Assembly: GCA_027061995.1 (NCBI GenBank)
Contig: JAMOUT010000010.1
Location: 1 to 60,709 of the forward strand
Direction of reading: 5' to 3'
DNA: 60,709 nt
Source of the DNA: Candidatus Aminicenantota bacterium
Lineage (GTDB): Bacteria; Acidobacteriota; Aminicenantia; JAMOAD01
Of the stretch, positions 1 to 60,709 are shown one piece after another. A model generated the notes under the pieces. The model ran no database searches. It was given only the letters and a program-made list of their open reading frames with translations, and had not been told where the DNA came from. A program made the translations under genes and the position numbers. Within the stretch, counting starts at the first letter, position 1. Each line of letters begins with the position of its first letter.

Positions 1-249
1 CCGCTTGAAGCTTTGAAATGCGGAACTGTTTCAGTATTATCGAATAGAGGCTCTCTAAAAGAGGTTATGGGAGATTCTGGGGTATATGTGGAAAATCCTT
101 TAAATATAGAGGAGATAGTTGAAAAAGTAAAATTTGTTCTTGATAATCGGGATTTAAAAATGAAAATTTTGAAGAATAAGGAGAAAACCTTAAATAAATA
201 CAGCCCCAGAAATTTTAAAGAAAATCTATTGAAAATTTATAATGAATAA
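1..249 (+). CDS. Glycosyltransferase family 4, C-terminal end (truncated by window edge)
   Basis: Reading frame 1 is open from the first base, so the gene begins outside the window. The visible 82 residues start PLEALKCGTVSVLSNRGS and continue to EVMGDSG and ENPLNIEEI. This is the C-terminal nucleotide-sugar binding segment of GT-B fold, GT4-type glycosyltransferases (usual form PLEAMACGTPVI..S..GSLPEVVGDAG). The conserved Glu of PLEA binds the sugar nucleotide in this family. The acceptor and sugar cannot be inferred. It is followed by a GC-rich hairpin shared with the convergent comEA-like gene. Confidence 0.85.
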   Translation, partial: PLEALKCGTVSVLSNRGSLKEVMGDSGVYVENPLNIEEIVEKVKFVLDNRDLKMKILKNKEKTLNKYSPRNFKENLLKIYNE

Positions 250-253
250 TGAT

Positions 254-281
254 AGGGGCGGAATATAAATATCCCGCCCCT
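254..281. terminator. GC-rich hairpin between convergent genes
   Basis: GGGGCGG (255-261) pairs with CCGCCCC (274-280), with an A-T closing pair and further AT pairs toward a small loop. It lies 5 nt after the glycosyltransferase stop and 7 nt before the comEA-like stop. The T-rich side is better on the minus strand, so it probably ends the comEA transcript and possibly both. Confidence 0.7.
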
Positions 282-287
282 TGTCTG

Positions 288-593
288 TCAGGAAACTTTA
301 ATCCTGCTTTTGATTTTTTGGAAAACTTTTTCGCCGATTCCCTTAACCTTCATAATTTCTTCGATTCTTTTAAATTTACCGTGTTTCTTCCTAAAATTAA
401 TGATTCTGTTACCTATTTTTACCCCGATTCTCGGTAGAGTTGATAATTGTGCAACATTGGCAGTGTTAATATTGATTTTTACATGATTAGCGGTAGCCTT
501 AACAGATTTTGCTTTTCGGGCGGCGAAAGACAATGAGGAGAGAAGAAATAATAGTGCGATTAGAATTGTTAAGCATTTGGTTGTTTTATTCAT
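288..593 (-). CDS. comEA: ComEA-like helix-hairpin-helix protein, secreted
   Basis: A 101-residue protein with a Sec signal peptide (residues 1-24, ending SFA) and one ComEA-type HhH domain: ININTANVAQLSTLP, IGVKIGNRI, FKRIEEIMKVKGIG. ComEA-family proteins bind double-stranded DNA outside the inner membrane during DNA uptake, although stand-alone small HhH proteins are also found outside competence systems. The start is supported by AGGAGG 6 nt upstream. A perfect sigma-54 promoter lies at 626-641. The divergent neighbour is a pseudopilin operon, consistent with a pilus/DNA-uptake role. DNA binding itself is inferred from family. Confidence 0.8.
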   Translation of the reverse strand: MNKTTKCLTILIALLFLLSSLSFAARKAKSVKATANHVKININTANVAQLSTLPRIGVKIGNRIINFRKKHGKFKRIEEIMKVKGIGEKVFQKIKSRIKVS

Positions 594-625
594 TTAAAGC
601 CTCCTTAAAAAAGATAAAACTATAA

Positions 626-641
626 TGCAAAAGATGTGCCA
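626..641 (-). promoter_or_regulatory. Sigma-54 promoter for comEA (perfect consensus)
   Basis: Read on the minus strand the sequence is TGGCAC-ATCTT-TTGCA, an exact match to the sigma-54 -24/-12 consensus TGGCAC-N5-TTGCA. The predicted start of transcription is near 615, leaving about 22 nt of leader with the AGGAGG site before the ATG at 593. Confidence 0.75.
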
Positions 642-734
642 AAGAATAAATTCCATTATTGTCCTGACTTATTAAAAGATTTCATTATTATTATATATAT
701 AAACAGTTTGAAGATGATGCTGTTTTTAATTTAT

Positions 735-834
735 GTAAAAAAAACTTTACTTAACGAATTATGATAAAACCGTATTTGATAAATTAGTATAAAAAATTTT
801 ACTTAAAATTATAAAATAGTAAAAAAAATTTTAC
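735..834. promoter_or_regulatory. Three phased 16-bp palindromes, candidate shared enhancer
   Basis: Three related inverted repeats of form GTAWAAAAAAYTTTAC occur at 735-750, 787-802 and 819-834. Their starts are 52 and 32 bp apart, close to five and three helical turns, so all three face the same side of the DNA. They lie about 95-205 bp upstream of both divergent sigma-54-type promoters, the usual distance for activator sites. The rest of the 594-984 gap shows no gene. Function as an activator or repressor site is inferred. AT richness raises the chance of coincidental palindromes, but the shared outer GTA..TAC and phasing argue against it. Confidence 0.5.
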
Positions 835-938
835 ACTGTGAATTCTCTCTTATATCGAATAAAGTTATTATTTTTTAAAAAGATAATAAAATCAATGGAT
901 TACAAATCTTTAGCGGAAGATCGAAGATTAAAAAATTA

Positions 939-954
939 TGGCATGGATTTTGAT
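939..954 (+). promoter_or_regulatory. Sigma-54-like promoter for the pseudopilin operon
   Basis: TGGCAT-GGATT-TTGAT matches the -24/-12 pattern with correct spacing. It keeps GG at -24 and TTG at -12 but has A for the usual C of GC. Predicted transcription start is near 965, 20 nt before the ATG at 985, with GGGAGG in between. Pilin genes are often sigma-54 dependent. Confidence 0.5.
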
Positions 955-984
955 TGATTTGTTTATTCGGTTACGGGAGGAAAC

Positions 985-1296
985 ATGAAAAAAGGGTTTT
1001 CTTATATTGAGGTTCTAATTTCAATAGTTTTGGTAGGTATTCTGATAATGGGCTCCTCATATACAATGGTATCCATACTAAGATTAAAAAGGAGAATCCT
1101 GTATTATGAACAATTTTATAAGATATTAAACAAAGTTTGGAATAAAAGAGATACAAACTGTTTGGATGACAAAGTGCAAAACAGGAAAATCGAATATAAA
1201 ATTCATAGTGGAGAGGACGGGAAGATAATTGAGATTATTGATACAATAAGCGGGCGAAAATATTATATATATTTTTCAAAAACAATAAATTTATAG
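985..1296 (+). CDS. Type IV pilin-like / GspI-like minor pseudopilin
   Basis: A 103-residue protein starting MKKG|FSYIEVLIS: a short basic leader, the prepilin peptidase site after Gly4, Phe +1 and the conserved Glu +5, followed by one hydrophobic helix of about 20 residues. Its small size and first position in a run of four pseudopilin genes suit GspI/PilV. Such proteins are cleaved by a prepilin peptidase (a candidate is at 17483-18262) and join a pilus or type II secretion pseudopilus. GGGAGG precedes the start. The C-terminal part is not recognised. Pilus and T2SS cannot be told apart from this gene alone. Confidence 0.75.
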   Translation: MKKGFSYIEVLISIVLVGILIMGSSYTMVSILRLKRRILYYEQFYKILNKVWNKRDTNCLDDKVQNRKIEYKIHSGEDGKIIEIIDTISGRKYYIYFSKTINL

Positions 1297-1305
1297 GAGG
1301 GGAAT

Positions 1306-1989
1306 ATGAAAAGAGGGATGAGTTTGATTGAATCAATGATTTCTCTGTTTTTATCTGGAATTTTAATCTTATCTTCAACTTATTATATTAAAGATGTGAA
1401 TAGGATAGGAAAGATATCCGAAAAAATATCGAATAGCACGGGTGAAAAAGCTGTTTCATTAACACATCTTATCAGTATTATAAGAGATGCGGGAGAAGGG
1501 ATAGACTGTAATATAGGGTTTGAGTTTGGTGAAGATAGTATAATTATTAGAAAGAACAAGCAAACACTGGTTTTAAAAGAAGATGCTCATAAAGGGGATA
1601 ATCATATTAAAATAATTTCCGGAAAAGTAAAGATAGGGAATAAGCTTGCGATAGATAAAACAATATATAAAATTGTTTCAATTGAAGGGGGTAATTTGAT
1701 GCTTGACAAAGGGTTGAAAAGAGATATTTCCGTAACAAGTGAAGATATAAAGATAATTAAAGAATATAAGATTTCCTATTTCAAGCATAGGGGAATATTT
1801 TTAAAGATAGACAGAGGCCATAATCAACTTGTAACCGATAAATTCAAAAATATAAGTTTTTCCATGTTTAACGGCTCGACTTTGATGATGAAGGGGCTTG
1901 AAAAACAATCGGGGGATTGGAAAGAATTTGAGTTGTATATAGTGATTCCGACACTATCAATTAATGGTGAAAGATATGAAAGGTTTTAG
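1306..1989 (+). CDS. Pseudopilin, GspJ/PilW-like
   Basis: A 227-residue protein starting MKRG|MSLIESMIS with prepilin cleavage after Gly4 and Glu +5. Residue +1 is Met instead of the usual Phe. One N-terminal hydrophobic helix is followed by a globular beta-rich part. Length and place between the GspI-like and the GspK-like genes suggest the GspJ/PilW role in the pilus tip complex. The start has GAGGGGAA upstream, 9 nt after the previous stop. Its 3' end overlaps the next start by 14 nt. Confidence 0.7.
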   Translation: MKRGMSLIESMISLFLSGILILSSTYYIKDVNRIGKISEKISNSTGEKAVSLTHLISIIRDAGEGIDCNIGFEFGEDSIIIRKNKQTLVLKEDAHKGDNHIKIISGKVKIGNKLAIDKTIYKIVSIEGGNLMLDKGLKRDISVTSEDIKIIKEYKISYFKHRGIFLKIDRGHNQLVTDKFKNISFSMFNGSTLMMKGLEKQSGDWKEFELYIVIPTLSINGERYERF

Positions 1990-3325
1990 TTATCTTTATT
2001 CTCTATTTTTTATAGGATTTTTATCAATGATAGTTGCATCCTATTTTACAAGTGTGTCTGTTTCATATCTGTCTCAAAAAGGGGTATTGAACAATGAATA
2101 TTATGATTCGATTTCAAGGGAGTTTTTATCCATGGTATTAAATCAATTGATTAAAAAGATAAATTATTCTCCCGAAAGAATCGAAAGAATCGAAGAACTC
2201 GGGGTTTATAATGATTCGGTTTATCTGTTAAATATAAAAGAGATAAGTTCTCAAATAAAAATAGAGATAAAGAAAGAAGTTATTAAGAAAAACAGTGATT
2301 ATAATGAGATTGAACTTTTTTTAAGAATAAAAGTTCAAACAAATCTTTTAAACATAAAAAAACCATATTATGCGGATATAAAACTATCGATTGTTTCGGG
2401 AAAACTTCCCTATTATTTTTTTCCTCCGTTCGGTGAGTTGATAGAAAATATCTATTTTTACCCCTTTCATAATAAAAAGTTATACAATGGTTATAAACCT
2501 GAAATATATTCAGATATTAATTCCCTGTTAAAAAACATCTTTAAGAAAGAGCGAAACTCGGATTATTTGACTTTACGGGAAAGTTTGAATCTTAAAAAGG
2601 TTAATATCCCTGTGGTTGACGGGCTCTATGTAGGAGATATTGAGGGGGAAAAATATCTTTATCTAAAAGGTGATATTGATAGTATTATTTTGGGAAAAAA
2701 TCAGAATTATCAATTTATATATGCCACACAAGGGGAAAACTCCTTAATGATGAAATATGATAATAATACCCGGGATATGATTATGGAAAAAAACGGTTTA
2801 TCGGAAAGAATACATGGCAGGTTTAATGGTGCTGTTTTAATCGAGGGAAATGTCAAAGAACTTTCATCGGGAGAAATAATAGGCTCTTCGGTTGTGCAAA
2901 ACGGTGATGCTCCGGCTATTCGTGATGGTGAAGAGATAAATTTCATTGTGGCCGGTAACCTGAAAATAGAATCTTCTTTGAAATATGAGGGGATCTCCAT
3001 TGAAAAGGGAAAATTCAGAAGGGAAAAAACAAAATTAAATCTTGTCCAATCCGATAGAAAGCTGTTTGAGACTGAGAAGATAAAGAGTGAAGCATATGTT
3101 TACGGTAAGGAATTACATGGAAATTATTATTTCTCCGATTCCGTCTATACGGATAAAAAACTTAATATATTCGGCTCCATATATTTAAAAGATGAGAGAT
3201 ATAAAGAACTTAAAATATTTGAAGATCCTCTGAATTATATGAATAAGTTGATGATTGCACCTATAACAAAGGGGAATTGGACAATCATAAAAAATATAAA
3301 ACTCTTAGAAATAGGAGAGAAATGA
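1976..3325 (+). CDS. Large tip pseudopilin, GspK/PilX-like
   Basis: A 449-residue protein starting MKG|FSYLYSLFF. The prepilin site is present but position +5 is Tyr, not Glu. Lack of Glu +5 is the hallmark of GspK/XcpX, the large pseudopilin at the tip of the type II pseudopilus. The length also fits this class better than the others. The ATG at 1976 follows GGTGA, while an in-frame ATG at 1964 has no ribosome site, so 1976 is preferred. The stop overlaps the next start as ATGA. The long C-terminal part is not recognised. GspK-like identity is inferred from N terminus, size and gene order. Confidence 0.6.
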   Translation: MKGFSYLYSLFFIGFLSMIVASYFTSVSVSYLSQKGVLNNEYYDSISREFLSMVLNQLIKKINYSPERIERIEELGVYNDSVYLLNIKEISSQIKIEIKKEVIKKNSDYNEIELFLRIKVQTNLLNIKKPYYADIKLSIVSGKLPYYFFPPFGELIENIYFYPFHNKKLYNGYKPEIYSDINSLLKNIFKKERNSDYLTLRESLNLKKVNIPVVDGLYVGDIEGEKYLYLKGDIDSIILGKNQNYQFIYATQGENSLMMKYDNNTRDMIMEKNGLSERIHGRFNGAVLIEGNVKELSSGEIIGSSVVQNGDAPAIRDGEEINFIVAGNLKIESSLKYEGISIEKGKFRREKTKLNLVQSDRKLFETEKIKSEAYVYGKELHGNYYFSDSVYTDKKLNIFGSIYLKDERYKELKIFEDPLNYMNKLMIAPITKGNWTIIKNIKLLEIGEK

Positions 3326-3741
3326 TGAGAAAAAAACAAGGTTTTTCACTGATTGAGATGATGATTTCTTTTTTGATATTAACAATTATTTCATACATGA
3401 TTACCATGAAAACAAGTGATTATTTTAAGGAAATGAAATTTCATTCTGATACATATTCAATCAGAAATATTATACAGAAAGTCAGGGTTAGGGCTATTTT
3501 AAAATATGAAACTCTTAAAATATCATTTAAAGATAATCATCTAAAAATCTTAAAATATGATGGAAAGAAGTGGAGAAAAATTAAAATATATAATTTTAGC
3601 GGGATTACTCTGAAGAGTAATAATACCCCTGTTTTTTATCCTTATGGAACAGTATCAAAACTATTTTCATTATATATAATTTCAAAAAACGGGATAAAAA
3701 AAATCACTATGAATATAACCGGAAGAATTAATATTTATTAA
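3322..3741 (+). CDS. Pseudopilin, GspH/FimT-like
   Basis: A 139-residue protein starting MMRKKQG|FSLIEMMISFLI, a canonical prepilin N terminus with Glu +5. Size and short C-terminal beta domain fit GspH/FimT. AGGAG precedes the ATG at 3322, which overlaps the previous stop (ATGA) and indicates translational coupling. An in-frame TTG at 3277 would add 15 residues before a normal prepilin leader and is unlikely. The gene order is I-J-K-H, whereas classical type II operons run H-I-J-K. Confidence 0.7.
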   Translation: MMRKKQGFSLIEMMISFLILTIISYMITMKTSDYFKEMKFHSDTYSIRNIIQKVRVRAILKYETLKISFKDNHLKILKYDGKKWRKIKIYNFSGITLKSNNTPVFYPYGTVSKLFSLYIISKNGIKKITMNITGRINIY

Positions 3742-3752
3742 AGGAGGGTAAA

Positions 3753-4124
3753 ATGAGAGATGTAAAAAATTATGAGGTATTTTTAAAATCGCATGAAATG
3801 GTGTTGGAAATTTATAATCTGACAAATAAATTTCCCGCCCTTGAAAGGGAAACTCTCGGGAATCAATTGAGAGATTCAGCTTCATCCATTCCCATAGCAC
3901 TAATCAATAGTAATTACAGAAAATCTTCGGTATTTTTCGATTATATCCGAAAAGCTCTCGAAGGTAAGGAAAGATTGGAGTATTTTTTATTATTATCAAA
4001 AGAACTGAAAATATTGGATCAGAATAAATGGGAAAAACTGTATGAGCAACTGACTGTTATAAGTAAAATGCTTGTGGGAATCTATAAGAGAAAAAACGGA
4101 GCAAAAAGCGGAAGTGATAATTAA
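3753..4124 (+). CDS. Four-helix-bundle protein (23S rRNA intervening-sequence type, TIGR02436-like)
   Basis: A 123-residue all-helical protein. Features typical of the family include the N-terminal FLKSHEMVLEIYNLTNKFP, LGNQLRDSASSIP, and a C-terminal pattern of two long helices (SVFFDYIRKALEGKERLEYF). Relatives occur inside 23S rRNA intervening sequences, as stand-alone genes, and as the Avd accessory protein of diversity-generating retroelements. The usual IPSNIAEG signature after the second helix is changed to IPIALINSNY. GGAGGG precedes the start. It ends the pseudopilin operon and is followed directly by a noncoding repeat region with a GTGAGAAGTGGGAAGT tail. No reverse transcriptase or variable repeat is present. 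Confidence 0.75.
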   Translation: MRDVKNYEVFLKSHEMVLEIYNLTNKFPALERETLGNQLRDSASSIPIALINSNYRKSSVFFDYIRKALEGKERLEYFLLLSKELKILDQNKWEKLYEQLTVISKMLVGIYKRKNGAKSGSDN

Positions 4125-4742
4125 TAATCAAAAAGTGAGAAGTGGGAAGTATTAGTCAAGGCTTTCAAGCATCAAAGCCAACAGCGGCGGATCTCCTCTT
4201 GTTTCACTCGCTTCGACCTCCCGATATTAAAATCAAGCATTCGCCACGGCTGACAGGTCTGTTCCAGCTTTTTCAAAACCGTGCCATACAGAGCCTCAAA
4301 GCCAAAAGCCTCGAAGCTTTCTCAAAACCGTGCTATATTCAGTCACAAACCGAAAAGCTTTTTATTGCAGGGCTTTTGGGTTTGCGGTTGAATGCAAATT
4401 TAATTTTAAAAAAAAATATAACAAAAAGGAGCTCGGAGTGAACGAAGTGAATGTAGGAGCAAGAGCTGAGAGCTTTGATAGCGTTAAGCCCAAAAGGTTG
4501 CATTGGAGATTCGGAAGCTATCGAAGCCATAAAAAACTTGCTGTTTTGAGCTAAATAGCTACTGTGCGGGATCTTCACTTTGTTTTGACTTTCCGGGTTT
4601 CCGGCAATTTCAGCCATCCGATTTTGCTGATATATATTAAAAAAAGTTTGAAGATACTTCGATGTTTTGAAAACAGCGTGAGACAATATTCTTCGAAACC
4701 ATTCCATTCTTTTACCTTTTTTATTCGATTTTCGGGGTTAGG
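4125..4742. repeat. Degenerate noncoding repeat region
   Basis: This 618-bp stretch has higher GC than its surroundings and no credible gene. It opens with a short tandem tail (AAGTGAGAAGTGGGAAGT, 4133-4150). TCAAAACCGTGCCATA (4273-4288) recurs as TCAAAACCGTGCTATA (4322-4337). CGGCAATTTCAGCCATC (4602-4618) recurs near 8300. CGCTTCGAC and CGGCGGATC (4185-4217) recur inverted at 24919-24944. Phrases such as AAGCCTCGAAGCTTT recur at 24990. It seems to be a decayed member of a dispersed family. Confidence 0.55.
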
Positions 4743-6143
4743 CTATTCATATTTTATTATGATAAAAAATAGTGGAATTTTATTATTTTTTGCTTCAATT
4801 TTATATATTTCCCCTTTTTTATTGAGGGAATATCTTTTCTTTAACTCTTTATATATTATTATTTCTCCGCGATCATCCCCTCTGTTTATCTTTTTCTTGG
4901 ATGCGTATCCTTTAAAATCAATGGCGAGATTGTAATTTTTATAAACAGCTTTTATTAATCGGATATTATGTTTCTTTTTTAATTTAAAAGTTTCCCCCGC
5001 GTAAACTTTTTTTTCGAGTTTATCAATTTTAACCATTATATATGGTTTTATTTTTACAGGGATAATATTAACTTCACCGATTTTTTTAAAATCATGTTTT
5101 ACTATTATTTTTACCGGAGATTTAATTAAATATCTTTTATCTTTGTCATTATTTCCTCCCCATCCTATTATATCGGCCGCCCATCCGAATTTTCTATTGC
5201 CTATTATACTGGTTATAGAAAATGATGTTGAAGGTTTTTCATAGAGAGTTTCATCATTGGGGAGTATTTTGATTTTATTATTCACATTAAGTGTCAGATA
5301 TCTGAAATCCGGTTTTTCTATCTTTGAGTTTATCTCATTTTTCATTTTAATGCCGAATTCTTTAAAAAGCTCTTTTAATATCATCAGATGATAGTGAACT
5401 TTTAATTCGTCGGATTTAATATTTTTTGATGTTTCAATACCGAAAGCGGGAATATCATATTTCTTATAGGCGAAGTATGTTGCCGTATATCGCATCTCCT
5501 TTAAACGGATCTCTTTATGTTTTAAATAGGTTTTTTGATTCCAAAATGCAAAAAGATGAGCTTTATTATTAATTTCGCTGTTTACCTTTGATACTATTTT
5601 CTTCCCTATTTTCTCCATGTTTATCATTTTATTCATTCTTTTTGAAAAAACTTTTTCTCCGTCAACAATAACACATTGTCCGAAATTTTTATGATATCTT
5701 CTATGAAAACCCCAAGCATCATGAAGATTTATAAAAACATCAGCATGCGCCATCAGTTTTTTTAAGATGTTGACTATTCTTGAGTCCGGATCACCCTTTT
5801 TCTTTTCCTCGGCCTTTGTGAATTTTCTATTCATATCTCCGAAAAATCCTCTGACATTTTTCATAATCGAATAAAAATTGACTCTCGGGACAACTATTAT
5901 CGAGCCCTTTTCGAGTTTTATATCGGTTAATTTTTCCGCTGTAAGATATGCTCCGGGCTCATTTCCGTGTATTCCACCGAAAATCAATATTACAGGGGAT
6001 TTATCTTTTTCAGCCTCAATTCTGACAACAGGAAATTGAAAATCTGTGCTTTTAAGAAACATTGTTTCATAATATAGAGTCGATAGAGAAAATCGTGTTA
6101 CAAAAATGATTAAACACAAAACAACCGCTTTTTTTATTTTCAT
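4743..6143 (-). CDS. csd4: Csd4-like murein carboxypeptidase (peptidase M14/M99), zinc-dependent
   Basis: A 466-residue secreted protein (signal segment about 1-22). Zinc-site motifs are GGIHGNEPG (His59, Glu62) and NLHDAWGF (His141), with a catalytic Glu at FGIETSKN (Glu237). RGFFGDMNRKF and GQCVIVDGE also match the Helicobacter Csd4/Campylobacter Pgp1 family, and the C-terminal ending EIYKIEAKNN resembles that family's last beta domain. Csd4 trims murein tripeptides to dipeptides and gives helical cell shape. H. pylori Csd4 is reported to use Gln as one zinc ligand; here the ligand is the ordinary His. It starts with no gap after the Csd6-like gene, so the pair is co-transcribed. Activity and shape role are inferred. 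Confidence 0.75.
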   Translation of the reverse strand: MKIKKAVVLCLIIFVTRFSLSTLYYETMFLKSTDFQFPVVRIEAEKDKSPVILIFGGIHGNEPGAYLTAEKLTDIKLEKGSIIVVPRVNFYSIMKNVRGFFGDMNRKFTKAEEKKKGDPDSRIVNILKKLMAHADVFINLHDAWGFHRRYHKNFGQCVIVDGEKVFSKRMNKMINMEKIGKKIVSKVNSEINNKAHLFAFWNQKTYLKHKEIRLKEMRYTATYFAYKKYDIPAFGIETSKNIKSDELKVHYHLMILKELFKEFGIKMKNEINSKIEKPDFRYLTLNVNNKIKILPNDETLYEKPSTSFSITSIIGNRKFGWAADIIGWGGNNDKDKRYLIKSPVKIIVKHDFKKIGEVNIIPVKIKPYIMVKIDKLEKKVYAGETFKLKKKHNIRLIKAVYKNYNLAIDFKGYASKKKINRGDDRGEIIIYKELKKRYSLNKKGEIYKIEAKNNKIPLFFIIIKYE

Positions 6144-7445
6144 TTACATATTTATTTTTTCGGAATACATTAAAATTCCTTGCAAATCATAAATCTCTAT
6201 TTTAATAAGTTTGGGGTAAAAATCCTGTCCGTATTTTAATGATAAATTTATCTTTTTCGTAGTTTTTATTTTGAAAAATTTACCTTTTGTTTTAGGAGAT
6301 ATATTTTTAATCTCTTCCATGTATGAAACTTTATTTCGGGTGAAAATATATCCTGAATTATCTTGGTTTAAAACCTTAACAAGAATATATCCTGCAATAG
6401 GGGTTGATATACTGTTTATTATATTAAAGTATAAATTAAACTTTGAATTAATAGGGTCATTTTCCCATTTGAAATTTTCAACTTTTATAAGTTTTTGCCC
6501 CCTGATTATCGCTTTTTTGTTTATCCATTTTTTATTGGCGAGAGCATTTTCTCTTATTATTTTCCATTCTCCGTTTTCCTCTATCCAATATAATCTTTTT
6601 ATCCCTTGAAATTTAGTTCTGTCTGATCTGTATTTCTGGAAAAAGCTCATTAAAACATATTTATCGGTTCTGAAAATCTGAACATCGGAAAGAGTTATTT
6701 TTATATATTTATAAAGTTTATTTAGTCTTGCCTTAAAATTTTTATAATTTGTGTAATCCATATCTCCGCTTTTAAAATTTTTTGAATAATATTTTATATA
6801 TTGATTAATATCTCTGCTTTCCCACCCTTTTTTCCAACTATTAAGAAGGTTTGTGAAAAAATCTCTGTCTATCAATGTTTTTTCATATTTTATAAATTTT
6901 ATCTCTTCAGTATTTATAAGCGGTGTTTTTTCAAGAGTGATTAACGGGGAAACTTTTATAAGATCGCTGTTTCTCATCGCGACACAACCTTTGGTGGAAA
7001 ACGGGGTTAAAGGTTTAAACGGATCCTCTGTTCCGTGGAGCCATATCCCCGAGCCATCTTTATTTTCATATCTATCGAAAGGGTTAGGGTAATTTGTAAC
7101 AAAAGCTTTTATTCCATACATTGGCAAAAGCTTTTTTCTTTCCAAAATTTTATTAAAGAAATATATTCCGAGCGGTGTTTTTTCATCCCCCTCATATATT
7201 TTATCCCCATTATTTTTTCCTGTTGTTATTGTGAAAACCATAAGCGGCTCTTTCATTCCCCCTTTGTATATATACATTTTTTGACTTTTCTTTTCGACAA
7301 GTATAGCATAATCGTTTTTTGATAAAAGAATTATATTGTAAGGGTATAAATTTTCTTTGTAAGAGTATCCGTATAATTCTATTGCTATTAGTAATACTAT
7401 AAGAAGCAGTATTTTAACTTTTTTTGATAAATTTTTCATATCCAT
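6144..7445 (-). CDS. csd6: Csd6-like L,D-transpeptidase-fold murein peptidase with NTF2-like domain
   Basis: About 433 residues: a membrane/signal segment, a YkuD domain at about 40-180 (GIWLHGTEDP with His137; STKGCVAMRN with Cys154 and Arg158), then an NTF2-like domain at about 200-310 (FFTNLLNSWKKGWESRDI to ENGEWKIIREN) and a C-terminal beta part. This YkuD plus NTF2 architecture is that of H. pylori Csd6 and Campylobacter Pgp2, an L,D-carboxypeptidase that turns tetrapeptides into the tripeptides used by Csd4. The ATG at 7445 has GAGG 9 nt upstream; ATGs at 7460 and 7439 are alternatives. It overlaps rph. A true L,D-transpeptidase role is the main alternative. Confidence 0.72.
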   Translation of the reverse strand: MDMKNLSKKVKILLLIVLLIAIELYGYSYKENLYPYNIILLSKNDYAILVEKKSQKMYIYKGGMKEPLMVFTITTGKNNGDKIYEGDEKTPLGIYFFNKILERKKLLPMYGIKAFVTNYPNPFDRYENKDGSGIWLHGTEDPFKPLTPFSTKGCVAMRNSDLIKVSPLITLEKTPLINTEEIKFIKYEKTLIDRDFFTNLLNSWKKGWESRDINQYIKYYSKNFKSGDMDYTNYKNFKARLNKLYKYIKITLSDVQIFRTDKYVLMSFFQKYRSDRTKFQGIKRLYWIEENGEWKIIRENALANKKWINKKAIIRGQKLIKVENFKWENDPINSKFNLYFNIINSISTPIAGYILVKVLNQDNSGYIFTRNKVSYMEEIKNISPKTKGKFFKIKTTKKINLSLKYGQDFYPKLIKIEIYDLQGILMYSEKINM

Positions 7446-8160
7446 TCTCGATAGCCTCATTCTGCAAAGTTCTTATTTCGGATATCCCTTTTCGGGATAG
7501 TAAAACCAATTCATTCAGATCTTTCAAACTAAAAAAATCTCTTTCTCCTGTCCCCTGAATCTCAATAATCTTATCTTCACCGGATTCCACTATATTCATA
7601 TCTATATCAGCGATAGAATCCTCTTCAAAATTAAGATCAATGATTTTTTCCCCCTTAACAATTCCCACGGATATGGCTGATACTGTTTGAATTAGAGGGT
7701 TTTTAATAAAAAAACTTTTAAACATCAGTTTTTTAACGGCAAGAGCGAGAGCAACAGCTCCCGCATTAATAGAGGCTGTTCTTGTTCCTCCGTCAGCCTG
7801 TATAACATCACAATCAATATAAAATGTAAGTTCTCCCACCTTTTTTAGATCTATCATTGCTCTTAAAGCCCTTCCTATTAATCTTTGAATTTCCTGATTC
7901 CTACCGTAAATTTTACCATAAGTTCTTTCCCGAACAGTTCTTTTTGTTGTTGAGCCTGGAAGCATACCATACTCTGCGGTAATCCACCCCATTCCATTAC
8001 CTTTCAGGAAAGCCGGAACTTTGTTTTCATGAAAAACCGAGCATAGAACCTTTGTGCCTCCGGTTTCCATCAGGCATGAACTTAAAGGATGTTCAAGATA
8101 GTCAACGATAAATTTCACCTCTCTGATTTCATCATTTTGTCTATTTTCTTTTCGTTTCAA
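7414..8160 (-). CDS. rph: Ribonuclease PH
   Basis: A 248-residue phosphorolytic 3'-5' exoribonuclease that trims tRNA 3' ends. Diagnostic parts are GWITAEYGMLPGST, RTVRERTYGK, GRNQEIQRLIGRALRA and DCDVIQADGGTRTASI. It starts at TTG (8160) with AGGAGG 5 nt upstream. It is the first gene of a three-gene minus-strand operon with the murein peptidases, overlapping the next gene by about 30 nt. Length and motifs are normal for the family. Confidence 0.95.
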   Translation of the reverse strand: MKRKENRQNDEIREVKFIVDYLEHPLSSCLMETGGTKVLCSVFHENKVPAFLKGNGMGWITAEYGMLPGSTTKRTVRERTYGKIYGRNQEIQRLIGRALRAMIDLKKVGELTFYIDCDVIQADGGTRTASINAGAVALALAVKKLMFKSFFIKNPLIQTVSAISVGIVKGEKIIDLNFEEDSIADIDMNIVESGEDKIIEIQGTGERDFFSLKDLNELVLLSRKGISEIRTLQNEAIENGYEKFIKKS

Positions 8161-8178
8161 TAGAGCCTCCTATTTATT

Positions 8179-8207
8179 ATTATATCAGAGAATTAAGGTT
8201 GATTGAA
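8179..8207 (-). promoter_or_regulatory. Promoter for rph-csd6-csd4
   Basis: On the minus strand, a perfect -10 TATAAT (8179-8184) sits 17 nt downstream of a weak -35 TTCAAT (8202-8207). Transcription would begin near 8172, just before the AGGAGG of rph. Confidence 0.5.
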
Positions 8208-8419
8208 GAAAGAGTATGTTTATATGTTGGAATTTCAAAATATTTGATTAAAGAACACAGTAAGATCCGGGTATTCTCCGAGACAGAATTTCGGATTATC
8301 GGCAATTTCGGTCGTCAGTTTCTGTTAAACCATAAGAGGAGGTTCCGGATTTGATAACTCTAAATCTTCTTATCCCCGTTTTTGCAAAAACAGGTGATTT
8401 TCAGTAATATTATCTATCA

Positions 8420-8523
8420 TATGGATGAAAAGCCAAAGAATTTGCCGGTAGGGATAAGCGATTTAACAAAAAACTATTGAAGAGGATTACTTATATGTTG
8501 TTAAAACCGAGAAATCACCGTGA
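8420..8523 (+). pseudogene. Relic of an AAA-ATPase-like / PD-(D/E)XK (DUF1703-type) gene, N terminus only
   Basis: From the ATG at 8420 the frame reads MDEKPKNLPVGISD, and after a frame change it continues IEEDYLYVVKTEKS before a stop at 8521-8523. Joined, these match the usual start of DUF1703-type proteins (KKLPIGISDFKKLIEEDYLYVDKT). Only about 35 residues survive. A second, fainter echo (IEERVCLYVGI in frame at about 8202-8234) may be another decayed copy. The 8161-8582 gap otherwise holds a repeat shared with 4602-4618 (8300-8316) and no other gene. Confidence 0.5.
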
Positions 8524-8582
8524 GAAATTCAAATCATAGAATATAAATATCAAGTTTATTTATAGGAGAGGATAATAAGAAA

Positions 8583-8699
8583 ATGAGTAAATCAGACAAT
8601 AAAAAAGCGAAAAAGCTTAATAAACCGAGATTTTATTGGTATAAAGGGAAGCTTATAGAAAGAATATACGACAATTATGAAAACGACCCTAAAAAATGA
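8583..8699 (+). CDS. Possible small basic protein, 38 residues
   Basis: An ATG at 8583 opens a 38-codon frame, starting MSKSDNKKAKKLNKPRFYWY and ending NYENDPKK. AGGAGAG lies 12 nt upstream, a little far. The protein is Lys-rich with one aromatic patch (FYWY), and I do not recognise it. The words AAACCGAGA at 8624 and 8721 suggest a local duplication. It could be a real small gene or part of the decayed segment between rph and the next gene. Confidence 0.3.
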   Translation: MSKSDNKKAKKLNKPRFYWYKGKLIERIYDNYENDPKK

Positions 8700-8755
8700 G
8701 AAAGAGATGGAAAAACAGGATAAACCGAGAGTATTAATAAGACTCAATCTCAATT

Positions 8756-9688
8756 TTACTCCTTCCCCTTCCGCACCTCTTTTTCACGAATTATTATAGG
8801 GACATTCGTATTAAAAAGGGAGTTTCCGATTTTTACAAGAAACCAGAATGATAGCAAAGGTAAAAAAATAACTTGAATAAAAAAGACAGCAACATATAAA
8901 AAGGTTAGTTTTAAAAGATTTTCTATAATATTACCTGTCCTTGATATTGTAGCTATAAGAGCATTCTTAAACTCAATCGTTTTCTTTTTAAGAAAAGCCG
9001 CACTATTTTTAATTGTTCCCATAACCCCGTCTATCTCTGGAAGAGAGAAATTTTTTAATTTGTCAAGTTCCGATGAACCGAAAGCAAGTTCTGTTTTAGC
9101 ACTTTCAATCCTATTTGCAAAAAAATTATTATAAACAAATTCATTTGCAACAGAGGAAACCGGCAAACAAAATCGTCCGATGATAATCAACAAAGAGAAC
9201 TGGATGATAATTTTCTCTAATCTTTTTATTTTCTCATTTTCAAACCATAATAATAAAGACAGAGCGAGAAGAAGGAATGCAAGGATAGGTGGTGCTAAGG
9301 AAATGCTTATTTCATACAAGAGTTTCTGAACTCCGAGAGAAGTTATTGCTGTTACTAAAACATCCGATAATCTTTCCGTCATATCATCTATAGGATCAAG
9401 AATCTCCCCGATGGCCAGAGTTACACCTACACCCGCAGGTTCTATCTGTATTTCAGAATCCTTTATAATGGAAACGCTCGCATTGATAACTCTACATGTG
9501 GCATACGCAATACTTGCCTTTGTTATTGCGTTTTTAAAGTATATATCGGTTTTTTTATCCAAAATCGGTATCTTAACTCCCGCCGAATAAAAAAGAGTAA
9601 CAGCTACCAATATTCCGATTAATGATTTTATTATTTTTCTAAACAATGAATTGTCTTTTTTTATCCGTTTCAAAAAAAAATTTAACAT
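8756..9688 (-). CDS. Integral membrane protein of unknown function
   Basis: A 310-residue protein with about four to five hydrophobic helices: residues 20-40, 125-150, 155-180 and 265-305. The segment between the first helices (about 45-110) contains GVGVTLAIGEILDPIDDMTERLSDVLV, and a second soluble part (195-250) looks helical. No catalytic motif was seen. AGGAGG precedes the ATG well. It is monocistronic and divergent from the outer-membrane protein at 9884. A TTTTAC-TTTT-GTAAAA inverted repeat lies upstream at 9727-9742. I do not recognise the family. Confidence 0.7.
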   Translation of the reverse strand: MLNFFLKRIKKDNSLFRKIIKSLIGILVAVTLFYSAGVKIPILDKKTDIYFKNAITKASIAYATCRVINASVSIIKDSEIQIEPAGVGVTLAIGEILDPIDDMTERLSDVLVTAITSLGVQKLLYEISISLAPPILAFLLLALSLLLWFENEKIKRLEKIIIQFSLLIIIGRFCLPVSSVANEFVYNNFFANRIESAKTELAFGSSELDKLKNFSLPEIDGVMGTIKNSAAFLKKKTIEFKNALIATISRTGNIIENLLKLTFLYVAVFFIQVIFLPLLSFWFLVKIGNSLFNTNVPIIIREKEVRKGKE

Positions 9689-9826
9689 GGCTAATACCTT
9701 CCTCCTACACAGATAAGTTTTAATTATTTTACTTTTGTAAAAATTAAATCTCCGTATAAATATTAAATGAATAATAAATTAAAGTCAAACATCCTTATCA
9801 GTTCCAAAACCTCAAATAAGTCCGAG

Positions 9827-9855
9827 TTGACTTTTTCTGATTTGAATGATATTTT
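9827..9855 (+). promoter_or_regulatory. Promoter for the outer-membrane barrel gene
   Basis: TTGACT (9827-9832), a 17-nt spacer and TATTTT (9850-9855). The leader of about 20 nt contains AAGGAGG before the ATG at 9884. Confidence 0.5.
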
Positions 9856-9883
9856 TAAATTATAAATATATAAGGAGGATATC

Positions 9884-10915
9884 ATGAAAACGAGAACTTT
9901 CATATTTGTTGTTTTATCATTATTTATCCTGTCAATAGGAGGATATTCTGATGATATTAATTTTTCAGGTTTTTTCCAAGGTTGGTTTTCATCAGGACAA
10001 CAGAATTCTGATGATGGTAATTTATACGGATTCGCATTAAAAAGGATAGGTTTAAAAGCGAAAGGTAATCTCAGTAAAAATATTAAATGGTTTATTCACG
10101 GAGGGTGGAAAGGGCAAACTGCGGTTATCAGAGATGCTTATATGTATATAAGTCTTAAAGAAGAATTTAATATTAAATTCGGTAAATTCGCAGTTCCCGG
10201 AGCAAAATCTGGTGCATTAACATCCACTACTAAACTTGATTTTATTGAAAGAGCTATGATTACCCAAAATTGGGGATACTATATGACTTTATCAGGATAT
10301 AGAACAATAGGTGTTCAATTCGATGGAAAACTTTCAAATAAAACAATTTATTATGCTTTTATGGTGGGCAATAATAGCACAAGAAGGATGTTTACCCCTT
10401 CGGTAAAATCGGGAGAGTATAGTCGATTAAAAACAGATATTTTTATTTCGGGAAGAGTTGAAGTGTTTCCGGTTGATGGACTCAGCACCGGAGCCTTTTA
10501 TAGTCAGACAAAGAATGTAGGATCTATTACCAAAAGTGATTCTTACGGTTTTCATCTTTATTATATTAAAAACGATTTTAACTTTAAGACGGAATATTTA
10601 AACGGAACAGCTTATTTTGAGTTTCGAGAAAATGCTAAAAGAGAAATGAACTATTCGGGAATGCTTTTTAAATTAGGGTATAAAATAGATAAGATGGAGC
10701 CTATAATAAGATATGATTTTTATACGCCTAATAAGGATTCCCGTGATTTCAGATATGTTAAAAAGTATAATAATTTTACGATAGGTCTCAATTATCTTTA
10801 CTCAAAAAATGTAAAAGTTCAGGTTAATTATGTAATCAGAAAAGAGTCCATGGAAGGAGAGCATAGTGAACTGAAAAATAACCTGTTTTATGTTCATTTG
10901 CAATATAGTTTTTAA
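9884..10915 (+). CDS. Outer-membrane beta-barrel protein (porin-like)
   Basis: A 343-residue protein with a clear signal peptide (residues 1-22) and alternating hydrophobic/polar strands to the end. It terminates in VHLQYSF; a C-terminal Phe preceded by alternating residues is the BAM recognition signature. FSGFFQGWFSSG and FNIKFGKFAVPGAKSG resemble phosphate-selective-porin-like barrels. It would form a channel in the outer membrane, substrate unknown. AAGGAGG precedes the start. It stands alone between divergent and downstream genes and is good evidence that the cell is diderm. Confidence 0.75.
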   Translation: MKTRTFIFVVLSLFILSIGGYSDDINFSGFFQGWFSSGQQNSDDGNLYGFALKRIGLKAKGNLSKNIKWFIHGGWKGQTAVIRDAYMYISLKEEFNIKFGKFAVPGAKSGALTSTTKLDFIERAMITQNWGYYMTLSGYRTIGVQFDGKLSNKTIYYAFMVGNNSTRRMFTPSVKSGEYSRLKTDIFISGRVEVFPVDGLSTGAFYSQTKNVGSITKSDSYGFHLYYIKNDFNFKTEYLNGTAYFEFRENAKREMNYSGMLFKLGYKIDKMEPIIRYDFYTPNKDSRDFRYVKKYNNFTIGLNYLYSKNVKVQVNYVIRKESMEGEHSELKNNLFYVHLQYSF

Positions 10916-10997
10916 AAACTTTTAAAATATATAGAGATTAGATTGTAATTTACTTATCTGATATTAAATATTCTTTTTAATTTCATTTAATTTTTTA

Positions 10998-11026
10998 TTG
11001 AAAAAACAAAAAAGGTGTGATAATCT
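10998..11026 (+). promoter_or_regulatory. Possible promoter for fba
   Basis: TTGAAA (10998-11003), a 17-nt spacer and TAATCT (11021-11026). The -10 match is weak. AGGAGG follows before the ATG at 11058. Confidence 0.35.
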
Positions 11027-11057
11027 TTAATAATAATTAAATGTTTAGGAGGGAAGA

Positions 11058-12050
11058 ATGGTAAACTATAAAGATCTCGGATTGGTTAATTCAAGAGAGT
11101 TGTTCAAAAAAGCGATGGATGGCGGTTATGCTGTTCCCGCTTATAATTTTAATAATATGGAACAACTTCAGGCAATTATTTCGGCTTGTGTTGAAACAAA
11201 ATCACCGGTTATACTTCAGGTATCAAAGGGAGCAAGGAAATATGCAAACAAAACGATATTGAGGTATATGGCCGAAGGTGCTGTCAAATACTCCGAAGAA
11301 CTCGGCTATAAGATTCCGATAGTGCTTCACCTTGACCACGGAGATAGTTTTGAGCTTTGCAAAGAGTGTATTGACATGGGTTTTTCCTCGGTAATGATTG
11401 ATGGCTCGTCTCTTCCTTATGAGGAAAATATAGCTATCACAAAAAAGGTTGTGGAATACGCTCATAAGTTTGATGTAACGGTTGAAGGAGAACTTGGTGT
11501 TCTTGCGGGGATAGAGGATGAAGTGCAATCCGATGTTTCCCATTATACAAAACCGGAAGAGGTGGAAGATTTTGTTAAAAGAACGGGTGTGGATTCTCTT
11601 GCGATCTCAATAGGAACATCTCACGGTGCTAATAAATTCAAACCCGAGCAATGCACAAGAAATGAAGAAGGGGTTCTCGTGCCTCCTCCGTTAAGATTTG
11701 ATATTCTCAAGGAGATTGAAAGAAGACTTCCGGGTTTCCCCATTGTTTTACACGGCTCTTCCTCGGTGCCTCAAGAGCTTGTTAAAACAATTAATAAATA
11801 CGGTGGAGCTTTAAAAGATGCGATAGGGATTCCCGAAGAACAACTAAGAAAAGCTGCAAAATCGGCTGTGTGTAAAATTAATATTGACTCTGACGGAAGA
11901 CTTGCAATGACAGCAGCCATAAGAAAAGTTTTTGCGGAAAAACCTTACATATTTGATCCGAGAAAATATTTAGGTCCTGCGAGAGATTCACTCAAAGAGT
12001 TATACAAACACAAAAATGTAAATGTGCTTGGGAGTGCCGGAAAAGCGTAA
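11058..12050 (+). CDS. fba: Class II fructose-bisphosphate aldolase
   Basis: A 330-residue zinc aldolase that interconverts fructose 1,6-bisphosphate with dihydroxyacetone phosphate and glyceraldehyde 3-phosphate. Visible are GGYAVPAYNFNNMEQ, the zinc-binding HLDHGDS, VEGELG, SIGTSHG and VLHGSSS, and INIDSDGR near the end. The opening resembles the long class IIB form found in spirochaetes and clostridia. TTTAGGAGGGAAG precedes the start. It is a single gene facing the minus-strand gene at 12080 across a 29-nt gap with no clear hairpin. Confidence 0.95.
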   Translation: MVNYKDLGLVNSRELFKKAMDGGYAVPAYNFNNMEQLQAIISACVETKSPVILQVSKGARKYANKTILRYMAEGAVKYSEELGYKIPIVLHLDHGDSFELCKECIDMGFSSVMIDGSSLPYEENIAITKKVVEYAHKFDVTVEGELGVLAGIEDEVQSDVSHYTKPEEVEDFVKRTGVDSLAISIGTSHGANKFKPEQCTRNEEGVLVPPPLRFDILKEIERRLPGFPIVLHGSSSVPQELVKTINKYGGALKDAIGIPEEQLRKAAKSAVCKINIDSDGRLAMTAAIRKVFAEKPYIFDPRKYLGPARDSLKELYKHKNVNVLGSAGKA

Positions 12051-12079
12051 CGGTTTATTAATAAAATAAAAAATTGTAG

Positions 12080-13582
12080 TTAATTTCCAAATTTAATATC
12101 AACCCATTTTTTTAATAATTTATTTTGTTTTATCAGTTCGAGAACTTTTTCCGCCTCCTCTTTTCTCTTTAATTTTAATAAGGTCTTATATTTATAAAAT
12201 AAAAGAGTATCATTTAATGAATATTCAGAGGCTGTTTCATTTAAAAATTTTAAGACTTTTTTGTATTTTCCGTTCTTAAATAATATTTTTGTTTTTATGA
12301 TATGGTATTCATAATATTTTTTGTCTGCATACAGATTCTCAAGAAATTTTATTCTGTTTTTAATCGAACTTATTTTCTCAAGATTCATTTTAAAAAGGAT
12401 TAATTTCTTTTCCCGAGAATTTAATTTTTCCTCTTTATAAATTTTACCTCTTATCTCTCCGGTGAATAGATCTTGAGGTGAAAAAACAATTTTTTGTCTG
12501 TGAGGAGCAAACCCTGTCCCGGCAGAAAACAAAATTCTGTTTTTTTCCATAATAAAGGATTGAATAGTGTCTTGATTATTTATACTATCATCCATTATTA
12601 ATTTCTTCCCATTAAAAATATCAATCTGATCCAGGAGTATATATTCGGGATATACCCCTTTTAAAATTAATTGTTTTATTCTCAATCCTCTTTTATAAGA
12701 CATTCTATCAATAGTCTCCATTCTCTGTCCAACTTTATAAAAGAGTTCGGGAAAAACGGAACTTATTGTTTTTAGTTCTTCTTCTTTTATTTTTTTCCCT
12801 TTTATCACATATGAGTATCTTTTATGTTCATTGAAAGAGACAACAATGATATTAATATTATTCATATTTTTGTTATATTTGTTTATTAATTCGGCGACAT
12901 CTTCAATAGAAGATGAAAACTGTAAAATAGTATTAACAATAAATTCCGAAATCTGTGAATAATTATCTTTAGATTTAAGAGATAAAACAGCTATCCCATT
13001 CTCATTTAAACCCGCATATACGGAAGTTAATCCGGATAGAGTGAATCCGAAATATTTATAACCCGCATCAGGTAGGAACAGAAGAATTATAGGTTTCAGG
13101 ATAGGGACAATCTTATCATCGCATAGATATATGTTTCCACCTATAATACTCCTACCTCTATCATTAGTAATAAAATATGATTTAGAAACCTCGGGTTTTA
13201 TAAAGTCAATAAAACTATTGTAAAAGATTATATCTTTAAGATTTATCTCTGAAGCGATAGATATCCCTTTTAGAACTTTGATATATTCATCAGGAATGTT
13301 TTTTCCGAGTTTCTTAATCCTGCCGTTAAATTTTGCTTTTATGAATGGTTTTGTTAAAAAAAAACCTTTTCTCAGGTATGTTTTCTCAATTTTATACAGA
13401 TTCCCAATATTTTGTTTTAATTGTTTATTAAAATAACTACCATAACTAAGCCCCATTTCATAAGGGGAACCTTTCAAAACAATGACAGGATAATTACCTA
13501 TTTTGTAATAATCGGATCTCCCGAAAACTGAAAGAGGAAATAAAATAATAGTTAATATTAAAATCAGTCGTCTTTTACTCAT
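12080..13582 (-). CDS. C45-like (acyl-coenzyme A:6-APA acyltransferase type) Ntn hydrolase homologue with helical-repeat tail
   Basis: A 500-residue protein with a signal peptide (1-21). The pattern GSPYEMGLSYG, the helical part with LKGISIASEI, then VSKSYFITNDRGRSIIGGN and SGLTSVYAGLNENGIAVL follow the C45/phospholipase B-like fold. The N-terminal nucleophile, normally Cys in a GCSSF-like motif, aligns with Ser133 here. Residues about 395-495 look like TPR helices. The enzyme could be a Ser-type amidase or an inactive homologue. Its start overlaps the end of the upstream HIT-like gene by 8 nt, so the two form an operon. The substrate is unknown. Confidence 0.6.
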   Translation of the reverse strand: MSKRRLILILTIILFPLSVFGRSDYYKIGNYPVIVLKGSPYEMGLSYGSYFNKQLKQNIGNLYKIEKTYLRKGFFLTKPFIKAKFNGRIKKLGKNIPDEYIKVLKGISIASEINLKDIIFYNSFIDFIKPEVSKSYFITNDRGRSIIGGNIYLCDDKIVPILKPIILLFLPDAGYKYFGFTLSGLTSVYAGLNENGIAVLSLKSKDNYSQISEFIVNTILQFSSSIEDVAELINKYNKNMNNINIIVVSFNEHKRYSYVIKGKKIKEEELKTISSVFPELFYKVGQRMETIDRMSYKRGLRIKQLILKGVYPEYILLDQIDIFNGKKLIMDDSINNQDTIQSFIMEKNRILFSAGTGFAPHRQKIVFSPQDLFTGEIRGKIYKEEKLNSREKKLILFKMNLEKISSIKNRIKFLENLYADKKYYEYHIIKTKILFKNGKYKKVLKFLNETASEYSLNDTLLFYKYKTLLKLKRKEEAEKVLELIKQNKLLKKWVDIKFGN

Positions 13583-14708
13583 TATTACCCCCGATTAAAT
13601 TCAATGATATTTTTTGTTTTAAAATATCAGATTTTCTATTTTCAGGTGCAATCTCTCGTAAAAAAGTTCTAATCATTGCAAGAGAACCTTTTTTAAACAT
13701 TGTCCTCTCTTTATCACAAGAAAGAACTATCCTCCCTCCAACCTCAAAACTTGCCATAGCACCGATTTTACCTCCGCTTAACAGTTTTTGTTGATCTCTT
13801 AAAAAAATAAATATCAAATATTTGTCTTTATTTTTTGTGAAAATCAAATTAATAGTATTATTTTCATCAATCTTTTCCCATTCGGAAATTATTTTATCGG
13901 AGATATCGGCTAACTCATTCATATTATCCCCTTCAACTAACCAAAGGGGAAGATAATAATAGGGGTTGTAAATATCAGTATTTTTCGTATTAAGAATTTT
14001 TCTTCCTTTTATTATATTTTCTATGGGGAAAGCTTCTGTTGTTGCTTGAAGATGTTCATGCTCTGTAATAGATGCTCCCGCTCTTCCATTGTATATAACC
14101 CGAAAATTTCCGTTAGTTTTATCTATGAATGATGTGGCTATATCTATTATGTTTTTTCTATAAATCTGAGGTATATGCTTTGAGTTCATTATTGTAAAAT
14201 GGTTATTGGTTATATAGGCAAAATTAGCCCCGATATAAAAATATTCATTATTTAGCTTTATCTTAACAATTATTTCCAAGGGATTCTGGATAAGAATATT
14301 TTTCCAGCAAAGATAGCAGGCCACCCCGTTCTTCTTATTTATAAGTTTTTCGGGATCAATATTTTTTTCTATTATCCCCATCTTAATCAATAATTTATGA
14401 TTTTTTCTTAATTCCCTGTCAGGATTAAAAGATAAAATAAAATTCACCCCTGTTTTTTTATCAAAAAACGATTTTTTTCGCTTTTCTTTTAAAGGATCCG
14501 AAAGAACAAACCCGCAATTCACCTGCTGTCTGTAAATAGCAAGTAAAGCGATATTCAGGTTGGCTTTTTTCTTTAACCTAATAAAATCTTTTAATACTTG
14601 ATCTTTTTTACCCCTATCCGTTTTAACTATTTTATTGAATATTAATTTGGCTTTATCAGATAATCGGTAATTTTCAAACAGGTTATTGATATATGCTTTT
14701 TCATTCAT
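13575..14708 (-). CDS. DUF4922 / HIT-like nucleotidyltransferase-family protein
   Basis: A 377-residue cytoplasmic protein. The central NGRAGASITEHEHLQA carries His217-x-His219-x-Gln221, the reduced histidine-triad motif of GDP-hexose phosphorylase and ATP adenylyltransferase relatives. CYLC (131-134) may bind metal, and IYRQQVNCGFVLSDPLK is typical of DUF4922 proteins. The likely chemistry is nucleotidyl transfer or phosphorolysis of a nucleotide sugar; the substrate is not known. There is no clear Shine-Dalgarno site. It is the first gene of a pair with the C45-like protein. Confidence 0.65.
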   Translation of the reverse strand: MNEKAYINNLFENYRLSDKAKLIFNKIVKTDRGKKDQVLKDFIRLKKKANLNIALLAIYRQQVNCGFVLSDPLKEKRKKSFFDKKTGVNFILSFNPDRELRKNHKLLIKMGIIEKNIDPEKLINKKNGVACYLCWKNILIQNPLEIIVKIKLNNEYFYIGANFAYITNNHFTIMNSKHIPQIYRKNIIDIATSFIDKTNGNFRVIYNGRAGASITEHEHLQATTEAFPIENIIKGRKILNTKNTDIYNPYYYLPLWLVEGDNMNELADISDKIISEWEKIDENNTINLIFTKNKDKYLIFIFLRDQQKLLSGGKIGAMASFEVGGRIVLSCDKERTMFKKGSLAMIRTFLREIAPENRKSDILKQKISLNLIGGNNE

Positions 14709-14935
14709 AACTAATTTTAATTTATAATATTTATCACTTTATTTCAAGTGTTTCCGTTTTTCATGCATAAAATAACAAAAAGGAAATCACCTAAGATGAT
14801 GTTTAAGTCTTGTTACTATGATTTATTGTAAATCCGAATGTTTAGTTTCTGAAGTATGGAGTATGATGAAGGAAGGAAAGAGGGTTTATTTTTTTTCGGG
14901 ACACTAATGAGTGGGGCATTATTTGTTTTCGTTTT

Positions 14936-14964
14936 TTGATAAAATAAAAAAAATATGTTAAAAT
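14936..14964 (+). promoter_or_regulatory. Promoter of the ABC-TPR-pilD-kinase-prfB operon
   Basis: TTGATA (14936-14941), a 17-nt spacer and TAAAAT (14959-14964). Transcription would start near 14971, before GCAGGAG and the ATG at 14994. The rest of the 14709-14993 gap shows no gene. Confidence 0.6.
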
Positions 14965-14993
14965 AAAAAATCTTAGTAAGCAGGAGCTATAAA

Positions 14994-15920
14994 ATGAATG
15001 AGATTGCTCTTGAAATTAAAGGTCTCAAGAAAAAATATCCGACAGGTTTTTTGCTATTAAAAAAAAGCGAGGTATTAAGAGATATACATATTAATGCTTA
15101 TAGGGGAGAGATATATTCATTAATAGGTCATAATGGTGCGGGGAAAACAACAACTTTTAAAACTGTTCTCGGTTTTGTAAAACCTGATAGTGGTGAAATC
15201 ACCCTTTTCGGAGAAAAAATAGGTCTTAAACAAAAGAGAAAAATCGGATTTTTGCCTGAAAGACCATATTTTTACGATTATTTGACAGCGAGAGAATATC
15301 TTATTTTTACCGCGGGACTTTTTAATTTGAAACAGGCTGAACAAAAAGTTGATGAACTTTTGGAGCTTGTTGATCTTAAAGTTAATAAAAATTTGAGATT
15401 AAGAAAATTCTCAAAAGGGATGCTTCAAAAGCTTGGTATAGCTCAAGCAATTATCAATGACCCTGATTTTTTGATCCTCGATGAACCTCTCGGCGGACTT
15501 GATCCTATCGGAAGAAAAAACCTGAAGGATATAATAATAAGGTTAAAAGAGCAGGGAAAAACTATTATTTTTTCCTCCCATATTTTACAGGATGCGGAGG
15601 CGATAAGCGATAGAGTGGGAATTATTGTAAAAGGAAAAACCATTAAGGAGGGGAAATTAAAGGATATTATTGAAGAGAGTTTTAAAGGGATTAAAGTTTC
15701 GGTCTCAGGTCTAAAGGATATCCCGGAAGGTATCAAGTATGATAAAAAGAGTTTTGAAGAGAATATTCTTAATGTGTATTTTAATAATAAAGATGATGCT
15801 TATAAATTTATTGATTATGTTGTAAAAAATAGAGGGGAGATAAGATTGGTGGAACCGATTAAAAAAACACTCGAAGAAATTTTTGTGGAGTTAAAAAATG
15901 AAAATTCTGACAATAAGTAG
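14994..15920 (+). CDS. ABC transporter ATP-binding protein (ABC-2 exporter type)
   Basis: A 308-residue ATPase: Walker A GHNGAGKTT, a signature degenerated to KFSKGMLQKLG, Walker B DFLILDEPLGGLDP, and the switch SSHIL. It has the C-terminal extension common in ABC-2 type exporters (GIKVSVSGLKDIPEG to LEEIFVEL). It pairs with the permease that overlaps its 3' end by 23 nt. The cargo is unknown. Neighbouring pilus and envelope genes suggest an envelope-linked role, but nothing in the sequence fixes this. Confidence 0.9.
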   Translation: MNEIALEIKGLKKKYPTGFLLLKKSEVLRDIHINAYRGEIYSLIGHNGAGKTTTFKTVLGFVKPDSGEITLFGEKIGLKQKRKIGFLPERPYFYDYLTAREYLIFTAGLFNLKQAEQKVDELLELVDLKVNKNLRLRKFSKGMLQKLGIAQAIINDPDFLILDEPLGGLDPIGRKNLKDIIIRLKEQGKTIIFSSHILQDAEAISDRVGIIVKGKTIKEGKLKDIIEESFKGIKVSVSGLKDIPEGIKYDKKSFEENILNVYFNNKDDAYKFIDYVVKNRGEIRLVEPIKKTLEEIFVELKNENSDNK

Positions 15921-16662
15921 AAATACATATAAAGAAGCGGTTAGAAGTAAGCTCTTTCTGTTATTAACAATTTTCTCTCTCGTGATTATCATTGCATCAA
16001 AAGTCATCTCCATGCTTGTTGTTTCAGCCGGAGTCAGAGTTATAATGGATATGGGGCTTGCAACTATTGAACTGTTTTCAATTTTAACAGCTGTTTTGAT
16101 AGCTGTTAATCTGTTTTATAAAGAGAAAGAGAGAAGAACACTGTTTAACATATTATCAAAGCCTGTTTCAAGAGAGGAGTTTATTATCGGTAAATTTCTC
16201 GGGATATCAGCTGTTCTTTTCGTATCAATATTTATTCTCGGTTCTGTTTTTCTGTTGTATCTGTGGGTTGTCAGCGGGCAATTCTCTTTTTATCTTATTT
16301 ATCAGATGTTTTTCTCTTATTTAATCGGAAATATATTGATAGCTTTTTCTCTATTATTCAGCACTCTTTCAACTCCGATATTAAGCTCAATATTTAGTTT
16401 TGGTATATACCTTATAGGTTATTTTACCCCCACTCTGATAACATATTATCAAGCTAAATTTCACGGAGCGACAATGGTTCTGTTAAAAATCATTTATTAT
16501 ATATTACCGAATTTAACCATTTTGAATTGGAAGAACAAGATAATTCATAGTCAAACCATCCCTTTTAATAATTTTATTACCGGCACAATATATGGAATTG
16601 ATTATGCGCTAATAATTTTGGTTTTAACGATTATCATTTTTAAAACTAAAGAGATTAATTGA
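15898..16662 (+). CDS. ABC-2 type transporter permease
   Basis: A 254-residue protein with six predicted helices. The conserved KEKERRTLFNILSKPVSREEFIIGKFLG of ABC-2 permeases lies after the second helix (about 77-105), as is usual. It overlaps the ATPase gene by 23 nt and the next gene by one base (TGATG), so translation is coupled along the operon. Confidence 0.85.
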   Translation: MKILTISRNTYKEAVRSKLFLLLTIFSLVIIIASKVISMLVVSAGVRVIMDMGLATIELFSILTAVLIAVNLFYKEKERRTLFNILSKPVSREEFIIGKFLGISAVLFVSIFILGSVFLLYLWVVSGQFSFYLIYQMFFSYLIGNILIAFSLLFSTLSTPILSSIFSFGIYLIGYFTPTLITYYQAKFHGATMVLLKIIYYILPNLTILNWKNKIIHSQTIPFNNFITGTIYGIDYALIILVLTIIIFKTKEIN

Positions 16663-17492
16663 TGGAGATAAAAAAACGGTATTGGATTGTATTATTAATT
16701 TTGTTTTTTGTTATTAGTGTTTACATAAATAATATATACAAGTCAAAAGAGTTTATATCCGATGAAGCAACCTATATTTTCCCGAGAAAAACACTTAAAA
16801 TAATCGCTTTCGGCTATGATAATCTTATAGCGGATTTTTATTATATATGGGCGATTCAATTTTACAGCTCTTATTCCATTGATAGAAGATTGGAGTATCT
16901 TATCCCTATTATGGAGACTATCGCAGAACTTGATTCCGAATTCCTCGAACCTTTTCCTGTCGCTGGAATGATTGCGGCTTTACAAGGGAAAAGGGTTGAC
17001 ATTGCCATTGATATACTTAATGTGGGAATGAAAAAAAATCCTTCCGAATGGACCTATCCTATGGAAGCGGGTTATTATTTAAGAAAAACCAAACAATATA
17101 AAAAAGCGGCATTATATTATGATATAGCCGCACATAAAGAGAATTCTCCCGCTTATCTTAAACGGGTTGTTGCCGATATGATTTATAAATCGGGAAATAT
17201 CTATGAATCATATAAATTCTGGTCATTACTTTTAAAAAAAGCAAAAACAAAGTATGAAAAAGAGGTCGCTTATCATCATGTTTATGATTTAAAAGTTAAG
17301 ATAGATAAGAAAAAAATATATCCTTTAATAGAGAGATTCAAAAAGATATACGGAAGATATCCATTAGATTTAAAAGAGTTATACTATAAGAGATTTATAT
17401 CATACATACCTGTTGATTATGATGGGAATGATTATATCTATGATAGTCAGACAGGTAAATTTAAATCAAGGAAAAAATATTTGTGGAAATAA
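16662..17492 (+). CDS. Membrane-anchored TPR-like protein
   Basis: A 276-residue protein with an N-terminal transmembrane segment (about 7-24) and a soluble helical part. Features such as FYYIWAIQFY, the helical pairs around AGYYLRKTKQYKKAALYYDIAAHKENSP and SGNIYESYKFWSLLLKKAKT resemble TPR repeats. The ATG at 16662 overlaps the permease stop. The C terminus (YPLDLKEL, VDYDGNDYIYDSQTGKFKS) resembles the ends of pseudopilin/GspG-like proteins. That likeness may be coincidental, but the next gene is the prepilin peptidase. Likely a scaffold, partners unknown. Confidence 0.6.
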   Translation: MEIKKRYWIVLLILFFVISVYINNIYKSKEFISDEATYIFPRKTLKIIAFGYDNLIADFYYIWAIQFYSSYSIDRRLEYLIPIMETIAELDSEFLEPFPVAGMIAALQGKRVDIAIDILNVGMKKNPSEWTYPMEAGYYLRKTKQYKKAALYYDIAAHKENSPAYLKRVVADMIYKSGNIYESYKFWSLLLKKAKTKYEKEVAYHHVYDLKVKIDKKKIYPLIERFKKIYGRYPLDLKELYYKRFISYIPVDYDGNDYIYDSQTGKFKSRKKYLWK

Positions 17493-18262
17493 TCCATTCA
17501 TTTGAAGTAATCACTGTTATTTTGGTAGGGTTGATTATGGGAAGTTTTTATAATGTTATAATCTTCAGGCTTCCGAGGGAGATTAGTATTGTGTTTCCCC
17601 GTTCAAAATGTCCCTATTGTAAGCATATTATCCCGTGGTATTATAATATACCGGTTTTAAGTTTTATTATTCTCGGAGGTAAATGTCATTATTGCGGAAA
17701 ACCTATATCCGTAAGATACCCTATTGTAGAGAGTTTAACCGCTCTTCTTTTTTATTTCAGTTTTATCAAGTTCGGATTAACGATGGCATTCGCTGCTGCT
17801 ATAGTATTCGGCTCCATATTTTTCATTCTGTTTTGGACGGATATTGACACGAGAATTCTCCCCGACGAGTTAACCATAGGAGGTTCAGTTCTTGCCATAA
17901 TATACTCTTTTTTCAGACCTGACCTCTCATGTAAACTCGCTTTAATCGGGGCTTTAATAGGTTTTTTGATTTTCATAGGTTCATATCTGTTTTTTTTAAA
18001 AGTTAAGAAAAAAGAGGGATTGGGTTGGGGAGATATTAAACTGATAATCCTCATAGGTGCTCTGTTCGGGCCATATAAGATGTTGTTAATAATAATATTA
18101 TCCTCACTTTTGGGAATACTCATATGGGGGATTATTGCCATGATTTTTAAAAAAGGAAGGGAGTATGAGCTTCCCTTCGGGAGTTTTCTCGGACTTGTTT
18201 CCCTTATATTTCTTTTTTACGGGGATAAAATTATTGTTGCGTATAACAATCTTTTATTATAA
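17483..18262 (+). CDS. pilD: Prepilin peptidase / N-methyltransferase
   Basis: A 259-residue polytopic A24 peptidase that cleaves prepilin leaders after Gly and methylates the new N terminus. The N-terminal part has two CxxC pairs (Cys43/46, Cys68/71) typical of the bifunctional form. Catalytic aspartates are in WTDIDTRILPDE (Asp120/122) and GLGWGDIKL (Asp184). It starts at GTG 17483 with AGGAAA upstream and overlaps the TPR gene by 10 nt. Its targets would include the pseudopilins at 985-3741. It is followed by a kinase at TAATG. Confidence 0.92.
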   Translation: MEIIHSFEVITVILVGLIMGSFYNVIIFRLPREISIVFPRSKCPYCKHIIPWYYNIPVLSFIILGGKCHYCGKPISVRYPIVESLTALLFYFSFIKFGLTMAFAAAIVFGSIFFILFWTDIDTRILPDELTIGGSVLAIIYSFFRPDLSCKLALIGALIGFLIFIGSYLFFLKVKKKEGLGWGDIKLIILIGALFGPYKMLLIIILSSLLGILIWGIIAMIFKKGREYELPFGSFLGLVSLIFLFYGDKIIVAYNNLLL

Positions 18263-19569
18263 TGAAAACAGACAAAATATTACTTATCTTCTTACTCATC
18301 CTTATAATAATTTTTTTTTCTTATCTTGAAGCTAATATCCTTAAAATAACAAAGGGTGGAATGAGTTATAATAAAACTATTATTCTTTTAAAATCAATGG
18401 AAAAGAATGTGAGAATCTATTCTTTTATACTTATAGCTGCTCTTTTAAGTCTGTTTGTAGTGTTTATTGTTCAAATCAGAAAGGAGATTAAAAGAGGGAA
18501 AACACAAGAGATGGAGCCTTTTATCGGTATTTTTGAAAAATATCAAAAGGATAAAAAGATATTAAAAGAGGAAAAAGAGAAAGCTTTATCAGAGATAGAA
18601 GAGGCAAAATCCATGTATGACACCCTTTTTAACAACTCTTATCTCGGAATTTTATTGATTGATGAATACTCGAGAATCGTAAAATCCAACAAGGTTGCAA
18701 ATAAAATATTTAATTCGGGGGAAAATTTTCCCTCATTAGTATCATTAAAAGATTTAAACAGGATGAATTTAATAATAGAAAATTATGGGAATTTCAAGAA
18801 AAAACAGACAAACTTTTATGAAGTTGAGATTGAGTTTGAAAATAAAATACTGAATCTGACTTTTTTTAGGAATGAGAAAAACAAGACATTTATATTTATA
18901 AGAGATATCACAAAACTTAAAACAGCCGAGAGAATGGTGTCGGTTAAAAAACAGGAGGAGATTCTCGGGGAGATGGCTTCATATCTTTCGCATGAGATAA
19001 AAAACAGCCTCGGGATAATTATCGGTTATATAGGGATGGTTAAAAAAACCGGAAAGATTGATAATTTGGATAAAGCCATGAATGAGAGCAGAAAACTCTT
19101 ACAAATGCTTGAGGATTATCTTGGTTTATCCAAATCAATAGATAAGAAGATCGAGAACCTGAACCTTTATAATATTCTGAAAGAGTGTTCAAAAGAGTTC
19201 AAACTTACAATTAATATCGATGATTTATTAAAGGATAAATTCATAAAAGGGGATAAAAAATTATTTGAAAGAATTTTTATTAATCTGTTTAAAAATTCTC
19301 GGGAGGCCGCTTCCAAAAGAGTAAAAATAGAAAAAGTTTCGGAAACCGAAGATATGGTTAAAATAAGATATACGGATGATGGAATCGGTATAAAAAAAGA
19401 GTTTGCGAAAAAAATTTTCCTACCCTTTTTTTCCACAAAAGATAGTGGTTCCGGGATGGGTTTGGCGATAGTTAAAAAATTTTTAAATGATTGCGGGGGA
19501 GATATAGTGTTGGAATCAAGTGAAAAAGGGATGGTTTTTCTGATTGATTTTAAAAAACAGATAAGTTAA
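18262..19569 (+). CDS. Membrane PAS-containing sensor histidine kinase
   Basis: A 435-residue kinase with two transmembrane helices (about 6-24 and 53-71) flanking a very short periplasmic loop, a coiled segment (80-118), a PAS domain (about 120-220), HisKA with His244 in YLSHEIKNSLG, and an HATPase with NLFKNSREA (N box), TDDGIGI and GSGMGLAIV. The small loop suggests membrane or cytoplasmic sensing through PAS. Start and pilD stop overlap as TAATG with no separate ribosome site, so translation is coupled. No response regulator is in this operon. The nearest is at 20791. Confidence 0.9.
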   Translation: MKTDKILLIFLLILIIIFFSYLEANILKITKGGMSYNKTIILLKSMEKNVRIYSFILIAALLSLFVVFIVQIRKEIKRGKTQEMEPFIGIFEKYQKDKKILKEEKEKALSEIEEAKSMYDTLFNNSYLGILLIDEYSRIVKSNKVANKIFNSGENFPSLVSLKDLNRMNLIIENYGNFKKKQTNFYEVEIEFENKILNLTFFRNEKNKTFIFIRDITKLKTAERMVSVKKQEEILGEMASYLSHEIKNSLGIIIGYIGMVKKTGKIDNLDKAMNESRKLLQMLEDYLGLSKSIDKKIENLNLYNILKECSKEFKLTINIDDLLKDKFIKGDKKLFERIFINLFKNSREAASKRVKIEKVSETEDMVKIRYTDDGIGIKKEFAKKIFLPFFSTKDSGSGMGLAIVKKFLNDCGGDIVLESSEKGMVFLIDFKKQIS

Positions 19570-19577
19570 AATAACAG

Positions 19578-20681
19578 ATGGAAATCAAAGATAAAGATAA
19601 GGTAATAAATGAATCAAAAGAAAAAATCGAGCGATTGAAAGGTTATGTGGAACTTGATAAAAAAGAAAAAAGGTTGAAAGAGATAGGGAAAGAGCTTGAA
19701 AATCCCGATTTATGGAATGATAGAAAAAAGTCGATTTCTCTTTCAAAAGAGAAGAAAATAATAGAAGATGATATAGCTCTATTTAATAAAGTTTATGAAC
19801 TTTTTTCAGAACTTGAAGTTTTAAAGGAGCTTGAATCCGAGGGTGAAACAATCCATGAAGAGTTTGAAAAGATTTACGGAGAATTTGAAAAAGAATACAA
19901 GAAAGCGGAATTAATATCTGTTTTTAAGAGTCCGGAGGATCAGAATCCCGCTTATCTGACAATTCATCCGGGAGCGGGAGGAACTGAATCACAGGATTGG
20001 GCTGAGATGCTTTTAAGAATGTATCTAAGGTGGGCTGAAAGAAGGAAATTCAGTTCCGAAATAGTTGAAATTCAACCCGGAGATGAGGCGGGAATCAAGA
20101 GTGCAACCCTCAGAATAGCGGGGGATTATGTTTACGGGTTTTTAAAAACAGAGATAGGGATTCACAGGCTTATCAGGATTTCCCCTTTTGATTCCAATAA
20201 AAGAAGGCATACATCCTTTGTAGCGATATTTGTTTATCCTGAAGTTGATGAATCCATAGATATAGATATAAATGAGAAAGATCTGAGAATAGATACATTC
20301 AGAGCTTCGGGACACGGGGGGCAACATGTGAATAAAACCGACTCCGCCGTCAGAATCACCCATCTTCCCACTGGTGTGGTTGCCACATGTCAAAGTGAAA
20401 GATCGCAACACAAAAACAAGGCAATGGCAATGAAACTTCTTAAAGCGAGACTTTTTGAGATTGAATTAAAGAAAAAAGAGGAAGAAAAAGATAAGATGGA
20501 GAAAAACAAGAGTGATATAGCATGGGGAAATCAGATAAGAACTTATACTCTTCACCCTTTTAAACTTATTAAAGATCATAGAACCGGTGTTGAGATAGGT
20601 GATACTCAAAAAGTGCTTGACGGAGACCTTGATGAATTTATGTATGCGGCTCTGTTAAAAGGGGTTGGTAAAAAAGATTAG
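19578..20681 (+). CDS. prfB: Peptide chain release factor 2, without programmed frameshift
   Basis: A 367-residue RF2 that releases peptides at UGA and UAA. SPFDSNKRRHTSF contains the SPF recognition loop, and RASGHGGQHVNKTDSAVRI contains the catalytic GGQ. Many prfB genes carry an in-frame UGA near codon 25 read by +1 frameshift. Here the matching region reads ERLKGYVELDKKEKRL with no stop, so that autoregulation is absent. It is the last gene of the ABC-pilD-kinase operon, 8 nt after the kinase. Confidence 0.95.
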   Translation: MEIKDKDKVINESKEKIERLKGYVELDKKEKRLKEIGKELENPDLWNDRKKSISLSKEKKIIEDDIALFNKVYELFSELEVLKELESEGETIHEEFEKIYGEFEKEYKKAELISVFKSPEDQNPAYLTIHPGAGGTESQDWAEMLLRMYLRWAERRKFSSEIVEIQPGDEAGIKSATLRIAGDYVYGFLKTEIGIHRLIRISPFDSNKRRHTSFVAIFVYPEVDESIDIDINEKDLRIDTFRASGHGGQHVNKTDSAVRITHLPTGVVATCQSERSQHKNKAMAMKLLKARLFEIELKKKEEEKDKMEKNKSDIAWGNQIRTYTLHPFKLIKDHRTGVEIGDTQKVLDGDLDEFMYAALLKGVGKKD

Positions 20682-20755
20682 TGTGGGAGATTTTTCTATT
20701 TAAAAAATTTTATAATCCTATAATTCTATCAAATTGTTTTAATTTTGCTTTTTAT

Positions 20756-20783
20756 TTGATTTTTTTTTCTGTTTTAGTATAAT
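20756..20783 (+). promoter_or_regulatory. Promoter giving a probable leaderless transcript
   Basis: TTGATT (20756-20761), a 16-nt spacer and a perfect TATAAT (20778-20783). Only 7 nt separate the -10 box from the ATG at 20791, so transcription should start at or next to the start codon. Confidence 0.6.
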
Positions 20784-20790
20784 AATAAGG

Positions 20791-21903
20791 ATGATGGGGA
20801 TAAAAAGAATATTATTAGTTGATGATGAAGAGATGTTTTTAAAAAGTCTGAAAGAGGGGTTGGATTCTTTCTCTGATATTTTTATGACCGATATATGTTT
20901 TACAGTTGACGAAGCTATTATGAAAATAAAGAAAAACATATATGATTTGGTTATAACTGATATCAGAATGCCATATAAAAGCGGGATAGATTTGATATTA
21001 TACCTTAAAAAACATTCTTACAAAGGGAAAACAGTTGTTATGTCAGCTTATAATAATGAGATTGATGTTGAGAAGATACAATCTTTCGGTATTGTCGAAG
21101 TTATATCAAAACCATTCAAACTTGATTGGTTTATAGAAAAACTGAAGAAAATATTATTCGAGGAAAAGGAAAGTTTAGTGAATTTTGATTCCATTGATCT
21201 GTTAACCGTTTTGCAGATTATAAATATAGAAAAAAAGAGTTTGATAATAAGAATTAATTGCAATGGGGAGGAAGGTTTTGTTTATACAAAGGATGGTGAA
21301 ATAATACAAGCCGAATTTTCAGGTTATATCGGAAAGAAGGCTTTATTGGAGTTGATTTATAAAAAAAACGCTGATATATCTTTATTGGGATATAAAAACC
21401 AAAAAGTAAAAAAAACAATAGACACCCCCTTTAATGAGTTGATTTTCAATATAGTAAAAGATTTGGATGAAAAAAGAGATTCTCAGGAGAATGAAAAAGG
21501 GAAAGATGAAGATAAAGGGGGAAATAATAAACAGGAGGATGGGAATATGTTTGAGGATATCTTTAAGGAGATGGAAGCAATCGGTGGTTTCGTAGCTGCA
21601 GGTATTTATGATGGGACAGGTAAAATATTGGGTTCTACGACAACTACAAAAAATATTACTTTTGAAGAGGTTGGAGATAATGCTATTAAATTATATAAAG
21701 CTGCAAGAGAGGTGTGTTCAAAGATGGGGATAGGAACAACCAATTTTATAGAAACTCATACAGAGGATTATACCTTTATACATACTTGTATTGTTCCGGG
21801 GAAAGCGGCGATGGGTGTGTTATTAAAAAGAAACGCTAATATCGGGATGGTTAGATTCCATATGAAAAAATCCGCTGAAGTTCTTCAACCTAAATTTCAA
21901 TAA
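20791..21903 (+). CDS. Response regulator: receiver + DUF4388 + Roadblock/LC7-like domain
   Basis: A 370-residue soluble protein. Receiver at about 5-125 (acidic pair at ILLVDDEE, phospho-acceptor Asp57 in VITDIRMP, Lys in ISKPF). DUF4388 at about 130-215 (SIDLLTVLQIINIEKKSL, GEIIQAEF, GKKALLELI). A charged linker at 230-255, then a Roadblock/LC7-like domain to the end (FEDIFKEMEAIGGFVAAGIYDGTGKIL). Roadblock domains regulate small GTPases or polarity. No DNA-binding domain is present, so output should be by protein contact. ATG 20791 or 20794 starts the frame. Next to it are a soluble kinase and another Roadblock gene. Confidence 0.8.
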   Translation: MMGIKRILLVDDEEMFLKSLKEGLDSFSDIFMTDICFTVDEAIMKIKKNIYDLVITDIRMPYKSGIDLILYLKKHSYKGKTVVMSAYNNEIDVEKIQSFGIVEVISKPFKLDWFIEKLKKILFEEKESLVNFDSIDLLTVLQIINIEKKSLIIRINCNGEEGFVYTKDGEIIQAEFSGYIGKKALLELIYKKNADISLLGYKNQKVKKTIDTPFNELIFNIVKDLDEKRDSQENEKGKDEDKGGNNKQEDGNMFEDIFKEMEAIGGFVAAGIYDGTGKILGSTTTTKNITFEEVGDNAIKLYKAAREVCSKMGIGTTNFIETHTEDYTFIHTCIVPGKAAMGVLLKRNANIGMVRFHMKKSAEVLQPKFQ

Positions 21904-21942
21904 CTTAATCATAAAAAAAAATAAAAGACTCTGAACAATAAA

Positions 21943-22935
21943 ATGTCTGATAATCCGGGATTCCCTTTTTTATTGTTTGAGAAAGCCGATTATGGTTTTT
22001 TAATTATTGATTTTAATAAGAAAAAGATAATTTACTCAAATTATTATTTTAATAATATCAATAATAACACAAGAAAAAATCTATTCAATGATATCCTTAA
22101 AAATATTTCAGATTTTGATGATAAAGATAATAATATACATCATGAACTAATCTTAGATGTTAAGGAAAGCTATATCTATAGCATATATCCTTTGTTTGCG
22201 AATTACTCTTTTGTATTAATAAGAAAAGAGATAGTGGATGAGAGGGTAAAACAAGAGCAGATGGGTTTTAAAATAATTTCCAATATTGTGTCCGAGATAT
22301 CTCATGAGATTGGTAACCCGTTAACTTCCATAAGAACAGCGCTTGAGGTGATGCTGAGAAATATTGATGTTTGGGATAAAGATAAAACAAAAGAATATAT
22401 AAATATGGCCATAAAAGGGGTGGATAGGATTACAGATTATTTAACCGATATTAGAGATTTTTCTATTCATAAATCATTAAATATGAAACAATTAAATCTT
22501 AAAGAGATTATTGATTCGATAATTAGTGATAATATTGCTATTTTTGAAAGTAAAAATATCAAGATTACCATTGATATAGGAGGTGATATTCTTGTCTATG
22601 CGGATAAAACGGTTATTTATCAGGTTATACTTAATCTTTTGTTAAATTCAAATCAAGTATTAGCGGTCGGGGGGAAAATCGAGATAAAAGGGGAAAAATT
22701 TAAAGATTCTTTTGTTAAATTGATTTATAGAAATAATGGGCCTCCTATTCCGGAAGATATTAAGGAGAAAATATTCATTCCCTATTTTTCAACAAAAAAC
22801 ATAAGAAATGATGTCGGAAGAGGGATAGGTCTTGCGATTTCCTTAAAACTTATTAATGAGATGGGGGGAACTATCATATTAGAGGAACCTGAAAAGGGGT
22901 GGGGGGTGCAGTTTGTAATTTATATCCCTGTTTAA
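21943..22935 (+). CDS. Soluble sensor histidine kinase
   Basis: A 330-residue kinase with no transmembrane segment. The N-terminal 100 residues look PAS-like (FLLFEKADYGFLIIDFNKKKI). HisKA has His121 in VSEISHEIGNPLTSIRTAL; the HATPase domain has LNLLLNSNQ (N box), NNGPPIPEDI and GRGIGLAISL. The G1 box lacks the usual DxGxG and reads RNNGPPI, a variant common in NtrB-like kinases. It is 40 nt after the response regulator at 20791, which is the likely partner. No good ribosome site is seen. Confidence 0.88.
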   Translation: MSDNPGFPFLLFEKADYGFLIIDFNKKKIIYSNYYFNNINNNTRKNLFNDILKNISDFDDKDNNIHHELILDVKESYIYSIYPLFANYSFVLIRKEIVDERVKQEQMGFKIISNIVSEISHEIGNPLTSIRTALEVMLRNIDVWDKDKTKEYINMAIKGVDRITDYLTDIRDFSIHKSLNMKQLNLKEIIDSIISDNIAIFESKNIKITIDIGGDILVYADKTVIYQVILNLLLNSNQVLAVGGKIEIKGEKFKDSFVKLIYRNNGPPIPEDIKEKIFIPYFSTKNIRNDVGRGIGLAISLKLINEMGGTIILEEPEKGWGVQFVIYIPV

Positions 22936-22975
22936 TTATAATAATTAAACAGAATTGTTAAAAAATATTAAATGC

Positions 22976-23004
22976 TTGCAATATTTGAATTTCTTTATTA
23001 TATT
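22976..23004 (+). promoter_or_regulatory. Candidate promoter for the Roadblock gene
   Basis: TTGCAA (22976-22981), a 17-nt spacer and TATATT (22999-23004). A second possible -10, TATAAT at 23027-23032 preceded by TTTTG, lacks a good -35. Both would give leaders of 50-80 nt before the GGGAGGA and ATG at 23091. Confidence 0.4.
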
Positions 23005-23090
23005 ATTTATTATATTATTAGTTTTGTATAATTAAAAAAAATATTATATTTTGAACTTATTTTTTTTAGATGAGAAATGGGAGGAATAAA

Positions 23091-23465
23091 ATGACAAAAA
23101 GTGAAGAATTTCAGAAGTTGCAAGAACAATTGGCGAACGAGATGCCGGCTTTTGTTTCATGCGGGGTAATATCAGCTGAGGATGGTCTCCCTTTGGCAGG
23201 GGTTGTCGGGGATCCCAATCTTGATTTGTCTATTCCTGCTGGAGCTTTCACCGAAGCTTTTAAAAGTGTTGTAAAAGCTTATGAATATTCAAATTGGGGA
23301 AATGTAACAGAGATGTTATTTAGCGGTCCTGATATTATAACCGTTATGTTTTCTTTTAAGAATGGGAAATATTATCAAGGGATATCGGTTAAAACAACGA
23401 CAACTCTCGGTATGGTTAAAGTTGTGTTTAACAAATATAAAAAAAGGATAGAAGCTCTTTTATAA
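23091..23465 (+). CDS. Roadblock/LC7 domain protein
   Basis: A 124-residue single-domain protein: FQKLQEQLANEMPAFVSCG, ISAEDGLPLAGVVGD, then a central helix and VKVVFNKYKKRIEALL at the end. This is the profilin-like Roadblock/LC7 (MglB-like) fold used to control Ras-like GTPases such as MglA in cell polarity and motility. GGGAGGA just upstream marks ATG 23091; an in-frame ATG at 23070 has no site. No MglA-like GTPase is in the window. It lies after the kinase/regulator pair that also carries a Roadblock-like domain. Confidence 0.75.
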   Translation: MTKSEEFQKLQEQLANEMPAFVSCGVISAEDGLPLAGVVGDPNLDLSIPAGAFTEAFKSVVKAYEYSNWGNVTEMLFSGPDIITVMFSFKNGKYYQGISVKTTTTLGMVKVVFNKYKKRIEALL

Positions 23466-23668
23466 AAAATTTTTATTTAAATAGGAATAACTAAATAATA
23501 GTTATAAGTTTCGGGTGATGGATACCGAATTATTAAAAGCGGTTTTTAAAATCATACTAACACTTGTGTATTTGTTAGAAAAACGGAAAGGGGACTTTTC
23601 CATGTATAATTGACATAATATATTAAAAAAGATAGGCTTAAATAGTAGCATTATAGTAGGAGGTTGGT

Positions 23669-24844
23669 ATGAAAAAAGCAGTAATGATAATTATCATTAT
23701 TTTAACGGTAAGTTTTTTATCGGCTCAAAAATTTAAAAATCTGGCAAAAACACCCCCTATGGGATGGAATAGTTGGAATTGTTTCGGGCCCGACATAAAT
23801 GAAAAACTTGTTAAAGAGATTGCGGATGCAATGGTTTCAACGGGTATGAGAGATGCGGGATACAAATATATTGTAATAGATGACGGATGGCAGATCGGGA
23901 GAGATAAAAAGGGAAATATTATAGTGAATAAGAAAAAATTTCCCTCCGGTATTAAAGCTCTTGCAGATTATATTCATTCAAAAGGTTTGAAATTCGGTAT
24001 ATATTCTGATGCGGGAAGGAAAACATGTCAAGGACTTCCCGGAAGCAGAGGATATGAGTATCAGGATGCTCGACAGTATGCTTCATGGGGTGTTGATTAT
24101 CTTAAATATGATTGGTGTTATCATGGTAAGCAAAATTCCGAAGCATCATATAAACTTATGAGAGACGCTCTTTATAAAGCGGGAAGACCCATAGTTTTCA
24201 GTATTTGCGAATGGGGAACAACAAAACCGTGGAAATGGGCGAAAGATATAGGTCATCTTTGGAGGACTACGGAAGATATACTTGATTGCTGGGATTGTAT
24301 TAATGATTGGGGAGGAATGGGCTGGACTCTGATTTTGGATAAACAGGTTGGTCTTGAGGATTATTCCGGTCCCGGGCATTGGAATGATCCTGATATGCTT
24401 GAGGTTGGCAACAATGGCCTTACAACCAAGGAATACAGAGCGCATTTTAGTATGTGGTGTATGCTTTCAGCACCTCTTATGGCCGGTAATGATATAAGAA
24501 AGATGTTGGAAGGGACAAGGGATATTCTAATGAATAAAGAGGTTATAGCCCTTGATCAGGATTCTCTCGGTAAACAAGCGATTAAATTTAAGGATTTCGG
24601 AGATTATGAGATATGGGTGAAAAGGTTAAAAGGGGATGAGCTTGCGGTTGCATTTTTGAATAAAGGGGATAATGATTTTCATATAATTGTAAAATGGAAA
24701 AATATTTTGAGAAAATTCGGTCTTTCCGAAAATATCTACAAAGTCAGAGATTTATGGAAACACAAGTCTCTGGGAACAACAAAAACAGTATTTGATTCAA
24801 ATCTCGGAAAACACGATATTATTTTAGTCCGGCTTATTAAATAG
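23669..24844 (+). CDS. Secreted alpha-galactosidase, glycoside hydrolase family 27
   Basis: A 391-residue enzyme with signal peptide (1-19) that releases terminal alpha-galactose from oligo- or polysaccharides. Family motifs: TPPMGWNSWNCFG, IDDGWQ, FGIYSDAG, the nucleophile Asp148 in YLKYDWC, the acid/base Asp203 in WRTTEDI, and GPGHWNDPDMLEVGN. A C-terminal beta domain follows from about 300. AGGAGG precedes the ATG. TTGACA at 23610-23615 may be a -35 box, but no good -10 was found. It is a single gene with no sugar transporter nearby; repeat DNA follows it. Confidence 0.93.
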   Translation: MKKAVMIIIIILTVSFLSAQKFKNLAKTPPMGWNSWNCFGPDINEKLVKEIADAMVSTGMRDAGYKYIVIDDGWQIGRDKKGNIIVNKKKFPSGIKALADYIHSKGLKFGIYSDAGRKTCQGLPGSRGYEYQDARQYASWGVDYLKYDWCYHGKQNSEASYKLMRDALYKAGRPIVFSICEWGTTKPWKWAKDIGHLWRTTEDILDCWDCINDWGGMGWTLILDKQVGLEDYSGPGHWNDPDMLEVGNNGLTTKEYRAHFSMWCMLSAPLMAGNDIRKMLEGTRDILMNKEVIALDQDSLGKQAIKFKDFGDYEIWVKRLKGDELAVAFLNKGDNDFHIIVKWKNILRKFGLSENIYKVRDLWKHKSLGTTKTVFDSNLGKHDIILVRLIK

Positions 24845-25025
24845 GGGAAACTAATTATGAATGCTGAATGATGAATTGTGAGTTATGAATGCTGAATACT
24901 GAATTATGAATTATGAATGTCGAAGCGTTAGCGAAGATCCGCCGTGGCGGGATGAGTTAAAAATGAATCAAGCCAAGAGCATCAAAGCATCGAAGCCTCG
25001 AAGCTTTTAATGGATGAGGTGAAAA
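24845..25025. repeat. Noncoding repeat patch with short tandem units
   Basis: From about 24854 to 24920 there is a run of imperfect 7-9 nt units (ATGAATGCTGA, ATACTGA, ATTATGA). It is followed by GTCGAAGCG and GATCCGCCG (24919-24944), which match 4185-4217 in inverted order, and by GAAGCCTCGAAGCTTTT, shared with the 4290-4320 region. It looks like a decayed copy of the same dispersed family. Confidence 0.55.
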
Positions 25026-26060
25026 ATGAAAAGAAGAAATAAAAAAAGAGCAGCAATTATAATAATTATCATAATTGCTTTTATAATATCCCTTATGATA
25101 CTAATTAAGAAGAACAAGGTTATAAAGAAGATTGAAAAATTTGATATGATAATCTACCCTAATGCAAGAAACATTAAACCCATCTTGTATAAAACTCTTT
25201 TATTTTGTAATAATGAGGTTCAATATAATATTAGTATGAAATTTCCTCCGAAGAAAATAATTGAATATTATGATAAAGAATTGGAGAAAAGAGGTTATAA
25301 AATATATGTGGAAGAGGCATACAGAACAGGTATTAGAAAATGGTTTTTTTTCGATAGCTTTGTTAATGATAAAGGGGAGTTACAGAAGGGAAAAGTAACT
25401 GTATTCTTTTCTTATTGGACTGATCCGAAGAAAAAAATCAGAGCTTTCTTAAGATTAATGTATAAAGGAGAGTTTGTAGGATTAAGCGAAAAAAAACCTG
25501 TTTCAGATCTTCTTAATATATACTTTTCTGTTTATCCTTTTAAGAAATTTTCATCTCCTACAAAAACAAAACTAAAAGAAAAATCAAAATATCATATTCC
25601 CGAAGGATATTATAGAATTATTGATGGTAATTTAGAAATAAGAAATGTCCATGAACTCTTTGAAAGAGTTGAAAATCCTGAAAAATGGATTAAAATGGAA
25701 GATTTAAATGGAGTTGAGAATTTTGTTTCTAAAGAAAAAATCATTGAAAAGAATGATATTGATTATATAAAAGTAGAAAAAAGCTATTTTTTAAATGATA
25801 ATTGCTATGATATTAGATTAATTTTAACAAAAACATCAAAGAAGAAAATATTAACAAAAATTAGAAATAGTAAATTTAAAAAGATGGCTTTTATTAGATT
25901 TGATAGAATATATTTTTATATAAGAAATATGTCTAAAAAAAAGAGTAAAGATAATTTTTTAATTGTATGTGTAAGCGAAAAGGAGCTTTCTGTAATATTG
26001 TTGGGAACGAAAAGAATTTTAAATGATGAACATAAATTATTTATCCTTTCAACTAAATAA
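25026..26060 (+). CDS. Membrane-anchored protein of unknown function
   Basis: A 344-residue protein with a basic N terminus and one hydrophobic helix (about 9-27); the rest is Lys-rich and probably faces the periplasm. FPPKKIIEYYDKELEKRGYKIYVEE resembles the region in lipoprotein-like and PilZ-unrelated 'Y-Y-x-x-x-L-x-x-x-G' modules found in many envelope proteins. GAGGTGA precedes the ATG. No catalytic motif was recognised. It has no operon partner and is flanked on both sides by noncoding repeat patches, which suggests an insertion or a rearranged locus. Confidence 0.65.
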   Translation: MKRRNKKRAAIIIIIIIAFIISLMILIKKNKVIKKIEKFDMIIYPNARNIKPILYKTLLFCNNEVQYNISMKFPPKKIIEYYDKELEKRGYKIYVEEAYRTGIRKWFFFDSFVNDKGELQKGKVTVFFSYWTDPKKKIRAFLRLMYKGEFVGLSEKKPVSDLLNIYFSVYPFKKFSSPTKTKLKEKSKYHIPEGYYRIIDGNLEIRNVHELFERVENPEKWIKMEDLNGVENFVSKEKIIEKNDIDYIKVEKSYFLNDNCYDIRLILTKTSKKKILTKIRNSKFKKMAFIRFDRIYFYIRNMSKKKSKDNFLIVCVSEKELSVILLGTKRILNDEHKLFILSTK

Positions 26061-26556
26061 ACAACAGTAAAATAAATTAAATATAAGAAATAATAATGAA
26101 AACTTATTTGATTGAACAAAGATTAAAAATCACTAAACTACTAATTTTAATTCGCTATATTTACGAGCTTCAAAAAACTCTGGTAGCTGAACAACCCGAA
26201 CCTGCAAAAAACACTAATACCCGGCACGACTTTAAAAAAGCATTTAAAAAGCCTCCAAGCCAAGAGCTTCCAAGCCTCAGGGGCAGCTTCCTGGGCTTAA
26301 AGCTATCAAAGCCCTCAGCTTTTGCTGATTCATGTTTTAAAAAGAGCTTTTGGCTGCCCGAAGGGACGGCTTTGGGCTTCGAGGCTGGTGAGGATGAAAT
26401 CCGAACCCGAACCTGCAAAAAACAGCAATCAAAAGCACGGTTCTAAAAAAAACTCAATGCTCGGAGCTTCCAAAACGGGCTGCTCTTCTTTTGAAAACAT
26501 AGGTGTGTTTACTTAAATTAAAAAATGGGTTAAAATTTTTTATTAGGAGGTTTAAG
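26061..26556. repeat. Noncoding repeat patch with direct repeats
   Basis: A 496-bp gap without a convincing gene. CCCGAACCTGCAAAAAACA occurs at 26195-26213 and again at 26406-26424, each followed by similar sequence (GCACG..TAAAAAA) for about 30 nt more, so a roughly 50-bp unit is duplicated 211 bp apart. Between the copies is GC-richer DNA with words such as AAGCCAAGAGCTTCCAAGCC, shared with 24970 and 4290. Open frames here lack ribosome sites and protein-like composition. Confidence 0.55.
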
Positions 26557-27444
26557 ATGGCTGAGATTAAAGAGTTAAATAAAGTTAATTTGGATAAGTT
26601 GCCGAAAATAAAAAAATTCAAAATGGAAACTCTGTATAAGGGGATTCATAAAAATCTCCATTTTGAAATGGGGTATAAAAAAATACTTTATCTTTTCTCC
26701 CCTCATTATAGTGTCCTATCGCCGGACAAAATTCCTTCTGAAGTAGAGGATTTTCTTAATAAAAACGGTGATCTTTTGGATTATCTCAAACTATTTCTGA
26801 TAAAAAATTTGATATCTTACTCTTTTCTTGTGGAAGCACACAGTTATTATATAGAACAGAATGATTACAATGTTATAGCAAGGTTCAGGGAAAAAAACGG
26901 AGAAAGTTTAAAGTTTGAAATAAAATACTATACAAATAGTCAGGATCATATAGTGGATTTTTATGAGGATAAAATATATATAGGAAGAGATTTTATTAAC
27001 CTGAATTCCATAAAAAAGAAAAGGTGCGGTCTTACGGAACATATAGAATCCATCCCTTTTGAAATTAACAGGCTTTTTGAAAAAGCTAATGATAAACTTC
27101 ATGATAAAAGTAAAAATATTTTTAATTATCTTGATGATATAAAAAACATAGGAAAAGAATTTCATAATAGAGGAATTTCGTTTATGGAAAATATCCCCGA
27201 GGATTTTAATATATATGCTGATAATGATTCGGAAGTATTGTGTGAAGTTTCAAGAAATATGAGAATATTAAAGCACAGGCTGCTTGAGATAAAAGAGGAT
27301 TTGAATGAATTGATTAATCTGTTGAGAAAAAAAGAGGAGTTGGATTTTGTCAGATATATAGTTAAATTCAGAACAGATATAGTAAATCTTATAAATTTCC
27401 TTAATTTTAAAATTATAGGAAGGATTGTTGATTCTATCGAATAA
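26557..27444 (+). CDS. Hypothetical protein upstream of a sigma-54 activator
   Basis: A 295-residue soluble protein without signal peptide or membrane helix. The first half (about 20-160) appears alpha/beta; the second (175-290) is mostly helical with heptad-like stretches (RILKHRLLEIKEDLNELINLLRKKEEL). AGGAGG and ATG at 26557 give a good start; an in-frame ATG at 26503 lies in the repeat patch and lacks a site. It is 42 nt before the sigma-54 activator, which has its own promoter. I do not recognise the family; a regulatory or chemosensory partner role is only a guess from position. Confidence 0.6.
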   Translation: MAEIKELNKVNLDKLPKIKKFKMETLYKGIHKNLHFEMGYKKILYLFSPHYSVLSPDKIPSEVEDFLNKNGDLLDYLKLFLIKNLISYSFLVEAHSYYIEQNDYNVIARFREKNGESLKFEIKYYTNSQDHIVDFYEDKIYIGRDFINLNSIKKKRCGLTEHIESIPFEINRLFEKANDKLHDKSKNIFNYLDDIKNIGKEFHNRGISFMENIPEDFNIYADNDSEVLCEVSRNMRILKHRLLEIKEDLNELINLLRKKEELDFVRYIVKFRTDIVNLINFLNFKIIGRIVDSIE

Positions 27445-27450
27445 TTTAAG

Positions 27451-27479
27451 TGGACAAATAGTGATTATTTGCCTATAAT
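27451..27479 (+). promoter_or_regulatory. Promoter with palindrome in its spacer; probable leaderless transcript
   Basis: TGGACA (27451-27456), a 17-nt spacer and a perfect TATAAT (27474-27479); the ATG is at 27487, 7 nt after the -10 box. The spacer is almost filled by the palindrome CAAATA-GTGAT-TATTTG (27455-27471), a good place for a repressor or MerR-type regulator. Confidence 0.6.
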
Positions 27480-27486
27480 ATAAATA

Positions 27487-28872
27487 ATGAGGATAGTATT
27501 TTTTAGCCGAGAGGAAGAGGTTGTAAGTGAAATAGTAAAAAAGCTCTCTAATGATATAAATATTAAACATTTGAAAAAAATAGATGATGAGATTGATATA
27601 AACAGAGATAGTATTCTTGCCATTGATTCGGAGTTCTTCGTTAATATTAATTCAAAAACGAAAGATATAATGAATTCACTGCTCTCCCGCGCTCTTTTTA
27701 TAATCCTGATGGTAAACGGAGAAAAAGACAAGGTTTTTTCGGATGATAAAAGTTTAAATTATCTGCAAAAAGTTAATGAATTAATTATAAAAACAGATTC
27801 AACCGCAGCCGCAAAAAAGATGAATAAAATCATTAAAGAGGTTTTTGAAGCTGATAGTCCTGCCTATAACATCGTCCTCGCAAAAAGGTTTAAAGAGTTT
27901 GGAATTATAGGAAGATCCCGAAAGATATTTGAGCTATATAAACTTGTTGATAAAATTATCCCTCTTTCTGTTACTGTTCTGCTGGTAGGTGAAAGTGGCA
28001 CGGGAAAAGAACTTTTTGCAAAAGCTATTCATTATCTTTCTCCGAGAAAAGAAAGACCTTTTATACCCATTCATTGCGGAGCAATACCCGAAAATTTGCT
28101 CGAAGATGAGCTTTTCGGGCATGTTAAAGGTTCTTTTACGGGGGCTATAAATGATAAACAGGGAAAATTTGAAGTTGCAGACGGAGGAACCATATTTCTT
28201 GATGAGATAAGCACAATGAGCCCGAATCTTCAAGTTAAATTATTAAGGGTTTTGCAAGAGAGGGAAGTAACAAGGATAGGGAGCAATAAAATTGTTAAAG
28301 TTGATGTGAGAATAATATCAGCCTCAAATCGGAACCTTAAAGAGATGGTTGAAAAGGGTGAGTTCAGAGAAGATTTATACTACAGGCTTAATGTTTATCC
28401 TATTAGAATTCCTGCTCTCAGAGAACGAAAGGAGGATATCCCTATTTTGGCAAACCATATTTTAAAATCATTCTGTGAAAAAGAGGGAATAAGTGCCAAA
28501 CAATTTTCTCTTTCAGCTCTTAATATGTTAAAAAATTATGATTTTCCCGGAAATGTCAGAGAACTTGAGAATATTGTCCAGAGGATTGCCATTATATCGG
28601 GAGCAAGGAAAATAATTTTACCTTCGGATATCCCTTATGAACTGAGGGAGATTGCCAAGGAGAGAAAAGAGGGGTTATTGAAAACTCCGGAGGTTGACGG
28701 AAGCTTCTCTCTTCAAAATATTGTTAGGAATATCGAAAAAAAATTAATACTTGAAAGTCTTGAAAAAACGGGGTGGAATAAAAGAAAAGCGGCGGAACTA
28801 TTAAAATTAAAGAGGACAACACTGATTGAAAAGATTAAGAAGATGAATATTGAAAAAACACTTGACAAATAA
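27487..28872 (+). CDS. Sigma-54-dependent transcriptional activator with degenerate receiver
   Basis: A 461-residue activator. Residues 1-125 have receiver-like strand spacing but lack the acidic pair and a convincing phospho-acceptor. The AAA+ domain (about 138-375) has Walker A GESGTGKE (168-175), the sigma-54 contact loop GSFTGA (215-220, Ser for the usual Ala), Walker B GTIFLDE (234-240) and [11 protein letters not shown] Fis-type HTH ends the protein ([22 protein letters not shown]). It should open sigma-54 promoters; candidates in this window are at 626-641 and 939-954. Activation is probably not by phosphorylation. It has no ribosome site, but a promoter right before the ATG. Confidence 0.93.
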
Positions 28873-28913
28873 AAAGCAAAATGATAAAAAAATATATAAG
28901 ATAGGAGGCGACA

Positions 28914-29315
28914 ATGTCTGATAGTCAGAATAAAAGACAGTATAAAAGAATGCCGAAAAAATCCAAATTATTATATAAAGTGATAGAATTTTCTAATAAG
29001 GAAAAAGCTTTGAAAAAAGCTATTTATAAAGATGTTGGTGGTGGTGGAATCCTTTTTGAAACAGAGGAACCTCTTGATATAGGAGCTCTGTTAAAAGTTG
29101 AATTTGATCTTCAAGGTTGGCAGAAATATTATCCCGGATTTTTTAAGTTCGATCAAACTTCGGTCTCGGAACCGATAACGGTTGTTGCTCAGGTTGTCAG
29201 AGTTGAAGAGATTGAAAGAGGAAAAAAGTATGAGATTGGTGTTAAATTTGTTAATATTGACGAATTATACAGAGAAGGGATTATAGAATTTATAGAGGCA
29301 AATTTCGGCAAATAA
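28914..29315 (+). CDS. PilZ domain protein
   Basis: A 133-residue single PilZ domain. The N-terminal KRQYKRMPKK provides the RxxxR c-di-GMP motif. The second motif reads DVGGGGILFET, where (D/N)xSxxG is usual and the Ser is Gly. VRVEEIERGKKYEIGVKFVNI closes the barrel. It could bind c-di-GMP and regulate motility or pili, but the changed second motif leaves binding uncertain. AGGAGG precedes the start. It is followed by cheW at 14 nt and cheY, so the three are likely co-expressed. Confidence 0.8.
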   Translation: MSDSQNKRQYKRMPKKSKLLYKVIEFSNKEKALKKAIYKDVGGGGILFETEEPLDIGALLKVEFDLQGWQKYYPGFFKFDQTSVSEPITVVAQVVRVEEIERGKKYEIGVKFVNIDELYREGIIEFIEANFGK

Positions 29316-29329
29316 AAAAGGAGGAAAAA

Positions 29330-29815
29330 ATGGAAAATAATGAACAAAAAGTAAAACCCGATGATATTATTTTCCAAGTTGTGGGTTTTAAACTTGGTGA
29401 AGAAGAATTTGTATTAGATATATTAAAAGTTCAGGAGATTATCAAGCTTGTGGATATTACCCCTGTTCCCAATTCTCCCGACTTTGTCGAGGGGGTGATA
29501 AATCTTCGAGGAAAAGTTATCCCTATCGTATCATTAAGGAAAAGATTCGGTTTTCAAGATAAAGAAAAGGATTCTCAAACAAGGATAATTGTGGTTGAAA
29601 TAGAGAAAAAGCTTGTCGGTTTTATTGTTGATTATGTAACCGAAGTTTTAAGGATTCCATCATCTACGATTGAACCACCTCCCCCTTTGGTTAGTAAAAT
29701 CGGCTCGGAATATCTAAAAGGGGTGGGAAAATTAGATGAAAGATTATTAATAGTTCTGGATGTTGATAAAATACTCTCTACTGAAGAGAAAAATGCAATT
29801 CAAAAATCATTTTAG
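29330..29815 (+). CDS. cheW: CheW-type chemotaxis adaptor
   Basis: A 161-residue CheW: VVGFKLGEEEFVLDILKVQEI, ITPVPNSPDFVEGVINLRGKVIPIV and FIVDYVTEVLRIP, as in the family that couples chemoreceptors to CheA. AGGAGG precedes the start. No cheA or methyl-accepting receptor is in the window. It sits between PilZ and CheY genes, which suggests a pilus or motility chemosensory set whose core lies elsewhere. Confidence 0.93.
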   Translation: MENNEQKVKPDDIIFQVVGFKLGEEEFVLDILKVQEIIKLVDITPVPNSPDFVEGVINLRGKVIPIVSLRKRFGFQDKEKDSQTRIIVVEIEKKLVGFIVDYVTEVLRIPSSTIEPPPPLVSKIGSEYLKGVGKLDERLLIVLDVDKILSTEEKNAIQKSF

Positions 29816-29824
29816 GAGGAAAAG

Positions 29825-30184
29825 ATGAAATTTTTGGTGGTTGATGATTCTTTAACAATGAGAAGAATAATAAAAAATACTTTGTCAAAGATAGGATATA
29901 CTGATGTGGTGGAAGGAGGAAATGGTGTGGAAGGGCTCGAAGAATTTGACAAGGGAGGCATTAATATAGTTTTAACCGATTGGAATATGCCTGAAATGGA
30001 TGGGATGACCTTTGTAACAAAGTTAAGAGAAAAAGATGCGAATGTGCCGATTCTTATGATTACCACAAATGCGGCGAAAGAGGATGTTCTTGAAGCTTTT
30101 AAAGCGGGAGTGTCCGATTATGTTGTAAAACCGTTCACCCCCGAAACTTTAAAAGAAAAGATAGATAGTGTTTTGAAAGGTTGA
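29825..30184 (+). CDS. cheY: CheY-like single-domain response regulator
   Basis: A 119-residue receiver: acidic residues in VVDDSLTMRR (7-8), phospho-acceptor Asp52 in LTDWNMPEMDG, Thr in MITTNA and Lys in VVKPF. The WNMPEMDG and TMRRI forms match chemotaxis CheY proteins. It would carry the signal from CheA to a motor or pilus. AGGAGG precedes the start, 10 nt after cheW. Its stop overlaps the TTG start of the next gene by four bases. Confidence 0.93.
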   Translation: MKFLVVDDSLTMRRIIKNTLSKIGYTDVVEGGNGVEGLEEFDKGGINIVLTDWNMPEMDGMTFVTKLREKDANVPILMITTNAAKEDVLEAFKAGVSDYVVKPFTPETLKEKIDSVLKG

Positions 30185-30747
30185 TTAAAAAAAAAATAGT
30201 ATCTTTTTTTTTTATATTTGTAATTAGTGTTTTACCCACTTTTTCATCTTATAAAGATATATTAAACAGATTTGAAAAAGCAAAAACAATATCATTTAAT
30301 TTTACTCAAACATATATATCGGGGGATAAAACAGAATCATTAACAGAAAACGGAAGTGTCTTTTACAAAAATGGTTGTTGGCGGTGGGATTATCTTGGTG
30401 TTGATAAAAGATCATATATAATATTGGAAGATGAGATTTATGAACAATCCGAGGATGGAGTTGAAAAGTTGAATTTAACCAAAGATCAGTTTAATCAAAG
30501 TATTGTTAATATTTTAAAAAGACCTAATGACTTTATTAATTCGCATAGAAAACAAAATACCGGTGCATCAATATTAATCTTTGGAAATAAAGAGGATGCA
30601 TTTAGTAATATTAAAATCTGTTTTAAAAAGGGGGATATTGATAAAATAATTATTATATCCCGTAACTCAGATATTTTGACTATCGGTTTATCGAATATAA
30701 AATTTAATATAAAAATTGATGATTCCCTTTTTCATATTAAAAAATAA
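30181..30747 (+). CDS. lolA: LolA-like outer-membrane lipoprotein carrier
   Basis: A 188-residue periplasmic protein with signal peptide (1-22). FEKAKTISFNFTQTY, GSVFYKNGCWRWDYLGVDKRSYIILEDEIYEQSEDG and QSIVNILKRPNDF follow the LolA pattern (F.Q......G....P..f.w.y..p....i..g...w.Y). LolA shuttles lipoproteins from the inner to the outer membrane. It starts at TTG 30181, overlapping the cheY stop, with GAAAGG upstream. The link with cheY is by translation only; the function is separate. It supports a diderm envelope. Confidence 0.75.
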   Translation: MIKKKIVSFFFIFVISVLPTFSSYKDILNRFEKAKTISFNFTQTYISGDKTESLTENGSVFYKNGCWRWDYLGVDKRSYIILEDEIYEQSEDGVEKLNLTKDQFNQSIVNILKRPNDFINSHRKQNTGASILIFGNKEDAFSNIKICFKKGDIDKIIIISRNSDILTIGLSNIKFNIKIDDSLFHIKK

Positions 30748-30776
30748 AACAAAATAAAAGGAAATTCGTATATAAT

Positions 30777-31340
30777 ATGTTAAAAGATGAAAAAAAGCTT
30801 ATAAAAAGATGTTTGAAAGGAGAGAAAAAAGCGATGGAGATGCTTGTAGTTAATTATCAAAAAGGTATTTATAATTATTTTTACAGAAATATCAGAAATA
30901 GTGAAACGGCAGCGGATCTTACGCAAGATATCTTTTTAAAGGTTTTTTCAAAGCTCGGCTCTTATGATTTTAAATATAAATTCAGCACTTGGATTTATAC
31001 AATGTCTCATAATCTTCTGATTGATTATTATAGAAAAAAGAAAAACCTTAGTTTTACAACTTTTGCCTCCGCAAATGACGGATACATTGAATTTGAGGAC
31101 AAGACAGTTGACACGGGTGAAGAAGTATTGAGTAATATGGAAAAAAAGGAAAGAATTTGGAGTGCCGTTGACAAACTTCCCGATGAATACAGAGAGCTTA
31201 TAGTTATGAGGTATATAAATGATTTAAAATATTATGAAATATCGCAAATTTTGGAAATTCCTATGGGAACACTGAAAAACAAGATATTCAGAGCTAAGAA
31301 AAAGCTCTTTAAGATAATGAGAGGAGAAAATGAGAAATAA
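30777..31340 (+). CDS. ECF-type RNA polymerase sigma factor
   Basis: A 187-residue sigma-70 family protein with region 2 (AADLTQDIFLKVFSKLGSYD, FSTWIYTMSHNLLIDYYRK) and region 4 (LPDEYRELIVMRYINDLKYYEISQILEIPMGTLKNKIFRAKKKL), and no regions 1 or 3. It should direct transcription in response to an envelope signal. AAGGAA lies 11 nt upstream of the ATG. The next gene, overlapping by 11 nt, is a zinc-type anti-sigma factor. The target promoter is unknown. Confidence 0.93.
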   Translation: MLKDEKKLIKRCLKGEKKAMEMLVVNYQKGIYNYFYRNIRNSETAADLTQDIFLKVFSKLGSYDFKYKFSTWIYTMSHNLLIDYYRKKKNLSFTTFASANDGYIEFEDKTVDTGEEVLSNMEKKERIWSAVDKLPDEYRELIVMRYINDLKYYEISQILEIPMGTLKNKIFRAKKKLFKIMRGENEK

Positions 31341-31878
31341 ACATATGACGGATGAAGAGATAGTTTTATATATTGATAATGGGATTTCCATAGAGAACAG
31401 AATCCGGATTGACGAACATCTTAAAAAATGTTCTGTTTGTAAAGCGAAAATGAAAGAATATCAAGAGATTGAAAAGCATTTAAAAGAGCCTATATTATAT
31501 GCTCCGCCGGTCGATTTATTAAATAATATAAAACAAAAGATTTGGGAGAAAAAGCTTAGTTTTGAAGAGGTTTTCATAGGTTTTATGGTTACTTTTAGCG
31601 GTATTGCGGCCATACTTGCCTTTATCATATATAGATACGGTTTTGAGTTTTTTTATAATATCCCTTTTATGAAATTAAGTTTACCTTCATTGATTAAAAC
31701 AGGGATTAATAATCTTTATGAGTTGTTTTATGTTTTAAAGAAGATATATTTTATGATTGATGCCGGGTTCTTACGAAAAATAATAATTCCGAGATATGGG
31801 TTATCCATGCTATTATTATTTATTTTAATAGTTATTTCATATCTAAAAAGAGATATTATTATAAAAGGGAGAAAATGA
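31330..31878 (+). CDS. Anti-sigma factor, zinc-finger (zf-HC2) membrane type
   Basis: A 182-residue protein with an N-terminal ZAS domain, HLKKCSVCKAK (His-x3-Cys-x2-Cys), and two hydrophobic helices (about 80-105 and 150-172). It would hold the ECF sigma factor at the membrane. GAGGAG precedes ATG 31330, which overlaps the sigma gene; the stop overlaps the next start by 4 nt. Confidence 0.85.
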   Translation: MRNKHMTDEEIVLYIDNGISIENRIRIDEHLKKCSVCKAKMKEYQEIEKHLKEPILYAPPVDLLNNIKQKIWEKKLSFEEVFIGFMVTFSGIAAILAFIIYRYGFEFFYNIPFMKLSLPSLIKTGINNLYELFYVLKKIYFMIDAGFLRKIIIPRYGLSMLLLFILIVISYLKRDIIIKGRK

Positions 31879-32723
31879 TAAAACATAGAAAATCATTAAT
31901 TATTGTTTTTTTGATTTTGTTAATAGGTTCTTTTGCTTATGCAACAAAAACAGTTGAGAACGGGAAAGATATTATTAAAATAGGAGGAGATTATAAAGTA
32001 TCGGGTATAATAGAGAAAGATATACTTATAATAAGCGGTAATCTTGATATTGAGGGTGAAGTCAGAGGGGATGTTATTGTTATATGGGGGAGTGTTTATC
32101 TTCGTGATAATAGCCGGATAGATAAGGACTTGATTTTGATAGGTTCAAAGATTGAAAAAGGGGAAAACTCTGTTATAAAAGGGAAGATAACAGAGTTTAA
32201 CTCAATAAAGGAGCTGAAAAAGATATATAGAGAATATTCGGGCGAGAGGGAAAAACAATTTGTCTCTTATAATGATCTGCTATATTACCTATTCTGGTTA
32301 TTGTTTTTGATATTGGGATATTCTTTTGTCCCCGCTAAAATAGAGGCTATATCTGAAATTATAAAAGATAAAACAATAAAAAATCTCATTACGGGATTTT
32401 TTATATACATAATATTTATTTTAATTATTGTTGTATTATCGGTTATGAGTCTTTTTCTTATCGGGATTCCATTCCTTCTTGTTTTCGCCCTTCTTGTTTT
32501 TATTTTAAAGGTTTTATCAAGAACAGCGATGAGTTTTATCTTTGGTAGCTGGGTTAAAGAAAAATTGAAATTAGGGAATATCTCTCCGATAATAATTCTA
32601 TCAATAGGTCTTTTTTTCATCTTATTATTTAAAAAACTCCCCTATTTCGGTTCATTGATAATAATTGTCCTTGATTCCATAGGCTTGGGAGCAATCTATT
32701 ATTTTAATAAAAACAGGAAATAA
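31875..32723 (+). CDS. Bactofilin-like (polymer-forming) domain protein with membrane helices
   Basis: A 282-residue protein with signal peptide (1-23), then a short beta-helix-like repeat region (about 35-105: IEKDILIISGNLDIEGEV, GDVIVIWGSVYLRDNSRI, KDLILIGSKIEKGENSVI) typical of bactofilin/polymer-forming proteins, and four or five transmembrane helices from about 133 to the end. It ends the sigma/anti-sigma operon with a 4-nt overlap. Such triplets are common in diverse bacteria; a role in envelope stress or shape is inferred. Confidence 0.75.
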   Translation: MIKHRKSLIIVFLILLIGSFAYATKTVENGKDIIKIGGDYKVSGIIEKDILIISGNLDIEGEVRGDVIVIWGSVYLRDNSRIDKDLILIGSKIEKGENSVIKGKITEFNSIKELKKIYREYSGEREKQFVSYNDLLYYLFWLLFLILGYSFVPAKIEAISEIIKDKTIKNLITGFFIYIIFILIIVVLSVMSLFLIGIPFLLVFALLVFILKVLSRTAMSFIFGSWVKEKLKLGNISPIIILSIGLFFILLFKKLPYFGSLIIIVLDSIGLGAIYYFNKNRK

Positions 32724-32862
32724 AAAAAATATATTCAATAAGAAAATTGGTTTAGATCTCAGATTTACAATTTTGATAAACATATCACTAAAAGAGTTTA
32801 TCTTTTTGCCGTTGATAAAAACACAAGTTCTAAATAATCTTTTGTTTTTTTATTTAATGTAG

Positions 32863-32868
32863 TATTAT
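32863..32868 (+). promoter_or_regulatory. -10 box of a probable leaderless transcript
   Basis: TATTAT ends 6 nt before the ATG at 32875. The -35 is weak (TTTTGT or TTGTTT near 32840-32847). No Shine-Dalgarno site is present, which fits leaderless translation. The 32724-32862 gap shows no gene. Confidence 0.45.
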
Positions 32869-32874
32869 TCTATT

Positions 32875-34263
32875 ATGCTGGGGAATAAGAATATTTTTAA
32901 AATTATTAAATATGGACTCTATCTCTTGTTTATAGCGGGACTTATTTTTTATTCAATCTCATTTTTCTTGTTTAATATCTCGGGTTTTTGGCAAGAGCTG
33001 ATTTTCTCAGTTTCTCTTGCGGGACTTATTGGAATCGGAACAAATACGATTGCCATTGAGATGCTTTTTCATCCGGTGGAAAAGACATTTTTCGGAAGAC
33101 AGGGAATTTTGCCCGCAAACAAAAGTAAAATCGCCGAAAGTCTTGCAAAAACCGTAAGAGAGAGAATAATAAATGAAAATACGATCTCGGAATATATTAA
33201 TGATGAAGATAATATAAAAAATCTCTCGGATAAAATAATTTGTTATCTTAAAGAGTGGCTTGGTAAAAACGAAAATCAAGAAAAGATAAGAGAATTTTTT
33301 GAGTCAATATTACAAAGCAGTGTGAAAGAGAGGTTTTTTATGGAAACCGAAAAATTTTTCGAGGAATCTCTTGTAAAGTATCTTTCTTCGGAAAATTTTA
33401 GATTTTCTTTTATTTTTAAGAAAGTCAGAACTTTTTTTAAGAATCAGCGGAATAACAATGATCCTCTCTTTGAAAAAAGTGTGGATTTATTAAAAGAGAT
33501 TATTAATGAACTTATCTCCGATAACTCGGATAAGATCGCTGATTTTATCAATCAAACGATAAATGATTTTATTAGTTCTAAAGGTATTATCTCAAACTTT
33601 TTTTTAAAAATAGGAAGAGATCTATTTGTTTCGGATGAAAGTGTGAGGAAATTTATTAGTGAGAGTTTACATAGTAAAGAGAGGATGGGGAAATTCGGAG
33701 ATTTTGCCGAGGAAGTCTTGCCGGATATTGATAGAATCCTTGGTAAAGAGAAACACAGGGAAAAACTTATTGAGATTTTTGAACTTTTTAAAACGAGAGT
33801 TTTTATTTATCTTAAAGATACGGAACTGAAAAAAATTATTTTAATGGCAAAAGATAAACTTGATAAAATATTGGGAAATAATGATGAGTTTGAAAAATTT
33901 TTCGGGAAACTTGATTCTTTAAATATCGCTTTGCTTGAAAAAATGGTTAGGTATTTAAAGAATTATTCGGATAAAGGAAAGATAAAGGGGTTTTTGGTAA
34001 AATCAGATATAGGCGGAACAGTTTATAAAATAGTGAAAACGAATATTTTAAAACAAGATATGAATGAGTTTGAGAAGATGATGAAAAAAATTATGGGAGA
34101 AAATCTTGCATATATTGAGGTGATAGGGGGAATTTTGGGAAGTATAATAGGACTTGGTATTTTTTATAAACCCGCACTTTTGATTTTCCCGATTTTACTT
34201 ATAATAATCGTGGGAACGGATTTTATTTTAACAAAGATAATTAAAAAAGATTCTGATATATGA
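32875..34263 (+). CDS. DUF445 family membrane protein
   Basis: A 462-residue protein. N-terminal helices at about 12-32 and 43-62 lead into the family signature GLIGIGTNTIAIEMLFHPVEK and ILPANKSKIAESLAKTVRERI; a final hydrophobic hairpin is at about 415-450. The middle is long, helical and charged. DUF445 proteins are inner-membrane proteins of unknown function. No ribosome site is visible. It stands alone, 183 nt before ftsY; that gap has no gene. Confidence 0.85.
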   Translation: MLGNKNIFKIIKYGLYLLFIAGLIFYSISFFLFNISGFWQELIFSVSLAGLIGIGTNTIAIEMLFHPVEKTFFGRQGILPANKSKIAESLAKTVRERIINENTISEYINDEDNIKNLSDKIICYLKEWLGKNENQEKIREFFESILQSSVKERFFMETEKFFEESLVKYLSSENFRFSFIFKKVRTFFKNQRNNNDPLFEKSVDLLKEIINELISDNSDKIADFINQTINDFISSKGIISNFFLKIGRDLFVSDESVRKFISESLHSKERMGKFGDFAEEVLPDIDRILGKEKHREKLIEIFELFKTRVFIYLKDTELKKIILMAKDKLDKILGNNDEFEKFFGKLDSLNIALLEKMVRYLKNYSDKGKIKGFLVKSDIGGTVYKIVKTNILKQDMNEFEKMMKKIMGENLAYIEVIGGILGSIIGLGIFYKPALLIFPILLIIIVGTDFILTKIIKKDSDI

Positions 34264-34412
34264 AAATGAAACTACGCCGAATCATTCTATTATTGATTGT
34301 TGAGGTGATTCTTATATTATGTTGAAAAGTTATGAGGTGGGGTTTTTTGTAGCCTATTCAGACTCGAAATTATAAAATCTCTTATTCGAGGATTTATCTC
34401 CATTCTTTTATC

Positions 34413-34441
34413 TTGTAAATATTTCCCCATTTTAATATAAT
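34413..34441 (+). promoter_or_regulatory. ftsY promoter, probable leaderless transcript
   Basis: TTGTAA (34413-34418), a 17-nt spacer and a perfect TATAAT (34436-34441), 5 nt before the ATG at 34447. There is no room for a ribosome site, so the mRNA should start at the start codon. Confidence 0.65.
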
Positions 34442-34446
34442 CTTAA

Positions 34447-35331
34447 ATGATTAATTTAAAAGAAAAATTAAAAAAGATTTCATCAGGTTTTAATAAAAGT
34501 ATTAATTCTGTTTTCGGAAGCGGAAATATTGATGAGGAACTTGAAGCACTTGAAGAGCAGCTTATTCTGTCTGATATAAGTATGAGTGTTACCGAGGATA
34601 TAATAAAAAAAGTTAGGAAAAGGATTAGAAAAGGGGAGGAACCGAAAGAGGTTCTTAAAGAGGAGATTATCTCAATTCTCAACATTGAAAAGGAGAATTA
34701 TTTTCTAAGCGATGAAAATTTCATATCTTTGATAGTCGGGGTTAACGGAGGGGGAAAAACAACAACTGTTGCAAAACTCGGATACTTTCTAAAACAAAGA
34801 GGCAAAAAAGTTTTATTGGCTGCAGCGGATACTTTCAGAGCGGCGGGAAGTTCTCAACTTGAGCTTTGGGGAGAAAAACTCGGGATAGATACCATAGGTG
34901 GTGAAAAAGGGGCTGATCCGTCATCCGTTGTTTTTAATTCCCTTAATGCTTTTAAAACCGGAGGATACGATAATCTTATAATTGATACAGCGGGAAGAGT
35001 TCATACAAAAGAGAATCTTATGAAGGAACTTGAAAAAACAGTAAAAGTTATTAAAGGATTTTATCCTGAATCTCCCGAAGAGGTTTTGATGGTTCTTGAT
35101 GCTACAATAGGACAAAATGCAATTGTTCAGGCAAGGGAATTTTTGAAATTTTCAGGATTGACCGGAATAATATTAACTAAAATGGATGGCACCGCTAAGG
35201 GGGGAACAATTATAACGATAGCGAAAGAATTCAATCTTCCGGTAAAATTTATAGGTGTGGGTGAGACTGTTGATGATCTTTACCCTTTTTCCCCGAAAAA
35301 ATACGGAGAACTTATTTTCGAGGATCAATGA
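34447..35331 (+). CDS. ftsY: Signal recognition particle receptor FtsY
   Basis: A 294-residue SRP GTPase: N domain about 1-85, then G1 GVNGGGKTTTVAKLG, AADTFRAAGSSQLELWG, DTAGR, TKMDGTAKGG and the closing FIGVGETVDDLYPFSP. It docks SRP-ribosome complexes at the membrane. The acidic A domain is absent, as in many short FtsY proteins. The G1 loop has Gly-Gly where Gly-Thr is common. Its stop overlaps the ribD start (ATGA), so riboflavin genes are read from the ftsY transcript. Confidence 0.95.
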   Translation: MINLKEKLKKISSGFNKSINSVFGSGNIDEELEALEEQLILSDISMSVTEDIIKKVRKRIRKGEEPKEVLKEEIISILNIEKENYFLSDENFISLIVGVNGGGKTTTVAKLGYFLKQRGKKVLLAAADTFRAAGSSQLELWGEKLGIDTIGGEKGADPSSVVFNSLNAFKTGGYDNLIIDTAGRVHTKENLMKELEKTVKVIKGFYPESPEEVLMVLDATIGQNAIVQAREFLKFSGLTGIILTKMDGTAKGGTIITIAKEFNLPVKFIGVGETVDDLYPFSPKKYGELIFEDQ

Positions 35332-36419
35332 AAAGATTTTATATGAATTTGGCGATAGAGCTTGCAAGAAAAGGGGCTTATCAAACAAGTCCCAATCCAA
35401 TGGTGGGAGCTGTCTGTGTTAAGGATGGTAAAATAATTTCAACAGGTTATCATGAAAAATACGGAGAGTTTCATGCGGAAAGAAGATGTTTGATGAAAGA
35501 GGTTGATTTCAGAGATGCCGAACTTTATGTCAATCTTGAGCCATGTTCTCATCCCGGAAAAACTCCCCCCTGCACTGATATAATTATTGAAAAAGGGATA
35601 AAAAAAGTTTATATCTCACACAGGGATCCAAACCCCGAAGTTGATGGAGTCAGTGTACTTAAAAATCATGGTATTGATGTTGAAACAGGTATATTAAAAG
35701 ATAAAGCTGTCGAATTAAATCAACCTTTTTTATGTAATATGAAAAAGAACAGACCCTATATAACTCTTAAGATAGCAACCGCTTTGGATGGAAAGATAGC
35801 AGCGGAAAACGGAAGTTCAAAAAACATAAGCTCTCAATCAGCGTTAAAATTTGTTCACATTTTAAGAGCTGAGAGTGATGCTATTTTAATCGGGATAGAT
35901 ACAGCTGTTTTTGATAACCCTATGCTAACCGTCAGATATCAAAATTTGAATAAAAATATTAAAAGAGTTGTTCTTGATTCCAAACTTAAAATTCAGATTA
36001 AAAGTAATCTTGTTAAAACGGTAGGGACAGATCCTTTGATAATTTTCACAACAGAATCCGCAAACAAAGAAAAAATTGATATCTTAAGAGATAAAGGGGT
36101 TGATGTCAGAATAATCGGGGAAAAAGATAATAAACCGGATTTAAACCTGATTGTTAAAGAACTTTATAGCATGGGGGTGGGTAAACTTATGGTTGAAGGG
36201 GGAGCAAAGATAGCTTCCGGTTTTTTAAGAAATAATCTTATTGATAGAATTATTCAGGATATAGCAATTAATAAGATATTGGGTGGTAGCATGAGTTATT
36301 CAAAAGATGTTTTTTATGATTCTCCGGAAAAAGGGACAATAATAAAAAGCTGGAAAACTTTTGATTTAGATGATAATATAATAATAGAGGGAATAATAAA
36401 TGTTTACAGGGATAATTGA
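35328..36419 (+). CDS. ribD: Bifunctional riboflavin deaminase/reductase RibD
   Basis: A 363-residue enzyme for two early riboflavin steps: deamination of the pyrimidine and reduction of its ribosyl side chain. The deaminase domain (1-145) has FHAERRCL and LEPCSHPGKTPPCTD for zinc; the reductase domain (about 147-360) has TLKIATALDGKIA and VEGGAKIASGFL. ATG 35328 overlaps the ftsY stop. There is no FMN riboswitch before it because it lies within the ftsY transcript. The end overlaps ribE by 20 nt. Confidence 0.95.
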   Translation: MKRFYMNLAIELARKGAYQTSPNPMVGAVCVKDGKIISTGYHEKYGEFHAERRCLMKEVDFRDAELYVNLEPCSHPGKTPPCTDIIIEKGIKKVYISHRDPNPEVDGVSVLKNHGIDVETGILKDKAVELNQPFLCNMKKNRPYITLKIATALDGKIAAENGSSKNISSQSALKFVHILRAESDAILIGIDTAVFDNPMLTVRYQNLNKNIKRVVLDSKLKIQIKSNLVKTVGTDPLIIFTTESANKEKIDILRDKGVDVRIIGEKDNKPDLNLIVKELYSMGVGKLMVEGGAKIASGFLRNNLIDRIIQDIAINKILGGSMSYSKDVFYDSPEKGTIIKSWKTFDLDDNIIIEGIINVYRDN

Positions 36420-36990
36420 TAATATCGGTATTGTTAAAGAAAAAAATGGAAATACTCTTTATATTGAACTTTCAAAGACGGAAGGATATGAAGATATAAT
36501 GGAAGGGGAAAGTATAGCTGTTAATGGTGTATGTTTAACCGTGGAAAATTTTGACGGAAAGAAGATCAAGTTTTTCGTATCAAAAGAAACCTATGAAAAA
36601 TCAAATATTAGGGATATTAAATCAAACTCATTTGTTAATCTTGAAAGAGCAATGAAAGTGGGAGATAGATTATCAGGGCATATAGTGCAAGGGCATGTTG
36701 AGGGGGAAGGTCTGTTTGTCAGAAAACTTAAACGGGGAGAGAATTTCAGATTCATATTTAAAATACCGGAAAATCTGAAAAAATTTATTATTAAAAAAGG
36801 GTCAATAGCAATTAATGGTATAAGCTTGACTATTGCCGATATTAAAGGGTTGAATGTTGAGGCAGAGGTTATCCCTTTTACTGTTGAAAATACGAATCTT
36901 AAGTATTTAAAACCGATGAATAAAGTTAATATTGAGACGGATATTATTGGAAAATATATTTATAATTGGTATAATACTATTAGGAGATAA
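36400..36990 (+). CDS. ribE: Riboflavin synthase alpha chain
   Basis: A 196-residue protein with two similar beta-barrel halves: MFTGIIDNIGIV, SIAVNGVCLTV, GDRLSGHIVQGHVEG, then GSIAINGISLTIADI. It converts two lumazine molecules to riboflavin. GAGGG precedes ATG 36400, which overlaps ribD. It is followed by ribBA after 4 nt. No ribH (lumazine synthase) is in the window, so the pathway is completed elsewhere. Confidence 0.95.
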   Translation: MFTGIIDNIGIVKEKNGNTLYIELSKTEGYEDIMEGESIAVNGVCLTVENFDGKKIKFFVSKETYEKSNIRDIKSNSFVNLERAMKVGDRLSGHIVQGHVEGEGLFVRKLKRGENFRFIFKIPENLKKFIIKKGSIAINGISLTIADIKGLNVEAEVIPFTVENTNLKYLKPMNKVNIETDIIGKYIYNWYNTIRR

Positions 36991-36994
36991 TAAT

Positions 36995-38197
36995 ATGAAA
37001 ATATGTGAAGTTGAAGAGGTATTGGAAGATATAAGAGAAGGTAAACCTGTCATTCTGATAGATGATGAAGATAGAGAGAATGAGGGGGATTTTTATGTTG
37101 CGGCTGAGAAAATAACCCCTGAAACAGTTAATTTTATGGCTAAGGAGGGAAGAGGTTTGATATGCTTAACCCTGACTAATAAAAGAGCTGAAGAGCTTGA
37201 TCTTCCTTTTATGGTTCAGAGTAATTCATCAAGATATGGAACAGGTTTTACCGTATCGATAGATTATAGATTCGGAACAACAACAGGGATATCCGCTCAT
37301 GATAGAGCGGCTACAATAAAAGCTGCTGTTGATGAGAAAGTCAAACCCACGGATTTTGCCAAACCCGGACATATTTTCCCTTTACGAGCTAAAGACGGAG
37401 GGGTTCTCGTCAGGACGGGACAAACGGAAGGTTCCGTGGACCTTTCAAAAATAGCCGGACTTTATCCCGCCGGAGTGATCTGTGAAATTATGAATGATGA
37501 CGGGACGATGGCAAGACTTCCCGAACTAAAAAAAATTGCGGAAAAATATGATTTAAAAATAATAAGTATTGCAAATATTATTAAATACAGATTAAAAAAA
37601 GAGATTCTTGTCGAGGAAGCTGCAAGAGCGAATCTTCCCACGAGATACGGTGATTTTAAGATAGCAGCTTTTGTTGATAAGGTTAAGGGAGAAACAAATG
37701 TTGCTTTGATTTCCGGTAAAATTGACCCTGAAAAACCCACCCTTGTCAGAGTCCATTCCGTTTGTTTAACGGGTGATACTTTCGGTTCGTTAAAATGTGA
37801 TTGCGGTTCTCAGCTTCATACTGCGATGAGAAAGATATCAAAGGAAGGGGGAGTTCTTCTTTACATGTTGACACACGAAGGTAGAGGAATAGGGATAGTT
37901 AATAAAATCAAAGCCTATGCTCTTCAGGATCAAGGGCTTGACACTATTGAAGCTAATGTCAAGCTCGGATTAAAAGCTGATTTGAGGGATTATGGGATAG
38001 GCGCTATGATTTTAAGACACCTCGGAGTAAGAAAAATCAGATTGATTACTAATAATCCTAAAAAACTCGTATCCTTGAGCGGATACGGGCTTGAAATTGT
38101 AGAGCAGGTTCCAATAGAGGTTGAGCCGAATAAATTGAATTATGATTATCTGAAAACAAAAAAAGTTAAGATGGGACATAGCTTAAAAAAAGTTTAA
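36995..38197 (+). CDS. ribBA: Bifunctional DHBP synthase / GTP cyclohydrolase II
   Basis: A 400-residue fusion. The DHBP synthase half (1-200) has IDDEDRENEGDFYVAAE, FTVSIDYRFGTTTGISAHDRA and HTEGS-like GQTEGSVDLSKIAG; the cyclohydrolase half has VRVHSVCLTGDTFGSLKCDCGSQL (zinc cysteines), THEGRGIGI and GLDTIEAN. It makes both riboflavin precursors, from ribulose 5-phosphate and GTP. AGGAG before ATG 36995 fixes the start; an in-frame ATG at 36932 lies within ribE. Confidence 0.95.
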   Translation: MKICEVEEVLEDIREGKPVILIDDEDRENEGDFYVAAEKITPETVNFMAKEGRGLICLTLTNKRAEELDLPFMVQSNSSRYGTGFTVSIDYRFGTTTGISAHDRAATIKAAVDEKVKPTDFAKPGHIFPLRAKDGGVLVRTGQTEGSVDLSKIAGLYPAGVICEIMNDDGTMARLPELKKIAEKYDLKIISIANIIKYRLKKEILVEEAARANLPTRYGDFKIAAFVDKVKGETNVALISGKIDPEKPTLVRVHSVCLTGDTFGSLKCDCGSQLHTAMRKISKEGGVLLYMLTHEGRGIGIVNKIKAYALQDQGLDTIEANVKLGLKADLRDYGIGAMILRHLGVRKIRLITNNPKKLVSLSGYGLEIVEQVPIEVEPNKLNYDYLKTKKVKMGHSLKKV

Positions 38198-38212
38198 TCC
38201 GGAGAGGAGTAT

Positions 38213-38926
38213 ATGAAAAAAGAAGAGATTGAAAATCTTAAGGAGGAATGTTTAAAGAGTCCCCCTTACAAAAAAGCTCATTTTTTAAAATTATTATGGG
38301 AAAATAATGTTAGGGATGAAGAATTTTACAAGCTTATAAAAAACATAAGTAATAATAATTCTGCTGTTGAAGCTATTCTAAATAAGATTTTTAATGAGTT
38401 GGAAATTATGAAAAAAGAGGAAGAACTTATAAGTAATTATAAAAAAGAACTAAGTAAAAAGAATCTTAAAAAAGAGGACAGATTTGTTATTTATAAAAAA
38501 ATCAGTAATCTGAAATCTGATAAAAGGAAAGAGTTATTATTATCGGGTTTATCAGAAAGTTCGTGGGAGATAAGAGATTTTATCTCAAATATAATTTGCA
38601 ATGATAATGTTTTTGAAGTAAAGGATATTATTAATATTGCGGAAAATCCCCTTTGGCTTGTCAGAAGAGAAGGTCTAAAGATTCTTGGTAAAAGAAAAGA
38701 GGATATCCTTTTTGATTATACTGATAAAATTTTGGAAGATACAAATGCCGATATTAAGATAACTTTTATTGAAGCCGCTGAAAATATCGGTGGAAAAACA
38801 GCTTATACCACTATTTACAAATTTAAAAAAGATTCAAATCAGTGGGTTAAAAAGAGAGCTGATAAAGCATTAAAAAATTTGTCAAAATCTCTTGAACAAG
38901 AGATGCTGATAAAAAAAACTTTATAA
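38213..38926 (+). CDS. HEAT-repeat-like protein
   Basis: A 237-residue soluble, all-helical, Lys-rich protein. The second half shows HEAT-type units (SSWEIRDFISNIICND, NPLWLVRREGLKILGKR, NADIKITFIEAAENIGG, SNQWVKKRADKALKNL). Such proteins act as binding scaffolds. GGAGAGGAG precedes the ATG, 15 nt after ribBA, so it may be read with the rib genes. Partner unknown. Confidence 0.6.
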   Translation: MKKEEIENLKEECLKSPPYKKAHFLKLLWENNVRDEEFYKLIKNISNNNSAVEAILNKIFNELEIMKKEEELISNYKKELSKKNLKKEDRFVIYKKISNLKSDKRKELLLSGLSESSWEIRDFISNIICNDNVFEVKDIINIAENPLWLVRREGLKILGKRKEDILFDYTDKILEDTNADIKITFIEAAENIGGKTAYTTIYKFKKDSNQWVKKRADKALKNLSKSLEQEMLIKKTL

Positions 38927-38958
38927 GAGATATTCTCCCCGTATTTAGGAATATAATA

Positions 38959-39633
38959 TTAATTTCCGATATTATAATACAGTGTCACGAAACTTCCGTT
39001 TCTTTTTACGAGTATTGCAAATTGTTTGATTGAGTTAATGTTATTGTAAAAAGAGAAAAGGGAACTCATATCTGTTGTCGGTATTCCGTTAACCTGTATA
39101 ATTATGTCCCCGTTTCTGATACCGAATCTTTCTATCATACTTCCCTTTTTAATATTCTTTATTTTATACCCTATCATTGATTTTCCGTTATAGGCGGGTA
39201 TGGCTGAAGCCGAATACAGGATCTCCGTGGGATTTTCAAGGTATTTTTTAAATGTTTTCTCTTTTACAAAGAATCTTTTTTCTGTTTTTCCGGTTTTTTC
39301 CGTGTATTGGTTATTATTCCTTTGTTCATACTGTTTCTTATTAATCTCAATATTAAAATCGGAGCCCATATAAATATTATAATTATCTTTTTGCCTGAAA
39401 TCGTATAAAACTATGTAATCTCTTCTTATTTTGACTATTTTCAAACTATTTTTCAATAATTTGCCTGTTTTTAACAGGTTGAAATTTCCCGAATCATTAT
39501 CTTTTAATAAACAATAGGAATCATTGTTTGAGATTATTGTTCCGGTTAATCTGATATTGATTTTATTTTCACCGAATATAATGCTAACTGTTAATATAAG
39601 GAAAATGATGAATATGGTTTTATTTTTTTTCAT
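38959..39633 (-). CDS. Secreted PDZ protein (GspC-like arrangement)
   Basis: A 224-residue protein with signal peptide or anchor (1-21), a beta-rich domain (about 25-95: INIRLTGTIISNNDSYCLLKD) and a C-terminal PDZ domain (about 150-222: GYKIKNIKKGSMIERFGIRNGDIIIQVNGI). Order and content resemble the type II secretion protein GspC (HR domain then PDZ), although the usual N-terminal membrane helix is here signal-like. It is last in a five-gene minus operon, overlapping the hydrolase gene by 4 nt. Confidence 0.65.
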   Translation of the reverse strand: MKKNKTIFIIFLILTVSIIFGENKINIRLTGTIISNNDSYCLLKDNDSGNFNLLKTGKLLKNSLKIVKIRRDYIVLYDFRQKDNYNIYMGSDFNIEINKKQYEQRNNNQYTEKTGKTEKRFFVKEKTFKKYLENPTEILYSASAIPAYNGKSMIGYKIKNIKKGSMIERFGIRNGDIIIQVNGIPTTDMSSLFSFYNNINSIKQFAILVKRNGSFVTLYYNIGN

Positions 39634-40250
39634 TTTCTGAAATCAATATAACCGAAATGGGCTGTAAATATTATTTTGTCTTTTGACAGATTCAGAATGA
39701 TTTCAAGGGATTCCTTAAGTTTTTCATTATCCATATTGAGAATTTTATAAAAGGGGGATATATTATTTTTTTTTATTTTCAGGAGATCACCGGTGAAAAT
39801 ATATTGATTATCAATTATATATGCCGTATGCCCGGGTGTATGTCCCGGAGTGGGGATGGATTCTATTTTTATGTCTCCTATTATTACCTCCTCTTTTTTT
39901 AAACGGTTATATTCTCTATTAAGTTTTTTATTGTATTTAATACCTAAGAATCTCGGGATCTCTCTTTCAACAAGTTTTTCTTCCCCCTTTCCCATATATA
40001 CGGGGATATCCGGAAAGTATTTTAATCCCCCTGTATGATCAATATCAGAGTGTGTTAAAAAAACAGCTTTTACCGAATGTTTATCCGAATCATATCTTCT
40101 TAAAAATTTCTCGGGGTTTCCCATGCCATATCCCGTATCTATCAATATGCTTGAATCCCCTTTTTTATAGAGAAAATAATTCGCTATCATATCTTTAATA
40201 ATAAAAAGATTCTCATTAAATCTTTTTGTTTTTTCGGGGCTGAAAATCAT
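39630..40250 (-). CDS. Metallo-beta-lactamase fold hydrolase
   Basis: A 206-residue MBL-fold protein: LTHSDIDHTGGL (HxDxDH variant; the second His is Asp), PTPGHTPGHTAY, FTGDLL and a final TAHFG. Glyoxalase II-like or lactonase-like activity is possible; the altered metal motif makes the substrate unclear. It overlaps both neighbours by 4 nt (ATGA), so it belongs to the ABC operon. No signal peptide, so it should be cytoplasmic. Confidence 0.75.
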   Translation of the reverse strand: MIFSPEKTKRFNENLFIIKDMIANYFLYKKGDSSILIDTGYGMGNPEKFLRRYDSDKHSVKAVFLTHSDIDHTGGLKYFPDIPVYMGKGEEKLVEREIPRFLGIKYNKKLNREYNRLKKEEVIIGDIKIESIPTPGHTPGHTAYIIDNQYIFTGDLLKIKKNNISPFYKILNMDNEKLKESLEIILNLSKDKIIFTAHFGYIDFRK

Positions 40251-40960
40251 TGATATTCAATAGTGAAATTATCAAAAAACACATAACTGTCGGCTTTTGA
40301 CCATAATCCTATTTTCCCGTTTATCTTTTTTCTCCAATTATAATTAAGAGATAATTTCCCGTTAAGATAAGCCTTTATGTTTTTACCCTTAATTATGATT
40401 TTGAGAGTATGCCATTTTCGGGAAGGGGTTTTTATTCCGCGAATCCATCTGACAGCCCTTCTTCTTCCGTTTCTCATACTGAAAAGAACTATATTGTTTT
40501 CCAATGGATTAGCTCGGACAACAAGATAATCACCATTTTGCTTTATATTAAAAGCGATTCCAGCGGCTTGATCAATTCTCCCGCTGATACCTTTGAATCT
40601 GACGGATAAAATTCCGCCCGTAAAATTTTTGATATCTTTGCATATTGTAAGGGGAAAATATTTATAAGCTTCAAGATTATCGAGAAATTCGGCATATCTT
40701 TTTCCGTAAAGTCCCTTTGCCTTACTTACTATTCCCTCCGAGACCAAACCTTTCTCCCATTTTCTGCCGTCAACAGCATAAACGATGTTTTTCCCGTCAA
40801 TATCCGTATGCCATTTTCCTACGAATGATGAAAATCCTTTTGCATCTCCTCCCACTGTTTCTTTGTCAAAATCATAGGTGAGTTTTTTTGATTCGGCTGA
40901 AACAATGGACACCGTCCAAATAATAATAAAGATTGAAATTAGTTTAAGATATTTTCTCAT
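40247..40960 (-). CDS. Secreted DUF1080/concanavalin-like lectin-fold protein
   Basis: A 237-residue protein with signal peptide (1-22). LTYDFDKETVGGDAKGFSSFVGKWHTDIDGKN, GAISVRFK-like GGILSVRFKGISG, the WHTLKIIIKGKNIKAYLNGKLSL strand and KINGKIGLWSKADSYVFFDNFTIEY match the jelly-roll DUF1080/LamG fold that often binds sugars. GGAG precedes the ATG. It overlaps the permease by 17 nt. No catalytic residues were assigned. Confidence 0.7.
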   Translation of the reverse strand: MRKYLKLISIFIIIWTVSIVSAESKKLTYDFDKETVGGDAKGFSSFVGKWHTDIDGKNIVYAVDGRKWEKGLVSEGIVSKAKGLYGKRYAEFLDNLEAYKYFPLTICKDIKNFTGGILSVRFKGISGRIDQAAGIAFNIKQNGDYLVVRANPLENNIVLFSMRNGRRRAVRWIRGIKTPSRKWHTLKIIIKGKNIKAYLNGKLSLNYNWRKKINGKIGLWSKADSYVFFDNFTIEYQ

Positions 40961-42260
40961 GTTTTTTTCTCCTGTCCAAAAAATTAAGTTTATAATAAAT
41001 GGAAAAAATCATCAAGGGAAATAATATAAGATAGATTATTATAAAAGGGGTGGATTGTCTGTTTTTAATCACAAGAGGATAACCTTTAAAATTATTTTTC
41101 ATATCCTCTTTCTTCATTTTCAAACCGCTTAAATCTTTGAATATCATAAATATCTCTTCTTCACTGTTTGAATATGTTTTCATCGTTTTCCCATTGATAG
41201 TGTATTTGAAAATCCCATAGCTATTTTTTAATTCTTTCCCTTTTGCAAATATTATCTTGATATCGGATTTTACAAGTTTAAGTTTTTTCAAGAAATCATT
41301 TTCATAATCTTTATATCTGCTGTCCGTAGGTTCAAGATACACCTTTATTTTTATCTCCGGCAATTTTTTTAAAAAAGAGTTTTGTACGGGGGAAAAAGAG
41401 TTCCTTTTGCTTTCGGTTATATCATATTTTGTTTTAATTGTTGATATGAAAAGTAAAAGAAATAAGTGGATTATTATGATTATCAACACTTTCTTGGTCT
41501 TGTTTTTTATACTGAAATTAAAAAACAGATACGATAGAAAAGCAAAAAATGAAAAAAGAATCATGAAATAGAGAATTGATTGAACCGATAAAATACCGTC
41601 TTCAAAAAATTTAAGTTGTCTTGTTATTGTCCAAGATGAAAGTTTTTTAATGAAGGGGGAGATGTTCATCTCTTTTCCGAAATCTATAAACCATGAAAGC
41701 ATTATAAAAGCAATCGTAAAAATCGAAGCTTGAGCACTTGTTTGGAAGATTGAAGCTGAAAAGAATGAAACAGCAAGGATAAACAGGGCATAAAGAAAAT
41801 AACCGAACAATAAAAGTATGAACTCTTGCCAAGGGATATGACCGCCGTAGGAGCGCCAAAAAAACAGGAGGGGAAGGATAAATAGAATCGATACCAATAT
41901 TATAATTATAGCCGAGAGTATTTTAATTGTAAAAATAGAGCTGAGAGAGTGTGGAAATTGAGCTATAAGAGGGAGAGTATTATATCTTTTTTCATTATTA
42001 ATCGATTGTATTAATAGGAAAGGTAAAATTAAAGACAGGACAATAAAAAAGCCTCCGAGAGTCGGAACAAAAACACCGACACCGGGTTCAAAACCCGCTG
42101 CATATAAAGGGTTATCGATAGCTGCGACACTTGCTTTTGAATAAAGATCAATCGCGGAGTAAAAGCTGTATGCCATTATTCCGAACAATAGAAGGAAATA
42201 GATTAATATTGTTTTGCTTTTGAAAAAATCTTTTATCTCTTTTAATAATAAATTTATCAT
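40944..42260 (-). CDS. ABC permease with GldG-like domain (GldF/GldG-type fusion)
   Basis: A 438-residue protein. Residues 1-250 form an ABC-2 permease with six helices (LLLKEIKDFFKSKT.., NNEKRYNTLPLIAQFP, YFLYALFILAVSFF). After a further helix (about 265-282), DITESKRNSFSPVQNSFLKKLPEIKIKVYLEPTD matches the start of GldG/intraflagellar-like domains (DLTEEKRYSLS...), and a last helix is near 415-432. Gliding bacteria have GldF and GldG as separate proteins working with ATPase GldA; here they are joined. ATG 42260 overlaps the ATPase stop (ATGA). Whether it serves motility is unknown. Confidence 0.72.
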   Translation of the reverse strand: MINLLLKEIKDFFKSKTILIYFLLLFGIMAYSFYSAIDLYSKASVAAIDNPLYAAGFEPGVGVFVPTLGGFFIVLSLILPFLLIQSINNEKRYNTLPLIAQFPHSLSSIFTIKILSAIIIILVSILFILPLLFFWRSYGGHIPWQEFILLLFGYFLYALFILAVSFFSASIFQTSAQASIFTIAFIMLSWFIDFGKEMNISPFIKKLSSWTITRQLKFFEDGILSVQSILYFMILFSFFAFLSYLFFNFSIKNKTKKVLIIIIIHLFLLLFISTIKTKYDITESKRNSFSPVQNSFLKKLPEIKIKVYLEPTDSRYKDYENDFLKKLKLVKSDIKIIFAKGKELKNSYGIFKYTINGKTMKTYSNSEEEIFMIFKDLSGLKMKKEDMKNNFKGYPLVIKNRQSTPFIIIYLILFPLMIFSIYYKLNFLDRRKKHEKIS

Positions 42261-42955
42261 TTTCCGAGAGCCTCTAAAAATATGTTTTCCAATGATTTTG
42301 ATTTGCAGGAGAATTTTTCCGATAATGAATCGATGGAACCTTCCGCAATTTTTACCCCTGTGTCGAGCAGAATAAAATAATCGCATATCTTTTGAGCATC
42401 AGAAAGTTGGTGAATCGATAGGATAAAAGATTTGCCTTCGGAATTTTGAGATTTGAAAATTTTAATAATATCTCTCATCTGTAAAGGGTCGAATCCGTCA
42501 AAAGGTTCATCAAGAATAATAACGGGTTTTTCATTCGCCAGAGCGGTATATAGTTTTAACCTTTGATGCCACCCTTTGGAAAGATGTTTTATTTTTTTAT
42601 AAAAAATTTTTTTAAGTGAGAGAGAGTCCATAAGTTTTTCATCCATATAATTTATTGCCGAATGAAAAAAATCAAGGAATTCATCAACAAAATAATCGGG
42701 ATAAAGGCTCATATTCTCAGGCATATAAGAAAGATGTTTTTTTATCATACTATGCTTATTTACCTTATTATTATTTATATATATTGTTCCGCTGTCGGGA
42801 AATTCAAATCCCGAGATTATTTTAAGAAGAGTTGATTTCCCCGCTCCATTGGGACCTATAATCCCGGTGATTGTTTTATCGGGTATTGATATTGAGATAT
42901 CATCGAGGACTTTATTTTTAAGGTATCTTTTTGTTATATTTTCCGTTTTTATCAT
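42257..42955 (-). CDS. ABC transporter ATP-binding protein (GldA-like)
   Basis: A 232-residue ATPase: GPNGAGKSTLLKI (Walker A), HLSKGWHQRLKLYTAL (signature with SKGWHQR), KPVIILDEPFDGFDPLQ (Walker B) and SIHQLSDA. The SKG-x-x-QR signature is seen in GldA/NatA-like exporters. It is first of five minus-strand genes whose overlaps are all 4-17 nt. No clear ribosome site precedes the ATG. Confidence 0.85.
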   Translation of the reverse strand: MIKTENITKRYLKNKVLDDISISIPDKTITGIIGPNGAGKSTLLKIISGFEFPDSGTIYINNNKVNKHSMIKKHLSYMPENMSLYPDYFVDEFLDFFHSAINYMDEKLMDSLSLKKIFYKKIKHLSKGWHQRLKLYTALANEKPVIILDEPFDGFDPLQMRDIIKIFKSQNSEGKSFILSIHQLSDAQKICDYFILLDTGVKIAEGSIDSLSEKFSCKSKSLENIFLEALGK

Positions 42956-43159
42956 AGCTTTATTATTATGATTAACTTAAGTCATATTATCTCTATGATA
43001 AAAAAAAGTTTATAAAATGTCAATGGAATGAGATACGGTAAAAAAAATAAGAGATTTTTATTGTTTACTTACAAAGAGTTGTTTCTGCGGGCGGACAGCC
43101 GTTTAACAGTTTTGCTTAGGTTAAAGAACCATGCGTGATTTTTTCGCCTTAGTGATAAA

Positions 43160-43188
43160 TTGACATTCTTTTTACCCTCTTCGATAAT
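43160..43188 (+). promoter_or_regulatory. Distal promoter of rex
   Basis: TTGACA (43160-43165), a 17-nt spacer and GATAAT (43183-43188). It would start near 43195, about 78 nt before the rex ATG and upstream of the Rex-like site. The remaining 42956-43159 DNA shows no gene. Confidence 0.45.
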
Positions 43189-43227
43189 TCACAATCCATG
43201 ATTTACAATATTTTTCTCAAATTTCTA

Positions 43228-43245
43228 TTGTTGGATACTTGACAA
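43228..43245. promoter_or_regulatory. Candidate Rex operator
   Basis: TTGTTGGATACTTGACAA matches the Rex consensus TTGTTAA-N4-TTAACAA at 11 of 14 fixed positions with exact spacing. It covers the -35 box of the rex promoter, so NADH-sensitive autorepression is likely. Confidence 0.6.
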
Positions 43246-43267
43246 AAGCATCTTTTTTTGTTAAATT
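43239..43267 (+). promoter_or_regulatory. rex promoter, probable leaderless transcript
   Basis: TTGACA (43239-43244), a 17-nt spacer and TAAATT (43262-43267), 5 nt before the ATG at 43273. The same TTGACA-N17-TAAATT pair precedes thiC. It excludes the upstream TTG at 43258 as a start, because that lies in the promoter spacer. Confidence 0.6.
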
Positions 43268-43272
43268 TCATT

Positions 43273-43893
43273 ATGAAAACTATTATAAGATTAGGTCAAT
43301 ACCTTGAAATTTTAGGAAAAGTTTCGGAATCCAAAAAGTATATCTCTTCCAAAGAACTCGGGGAATTGAATTATGTTACACCTTCAACGGTCAGACAAGA
43401 TTTTTTCTATTTCGATACTTTAAAGGGGAAAACAAAAAGAGGTTATGAGATTGAAAGTTTGAAAAGGGAAATCGTTAAGATTCTCGGATTGGAAAAGGGG
43501 AAAAAAATAATAATCATAGGTGCAGGTAAAATAGGAACAGCTCTTTCTCAATACAAAGATTTTAAAAAACTCAATATTGAATTCACGGCTTTCTTTGATA
43601 TCAAAGAATCACTTGTTGGAAAGGAGATTGAAGGGATAAGAGTTTATCACCTTAATGATTTAAAGGATTATCTTAAATTTCACCCTGAAGTTGAAATAGC
43701 GACTATCTGTGTTCCCCCTGAGGTAGCTCAGGATGTAGCTAATGAAACTATTAAAGCGGGAATAAAAGCTCTATGGAATTTTTCCCCCGTAATTATCAAA
43801 GTCCCCGATAATATTCTCATCGAATATGAATTTGTCGGAACATCACTTTATTCTCTCATCTATGCGATGAAAAAGAGGAATATGGACAAATAG
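43273..43893 (+). CDS. rex: Redox-sensing transcriptional repressor Rex
   Basis: A 206-residue repressor. Winged helix at 1-75 (YISSKELGELNYVTPSTVRQDFFYF), then a Rossmann NAD(H)-binding domain with IGAGKIGTALSQY and the swap helix at the C terminus. Rex leaves DNA when NADH is high, releasing fermentation genes. It stands directly before buk and ptb, apparently in one operon, with a candidate Rex site over the -35 box. There is no ribosome site; a leaderless start at ATG 43273 is preferred. Confidence 0.92.
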   Translation: MKTIIRLGQYLEILGKVSESKKYISSKELGELNYVTPSTVRQDFFYFDTLKGKTKRGYEIESLKREIVKILGLEKGKKIIIIGAGKIGTALSQYKDFKKLNIEFTAFFDIKESLVGKEIEGIRVYHLNDLKDYLKFHPEVEIATICVPPEVAQDVANETIKAGIKALWNFSPVIIKVPDNILIEYEFVGTSLYSLIYAMKKRNMDK

Positions 43894-43939
43894 TTCTTTA
43901 TTTAATTTACTTAAATAGTAGGAGGATTTCGGAAAGTTT

Positions 43940-45010
43940 ATGAACAGGAAAATTTTGGTTATTAATCCGGGTTCAACTTCAACAAAAATAGCGGTATTTT
44001 CAGGTGAAAAGCAGGTATTTCAAAAAAATATATCACATAGCCTGAAAGATATAGCTCGATATGAGAGGATCATAGATCAGTATGATTTCAGAAAAAACAT
44101 TATTATTAAAGAGTTGGAACAAGCCAATATAAACCTAAATGAGTTTGATGCGATAGTCGGAAGAGGGGGACTGCTAAAACCCATAGAAAGCGGAACATAC
44201 GGAATCAACGAAACAATGATAAAAACATTTAAAAACGGGGAATACGGAGAGCATGCTTCAAATCTCGGAGGAATGATAGCCTATAATATCGGCAAACAAT
44301 CGGGAATCCCCTCTTATATTGTTGACCCTGTTGTTGTTGATGAGATGGAACCTCTCGCGAGATTAAGCGGTATGCCCGAACTTAAAAGAATCAGTATTTT
44401 CCATGCTTTAAACCAAAAAGCCGTAGGGAGAAAAGCTGCGGAAGATCTCGGAAAAAAATATGAAGAGATTAATCTTATAATTGTTCATCTCGGCGGGGGG
44501 ATATCCGTAGGAGCTCACAAAAAAGGGAGAGTTATAGATGTTAATAATGCTTTAAATGGCGACGGACCATACACTCCTGAACGAACCGGTGGTTTACCCT
44601 CTTGGCCATTAATTGAATTTGCTCTTTCGGGAAAATACAATACTAATGAGTTAAAAAAGAAAATCAAAGGCAAAGGTGGGGTTGTTGCATATCTCGGAAC
44701 AAATGATATGAGAAAGGTTGAAGAAAAAGTTTTAAACGGAGATAGCGGATACAGACTTATTTTTGAAGGGATGGCTTATCAGGTTGCCAAAGAGATAGGG
44801 GGACTTTCCGCTGTTTTGAAAGGTGAGGTTGATGCTATCGTTTTAACGGGCGGCTTGGCATATTCCGAAATATTTGTGGAATGGATAAAAGATAGGGTCG
44901 GATTTATTTCAAAAATTCTCATATATCCGGGAGAGGATGAGATGAGAGCCCTTGCTTTGGGTTGTTTAAGGGTTTTGACAGGTAAAGAAAAAGCAAAAAA
45001 ATATGATTAA
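43940..45010 (+). CDS. buk: Butyrate kinase
   Basis: A 356-residue acetokinase-family enzyme that makes ATP and butyrate (or a branched acid) from acyl phosphate and ADP. Motifs: INPGSTSTKIAVF, GRGGLLKPI, DPVVVDEMEPLARLSGMP, IVHLGGGISVGAH, NGDGPYTPERTGGLP and VLTGGLAYSE. PFTPERTG-like sequence and length separate it from acetate kinase. GTAGGAGG precedes the start. It lies between rex and ptb. Confidence 0.93.
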   Translation: MNRKILVINPGSTSTKIAVFSGEKQVFQKNISHSLKDIARYERIIDQYDFRKNIIIKELEQANINLNEFDAIVGRGGLLKPIESGTYGINETMIKTFKNGEYGEHASNLGGMIAYNIGKQSGIPSYIVDPVVVDEMEPLARLSGMPELKRISIFHALNQKAVGRKAAEDLGKKYEEINLIIVHLGGGISVGAHKKGRVIDVNNALNGDGPYTPERTGGLPSWPLIEFALSGKYNTNELKKKIKGKGGVVAYLGTNDMRKVEEKVLNGDSGYRLIFEGMAYQVAKEIGGLSAVLKGEVDAIVLTGGLAYSEIFVEWIKDRVGFISKILIYPGEDEMRALALGCLRVLTGKEKAKKYD

Positions 45011-45026
45011 ATTTATAGGAGGAAAA

Positions 45027-45938
45027 ATGGTTGAGATAAAAAGACTTAATGATCTTGAAAAAGCCTTAAAAGGGAAAAGAAAAAAAAGGGTGGCTGTAGC
45101 TTATGCTCAGGATCCCAACACAATCATGGCCGTTCATAAAGCGGTCGATGAAAAACTCGTTGATGCGATTTTGATAGGAGATAAAGCGAAGATAGAATCT
45201 CTTTGTAAAGAGAAGGGAATCAATGCCTCCTCTTTTACCATAATCCATGAACCTGACGAACAAAAATCAGGACTTAAGGCTGTTGAGATGGTTCACAACG
45301 GGGAAGCTGATATTGTTATGAAAGGTTTAATCAGCACTATATATTATATGAAAGCGATTTTACATAAAGAGAAAGGTCTGCTTCCCAAAGGAAGCACCCT
45401 AACTCATATAGCTGTTCTTGATATCCCCACTTATGACAAACTTTTAATAGTATCCGATGTTGCAATAATTCCGGAACCTACCCTAAAACAAAAAATAGAT
45501 ATGATAAACTATTGTATAAAAGCGGCTCATAAACTCGGAGTTAAAAATCCTAAAGTGGCAATAATAGCAGCCAATGAAAAAGTTTCGGAGAGAATGCAAC
45601 CAACTATTGATGCGGCTGTTCTTTCAAAAATGGCTGATCGTCATCAGATCAAAGGAGCGATAGTTGACGGACCGCTTGCTCTTGATGTGGCTCTTTCAAA
45701 AGAAGCATGCGATATCAAAGGGCTTAAAACCCCTGTCGAAGGCTTTGCCGATATTTTGATTTTCCCGAATATTGAAACAGGAAATGTTTTTTATAAATCC
45801 ACAACAATACTTGCGAAAGGCTCTCTTGCGGGAATAGTTGTCGGAGCTAAAGCTCCGGTTATATTAACATCGAGAGCTGACTCCGATGATTCCAAATATT
45901 ATTCGATTCTTCTCGGAGCTATTCTTGCGGAAGAATAA
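45027..45938 (+). CDS. ptb: Phosphate butyryltransferase
   Basis: A 303-residue enzyme converting butyryl-CoA and phosphate to butyryl phosphate, the substrate of the preceding kinase. VAYAQDPNTIMAVHKAVDEKLVDAILIGD, ADIVMKGLISTIYYMKAIL, LTHIAVLDIPTYDKLLIVSDVAIIPEPTL and the final TSRADSDDSKYYSILLGAI are typical. AGGAGG before ATG 45027 fixes the start; an in-frame ATG at 45003 overlaps buk. Branched acyl-CoA from amino acid fermentation is an alternative substrate. Confidence 0.92.
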   Translation: MVEIKRLNDLEKALKGKRKKRVAVAYAQDPNTIMAVHKAVDEKLVDAILIGDKAKIESLCKEKGINASSFTIIHEPDEQKSGLKAVEMVHNGEADIVMKGLISTIYYMKAILHKEKGLLPKGSTLTHIAVLDIPTYDKLLIVSDVAIIPEPTLKQKIDMINYCIKAAHKLGVKNPKVAIIAANEKVSERMQPTIDAAVLSKMADRHQIKGAIVDGPLALDVALSKEACDIKGLKTPVEGFADILIFPNIETGNVFYKSTTILAKGSLAGIVVGAKAPVILTSRADSDDSKYYSILLGAILAEE

Positions 45939-46260
45939 AAATTCGTAATGTAATCGGTAGCCAATATATACAGACATTCATTATTCAGGTATATCAACTT
46001 AATAAATCATCACTGTCCTGTAAAAAAAATAAAATTAAAGCGCCGTAAAAATAAAGCTGTCTTGTCCTGAAATAGTGTGCCGAACAGATGTTCCGGCGTT
46101 TGTAAAACCGTGTCAATTTTCAAAGCATAGTTAGAGTTAGGTTAGCGAAGGTTGATGATTATGGATGTTTATTGTTTAAAACTTCTCTGAAAATGGTTTT
46201 ATAATTGATTTTATTCTCTTTGAGGTTATTATTCCGTTTTTTTGAAAAATCTTTTTTTCC
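45939..46260. other. Gene-free gap with decayed repeat words
   Basis: No gene is supported. TGTCCTGTAAA (46016) and TGTCCTGAAAT (46073) form a short direct repeat, and GTAAAACCGTGTCAATTTTCAAAGC near 46102 echoes the AAAACCGTGC words at 4275 and 4324. The stretch probably belongs to the same decayed family as the 4125-4742 region. Confidence 0.4.
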
Positions 46261-46289
46261 TTGACAGTAAATCAATTTTCAGATATTTT
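46261..46289 (+). promoter_or_regulatory. Promoter for mlaEF
   Basis: TTGACA (46261-46266), a 17-nt spacer and TATTTT (46284-46289). GCGGAGCGGAA and the ATG at 46314 follow. The upstream in-frame TTG/ATG options would lie before or within this promoter. Confidence 0.5.
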
Positions 46290-46313
46290 TTATTATTAAA
46301 AAGCGGAGCGGAA

Positions 46314-47090
46314 ATGAATCTTTTTAAAAGGATAAATGAGAGTAAAATAATATTCAGAATCGGCGAAATCTTTATTTTCGGGTTTGAGGCTTTGTTAAAT
46401 ATATTTAAAAAACCTTTTGAAAAAAAAGAGATTTTAAAACAGATGTATGAGATAGGGGTTAGCTCTCTTCCTGTTGTGAGTCTGACTTCTCTTTTTACGG
46501 GAATGGTTTTCTCTCTTCAAACATATCTCGGATTTAAAAAACTCGGAGCGGAAGTTTATTCCGCATCTGTTATGGGAGTTTCTCTTGCAAAAGAGCTTGT
46601 TCCCGTGCTTGTGGGGCTTATGGTAGCCGGAAGGGTAGGTGCCGCAATAGCGGCTGAGCTCGGGACAATGAAAGTAACGGAGCAGATAGATGCTCTTTTT
46701 ACAATGGGAACCGACCCCGTAAAATTTCTTGCTTCTCCGCGGCTTACCGCAGCTGCAATCATGCTTCCGGTTCTTGTTATCTACGGGGATATTATAGGTT
46801 TGTCGGGTGCTTATATAGTTGATGTTTTAATCATGGGGATGAATTATAATAATTTCTATGACACATTGATGGTGCATTTTGAAGTATGGGATATTATTAC
46901 TGGTCTTATTAAAGCGTTCTCTTTCGGAATAATCATAGCTTCGGTAAGTTCATACTATGGGATGAAAACAGAGGGTGGAGCCGAGGGGGTGGGAAAAGCC
47001 ACGACTTTTGCGGTTGTTACTTCGAGTGTTGTTATATTGATTGCTGATTTTGTTTGGGGAAAAATATTACCTTTCACATTAAAAGGATAA
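46314..47090 (+). CDS. mlaE: MlaE-type lipid transport permease
   Basis: A 258-residue inner-membrane permease of the Mla/Mce ABC system that moves phospholipids between membranes: SLPVVSLTSLFTGMVFSLQTYLGFKKLGAE, ELVPVLVGLMVAGRVGAAIAAELGTMKVTEQIDALFTMG, and the closing TTFAVVTSSVVILIADF. GGAG at 46305 supports ATG 46314. MlaF follows after 4 nt. No MCE-domain MlaD gene follows, so it must be elsewhere. Confidence 0.9.
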   Translation: MNLFKRINESKIIFRIGEIFIFGFEALLNIFKKPFEKKEILKQMYEIGVSSLPVVSLTSLFTGMVFSLQTYLGFKKLGAEVYSASVMGVSLAKELVPVLVGLMVAGRVGAAIAAELGTMKVTEQIDALFTMGTDPVKFLASPRLTAAAIMLPVLVIYGDIIGLSGAYIVDVLIMGMNYNNFYDTLMVHFEVWDIITGLIKAFSFGIIIASVSSYYGMKTEGGAEGVGKATTFAVVTSSVVILIADFVWGKILPFTLKG

Positions 47091-47094
47091 ACAG

Positions 47095-47850
47095 ATGAAT
47101 GAGCCTAAAATAAAAATCATAAATCTTCATAAATCTTTTGATACGAAAAAAATTCTTACAGGTGTTAATCTTGATATATATCAGAATGAAACTTTTGTGA
47201 TAATAGGAGGTTCGGGAACAGGTAAAAGTGTGCTTATAAAGCATATTGTGGGGCTTTTAAAACCTGATAAGGGAGATATTGTAATAGATGGAGAATCAAT
47301 TGTTAATATGGAAAAGAGTGAGATTATAAAATTTGTCAGAAAATTCGGTTATGTATTTCAAGGAGCTGCTCTTTTTGATTCCATGAATATAGAAAAAAAC
47401 ATAAGATTCGGGCTTGAAAGATTTTATGATTATTCGGAAGAACAGATGAGAGATATTGTCAAAGAGGTTTTATCCCGAGTGGGTTTGGAAGGGATAGAGA
47501 AAAAAATGCCGTCCGAACTATCGGGAGGGATGAGAAAGAGGGTTGCAGTTGCAAGAGCAATAGCTTTAAAACCGGAGATATTGATATATGATGAGCCTAC
47601 GACAGGCCTTGATCCTGTTTTATCGGATTCCATAAGTAATCTTATGATAAAGGTGAAAAAGGAGTATAATGTTACATCTGTGGTAATCACTCATGATATG
47701 AAAAATGCTTATAAAACAGCTGATAGAATCGGGATGTTGTATAAAGGCGAAATAATCGGGGTTGGAAACAAAGAGGAGATAATGAACACCGACAACCCTG
47801 TTATAAAACAATTCATAGAAGGGAATTCCGAAGGTCCGATAGAGTTTTAA
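47095..47850 (+). CDS. mlaF: MlaF-type ABC transporter ATPase
   Basis: A 251-residue ATPase: GGSGTGKSVLIKHIVGLL (Walker A), FQGAALFDSMN (Q loop typical of MlaF), LSGGMRKRVAVARAIALKPEILIYDEPTTGLDP (signature and Walker B) and VVITHDM. It energises MlaE. It lies 4 nt after mlaE. The pair is followed by an independent thiC transcript. Confidence 0.92.
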   Translation: MNEPKIKIINLHKSFDTKKILTGVNLDIYQNETFVIIGGSGTGKSVLIKHIVGLLKPDKGDIVIDGESIVNMEKSEIIKFVRKFGYVFQGAALFDSMNIEKNIRFGLERFYDYSEEQMRDIVKEVLSRVGLEGIEKKMPSELSGGMRKRVAVARAIALKPEILIYDEPTTGLDPVLSDSISNLMIKVKKEYNVTSVVITHDMKNAYKTADRIGMLYKGEIIGVGNKEEIMNTDNPVIKQFIEGNSEGPIEF

Positions 47851-47886
47851 TAAAGCGGATTTCACTTTATGTCGGAATCCTAATAC

Positions 47887-47915
47887 TTGACATTTTCCCT
47901 TATTATTAGTAAATT
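47887..47915 (+). promoter_or_regulatory. thiC promoter
   Basis: TTGACA (47887-47892), a 17-nt spacer and TAAATT (47910-47915). Transcription would begin near 47922, leaving about 21 nt of leader with AAGGAG. There is no room for a TPP riboswitch. Confidence 0.6.
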
Positions 47916-47942
47916 AGGGCGTTGGTTTTAAGGAGAAAAAAA

Positions 47943-49250
47943 ATGACTCAATTAATTAAAGCAAAAGAAAAAATTATAACTCCTGAAATGGAGAGGGTAT
48001 CTGAAAAAGAGGGGATTTTGTCCCTTGATTTAAGAGAATTAATTGCAGCCGGAAGAGTTGTTGTTCCAGCTAATATAAGACATAAAAATCTCGACCCTAT
48101 CGGAATAGGTGAGGGGCTTTCGACAAAAGTTAATGCAAATATAGGAACTTCACTTGATTTTCCCCACAAAGAGAGAGAATTGGAGAAGATGAGAACAGCT
48201 ATTAAATACGGAGCTGACACTATTATGGATCTTTCAACCGGTGGAAAAATAGATGATATAAGAAAGGGGATTATCGAAGAATCAAAGGTTCCGATTGGCA
48301 CTGTTCCCATATACCAGGCTGCGATTGCGGCTATAAGAAAAAGAGGCTCTATTGTTGATATGACGATAGATGATATGCTTGAGGTTATCCGTATTCAGGC
48401 TGAAGATGGAGTTGATTTTATGACAATTCATGCGGGTATAACAGCTCATGCGGTTGACAGGGTAAAAAATCAGAACAGAGTGATGGGAGTTGTTTCAAGG
48501 GGAGGTTCTTTCCTTTTTGCATGGATACTACACAATAGAAAAGAAAACCCTCTTTATGAACATTTTGATAAAATACTTGATATAGCAGTTGAATACGATG
48601 TAACAATGAGCCTTGGCGATGCTTTAAGGCCCGGAGCAATATATGATGCTACCGACAGACCTCAGGTTGATGAATTGATTATTCTCGGAGAGCTTGTGGA
48701 AAGATGCAGGGAAAGAGGGGTTCAGGTAATGGTGGAAGGACCCGGACATGTTCCTCTTGATCAGATAGTTACAAATGTTAAACTTGAGAAAAGGATTACG
48801 AAAGGGGCTCCATTTTATGTTTTAGGTCCGCTTACAACAGATATAGCACCGGGGTATGATCATATCGTGGGTGCCATTGGTGGGGCGATTGCAGCATCAG
48901 CCGGTGCGGATTATCTTTGTTATGTGACTCCGGCGGAACATCTCGGGCTTCCCGGGAATGATGAAGTTAAGGATGGAGTTATAGCATCTAAAATAGCGGC
49001 TCACTCTGCTGATATTATGAAAGGTGTCGTAGGGTCTTCCGAATGGGATTATAAAATGTCAACAGCAAGAAGAGCTCTTGATTGGAAAAAACAGAGAGAA
49101 CTATCCCTTGATCCCGAAAAATTCGATGATTTAAGAAATAAATATAAAACAGCTTCGGATGCATGCTCTATGTGCGGAGATTATTGCGCACTTAAAATAG
49201 TTGATGAATATTTCGGAATAAAACGGGATGAATATAAAAAAGAGTTATGA
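47943..49250 (+). CDS. thiC: Phosphomethylpyrimidine synthase ThiC
   Basis: A 435-residue radical SAM enzyme that turns aminoimidazole ribotide into the thiamin pyrimidine. Motifs: NIGTSLDFPHKERELEKM, GADTIMDLSTGG, SRGGSFLFAWILHN, EGPGHVPLDQI, GPLTTDIAPGYDHI and the C-terminal CSMCGDYC that binds the 4Fe-4S cluster. AAGGAG precedes ATG 47943. It is the short clostridial-type form without the N-terminal domain. No other thi gene is nearby. Confidence 0.96.
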   Translation: MTQLIKAKEKIITPEMERVSEKEGILSLDLRELIAAGRVVVPANIRHKNLDPIGIGEGLSTKVNANIGTSLDFPHKERELEKMRTAIKYGADTIMDLSTGGKIDDIRKGIIEESKVPIGTVPIYQAAIAAIRKRGSIVDMTIDDMLEVIRIQAEDGVDFMTIHAGITAHAVDRVKNQNRVMGVVSRGGSFLFAWILHNRKENPLYEHFDKILDIAVEYDVTMSLGDALRPGAIYDATDRPQVDELIILGELVERCRERGVQVMVEGPGHVPLDQIVTNVKLEKRITKGAPFYVLGPLTTDIAPGYDHIVGAIGGAIAASAGADYLCYVTPAEHLGLPGNDEVKDGVIASKIAAHSADIMKGVVGSSEWDYKMSTARRALDWKKQRELSLDPEKFDDLRNKYKTASDACSMCGDYCALKIVDEYFGIKRDEYKKEL

Positions 49251-50076
49251 TAAAAAAATCAGATTCGGAGTTTCTTTTAAACCCAATAATTTCAGAGAGA
49301 TAAAGCGGAAGATAGAGGAATTAAAAGAATTGGAGCTTGATATACTTGAAATAGCTTTTCTTGAAGGGGTTTTTATCACCGAGGAAGAGGGTTATGAGAT
49401 AAGAAGGGAATCTGATATTAATAGAGTGGCTTTATCTGTCCATTCCCCTTACTATATTAATTTTAATGCTGATAACAGGGAAATGATTAAAAAAAGTAAA
49501 TTTCACCTTTGTAAAAGTGCGAGAATCGGTAAGATAATGGGAGCTGAAAACATAGTGTTTCATCCGGGATATTACGGAAATAACAGGAAAAACGGATTTG
49601 ATAAGATAAAGGATGGGATAGAAGAGGTTTCCGAAGTTCTAAAAGCTGAGTTTAATGACACTGTTTTAAGAGCGGAAACAATGGGTAAAAAGAGGGAATT
49701 CGGTGAACTCGAAGAGATTATTTTATTAAGTCAATCAATTGACAATGTTTTGCCTTGTATAGATTTTGCACATCTTCATGCGAGAACTCAGAGGTATAAT
49801 TCTTATCCTGAATTTAATAAATTGTTTAAAAGGCTGGAAAAAAGATTGGGAATAGAGTATATTAAAAATATGCATATTCATGTGTCAGGGATAGAGTATG
49901 GAAGAGAAGGTGAAAAATATCATCTTAATTTAATGGATTCTGATTTCAGGTTTGATGAATGGATTGAAGCTGTCAGAGAGTATGATATAGGCGGTAATAT
50001 TATAATTGAGAGCCCGGAACCTTATGAAGATGCCATAATGCTTAAAAATCTTTATTGGAAAAAAGATGAAAATTAA
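49228..50076 (+). CDS. TIM-barrel protein of the endonuclease IV / xylose isomerase-like superfamily
   Basis: A 282-residue AP endonuclease 2-type barrel. LSVHSPYYINFNADN, AENIVFHPGYYG, LRAETMGKKREFGELEEI, LPCIDFAHLHAR and HIHVSGIEYGREGEKYHLNL carry the usual His, Glu and Asp metal ligands of endonuclease IV-like proteins. It could be a DNA repair enzyme or a sugar isomerase; the HPG and Glu pattern leans to the archaeal Nfo-like group. It overlaps thiC by 23 nt and the next gene by 11 nt. Confidence 0.75.
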   Translation: MNIKKSYDKKIRFGVSFKPNNFREIKRKIEELKELELDILEIAFLEGVFITEEEGYEIRRESDINRVALSVHSPYYINFNADNREMIKKSKFHLCKSARIGKIMGAENIVFHPGYYGNNRKNGFDKIKDGIEEVSEVLKAEFNDTVLRAETMGKKREFGELEEIILLSQSIDNVLPCIDFAHLHARTQRYNSYPEFNKLFKRLEKRLGIEYIKNMHIHVSGIEYGREGEKYHLNLMDSDFRFDEWIEAVREYDIGGNIIIESPEPYEDAIMLKNLYWKKDEN

Positions 50077-50890
50077 ATTTTACGGTGTTAGAGGAAGTTA
50101 TCCGAGAGCTGAAGCGAGATTTCTTAAATATGGTGGTAATACTTCCTGTATTATTGTTAAGAATGATAAAAGCACAATTATATTTGATGCCGGAACAGGA
50201 TTATTAAAAGCGGGTGAGAGTTTGTTAAAGGAGAAAAATATATTCATGTTTATTACTCATACCCATTATGATCATATGCAAGGATTTCCATTCTTTTCAC
50301 CTTTTTTCCGAAAAGAGACTAATACGAATATATATGGTCCTTCTATTAAAGATAAGAGCTTTCAGGATATTATTGATATGTATATGAACCCTTTTTTTCT
50401 ACCTTTTTCAGTAGCGGATTTCGAAAACAGAAAATTTTCGATAAAATCTCTTGAAAAAGATGATGAAAAGATAAATATCAACGGAATTATTATTAAAGGG
50501 AAAAAAATTCAAAGCCATCCCCTTTTCGGGGTCTATATTTTCTCTTATGAATCAAATAATCAAAAGATAGTTTATGCAACCGATGTGGATGTTTCAAAAG
50601 AGATGAATAATGGGTTTTTGGATTTTATTGATGGGGCTGATATTTTGATTATTGACTCCTATTTTTCCGAACAAAAGTTATCGAATCTTCGTAAGAGTAA
50701 CGGTTATGAAAACTACGGACACTCCACTTTTGAGTCTGTTTTAAAAATAAAAGATTTGGCAAATATAAAAAAACTATTCTTTTATCACTATAATCCTAAG
50801 TATGATGATAAATATCTTGAAAGATTAGAAAAGCGTTATCAAAAAGAGGGGGTCTTTTTTTCAAAAGAGTGTGAGGAGGTTATAGTATGA
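50066..50890 (+). CDS. MBL-fold hydrolase, Lactamase_B_2 / phosphodiesterase type
   Basis: A 274-residue protein: FYGVRGSYPRAEARFLKYGGNTSCIIV, IIFDAGTG, the full metal motif THTHYDHMQGFPFF, YATDVD and a late FFYHYNP. This matches the GVRGS-GGNTSC subgroup that includes class III cyclic-nucleotide phosphodiesterase-like proteins often linked to signalling. Substrate is unknown. It overlaps both neighbours by 4-11 nt and so belongs to the thiC operon or its downstream part. Confidence 0.8.
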   Translation: MKIKFYGVRGSYPRAEARFLKYGGNTSCIIVKNDKSTIIFDAGTGLLKAGESLLKEKNIFMFITHTHYDHMQGFPFFSPFFRKETNTNIYGPSIKDKSFQDIIDMYMNPFFLPFSVADFENRKFSIKSLEKDDEKININGIIIKGKKIQSHPLFGVYIFSYESNNQKIVYATDVDVSKEMNNGFLDFIDGADILIIDSYFSEQKLSNLRKSNGYENYGHSTFESVLKIKDLANIKKLFFYHYNPKYDDKYLERLEKRYQKEGVFFSKECEEVIV

Positions 50891-52296
50891 CTATTAAATT
50901 CGGAACCGGAGGCTGGCGGGGAATTATGGGAAAAGAATTTACATTTCATAATTTGAGACTTGTGGTTCAGGCTTTTTCCAATTTTTTAAAAAGAAAAGTT
51001 AAAAAAGATGAAATAACGATTGCACTTGATTATGATTCAAGATTCTTTTCCAACAGATATGCGAAGGAAGCCACGAGATTATTTACTTTGAATGGAATCA
51101 GAGTATTATTTCCCGAAAGAGATACTCCTCTTCCCGCATTAGCTTATAAAATTGTTAAAAATAATCTTGACGGTGGTATGATTATAACCGCATCCAATAA
51201 CCCTCCCCTATACAATGGGGTGAAAATATTTTCGGATAATGGTGCATCCTTAAGAGAGAAATATGTAAAAGAGCTTGAACAAGAGATAAGAAAAATTGAA
51301 AATGATTTCAGATTTGTGCATAGATATCCTGTTTCCGACCTAATCCAATACAGGGATTTTGAGGAAGCATACTTGAATTATCTATCCTCTGAGATTGATA
51401 AAGATATAATAAAAAAAAGAAATCTTAAAGTTGTGGTTGATCCCCTATATGGCTCCGCACGAGAGTATATAGATAAATTTTTTATTGCCAATGAACTGTA
51501 TGTGGAAACAATCCATAATTTCAGAGATCCTTATTTCGGGGGAACTCTTCCCATCATTAAAAAAGAGAATCTTTCGGATCTCTCGAAAAAAATCATTGAA
51601 ACAAAGAGTGATATGGGGATAGCGGTTGACCTTGACGGAGATAGATTCGGAATTATTGATGAAACAGGCAGATATATTCATCCCAACATAATACTCTCAC
51701 TCATACTAAATTATCTTATTGAGGTAAAGGGTTTGAGAGGTAAAATAGCAAAATCAATTGCAACATCGGGTTTATTGAGTATGATAGCAAAAGAAAATAA
51801 TATAGAAATTGTGGAGACACCCGTAGGAGCTAAATATATATCGGAACTTATAACGGACGGAAAAGTTGAATTCGGGGCCGAGCAAAGTGCCGGATTTTGG
51901 TATAAGCCTCACCTTAATGAGAAGGACGGGATTTTCGGGGGGTTATTAGTTGCGGAAATATTAAGTTATTATAACAGACCTTTAAGCCAATTGATAAATA
52001 CCCTGTTTAACAGATATAAGAAGGTCTATCCTCTTGATAAAAATTTGATAATAAATGAAAAAAGGGTTGACAAATATAATAAATTCTGCGATATTAAATT
52101 TAAGGAGATAGAAGGAAAAAAGGTAAAAAAAGTGATTAAAATTGATGGTATAAAACTGATATTTAACGATGATAATTGGGTATTGGTAAGAGTATCCGGA
52201 AACGAGCCTATTATAAGGTTTTATTCTGAGGGGAGAAATAAAAAAGAGGCTGAGGTATTATTATCGGGGATATTAAAGGTTTTTAATAATGTTTGA
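50887..52296 (+). CDS. Phosphoglucomutase/phosphomannomutase family protein
   Basis: A 469-residue alpha-D-phosphohexomutase. FGTGGWRGIMGKEFT opens domain 1; the phosphoserine loop is TASNNPPLYNGVK (Asn where TASHNP is usual); the metal loop is DLDGDRFGIID; the sugar loop is FGAEQSAGFW instead of GGExSGH; the phosphate-binding loop is VRVSGNEPIIRFYSEG. It should interconvert hexose 1- and 6-phosphates for envelope or glycogen sugars; the altered loops make the specific sugar uncertain. It overlaps the next gene by 8 nt. Confidence 0.9.
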   Translation: MTIKFGTGGWRGIMGKEFTFHNLRLVVQAFSNFLKRKVKKDEITIALDYDSRFFSNRYAKEATRLFTLNGIRVLFPERDTPLPALAYKIVKNNLDGGMIITASNNPPLYNGVKIFSDNGASLREKYVKELEQEIRKIENDFRFVHRYPVSDLIQYRDFEEAYLNYLSSEIDKDIIKKRNLKVVVDPLYGSAREYIDKFFIANELYVETIHNFRDPYFGGTLPIIKKENLSDLSKKIIETKSDMGIAVDLDGDRFGIIDETGRYIHPNIILSLILNYLIEVKGLRGKIAKSIATSGLLSMIAKENNIEIVETPVGAKYISELITDGKVEFGAEQSAGFWYKPHLNEKDGIFGGLLVAEILSYYNRPLSQLINTLFNRYKKVYPLDKNLIINEKRVDKYNKFCDIKFKEIEGKKVKKVIKIDGIKLIFNDDNWVLVRVSGNEPIIRFYSEGRNKKEAEVLLSGILKVFNNV

Positions 52297-52606
52297 TGAG
52301 AAAGAGTGGAGTCTCGGTAAGAAAGTGTTATTGGGTTTTATCATATTTTTTTTTCTTACATTTATTATTACCTCTTTTTTCGGAAGAAGAGGGGTGATGG
52401 AGATTTTTAAATATAAAGATGAGATAACTCAGTTGGAAAACGAGATTGCTCAACTTAAAAAAGTTAAAAAAAGTCTTGAAGTTGAGATAAAAGAGCTTGA
52501 AAACAATAATATGGCGGTTGAGCCTATTGCAAGAAAAGAGTTATGGTATAAGAAAAAAGGGGAAAAAGTTATTATTTTTGATGAAAAGGGGAAAAATGAA
52601 AAATAA
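52289..52606 (+). CDS. ftsB: FtsB/DivIC-like septum protein
   Basis: A 105-residue bitopic protein: one transmembrane helix (about 10-28), then a leucine-type coiled coil (ITQLENEIAQLKKVKKSLEVEIKELENN) and a short tail with IARKELWYKKKGEKVIIF, the usual FtsB/DivIC ending (A.e.l.y.k.gE.v..). It would act with FtsL/FtsQ at the division site. It overlaps the mutase by 8 nt and NfeD by 11 nt. Confidence 0.8.
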   Translation: MFDEKEWSLGKKVLLGFIIFFFLTFIITSFFGRRGVMEIFKYKDEITQLENEIAQLKKVKKSLEVEIKELENNNMAVEPIARKELWYKKKGEKVIIFDEKGKNEK

Positions 52607-53876
52607 GATAATTATATTTTTGTTTATTATTATTTTAAGTGTGGTGGGAATCCGGGGAAAAGTTCTCGAATTAAAGATAAATGCTCCCATCCATTCGATA
52701 ACCGAGGAATATATTGTCAGAGGGATAGAATATGGAAATGTGAATGGTTTTTCATTAATCGTTTTAAAAATGGATACCCCCGGTGGCCTTGACAGTTCAA
52801 TGAGGAAAATAATAAAAGCCATTATAAATTCCAAAGTTCCTATTGCAGTATTTGTTTATCCTCAGGGAGCGAGAGCCGCATCGGCAGGTTTTTTTATACT
52901 TTTATCCGCGGATATAGCGGTTATGGCGAAAGGAACAAATACTGGAGCGGCTCATCCTGTTAGTATTTCGGGAAAAGGGATTGATAAAACAATGGGGGAA
53001 AAAATACTGAATGATGCATCCGCCTATATAAAGAATCTTGCGATAAAAAGGGGTAGAAATGAGAAATTAGCAGAGCTTGCGGTCAGGAAGAGTAAATCAT
53101 ATATGGATAGTGAAGCATTAAGAGATAAATTGATAGATTTTGTTGTTTCGGATACAAAACAATTAATCGAAAAAATAAACGGAAAAGAGATTAAAAGGTT
53201 TAATGGAAAGATTGAGAAAATTAATATTGAAGATAAAACAATAGAGCATTATGATATGAGTTGGAGACAAAGATTCCTTAATACTCTTGCGAATCCTTCT
53301 CTTGCTTATATGCTGTTGATGTTCGGATTATTGGGATTATATTTTGAATTTAATCATCCCGGAGGAGTTGTTCCGGGGATACTCGGAGCAATTTTTCTGC
53401 TTTTGGCAGCAATGGCTTTTCAGGTTTTACCGATTAATTATACCGGTTTGTTTTTAATAATATTATCAATCATTTTATTTATTGCCGAAATAAAAGTGCA
53501 GGGATTCGGAATACTCGGGATATCCGGTGTTATATCATTGATTCTCGGCTCTATAATTTTGGTTGACGCCCCCATAAAGGAGATGAGAATGTCATTATCA
53601 TTTGTTTTGCCTTTATCAATCGTTTTATCCGCTATTTTTGTCCTTATTCTTATATTGGTTATCAGAACTTATAAAACTAAGATTAAAACCGGAGAAGAGG
53701 GTATAATAGGTGAAATAGGAGAAGCTGTTAGTAATATAAAAGATAGGGGCAAAGTTTTTGTTCATGGTGAATGGTGGAATGCTAAGTCCGATGAGCTGAT
53801 TAAAAAAGGGGATAGAATTATTGTAGTTGGAAAAAACGGGATGGTTTTGAGAGTTAAACGATATAATGAAGAATAA
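52596..53876 (+). CDS. nfeD: NfeD-family membrane serine protease (ClpP-class)
   Basis: A 426-residue protein: signal segment (1-20), ClpP-like protease domain (about 25-200) with MDTPGGLDSSM, ARAASAGFFI (nucleophile Ser96), GAAHPVS and a candidate catalytic Lys at 131 or 136, several transmembrane helices (about 228-370), and a C-terminal OB-fold NfeD domain (GEEGIIGEIGEAVSNI, VFVHGEWWNAKSDE). Such proteases cleave stomatin-like partners; the slipin gene follows. AAGGGG supports ATG 52596; the in-frame ATG at 52497 is inside ftsB. Confidence 0.9.
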   Translation: MKNKIIIFLFIIILSVVGIRGKVLELKINAPIHSITEEYIVRGIEYGNVNGFSLIVLKMDTPGGLDSSMRKIIKAIINSKVPIAVFVYPQGARAASAGFFILLSADIAVMAKGTNTGAAHPVSISGKGIDKTMGEKILNDASAYIKNLAIKRGRNEKLAELAVRKSKSYMDSEALRDKLIDFVVSDTKQLIEKINGKEIKRFNGKIEKINIEDKTIEHYDMSWRQRFLNTLANPSLAYMLLMFGLLGLYFEFNHPGGVVPGILGAIFLLLAAMAFQVLPINYTGLFLIILSIILFIAEIKVQGFGILGISGVISLILGSIILVDAPIKEMRMSLSFVLPLSIVLSAIFVLILILVIRTYKTKIKTGEEGIIGEIGEAVSNIKDRGKVFVHGEWWNAKSDELIKKGDRIIVVGKNGMVLRVKRYNEE

Positions 53877-53903
53877 AATAAAAAATAATAAATGGAGGTA
53901 ATA

Positions 53904-54668
53904 ATGCCGGAGTTTTTAGGAATTTTAATATTTATCGGTCTTTATTTTCTTTTTACATGTTTGAGAGTTTTAAAGGAGTATGAAAGAGGTGTTGTATTCA
54001 GGTTGGGGAGGGTTCTTCCGAAAACAAAAGGTCCCGGTTTGATATTTTTATTGCCTTTCGGATTAGATAGAATGAGAAAAGTGGGGTTAAGAACAATTGT
54101 TCTTGATGTTCCATCTCAGGATGTTATCACGAAAGATAATGTTTCGGTTAAAGTTAATGCTGTTGTCTATTTCAGGGTTATCGAACCTATCAAAGCTATA
54201 ATTGAGGTTCAGGATTATATGTATGCGACTTCTCAACTTTCTCAAACAACTCTCAGATCTGTTCTCGGGCAGGTTGAACTTGATACTCTTCTTTCGGAAA
54301 GAGAGCATCTCAATAATAAGATACAAGAGATATTGGATTTACATACTGATCCGTGGGGTATAAAAGTAACTATGGTCGAGATAAAATATGTTGATCTTCC
54401 TCAAGAGATGCAGAGAGCAATGGCAAAACAGGCGGAAGCCGAAAGGGAAAAGAGAGCTAAAATAATTCATGCGGAAGGTGAGCTTAAAGCATCGAAACAA
54501 CTAATGGAAGCTGCTAATGTTATGACTCAGAATCCCATAACAATACAATTAAGATATCTGCAAACATTGACAGAGATATCCGCTGAAAAGAACTCCACTA
54601 TTATTTTTCCGCTACCTATAGATATGCTGGAAACTTTTTTTAAAGTTAAACCGAAGAAGGGTGAATAA
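53904..54668 (+). CDS. Slipin / stomatin-like SPFH protein
   Basis: A 254-residue SPFH protein: N-terminal helix (about 3-20), then [80 protein letters not shown] and the coiled [24 protein letters not shown]. It forms membrane oligomers and is the usual partner and substrate of NfeD. GGAGG precedes ATG 53904; the in-frame ATG at 53892 overlaps the site itself. Confidence 0.92.
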
Positions 54669-54673
54669 ATAAT

Positions 54674-55270
54674 ATGAGTGATAGATTGCCGAGAACAGAA
54701 TATGATGTGAATTATCTGCAAATCATAGTGTTTGTTTTTGTTTTTATCTCTCTTTTGATAATCTCGTTTTTTGCCGGCTATTATGCAGGTAAAAAAAGCT
54801 CGGAACAAAAAAAAGAGATTATACAAACAAAGAAAAAAGGGGGGATTGAAAAAACAACTCAAAGAAAACTCGGAACCATTGAAAAGAGTGGTCATTCGGA
54901 TAAAATCAAAAGAGATGTTGGGCAAAAACCCGAGAAAAAACAAGAAAATAAAAATATTGTCTCTGTAAAAAAGGAGACGGGGAAAAAACAGGTTAAAAAA
55001 GAAGACAGGAAGAAGATTCATAAAAGAAATTATAGAAGAGGGTATTATATTCAGGTTGCCGCATTTAAAGATTTAAACTCCGCAAAGAAAAAAGCGAAAA
55101 GATATAGAAGAAAATTTAAGGTTATAATATATTATCCCAAGCCAGAAGATACTACAAAATGGTATAGGTTATGGATAGGCCCGTATTCAAATAAAAGGAT
55201 TTTGAATAAAACCTTGGAAAGATTAAAAAAAGAGTTTGGTAAAAAGGGATTTGTTAGAAAGATTGATTAG
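54674..55270 (+). CDS. SPOR-domain membrane protein
   Basis: A 198-residue bitopic protein: transmembrane helix (about 17-40), a Lys-rich disordered linker (45-120) and a C-terminal SPOR domain (YYIQVAAFKDLNSAKKKAKRY, YRLWIGPYSNKRILNKTLERLK). SPOR domains bind septal peptidoglycan stripped of stem peptides, so this is probably a division or cell-wall protein. It has no strong ribosome site and starts 5 nt after the slipin stop. It overlaps the next frame by 35 nt. Confidence 0.85.
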   Translation: MSDRLPRTEYDVNYLQIIVFVFVFISLLIISFFAGYYAGKKSSEQKKEIIQTKKKGGIEKTTQRKLGTIEKSGHSDKIKRDVGQKPEKKQENKNIVSVKKETGKKQVKKEDRKKIHKRNYRRGYYIQVAAFKDLNSAKKKAKRYRRKFKVIIYYPKPEDTTKWYRLWIGPYSNKRILNKTLERLKKEFGKKGFVRKID

Positions 55271-56312
55271 AATCGCTGAGGAATTCCTGTTTTTTTTTGA
55301 TAAACAATTGATAGATAATTACGGTGTTTTACCTTTGGCATATACCGGAGAAGAGCTTGTTGTAGGGACATATAAAAGAGAGATTAAAAAGATTAAAAAA
55401 ATATTGGGGGAATTATTACCGTTTGAGATCTCCATGTTTAAGATAAAAAAAGAGTTTTTTGATGAAGAATACGGAAGATTGTTTTTCAAACCTTCAGAAT
55501 TTATCGTTTATGATAAGAAAAAATTGATTTTATCGCCGGGGAAAATGGTAATTGAGGAAAAGATGCCTGATATGGAGATTTTCCGCTATATTATTGTTTT
55601 GATGATAAAAAAGAAAAGAAGATTCATCATATTATCGCACGGTGAAAATATTGTGGGAAATGAAAAAATTTATGATTTCGTTTATGATAAAATAAAAAAG
55701 TTTTTTATTGACAATTTTATGTTTAACCCTCTTCCTATTAAAGTGGAAGGTAGAAAGTTATATCTTTACTATGAATTGTCGGATGCTGGGAAAATTTATC
55801 TTGAATTATTACCCTATTCATTATGGGAAAAAGATATCTTTAAATTAACGGGATTGTATGAACCTGATAAACTGAATATAATTCTCGGGGAAGATTCGGT
55901 TAGAAAAAGATTTTTTTTGCAACTTTTTCTTAGAAGATTTGATCATAATATTTTTTTTACCATCCCTCCCAAGCCTTTAAAGCTTGAAAAATTAAACGGA
56001 TTTATGTTTAAAACCGAATTATTGGATAAAATTTTGAATGCGATTAAAGGAAACGGAAAGAATATATATTTGTTAAACGGAGATATCTCCCTTTATACCC
56101 TATTTATGAAAAAAAGGATAAGGGATACGATTATTTCTCTCCCCGTAGAGGATGATAAAGGGTTAACAAACAAAATAAAAAAGGAGAAGGTTGATTCCGC
56201 AATTAAAGAAGCGTATGATTTAAGTGTTGTTAAAGTGGATTTTTTGAAAAAATCGGATGGTAAATTTACAGGATATAAACCTGTAATAAAAAAATACAAA
56301 AATGTATTATGA
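55236..56312 (+). CDS. Degenerate GspE/PilB-like protein of unknown function
   Basis: About 350 residues, soluble. The first third (FDKQLIDNYGVLPLAYTGEELVVGTYKREIKKIKKILG) follows the MshEN/GspE N-terminal pattern found in pilus ATPases. A later GLYEPDKLNIILGEDSVRKRFFLQLFLRR sits where GspE has its Walker A (GxNxIxxGPTGSGKTTTLY), but Gly-Lys-Thr/Ser is missing. It may be a non-catalytic relative. Only TTG codons (55236, 55251, 55263) can start it, within the SPOR gene, so the exact start is uncertain. Family assignment is tentative. Confidence 0.5.
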   Translation: MVKRDLLERLIRIAEEFLFFFDKQLIDNYGVLPLAYTGEELVVGTYKREIKKIKKILGELLPFEISMFKIKKEFFDEEYGRLFFKPSEFIVYDKKKLILSPGKMVIEEKMPDMEIFRYIIVLMIKKKRRFIILSHGENIVGNEKIYDFVYDKIKKFFIDNFMFNPLPIKVEGRKLYLYYELSDAGKIYLELLPYSLWEKDIFKLTGLYEPDKLNIILGEDSVRKRFFLQLFLRRFDHNIFFTIPPKPLKLEKLNGFMFKTELLDKILNAIKGNGKNIYLLNGDISLYTLFMKKRIRDTIISLPVEDDKGLTNKIKKEKVDSAIKEAYDLSVVKVDFLKKSDGKFTGYKPVIKKYKNVL

Positions 56313-56317
56313 ATATA

Positions 56318-56347
56318 TTGACTTTTTATGTTTATTAGTATTAATAT
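56318..56347 (+). promoter_or_regulatory. Promoter of the F0 gene cluster
   Basis: TTGACT (56318-56323), an 18-nt spacer and TAATAT (56342-56347). Transcription would start near 56354, just before TAGGAGGTGA, which is complementary to the 16S rRNA tail over ten bases. Confidence 0.45.
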
Positions 56348-56372
56348 ATGGTGATGATGTTAGGAGGTGAAG

Positions 56373-56669
56373 ATGAACAAGTTGGAAGTAAATTCTTGGG
56401 AAATTCTTGATATAATTAAAGATAATTCCGAAAAGTTTTACGGGCAAGCAGGAGATCTTGATAATGGAGATGCGCTTGCGGTTTTTTGTAGGATAGCGGA
56501 TGATTATTTTGAACTTTTTTACAGTGATATTGTAGCTAACTATATAACCCATTTTGATAATGAAAAAGAGATGAGAGCAATTATGAAAAAAAGATTTAAA
56601 GAACTCGGGGGGGAGCTTCCGGAAGAGATAGTATTGGATAAATCCTTTTTGCCTGATGAAGAAGAATAG
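56373..56669 (+). CDS. Small conserved-looking protein at the head of the F0 cluster
   Basis: A 98-residue acidic soluble protein, mostly helical (VNSWEILDIIKDNSEKFYGQAGDLDNGDALAVFCRIADDYFELFYSDI, ending in DEEE). The ATG at 56373 follows a very strong TAGGAGGTGA; a GTG at 56367 lies within that site. It overlaps atpZ by 14 nt, so it is made with the F0 proteins. I do not recognise it. No membrane segment, no metal motif. Confidence 0.65.
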   Translation: MNKLEVNSWEILDIIKDNSEKFYGQAGDLDNGDALAVFCRIADDYFELFYSDIVANYITHFDNEKEMRAIMKKRFKELGGELPEEIVLDKSFLPDEEE

Positions 56670-56898
56670 ACACAATATGGCAAAATGGCTTAATGTAGCC
56701 ACCCTAGCCACTATGATTCCGGTATCAACAGGGGTAGGATTTATTATTGGTTATTACTTGGACAAACTTTTTAAAACAGAACCTTACCTTGTTATTATTT
56801 GGACATTATTAGGGATAATTGCGGGATTTAAGAGTATTATCGAATTTGTTATCCGGGAAAATAAAGAGATAGAAGAAGAAAGTGATAAAAAGGATTAA
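56656..56898 (+). CDS. atpZ: AtpZ/AtpI-type F0 accessory protein
   Basis: An 80-residue protein with two transmembrane helices. VATLATMIPVSTGVGFIIGYYLDKLFKTEPYLVIIWTLLGIIAGFKSI is the AtpZ/putative F0F1-ATPase subunit pattern, including GYYLD..F.T.P. AtpZ and AtpI help assemble the c-ring and may carry Mg2+ or Ca2+. Starts at ATG 56656 and 56677 are both possible. It overlaps the genes on both sides. Confidence 0.85.
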   Translation: MKKNRHNMAKWLNVATLATMIPVSTGVGFIIGYYLDKLFKTEPYLVIIWTLLGIIAGFKSIIEFVIRENKEIEEESDKKD

Positions 56899-57241
56899 TC
56901 GGACTATTATAAGTTTGATGATTTTTGGAACAATTCTAACCTTTTTTATTACGAATAAGTTGTTACTTGCGGGTGCTTATCTTCTTGGAGCCTTATGTTT
57001 TTTATTTCTTTTCCTGCATTTACAATATATGTTTAAAGGGGATATTAGAAAAAACAAGAAGATATATTTCACTTATTTCTTTAGGCTATCCTTGATTATA
57101 TTTTTGTTTTATGTTAGTATTAAAATCTCAAAAGAGTTTTTTATTTTAGCCATAGTAGGATTTATTATTGCTTCATTTTCCTTGATGATTCAAGGATTAT
57201 TAATTGTTTTTAGAAATGGAGGAGCTGATGGAAGAACATAG
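56882..57241 (+). CDS. atpI: ATP synthase subunit I-like protein
   Basis: A 119-residue protein with four hydrophobic helices, in the place and size of AtpI (GAYLLGALCFLFLFLHLQYMFKGD, FRLSLIIFLFYVSI). AtpI is a c-ring assembly factor. GTG 56882 is the start and overlaps atpZ by 17 nt; the stop overlaps the atpB start. Sequence identity to known AtpI is weak and the call rests on topology and position. Confidence 0.7.
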   Translation: MIKRINRTIISLMIFGTILTFFITNKLLLAGAYLLGALCFLFLFLHLQYMFKGDIRKNKKIYFTYFFRLSLIIFLFYVSIKISKEFFILAIVGFIIASFSLMIQGLLIVFRNGGADGRT

Positions 57242-57965
57242 CTTTTTACTTGTGGAATTATTTAATAAATTGTTCGGAAAAATAGTTTTGGCTATATACT
57301 CTGTATTCGGTATTAAATCTGTAAATCCGGAGCATCCTATTCCGGCACATGTTGTTTTTGCGATAATCATAGCATTTATTATAGCTGTTTTTTTATGGTT
57401 AATAGCAAAAAAACCGAAAATTATTCCTACCCCGGTTCAATCATTTGCCGAAACTTTATATACTATGTTTGAAGGTATTATTATTGATATTATAGGAGAA
57501 GACGGAAAAAGATATCTTCCAATGATAGGAACAATCGGGTTTTTTATATTTTTCTGCAATGTTGCGGGACTTTTTCCGGGATTTGAATCGCCAACGGCCA
57601 ATTTGAATGTAACAGCGGGAACCGCTGTTTTTGTATTTTTGTATTATAATTTTGTTGGAGTCCGAGAGATAGGTATTAAAAAATATTTGAGGCATTTGGC
57701 GGGCCCTTATCTATGGTTGGCTCCATTGATGTTTCCGATAGAGGTTATAAGTCATTTTTCAAGACCATTATCCCTTTCGGTAAGACTTTTCGGGAATATT
57801 ATGGGGGAGGATATGGTTATTTTGATTCTTGCCAGTTTAATCCCTTATATAGTTCCTTTGCCGATGATGGCACTCGCGATATTCACCTCTTTTGTTCAGG
57901 CGATGGTTTTTACAATGCTGGCAATAGTATATCTTTCGGGTGCTGTTGCTTCCGAAGAACATTAA
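57228..57965 (+). CDS. atpB: ATP synthase F0 subunit a
   Basis: A 245-residue polytopic stator subunit with ion half-channels. PVQSFAETLYTMFEGIIIDIIGEDGKRYLPMIGTIGFFIFFCNVAGLFPGFESPTANLNVTAGTA and PLSLSVRLFGNIMGEDMVI (essential stator Arg in LSVRLFGN) are diagnostic, as is VQAMVFTMLAIVYLSGA. GGAGGAG precedes ATG 57228. An in-frame codon at 57204 lies before that site and is unlikely. Confidence 0.95.
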   Translation: MEEHSFLLVELFNKLFGKIVLAIYSVFGIKSVNPEHPIPAHVVFAIIIAFIIAVFLWLIAKKPKIIPTPVQSFAETLYTMFEGIIIDIIGEDGKRYLPMIGTIGFFIFFCNVAGLFPGFESPTANLNVTAGTAVFVFLYYNFVGVREIGIKKYLRHLAGPYLWLAPLMFPIEVISHFSRPLSLSVRLFGNIMGEDMVILILASLIPYIVPLPMMALAIFTSFVQAMVFTMLAIVYLSGAVASEEH

Positions 57966-57987
57966 TTTATATAATAGGAGGATATAG

Positions 57988-58341
57988 ATGAAAAAAGTTA
58001 TTGTTATTTTATTCATGTTAGCTATTATTAGTGCCGCTCCTCTTTTAGCGTCCCCTACGGAGGGAGTTACAAATGGGACCGGTGGTGCAGCTAATATGCA
58101 AGTTATTTGGGCGATAATCATTGGAGGAGCCGCTCTTGCAATTGCGGCTGCAGCGGGAGCTATTGCTCAATCAAAAGCTATTGTGGCGGCAGCCGAAGGG
58201 ATATCAAGAAATCCCGCGGTTGCAAAAAATCTGCAGACTCTTTTGATTCTCGGGTTAGCTTTTATTGAATCTCTTGTTATCTATGTTTTACTTATTGATT
58301 TGATTATCTTCTTTGCAAGATGGGGGAGTATAGCAGGATAA
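57988..58341 (+). CDS. atpE: ATP synthase F0 subunit c, with Na+-type ion site and N-terminal signal
   Basis: A 117-residue c subunit. Residues 1-22 look like a cleavable signal peptide (MKKVIVILFMLAIISAAPLLA), which is longer than the usual 75-90 residue c protein. The hairpin follows, with the loop Arg74-Asn-Pro. Gln61, Glu94, Ser95 and Tyr99 stand at exactly the spacing of Gln32, Glu65, Ser66 and Tyr70 of the Na+-driven Ilyobacter c-ring, whereas H+ rings lack the Gln and Ser/Thr. AGGAGG precedes the start. No atpF follows. Confidence 0.93.
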   Translation: MKKVIVILFMLAIISAAPLLASPTEGVTNGTGGAANMQVIWAIIIGGAALAIAAAAGAIAQSKAIVAAAEGISRNPAVAKNLQTLLILGLAFIESLVIYVLLIDLIIFFARWGSIAG

Positions 58342-58357
58342 TAGTAGAGCCCGATTA

Positions 58358-59215
58358 ATGAAAAAAATATTTTGCCTGTTAAAGGAAGCTACAAAAAGGT
58401 TTTATAAAGATAGAGTTCCCGATAATGCGGCAATTATTTCATATTATTCATTATTAGCAGCACTCCCGATATTGGGAGTGCTGCTATTTTTTATTACAAA
58501 ATTCGCTTCTTCAAAAGACCTTGTATTTAAAACACTTCATCTGTTTACAAAAGATATATTTTTAACACTTGATCCCTCCTTTTTTGAAAAAACAAAATAT
58601 TTGGCGGGTGTTTTTTCAAAAATGGGGTTATACGGATTGATTGCATCCATTATTCTCGCCTTTTATCTGTTTTCAAAAACAATCTATTTTATAAATGTTA
58701 TTTTTAAGTCGGAAAAAAGCAAAAAAATAACTTTTTGGATGAACAGACTTAAAGAGTTAGGACTTATGCTTTTTGCCGCAATCTTATTCTTCTTATCTTT
58801 TTTAATGACAAATTTCTTCTCAACTTTCAAGAGATTTATAACAAGTTCGCCGCTCGGGAAATATGTTAATCCCTCATATATAAAATTATTTAATAATTTT
58901 ATGATAAGGTTTTTTATCCCGTTTTTTTTAACCTTTTTATTCTTTTTAATAATATATAAAATGATACCTCATGTTTATATAACTAAAAAAGCGGCTCTCA
59001 TATCGGCTCTTGTTGCTTCTCTTATCTGGGAGATTGCCAAAGGGATATTTTCCTGGTATCTTGCCAAAATAGCTATTTACGGAAGATTACACGGAACATT
59101 GCCTGTCATTGTTGGTTTTGTATTACTTGTTGATCTTGGGTTTACAATCCTTTTTTGGGGGGCGGAGCTTAACTATGTTCTAAATATATATTATCTGAAA
59201 AGGAAAAAAGAATAA
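58358..59215 (+). CDS. yihY: YihY/BrkB family membrane protein
   Basis: A 285-residue polytopic protein of the YihY/virulence factor BrkB family: [27 protein letters not shown], the middle helices, [49 protein letters not shown], and the late [35 protein letters not shown]. Function is unknown; the older RNase BN name is wrong for this family. It begins 16 nt after atpE. A perfect terminator-like hairpin lies within codons 33-45, so reads from the F0 promoter may stop here. No strong ribosome site. Confidence 0.88.
58456..58492 (+). terminator. Intrinsic terminator-like hairpin inside yihY
   Basis: AGCAGCACTCCC (58456-58467) pairs perfectly with GGGAGTGCTGCT (58474-58485) around the 6-nt loop GATATT; after one A come six T residues (58487-58492). 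It has every feature of a rho-independent terminator, but lies about 100 nt inside the yihY reading frame and 115 nt after atpE. Confidence 0.7.
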
Positions 59216-59216
59216 A

Positions 59217-60254
59217 ATGACTCTTAAAGAGTTGATAAAAGGTTATGAGTGTGAGATAAAAGGTGATATAAATTGTGAAATAAAAACAGTTAGAAGTATT
59301 GAAAATGCTGTTGAAGGAGACATTACTCTGCTTATTAAGAGAGGATACCTTAATATATTGGATAAAATTAAAGCTTCGGTAATAATTACAAAACATAGCT
59401 TCAGTAGAAAAATATTTGAGGAGAATTTTAAAGGCAAAGCTGTGGTTTTTTCCAAAAACCCCAGATTTTTATGGGCAAAAATTTTGGAAAAGATGTTCAC
59501 GGATAATATAAACTCTGAAATATCAAAAACCGCAATAATAGGTAAGAATGTTGTTTTGGGTAATAATGTTTCAATAGGGGATAATACTGTTATTGAAGAT
59601 GGTGTTGAAATAGGGGATGATACTATAATTAAACATAATATTACTATTGAAAAAAATGTTAGGATAGGAAAAAAATGTTTGATATACAGTAATGTTTCAA
59701 TTAGGAATGGTTGTATTATCGGTAATAGAGTTATTATTCATCCCGGAGTTATAATAGGCTCTGACGGTTTCGGGTATGCTCCGACTCAATCGGGTCCTTA
59801 TAAAATTCCGCAGGTTGGTATTGTCAGAATAGAGGATGATGTTGAGATAGGAGCTAATTCCTGTGTTGACAGAGCCGCCATGGAGGAAACTATTATAGGC
59901 AAAGGGGTTAAAATAGATAATCTTGTTCAAATAGGGCACAATGTTATTATCGGGAAAAACACTGTAATAGCAGGAAACACAGGGATAGCGGGCAGCACTA
60001 AAATCGGCGAAAATTGTTTGATTGGAGGCGCTGTTGGGATTGCGGATCATATTAAGATTGGAAACAATGTTAAAATAGCGGGGGGAACAGGTGTTACGGG
60101 TAGTGTCGAAGATAATAAAATAATAGCGGGTTATCCTATGATGGATATTAAAGTGTGGAGATTGGCTTTCGGAAACTTACGAAATTATCCTGATATTAAA
60201 AGAAAAATTGAGAAATTGGAAAGGGAGTTGGAAGAGATAAAAAAATCGGAATGA
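59217..60254 (+). CDS. lpxD: UDP-3-O-acylglucosamine N-acyltransferase LpxD
   Basis: A 345-residue enzyme of lipid A synthesis that adds the second acyl chain. The N-terminal uridine-binding domain (1-100) is followed by a left-handed beta helix of hexapeptide repeats (about 105-300), with [11 protein letters not shown], the catalytic His of QIGHNVIIG, and a C-terminal helix ([29 protein letters not shown]). It starts 1 nt after yihY. It shows the cell makes lipid A and therefore has an LPS-type outer membrane. Confidence 0.95.
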
Positions 60255-60266
60255 TCAAAATCTGAA

Positions 60267-60614
60267 ATGATTAATGGTTATTCTTTCGGTAAAATAAATA
60301 TAAACGGTAAGATTTATACAAAAGATTTGATTATATATGATGATAAAGTTCAGGAAAATTGGTGGAGAGAAAAGGGACATTTTTTACAGTTAAAAGATAT
60401 CAAAGAGATACTAAACTTAAATCCCGATATAATTATAATAGGAAGAGGGTTTTTCGGAATGATGAAAGTTTCAAAAGAGGTGGTTGATAAATTAAAGGAA
60501 AAGGGGATAGAATATTATTTTAAAAAGAGTGGTAAAGCTGTTCAATTATATAATAAATTATCGTTAGATAATCCTGAAAAAGAGATTATTGCGGCTTTTC
60601 ATCTTACATGTTAA
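60267..60614 (+). CDS. Mth938/NDUFAF3-like domain protein
   Basis: A 115-residue single-domain protein: YSFGKININGKIYTKDLIIYDDKVQENWWREKGHFLQLKDI, PDIIIIGRGFFGMMKV and the final AAFHLTC. This is the Mth938 (DUF498) family; the eukaryotic relative NDUFAF3 helps assemble complex I, but the bacterial function is unknown. It is 12 nt after lpxD, without a clear ribosome site. Confidence 0.85.
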   Translation: MINGYSFGKININGKIYTKDLIIYDDKVQENWWREKGHFLQLKDIKEILNLNPDIIIIGRGFFGMMKVSKEVVDKLKEKGIEYYFKKSGKAVQLYNKLSLDNPEKEIIAAFHLTC

Positions 60615-60674
60615 TCTTATGAAACAAAAACAATGAATTATCGTATTTTTATATATACCAACCGGGAGGTTAAA

Positions 60675-60709
60675 ATGAGTGATAAAACTAAAATCGGTAT
60701 AATTATTTG
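60675..60709 (+). CDS. Start of an unidentified gene (cut by window edge)
   Basis: ATG at 60675 with GGGAGGT 5 nt upstream opens the frame MSDKTKIGIII. Eleven residues are too few to identify the protein; the hydrophobic strand after Lys would fit the first strand of an alpha/beta domain. Confidence 0.5.
   Translation, partial: MSDKTKIGIII

Follow-up and report, generated by a model that had tools for sequence, protein, structure and literature searches.

Genes for 23S rRNA-intervening sequence proteins, often set between inverted heptamer arrays, as the probable sole genes of small hairpin mobile elements

INTRODUCTION

Directly downstream of a gene for a 23S rRNA-intervening sequence protein (IVP) in the genome of Candidatus Aminicenantota bacterium lies a GC-richer patch, at positions 4125-4742 of the window, by which we mean the whole stretch of 60,709 nucleotides that was analyzed (contig JAMOUT010000010.1 of assembly GCA_027061995.1). 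Is this patch an ordinary spacer, or is it the trace of an element to which the gene itself belongs? An earlier note on this DNA grouped it with four other patches (8260-8320, 24845-25025, 26160-26480, and possibly 46015-46130) as a decayed noncoding element and hinted that such genes and their tails move with no transposase.

Proteins of this family occur in the intervening sequences (IVSs) of rRNA, whose origin and function are termed unclear in excerpts of PMC4990558. The same excerpts describe the 23S IVS of Coxiella as an S23p ORF with a terminal stem, mention that the structure of S23p from X. campestris has been solved, and cite Ralph and McClelland 1993 for the proposal that rRNA IVSs are mobile. 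Tandem repeats of 7 nucleotides (nt) in bacterial spacers form a second subject, for which excerpts of PMC4692102 report no settled role and excerpts of PMC4679880 offer only possible roles and origins. The terms IVS, IVP, and S23 were not found in these two papers, and among the matches listed from open-licence PMC full texts we found no published link between four-helix-bundle or IVP genes and heptamer repeats.

RESULTS

The patch downstream of the IVP gene is a mosaic of dispersed repeats

The IVP gene occupies 3753..4124 on the forward strand, and its product, a four-helix bundle, matches PF05635 (E 3.4e-17; 63 bits against a cut-off of 33.8) and PDB entry 2gsc (XCC0516, E 0.0035), a solved IVP from Xanthomonas campestris. 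A match to the bAvd family PF22296 (E 1.4e-5) stayed below the cut-off, with 25.9 bits against 40. The neighbors of the gene are annotated or predicted protein genes, those upstream including three with a pilin-type methylation motif. Rfam detected no rRNA in the window, and scans of the whole window gave no Rfam or tRNA match at all.

As had been noted earlier, the patch starts right after the gene: the IVP ORF ends at 4124, and a short forward-strand tandem array spanning its stop codon (4102..4159; TRF period 28, score 65) contains AAGTGAGAAGTGGGAAGT at 4133-4150. The unit of this array is of the GAAGTGA kind, like the flanks of the IVP gene on contig C42 of the same genome (the latter judged by eye). 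There follow, at 4160..4335 on the forward strand, an AAGCC-type array and modules of TCAAAACCGTGC, recognized by shared words and by own-genome matches at query positions 43-147, 142-297, and 142-209; TCAAAACCGTGC itself occurs twice, at 4273 and 4322, both within this first patch. A further dispersed module lies at 4455..4498 and matches other contigs by BLAST. With several repeat families thus mixed, the patch as a whole (4125..4742) is a mosaic, and arm-to-arm pairing around the IVP gene is not significant. Self-alignment bore out the suggestion that the repeat is dispersed, with at least 35 matches to the patch at an E value of ≤0.001 in the genome of 2.36 Mb (104 contigs, the window being contig C10), a lower bound since 40 of 114 candidates were scored. 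Sixteen matches were obtained in G003, a genome of another genus of the same family, and none in G001, G002, or G004.

The proposed kinship of the five patches held for some of them. By BLAST within the window, the first patch recurs inverted in the patch at 26160-26480 (4458-4492 against 26292-26326; 35 bp, 91%, E 3e-8) and weakly in the one at 24845-25025, where a forward-strand array of the AAGCC/AGCATCGA type at 24976..25007 (32 bp, 84%, E 0.009 with query A and 0.002 with query C) shows a TRF period of 8 at 24978-25004. No other patch matched 8260-8320 below an E value of 0.05, and 46015-46130 gave only a 27-bp match with an E value of 0.18 to 0.37. A word search of the window placed AAGCCTCGAAGCTTT at 4306 and 24993, CGGCAATTTC at 4602 and 8300, and GATCCGCCG and GTCGAAGCG at 24936 and 24919, with the last two on the opposite strand at 4185 and 4209. 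Beside these words, at 24853..24919 on the forward strand, is a solo heptamer array of the TGAATTA/TGAATGC type without an IVP gene (TRF periods 7, 14, and 28). The AAGCC-type patch at 26193..26450 is bounded at each end by a directly repeated 47-bp module (26193-26239 and 26404-26450; 79% by BLAST) and overlaps a small ORF at 26096-26446, so the description of the patches as noncoding fails in part. The first part of this ORF is common to contig C27 (74% over 84 amino acids), where the copy has one internal stop, and its 3' half consists of repeat.

In the whole genome, we counted 67 occurrences of the AAGCC-type pattern and 17 of a reversed control pattern. The 49 sites of the core AAGCC form fall into 34 clusters, 18 of which are no more than 1 kb away from a contig end (∼9% expected), as is expected of a repeat that breaks the assembly. 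Inverted pairs among the own-genome patches are mostly weak or self-palindromic. Outward-oriented AAGCC-type arrays flank two different AAA_14/DUF4143 ATPase genes (L020:1501-2946 and L002:96-1507, on contigs C31 and C43). Several contigs (L003:1-250, L005:1-130, L008:1300-1450, and L014:60-200) also carry, as judged by eye, a repeated module that combines a promoter-like TTGAC...TATATT with a GGGAGG ribosome-binding site; some copies have an ATG that is directly continued by an AAGCC-type array.

An IVP gene of this genome recurs together with its tail

The link to the four-helix-bundle gene stood up well. The genome has four IVP genes, and three of them adjoin the AAGCC-type repeat. Contigs C101 and C67 share one IVP gene, 98.6% identical over 283 bp that include an AAGCC-type tail; beyond these 283 bp, no similarity was found save one 47-bp repeat match, in a comparison limited by the fact that the C67 copy ends at the contig edge, with its upstream side off the contig. 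On C101, AAGCC-type sequence lies 5' of the gene and its complement lies 3'. On C42, GAAGTGA-type arrays are found 5' and complementary ones 3', with scores of 61 in direct and 48 in inverted orientation. The window gene has its AAGCC repeat and GAAGTGA-like tail on the 3' side only, and no complementary upstream arm was detected (upstream/downstream score of 24, below the 27 that marks the 95th percentile of mismatches).

The genome G003 contains a decayed IVP copy that matches C101 at 78% identity over 418 bp, a stretch beginning in one arm and ending in the other, without further flank similarity at an E value of ≤1e-5 except for one 38-bp repeat match. Beside the M99 peptidase gene in G003, G004, and G002, we saw by eye no IVP or array in the 1 kb next to the gene; the neighbors differ among these genomes, hence this place offers no clean empty site.

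The best explanation for these data is that C101 and C67 hold one element with AAGCC-type arms, cut in C67 by the contig end, and that 3753-4742 of the window is a decayed and overwritten element in which the IVP gene is intact, the left arm is unseen, and AAGCC remnants lie over the tail. By itself, the window speaks only faintly for a mobile gene and tail, having no upstream arm, mixed repeats, and two patches unrelated to the rest. The window patch might alternatively be a chance neighborhood of an old IVP gene and an unrelated AAGCC-type dispersed repeat, a reading in line with the lack of arms at this gene and with the occurrence of the repeat beside the ATPase genes. We consider it a possible yet doubtful account, since three of the four IVP genes adjoin a repeat whose core form is confined to 34 clusters in the 2.36-Mb genome and since a related IVP carries the AAGCC repeat in another genus (G003).

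IVP genes of many phyla tend to lie between inverted heptamer arrays

Beyond the window, the IVP genes of many phyla show a tendency to sit between inverted arrays of degenerate 7-nt repeats, the unit of which varies by locus. This was measured with an arm score that compares the 400 nt 5' of a gene with the reverse complement of the 400 nt 3' of it. IVP matches at an E value of ≤0.001 are present in 21 of 60 genomes of the class and comprise 66 genes, 60 of them testable and 6 with too little flank; against 3,312 cross-genome pairings, 44 of the 60 reach the 95th percentile and 28 the 99th. A wide set of 80 loci from many phyla was chosen by the IVP protein alone (the best 80 of at least 562 confirmed candidates), and among its 78 testable loci, 57 and 39 reach the 95th and 99th percentiles of mismatched pairs, whereas control ORFs from the same loci (n = 261) do so in 15% and 5% of cases. 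The two sets overlap: L142 is G008:C223, as judged by the arms, and L141 is apparently G042:C160, as judged by arms and position. Viral contigs behaved likewise, with 8 of 10 scoring at least 25 and 5 of 10 at least 32 (95th and 99th percentiles, 25.65 and 31.55), and 6 of 12 elements from cyanobacterial plasmids exceeded the 99th percentile. All these counts lean low, as the test is blind to a right arm that overlaps the end of the ORF; for this reason, L227 and L251 score only 22 and 16 despite folds that pair their arms.

Matches in direct orientation also exceeded chance, at 19/78 and 12/78 (95th and 99th percentiles) in the wide set and at 23/60 and 10/60 in the class set; together with the scores of C42, they indicate that the arrays are not purely inverted. 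Around 138 IVP genes, base identity at a lag of 7 nt was 0.393, compared with 0.265 at a distance of 300 to 400 nt; at a lag of 14 nt, the values were 0.363 and 0.264, and identity at a lag of 21 nt was raised likewise. In the 79 of these 138 loci with a score of ≥32, the matched arm has a median length of 34 nt and lies 36 nt 5' of the start and 22 nt 3' of the stop.

Close relatives share arm units, in that 13 of 29 pairs with a normalized IVP score of 0.7 to 0.85 reach an arm score of 40. Once close pairs were removed, no significant correlation between arm unit and IVP similarity was seen (35 of 300 permutations reached the observed value). In the protein, residues Q37, R40, S44, N48, E51, and E74 are each conserved in 91 to 98% of 140 sequences.

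Sites with and without the element in cyanobacterial plasmids

A search of 72,556 plasmids returned 41 records with an IVP gene, mostly cyanobacterial. Nine filled sites have a counterpart that lacks the element. The junctions are clean at three of them, sites 1, 3, and 8, where the direct repeats measure 5, 3, and 5 bp, respectively. Site 1 is filled in Trichormus and Scytonema and free of the element in Microchaete, where the two flanks are 98.3% and 96.6% identical; the insert is bordered at either end by GTAAT, of which the empty site has a single copy, and a Nostoc C052 plasmid holds a partial copy of the element. At site 3, the insert separates two genes that abut or overlap in relatives. 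Site 8 is filled in plasmids pNsp_a of Nostoc ATCC 53789 and pC052_D of Nostoc C052 and is without the element in pNsp_c of the same strain, ATCC 53789, and in a C057 plasmid. In pNsp_a, TTCTA is found at both ends, and a G that the empty site has next to the repeat is absent; because the right copy in C052 reads TTCTG, a word contained in the arm unit, this TTCTA may be partly arm sequence rather than a target duplication. At sites 2, 4, 5, 5b, 6, and 7, a relative without the element exists and the junction is blurred by further change. Direct repeats that may be target-site duplications, for which the earlier note had advised to look, were thus seen at the three clean junctions, with the reserve just given for site 8. 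Clean presence and absence in relatives, which had been proposed as a check, was obtained in these plasmids and not at the place beside the M99 peptidase gene.

Relatives without the element were also found at nrdB/nrdA, at cas6/cas4 (two different IVPs), at cas10/cmr3, and at secretion genes. At the three clean sites (L227, L226, and L251), the insert lies at or right after the stop codon of the upstream gene. Three IVP genes (L224, L234, and L249) lie within CRISPR operons: in Anabaena sp. 90, an IVP gene stands between cas6 and cas4, as does a different one in Pseudanabaena galeata, and in Picosynechococcus 7003, where the gene is between cas10 and cmr3, the annotated end of cas10 falls in the left arm. 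Two plasmids of one Calothrix strain carry one IVP element with TAGGGTG-type arms 3' of an integrase gene, within a shared block (L221 and L222).

The elements of sites 1 and 8, both of the 5-bp cases, belong to one IVP subfamily and are 78% alike at different insertion sites. Their IVP genes have a Ka/Ks ratio of 0.12 with a dS of 1.2, which is near saturation; with this reserve, the protein seems to be kept by selection. Derivatives without the gene occur as well. Site 2 in pNsp_c of Nostoc ATCC 53789 shows, by eye, a pair of inverted arms that enclose no annotated IVP, a 170-bp copy that apparently lacks the IVP and retains both ends is among the matches listed, and in Nostoc N6 the site-8 element is split by an IVP-less insert with like arms, for which no clear target repeat was found. 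In RNA folds of two clean elements, the arms pair and form a long stem that closes off the ORF (z scores of -3.10 and -3.07), in agreement with the RNA structure that the earlier note had thought worth seeking; the window copy lacks matched arms.

Insertion rather than precise loss presumably explains the filled and empty sites, although precise deletion between short repeats could imitate it.

Candidate mobility enzymes and other origins of the arrays

We surveyed reverse transcriptase, Y1 transposase, and Transposase_31 and found no mobility enzyme for the IVP elements. As none of the three is present in all IVP-bearing genomes, each was rejected as the mover. One way to account for the data would nevertheless be that the elements resemble MITE or REP sequences and owe their movement to a conventional transposase acting in trans (Y1/RAYT, Transposase_31, or an IS enzyme), with the IVP gene as a passenger. 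The short direct repeats and the IVP-less derivatives fit this account, as does the restriction of Transposase_31 to IVP-bearing genomes (5 of 21, compared with 0 of 39 others), one copy of which, YhgA-like, lies beside an AAGCC array on contig C57 (L007:1356-2324). Yet Transposase_31 is missing from the other 16 IVP-bearing genomes, including the five with the most IVP matches (G029, G036, G008, G018, and G005), and Y1 (PF01797) has no match in the genome of the window and no association with IVP in the class (16/21 IVP-bearing and 35/39 other genomes, P = 0.25). Arm sequences that vary by locus and the purifying selection on the IVP reading frame of one pair also tell against this account. 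A transposase acting in trans may yet be involved; we hold it to be unlikely.

A less probable account still is that IVPs are ordinary genes and that the heptamer arrays grow in situ by polymerase slippage, being tolerated or selected because the IVP binds the hairpin or the arms serve as terminators. The high variability of the arms in unit and length would agree with it, and so would the solo heptamer array of the window. Excerpts of PMC4692102 (Rehm 2015) cite slippage for heptamer repeats and describe those of Xanthomonas as often forming convergent pairs (70 cases in Xcc). They also report that most of the Xanthomonas repeats have the same neighboring genes in two strains and occur where stability is raised, that inverted pairs are few in Nostoc PCC 7120, and that the repeat is absent from the plasmids of PCC 7120; these last results argue against frequent movement and against the view that all heptamer arrays are debris. 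However, at clean filled and empty sites the ORF and the arms appear together, an IVP end and its tail are nearly identical at two loci (C101 and C67), and slippage alone should not yield two arms that are complementary to each other.

That a resident reverse transcriptase moves the elements by retrotransposition, with the IVP as an Avd-like accessory as in a diversity-generating retroelement (DGR), is the least credible account, for despite the subthreshold PF22296 match of the window IVP and the long RNA stems around two ORFs, PF00078 is without a match in the genome of the window (95% complete) and there is, unlike in DGRs, no genome-level link between IVP and reverse transcriptase in the 60 genomes of the class (4/21 IVP-bearing and 6/39 other genomes, P = 0.73). 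Avd of DGRs is a related four-helix-bundle protein, to which that weak match points.

DISCUSSION

Taken together, we consider it probable that IVP genes are the sole genes of a broad class of small (∼0.4- to 0.6-kb) hairpin mobile elements, each an armed IVP ORF inserted in a spacer or at a gene end, and that rRNA IVSs with an S23p ORF are of the same kind. The elements probably lack a recognizable transposase. In this respect, the hint given by the earlier note was right in kind, in part: support for a gene and tail that move came from outside the window, that is, from the inverted arms, the filled and empty sites, and the C101/C67 duplicate.

We propose that an element consists of an IVP ORF flanked by a pair of inverted arms, which are built of degenerate 7-nt tandem repeats. 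The arm unit would differ between elements and match within one, so that either strand could form a long hairpin whose loop contains the ORF, and this hairpin may be the moving form. Insertion would take place in spacers or at gene ends, and the junction would be marked by a short direct repeat, of 5 bp at the two cleanest sites. The IVP, as a pentamer, might bind the hairpin, either in its own transcript or in displaced DNA, and bring it to a staggered break, where host enzymes would join and copy it. The arms could then expand, shrink, and diverge by slippage, and IVP-less arm pairs and solo arrays would be the leftovers. With its near-invariant residues Q37, R40, S44, N48, E51, and E74, the IVP may well take part in the movement.

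By analogy, rRNA IVSs are likely members of this class. In excerpts on the 23S rRNA IVSs of Coxiella and Leptospira, the protein family is the same and the ORF likewise lies within a long stem. In the Coxiella IVS, tandem GACAGAT heptamers precede the S23p ORF in a copy number that varies between strains (excerpts of PMC4990558), as in the IVP elements described here. The unity of the two thus draws on one published case, that of Coxiella, in the excerpted text. In contrast to rRNA IVSs, the elements reported here lie in spacers and at gene ends rather than in rRNA, have locus-specific units and several copies per genome, and have element-free relatives at nine sites.

The arms also resemble the heptanucleotide repeats of cyanobacteria, Xanthomonas, and Beggiatoaceae (STRR, GGGAATC, and TAACTGA), which are 7-nt tandem arrays in spacers, as here. 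Excerpts of PMC4679880 report such repeats from Beggiatoaceae and cyanobacteria and consider a mobile carrier for TAACTGA. Features of STRR-type repeats were found in our data, namely, the excess of identity at a lag of 7 nt near IVPs and the tandem 7-nt array at 24853-24919 of the window, and we conjecture that STRR, GGGAATC, and TAACTGA repeats are debris of IVP elements. MITEs and REP/BIME sequences are likewise small and palindromic, with IVP-less forms and short direct repeats; the IVP elements differ from them in having no fixed terminal sequence across loci and in carrying a conserved gene, and no cognate transposase in the manner of MITEs or REPs was found among those tested.

A bolder version, to which we give tentative and somewhat less than even credence, is that these are bacteria-wide transposase-less elements whose IVP would, by way of its near-invariant residues (Q, R, S, N, E, and E), itself carry out or nucleate hairpin insertion, so that rRNA IVSs would be one niche and much of the unexplained heptamer repetition in spacers would be debris. 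If the elements do form one mobile class, this would tie rRNA intervening sequences to the 7-nt repeats of spacers and would give a role to the widespread "four helix bundle protein." The question can be tested in culturable cyanobacteria, for example, Nostoc and Trichormus.
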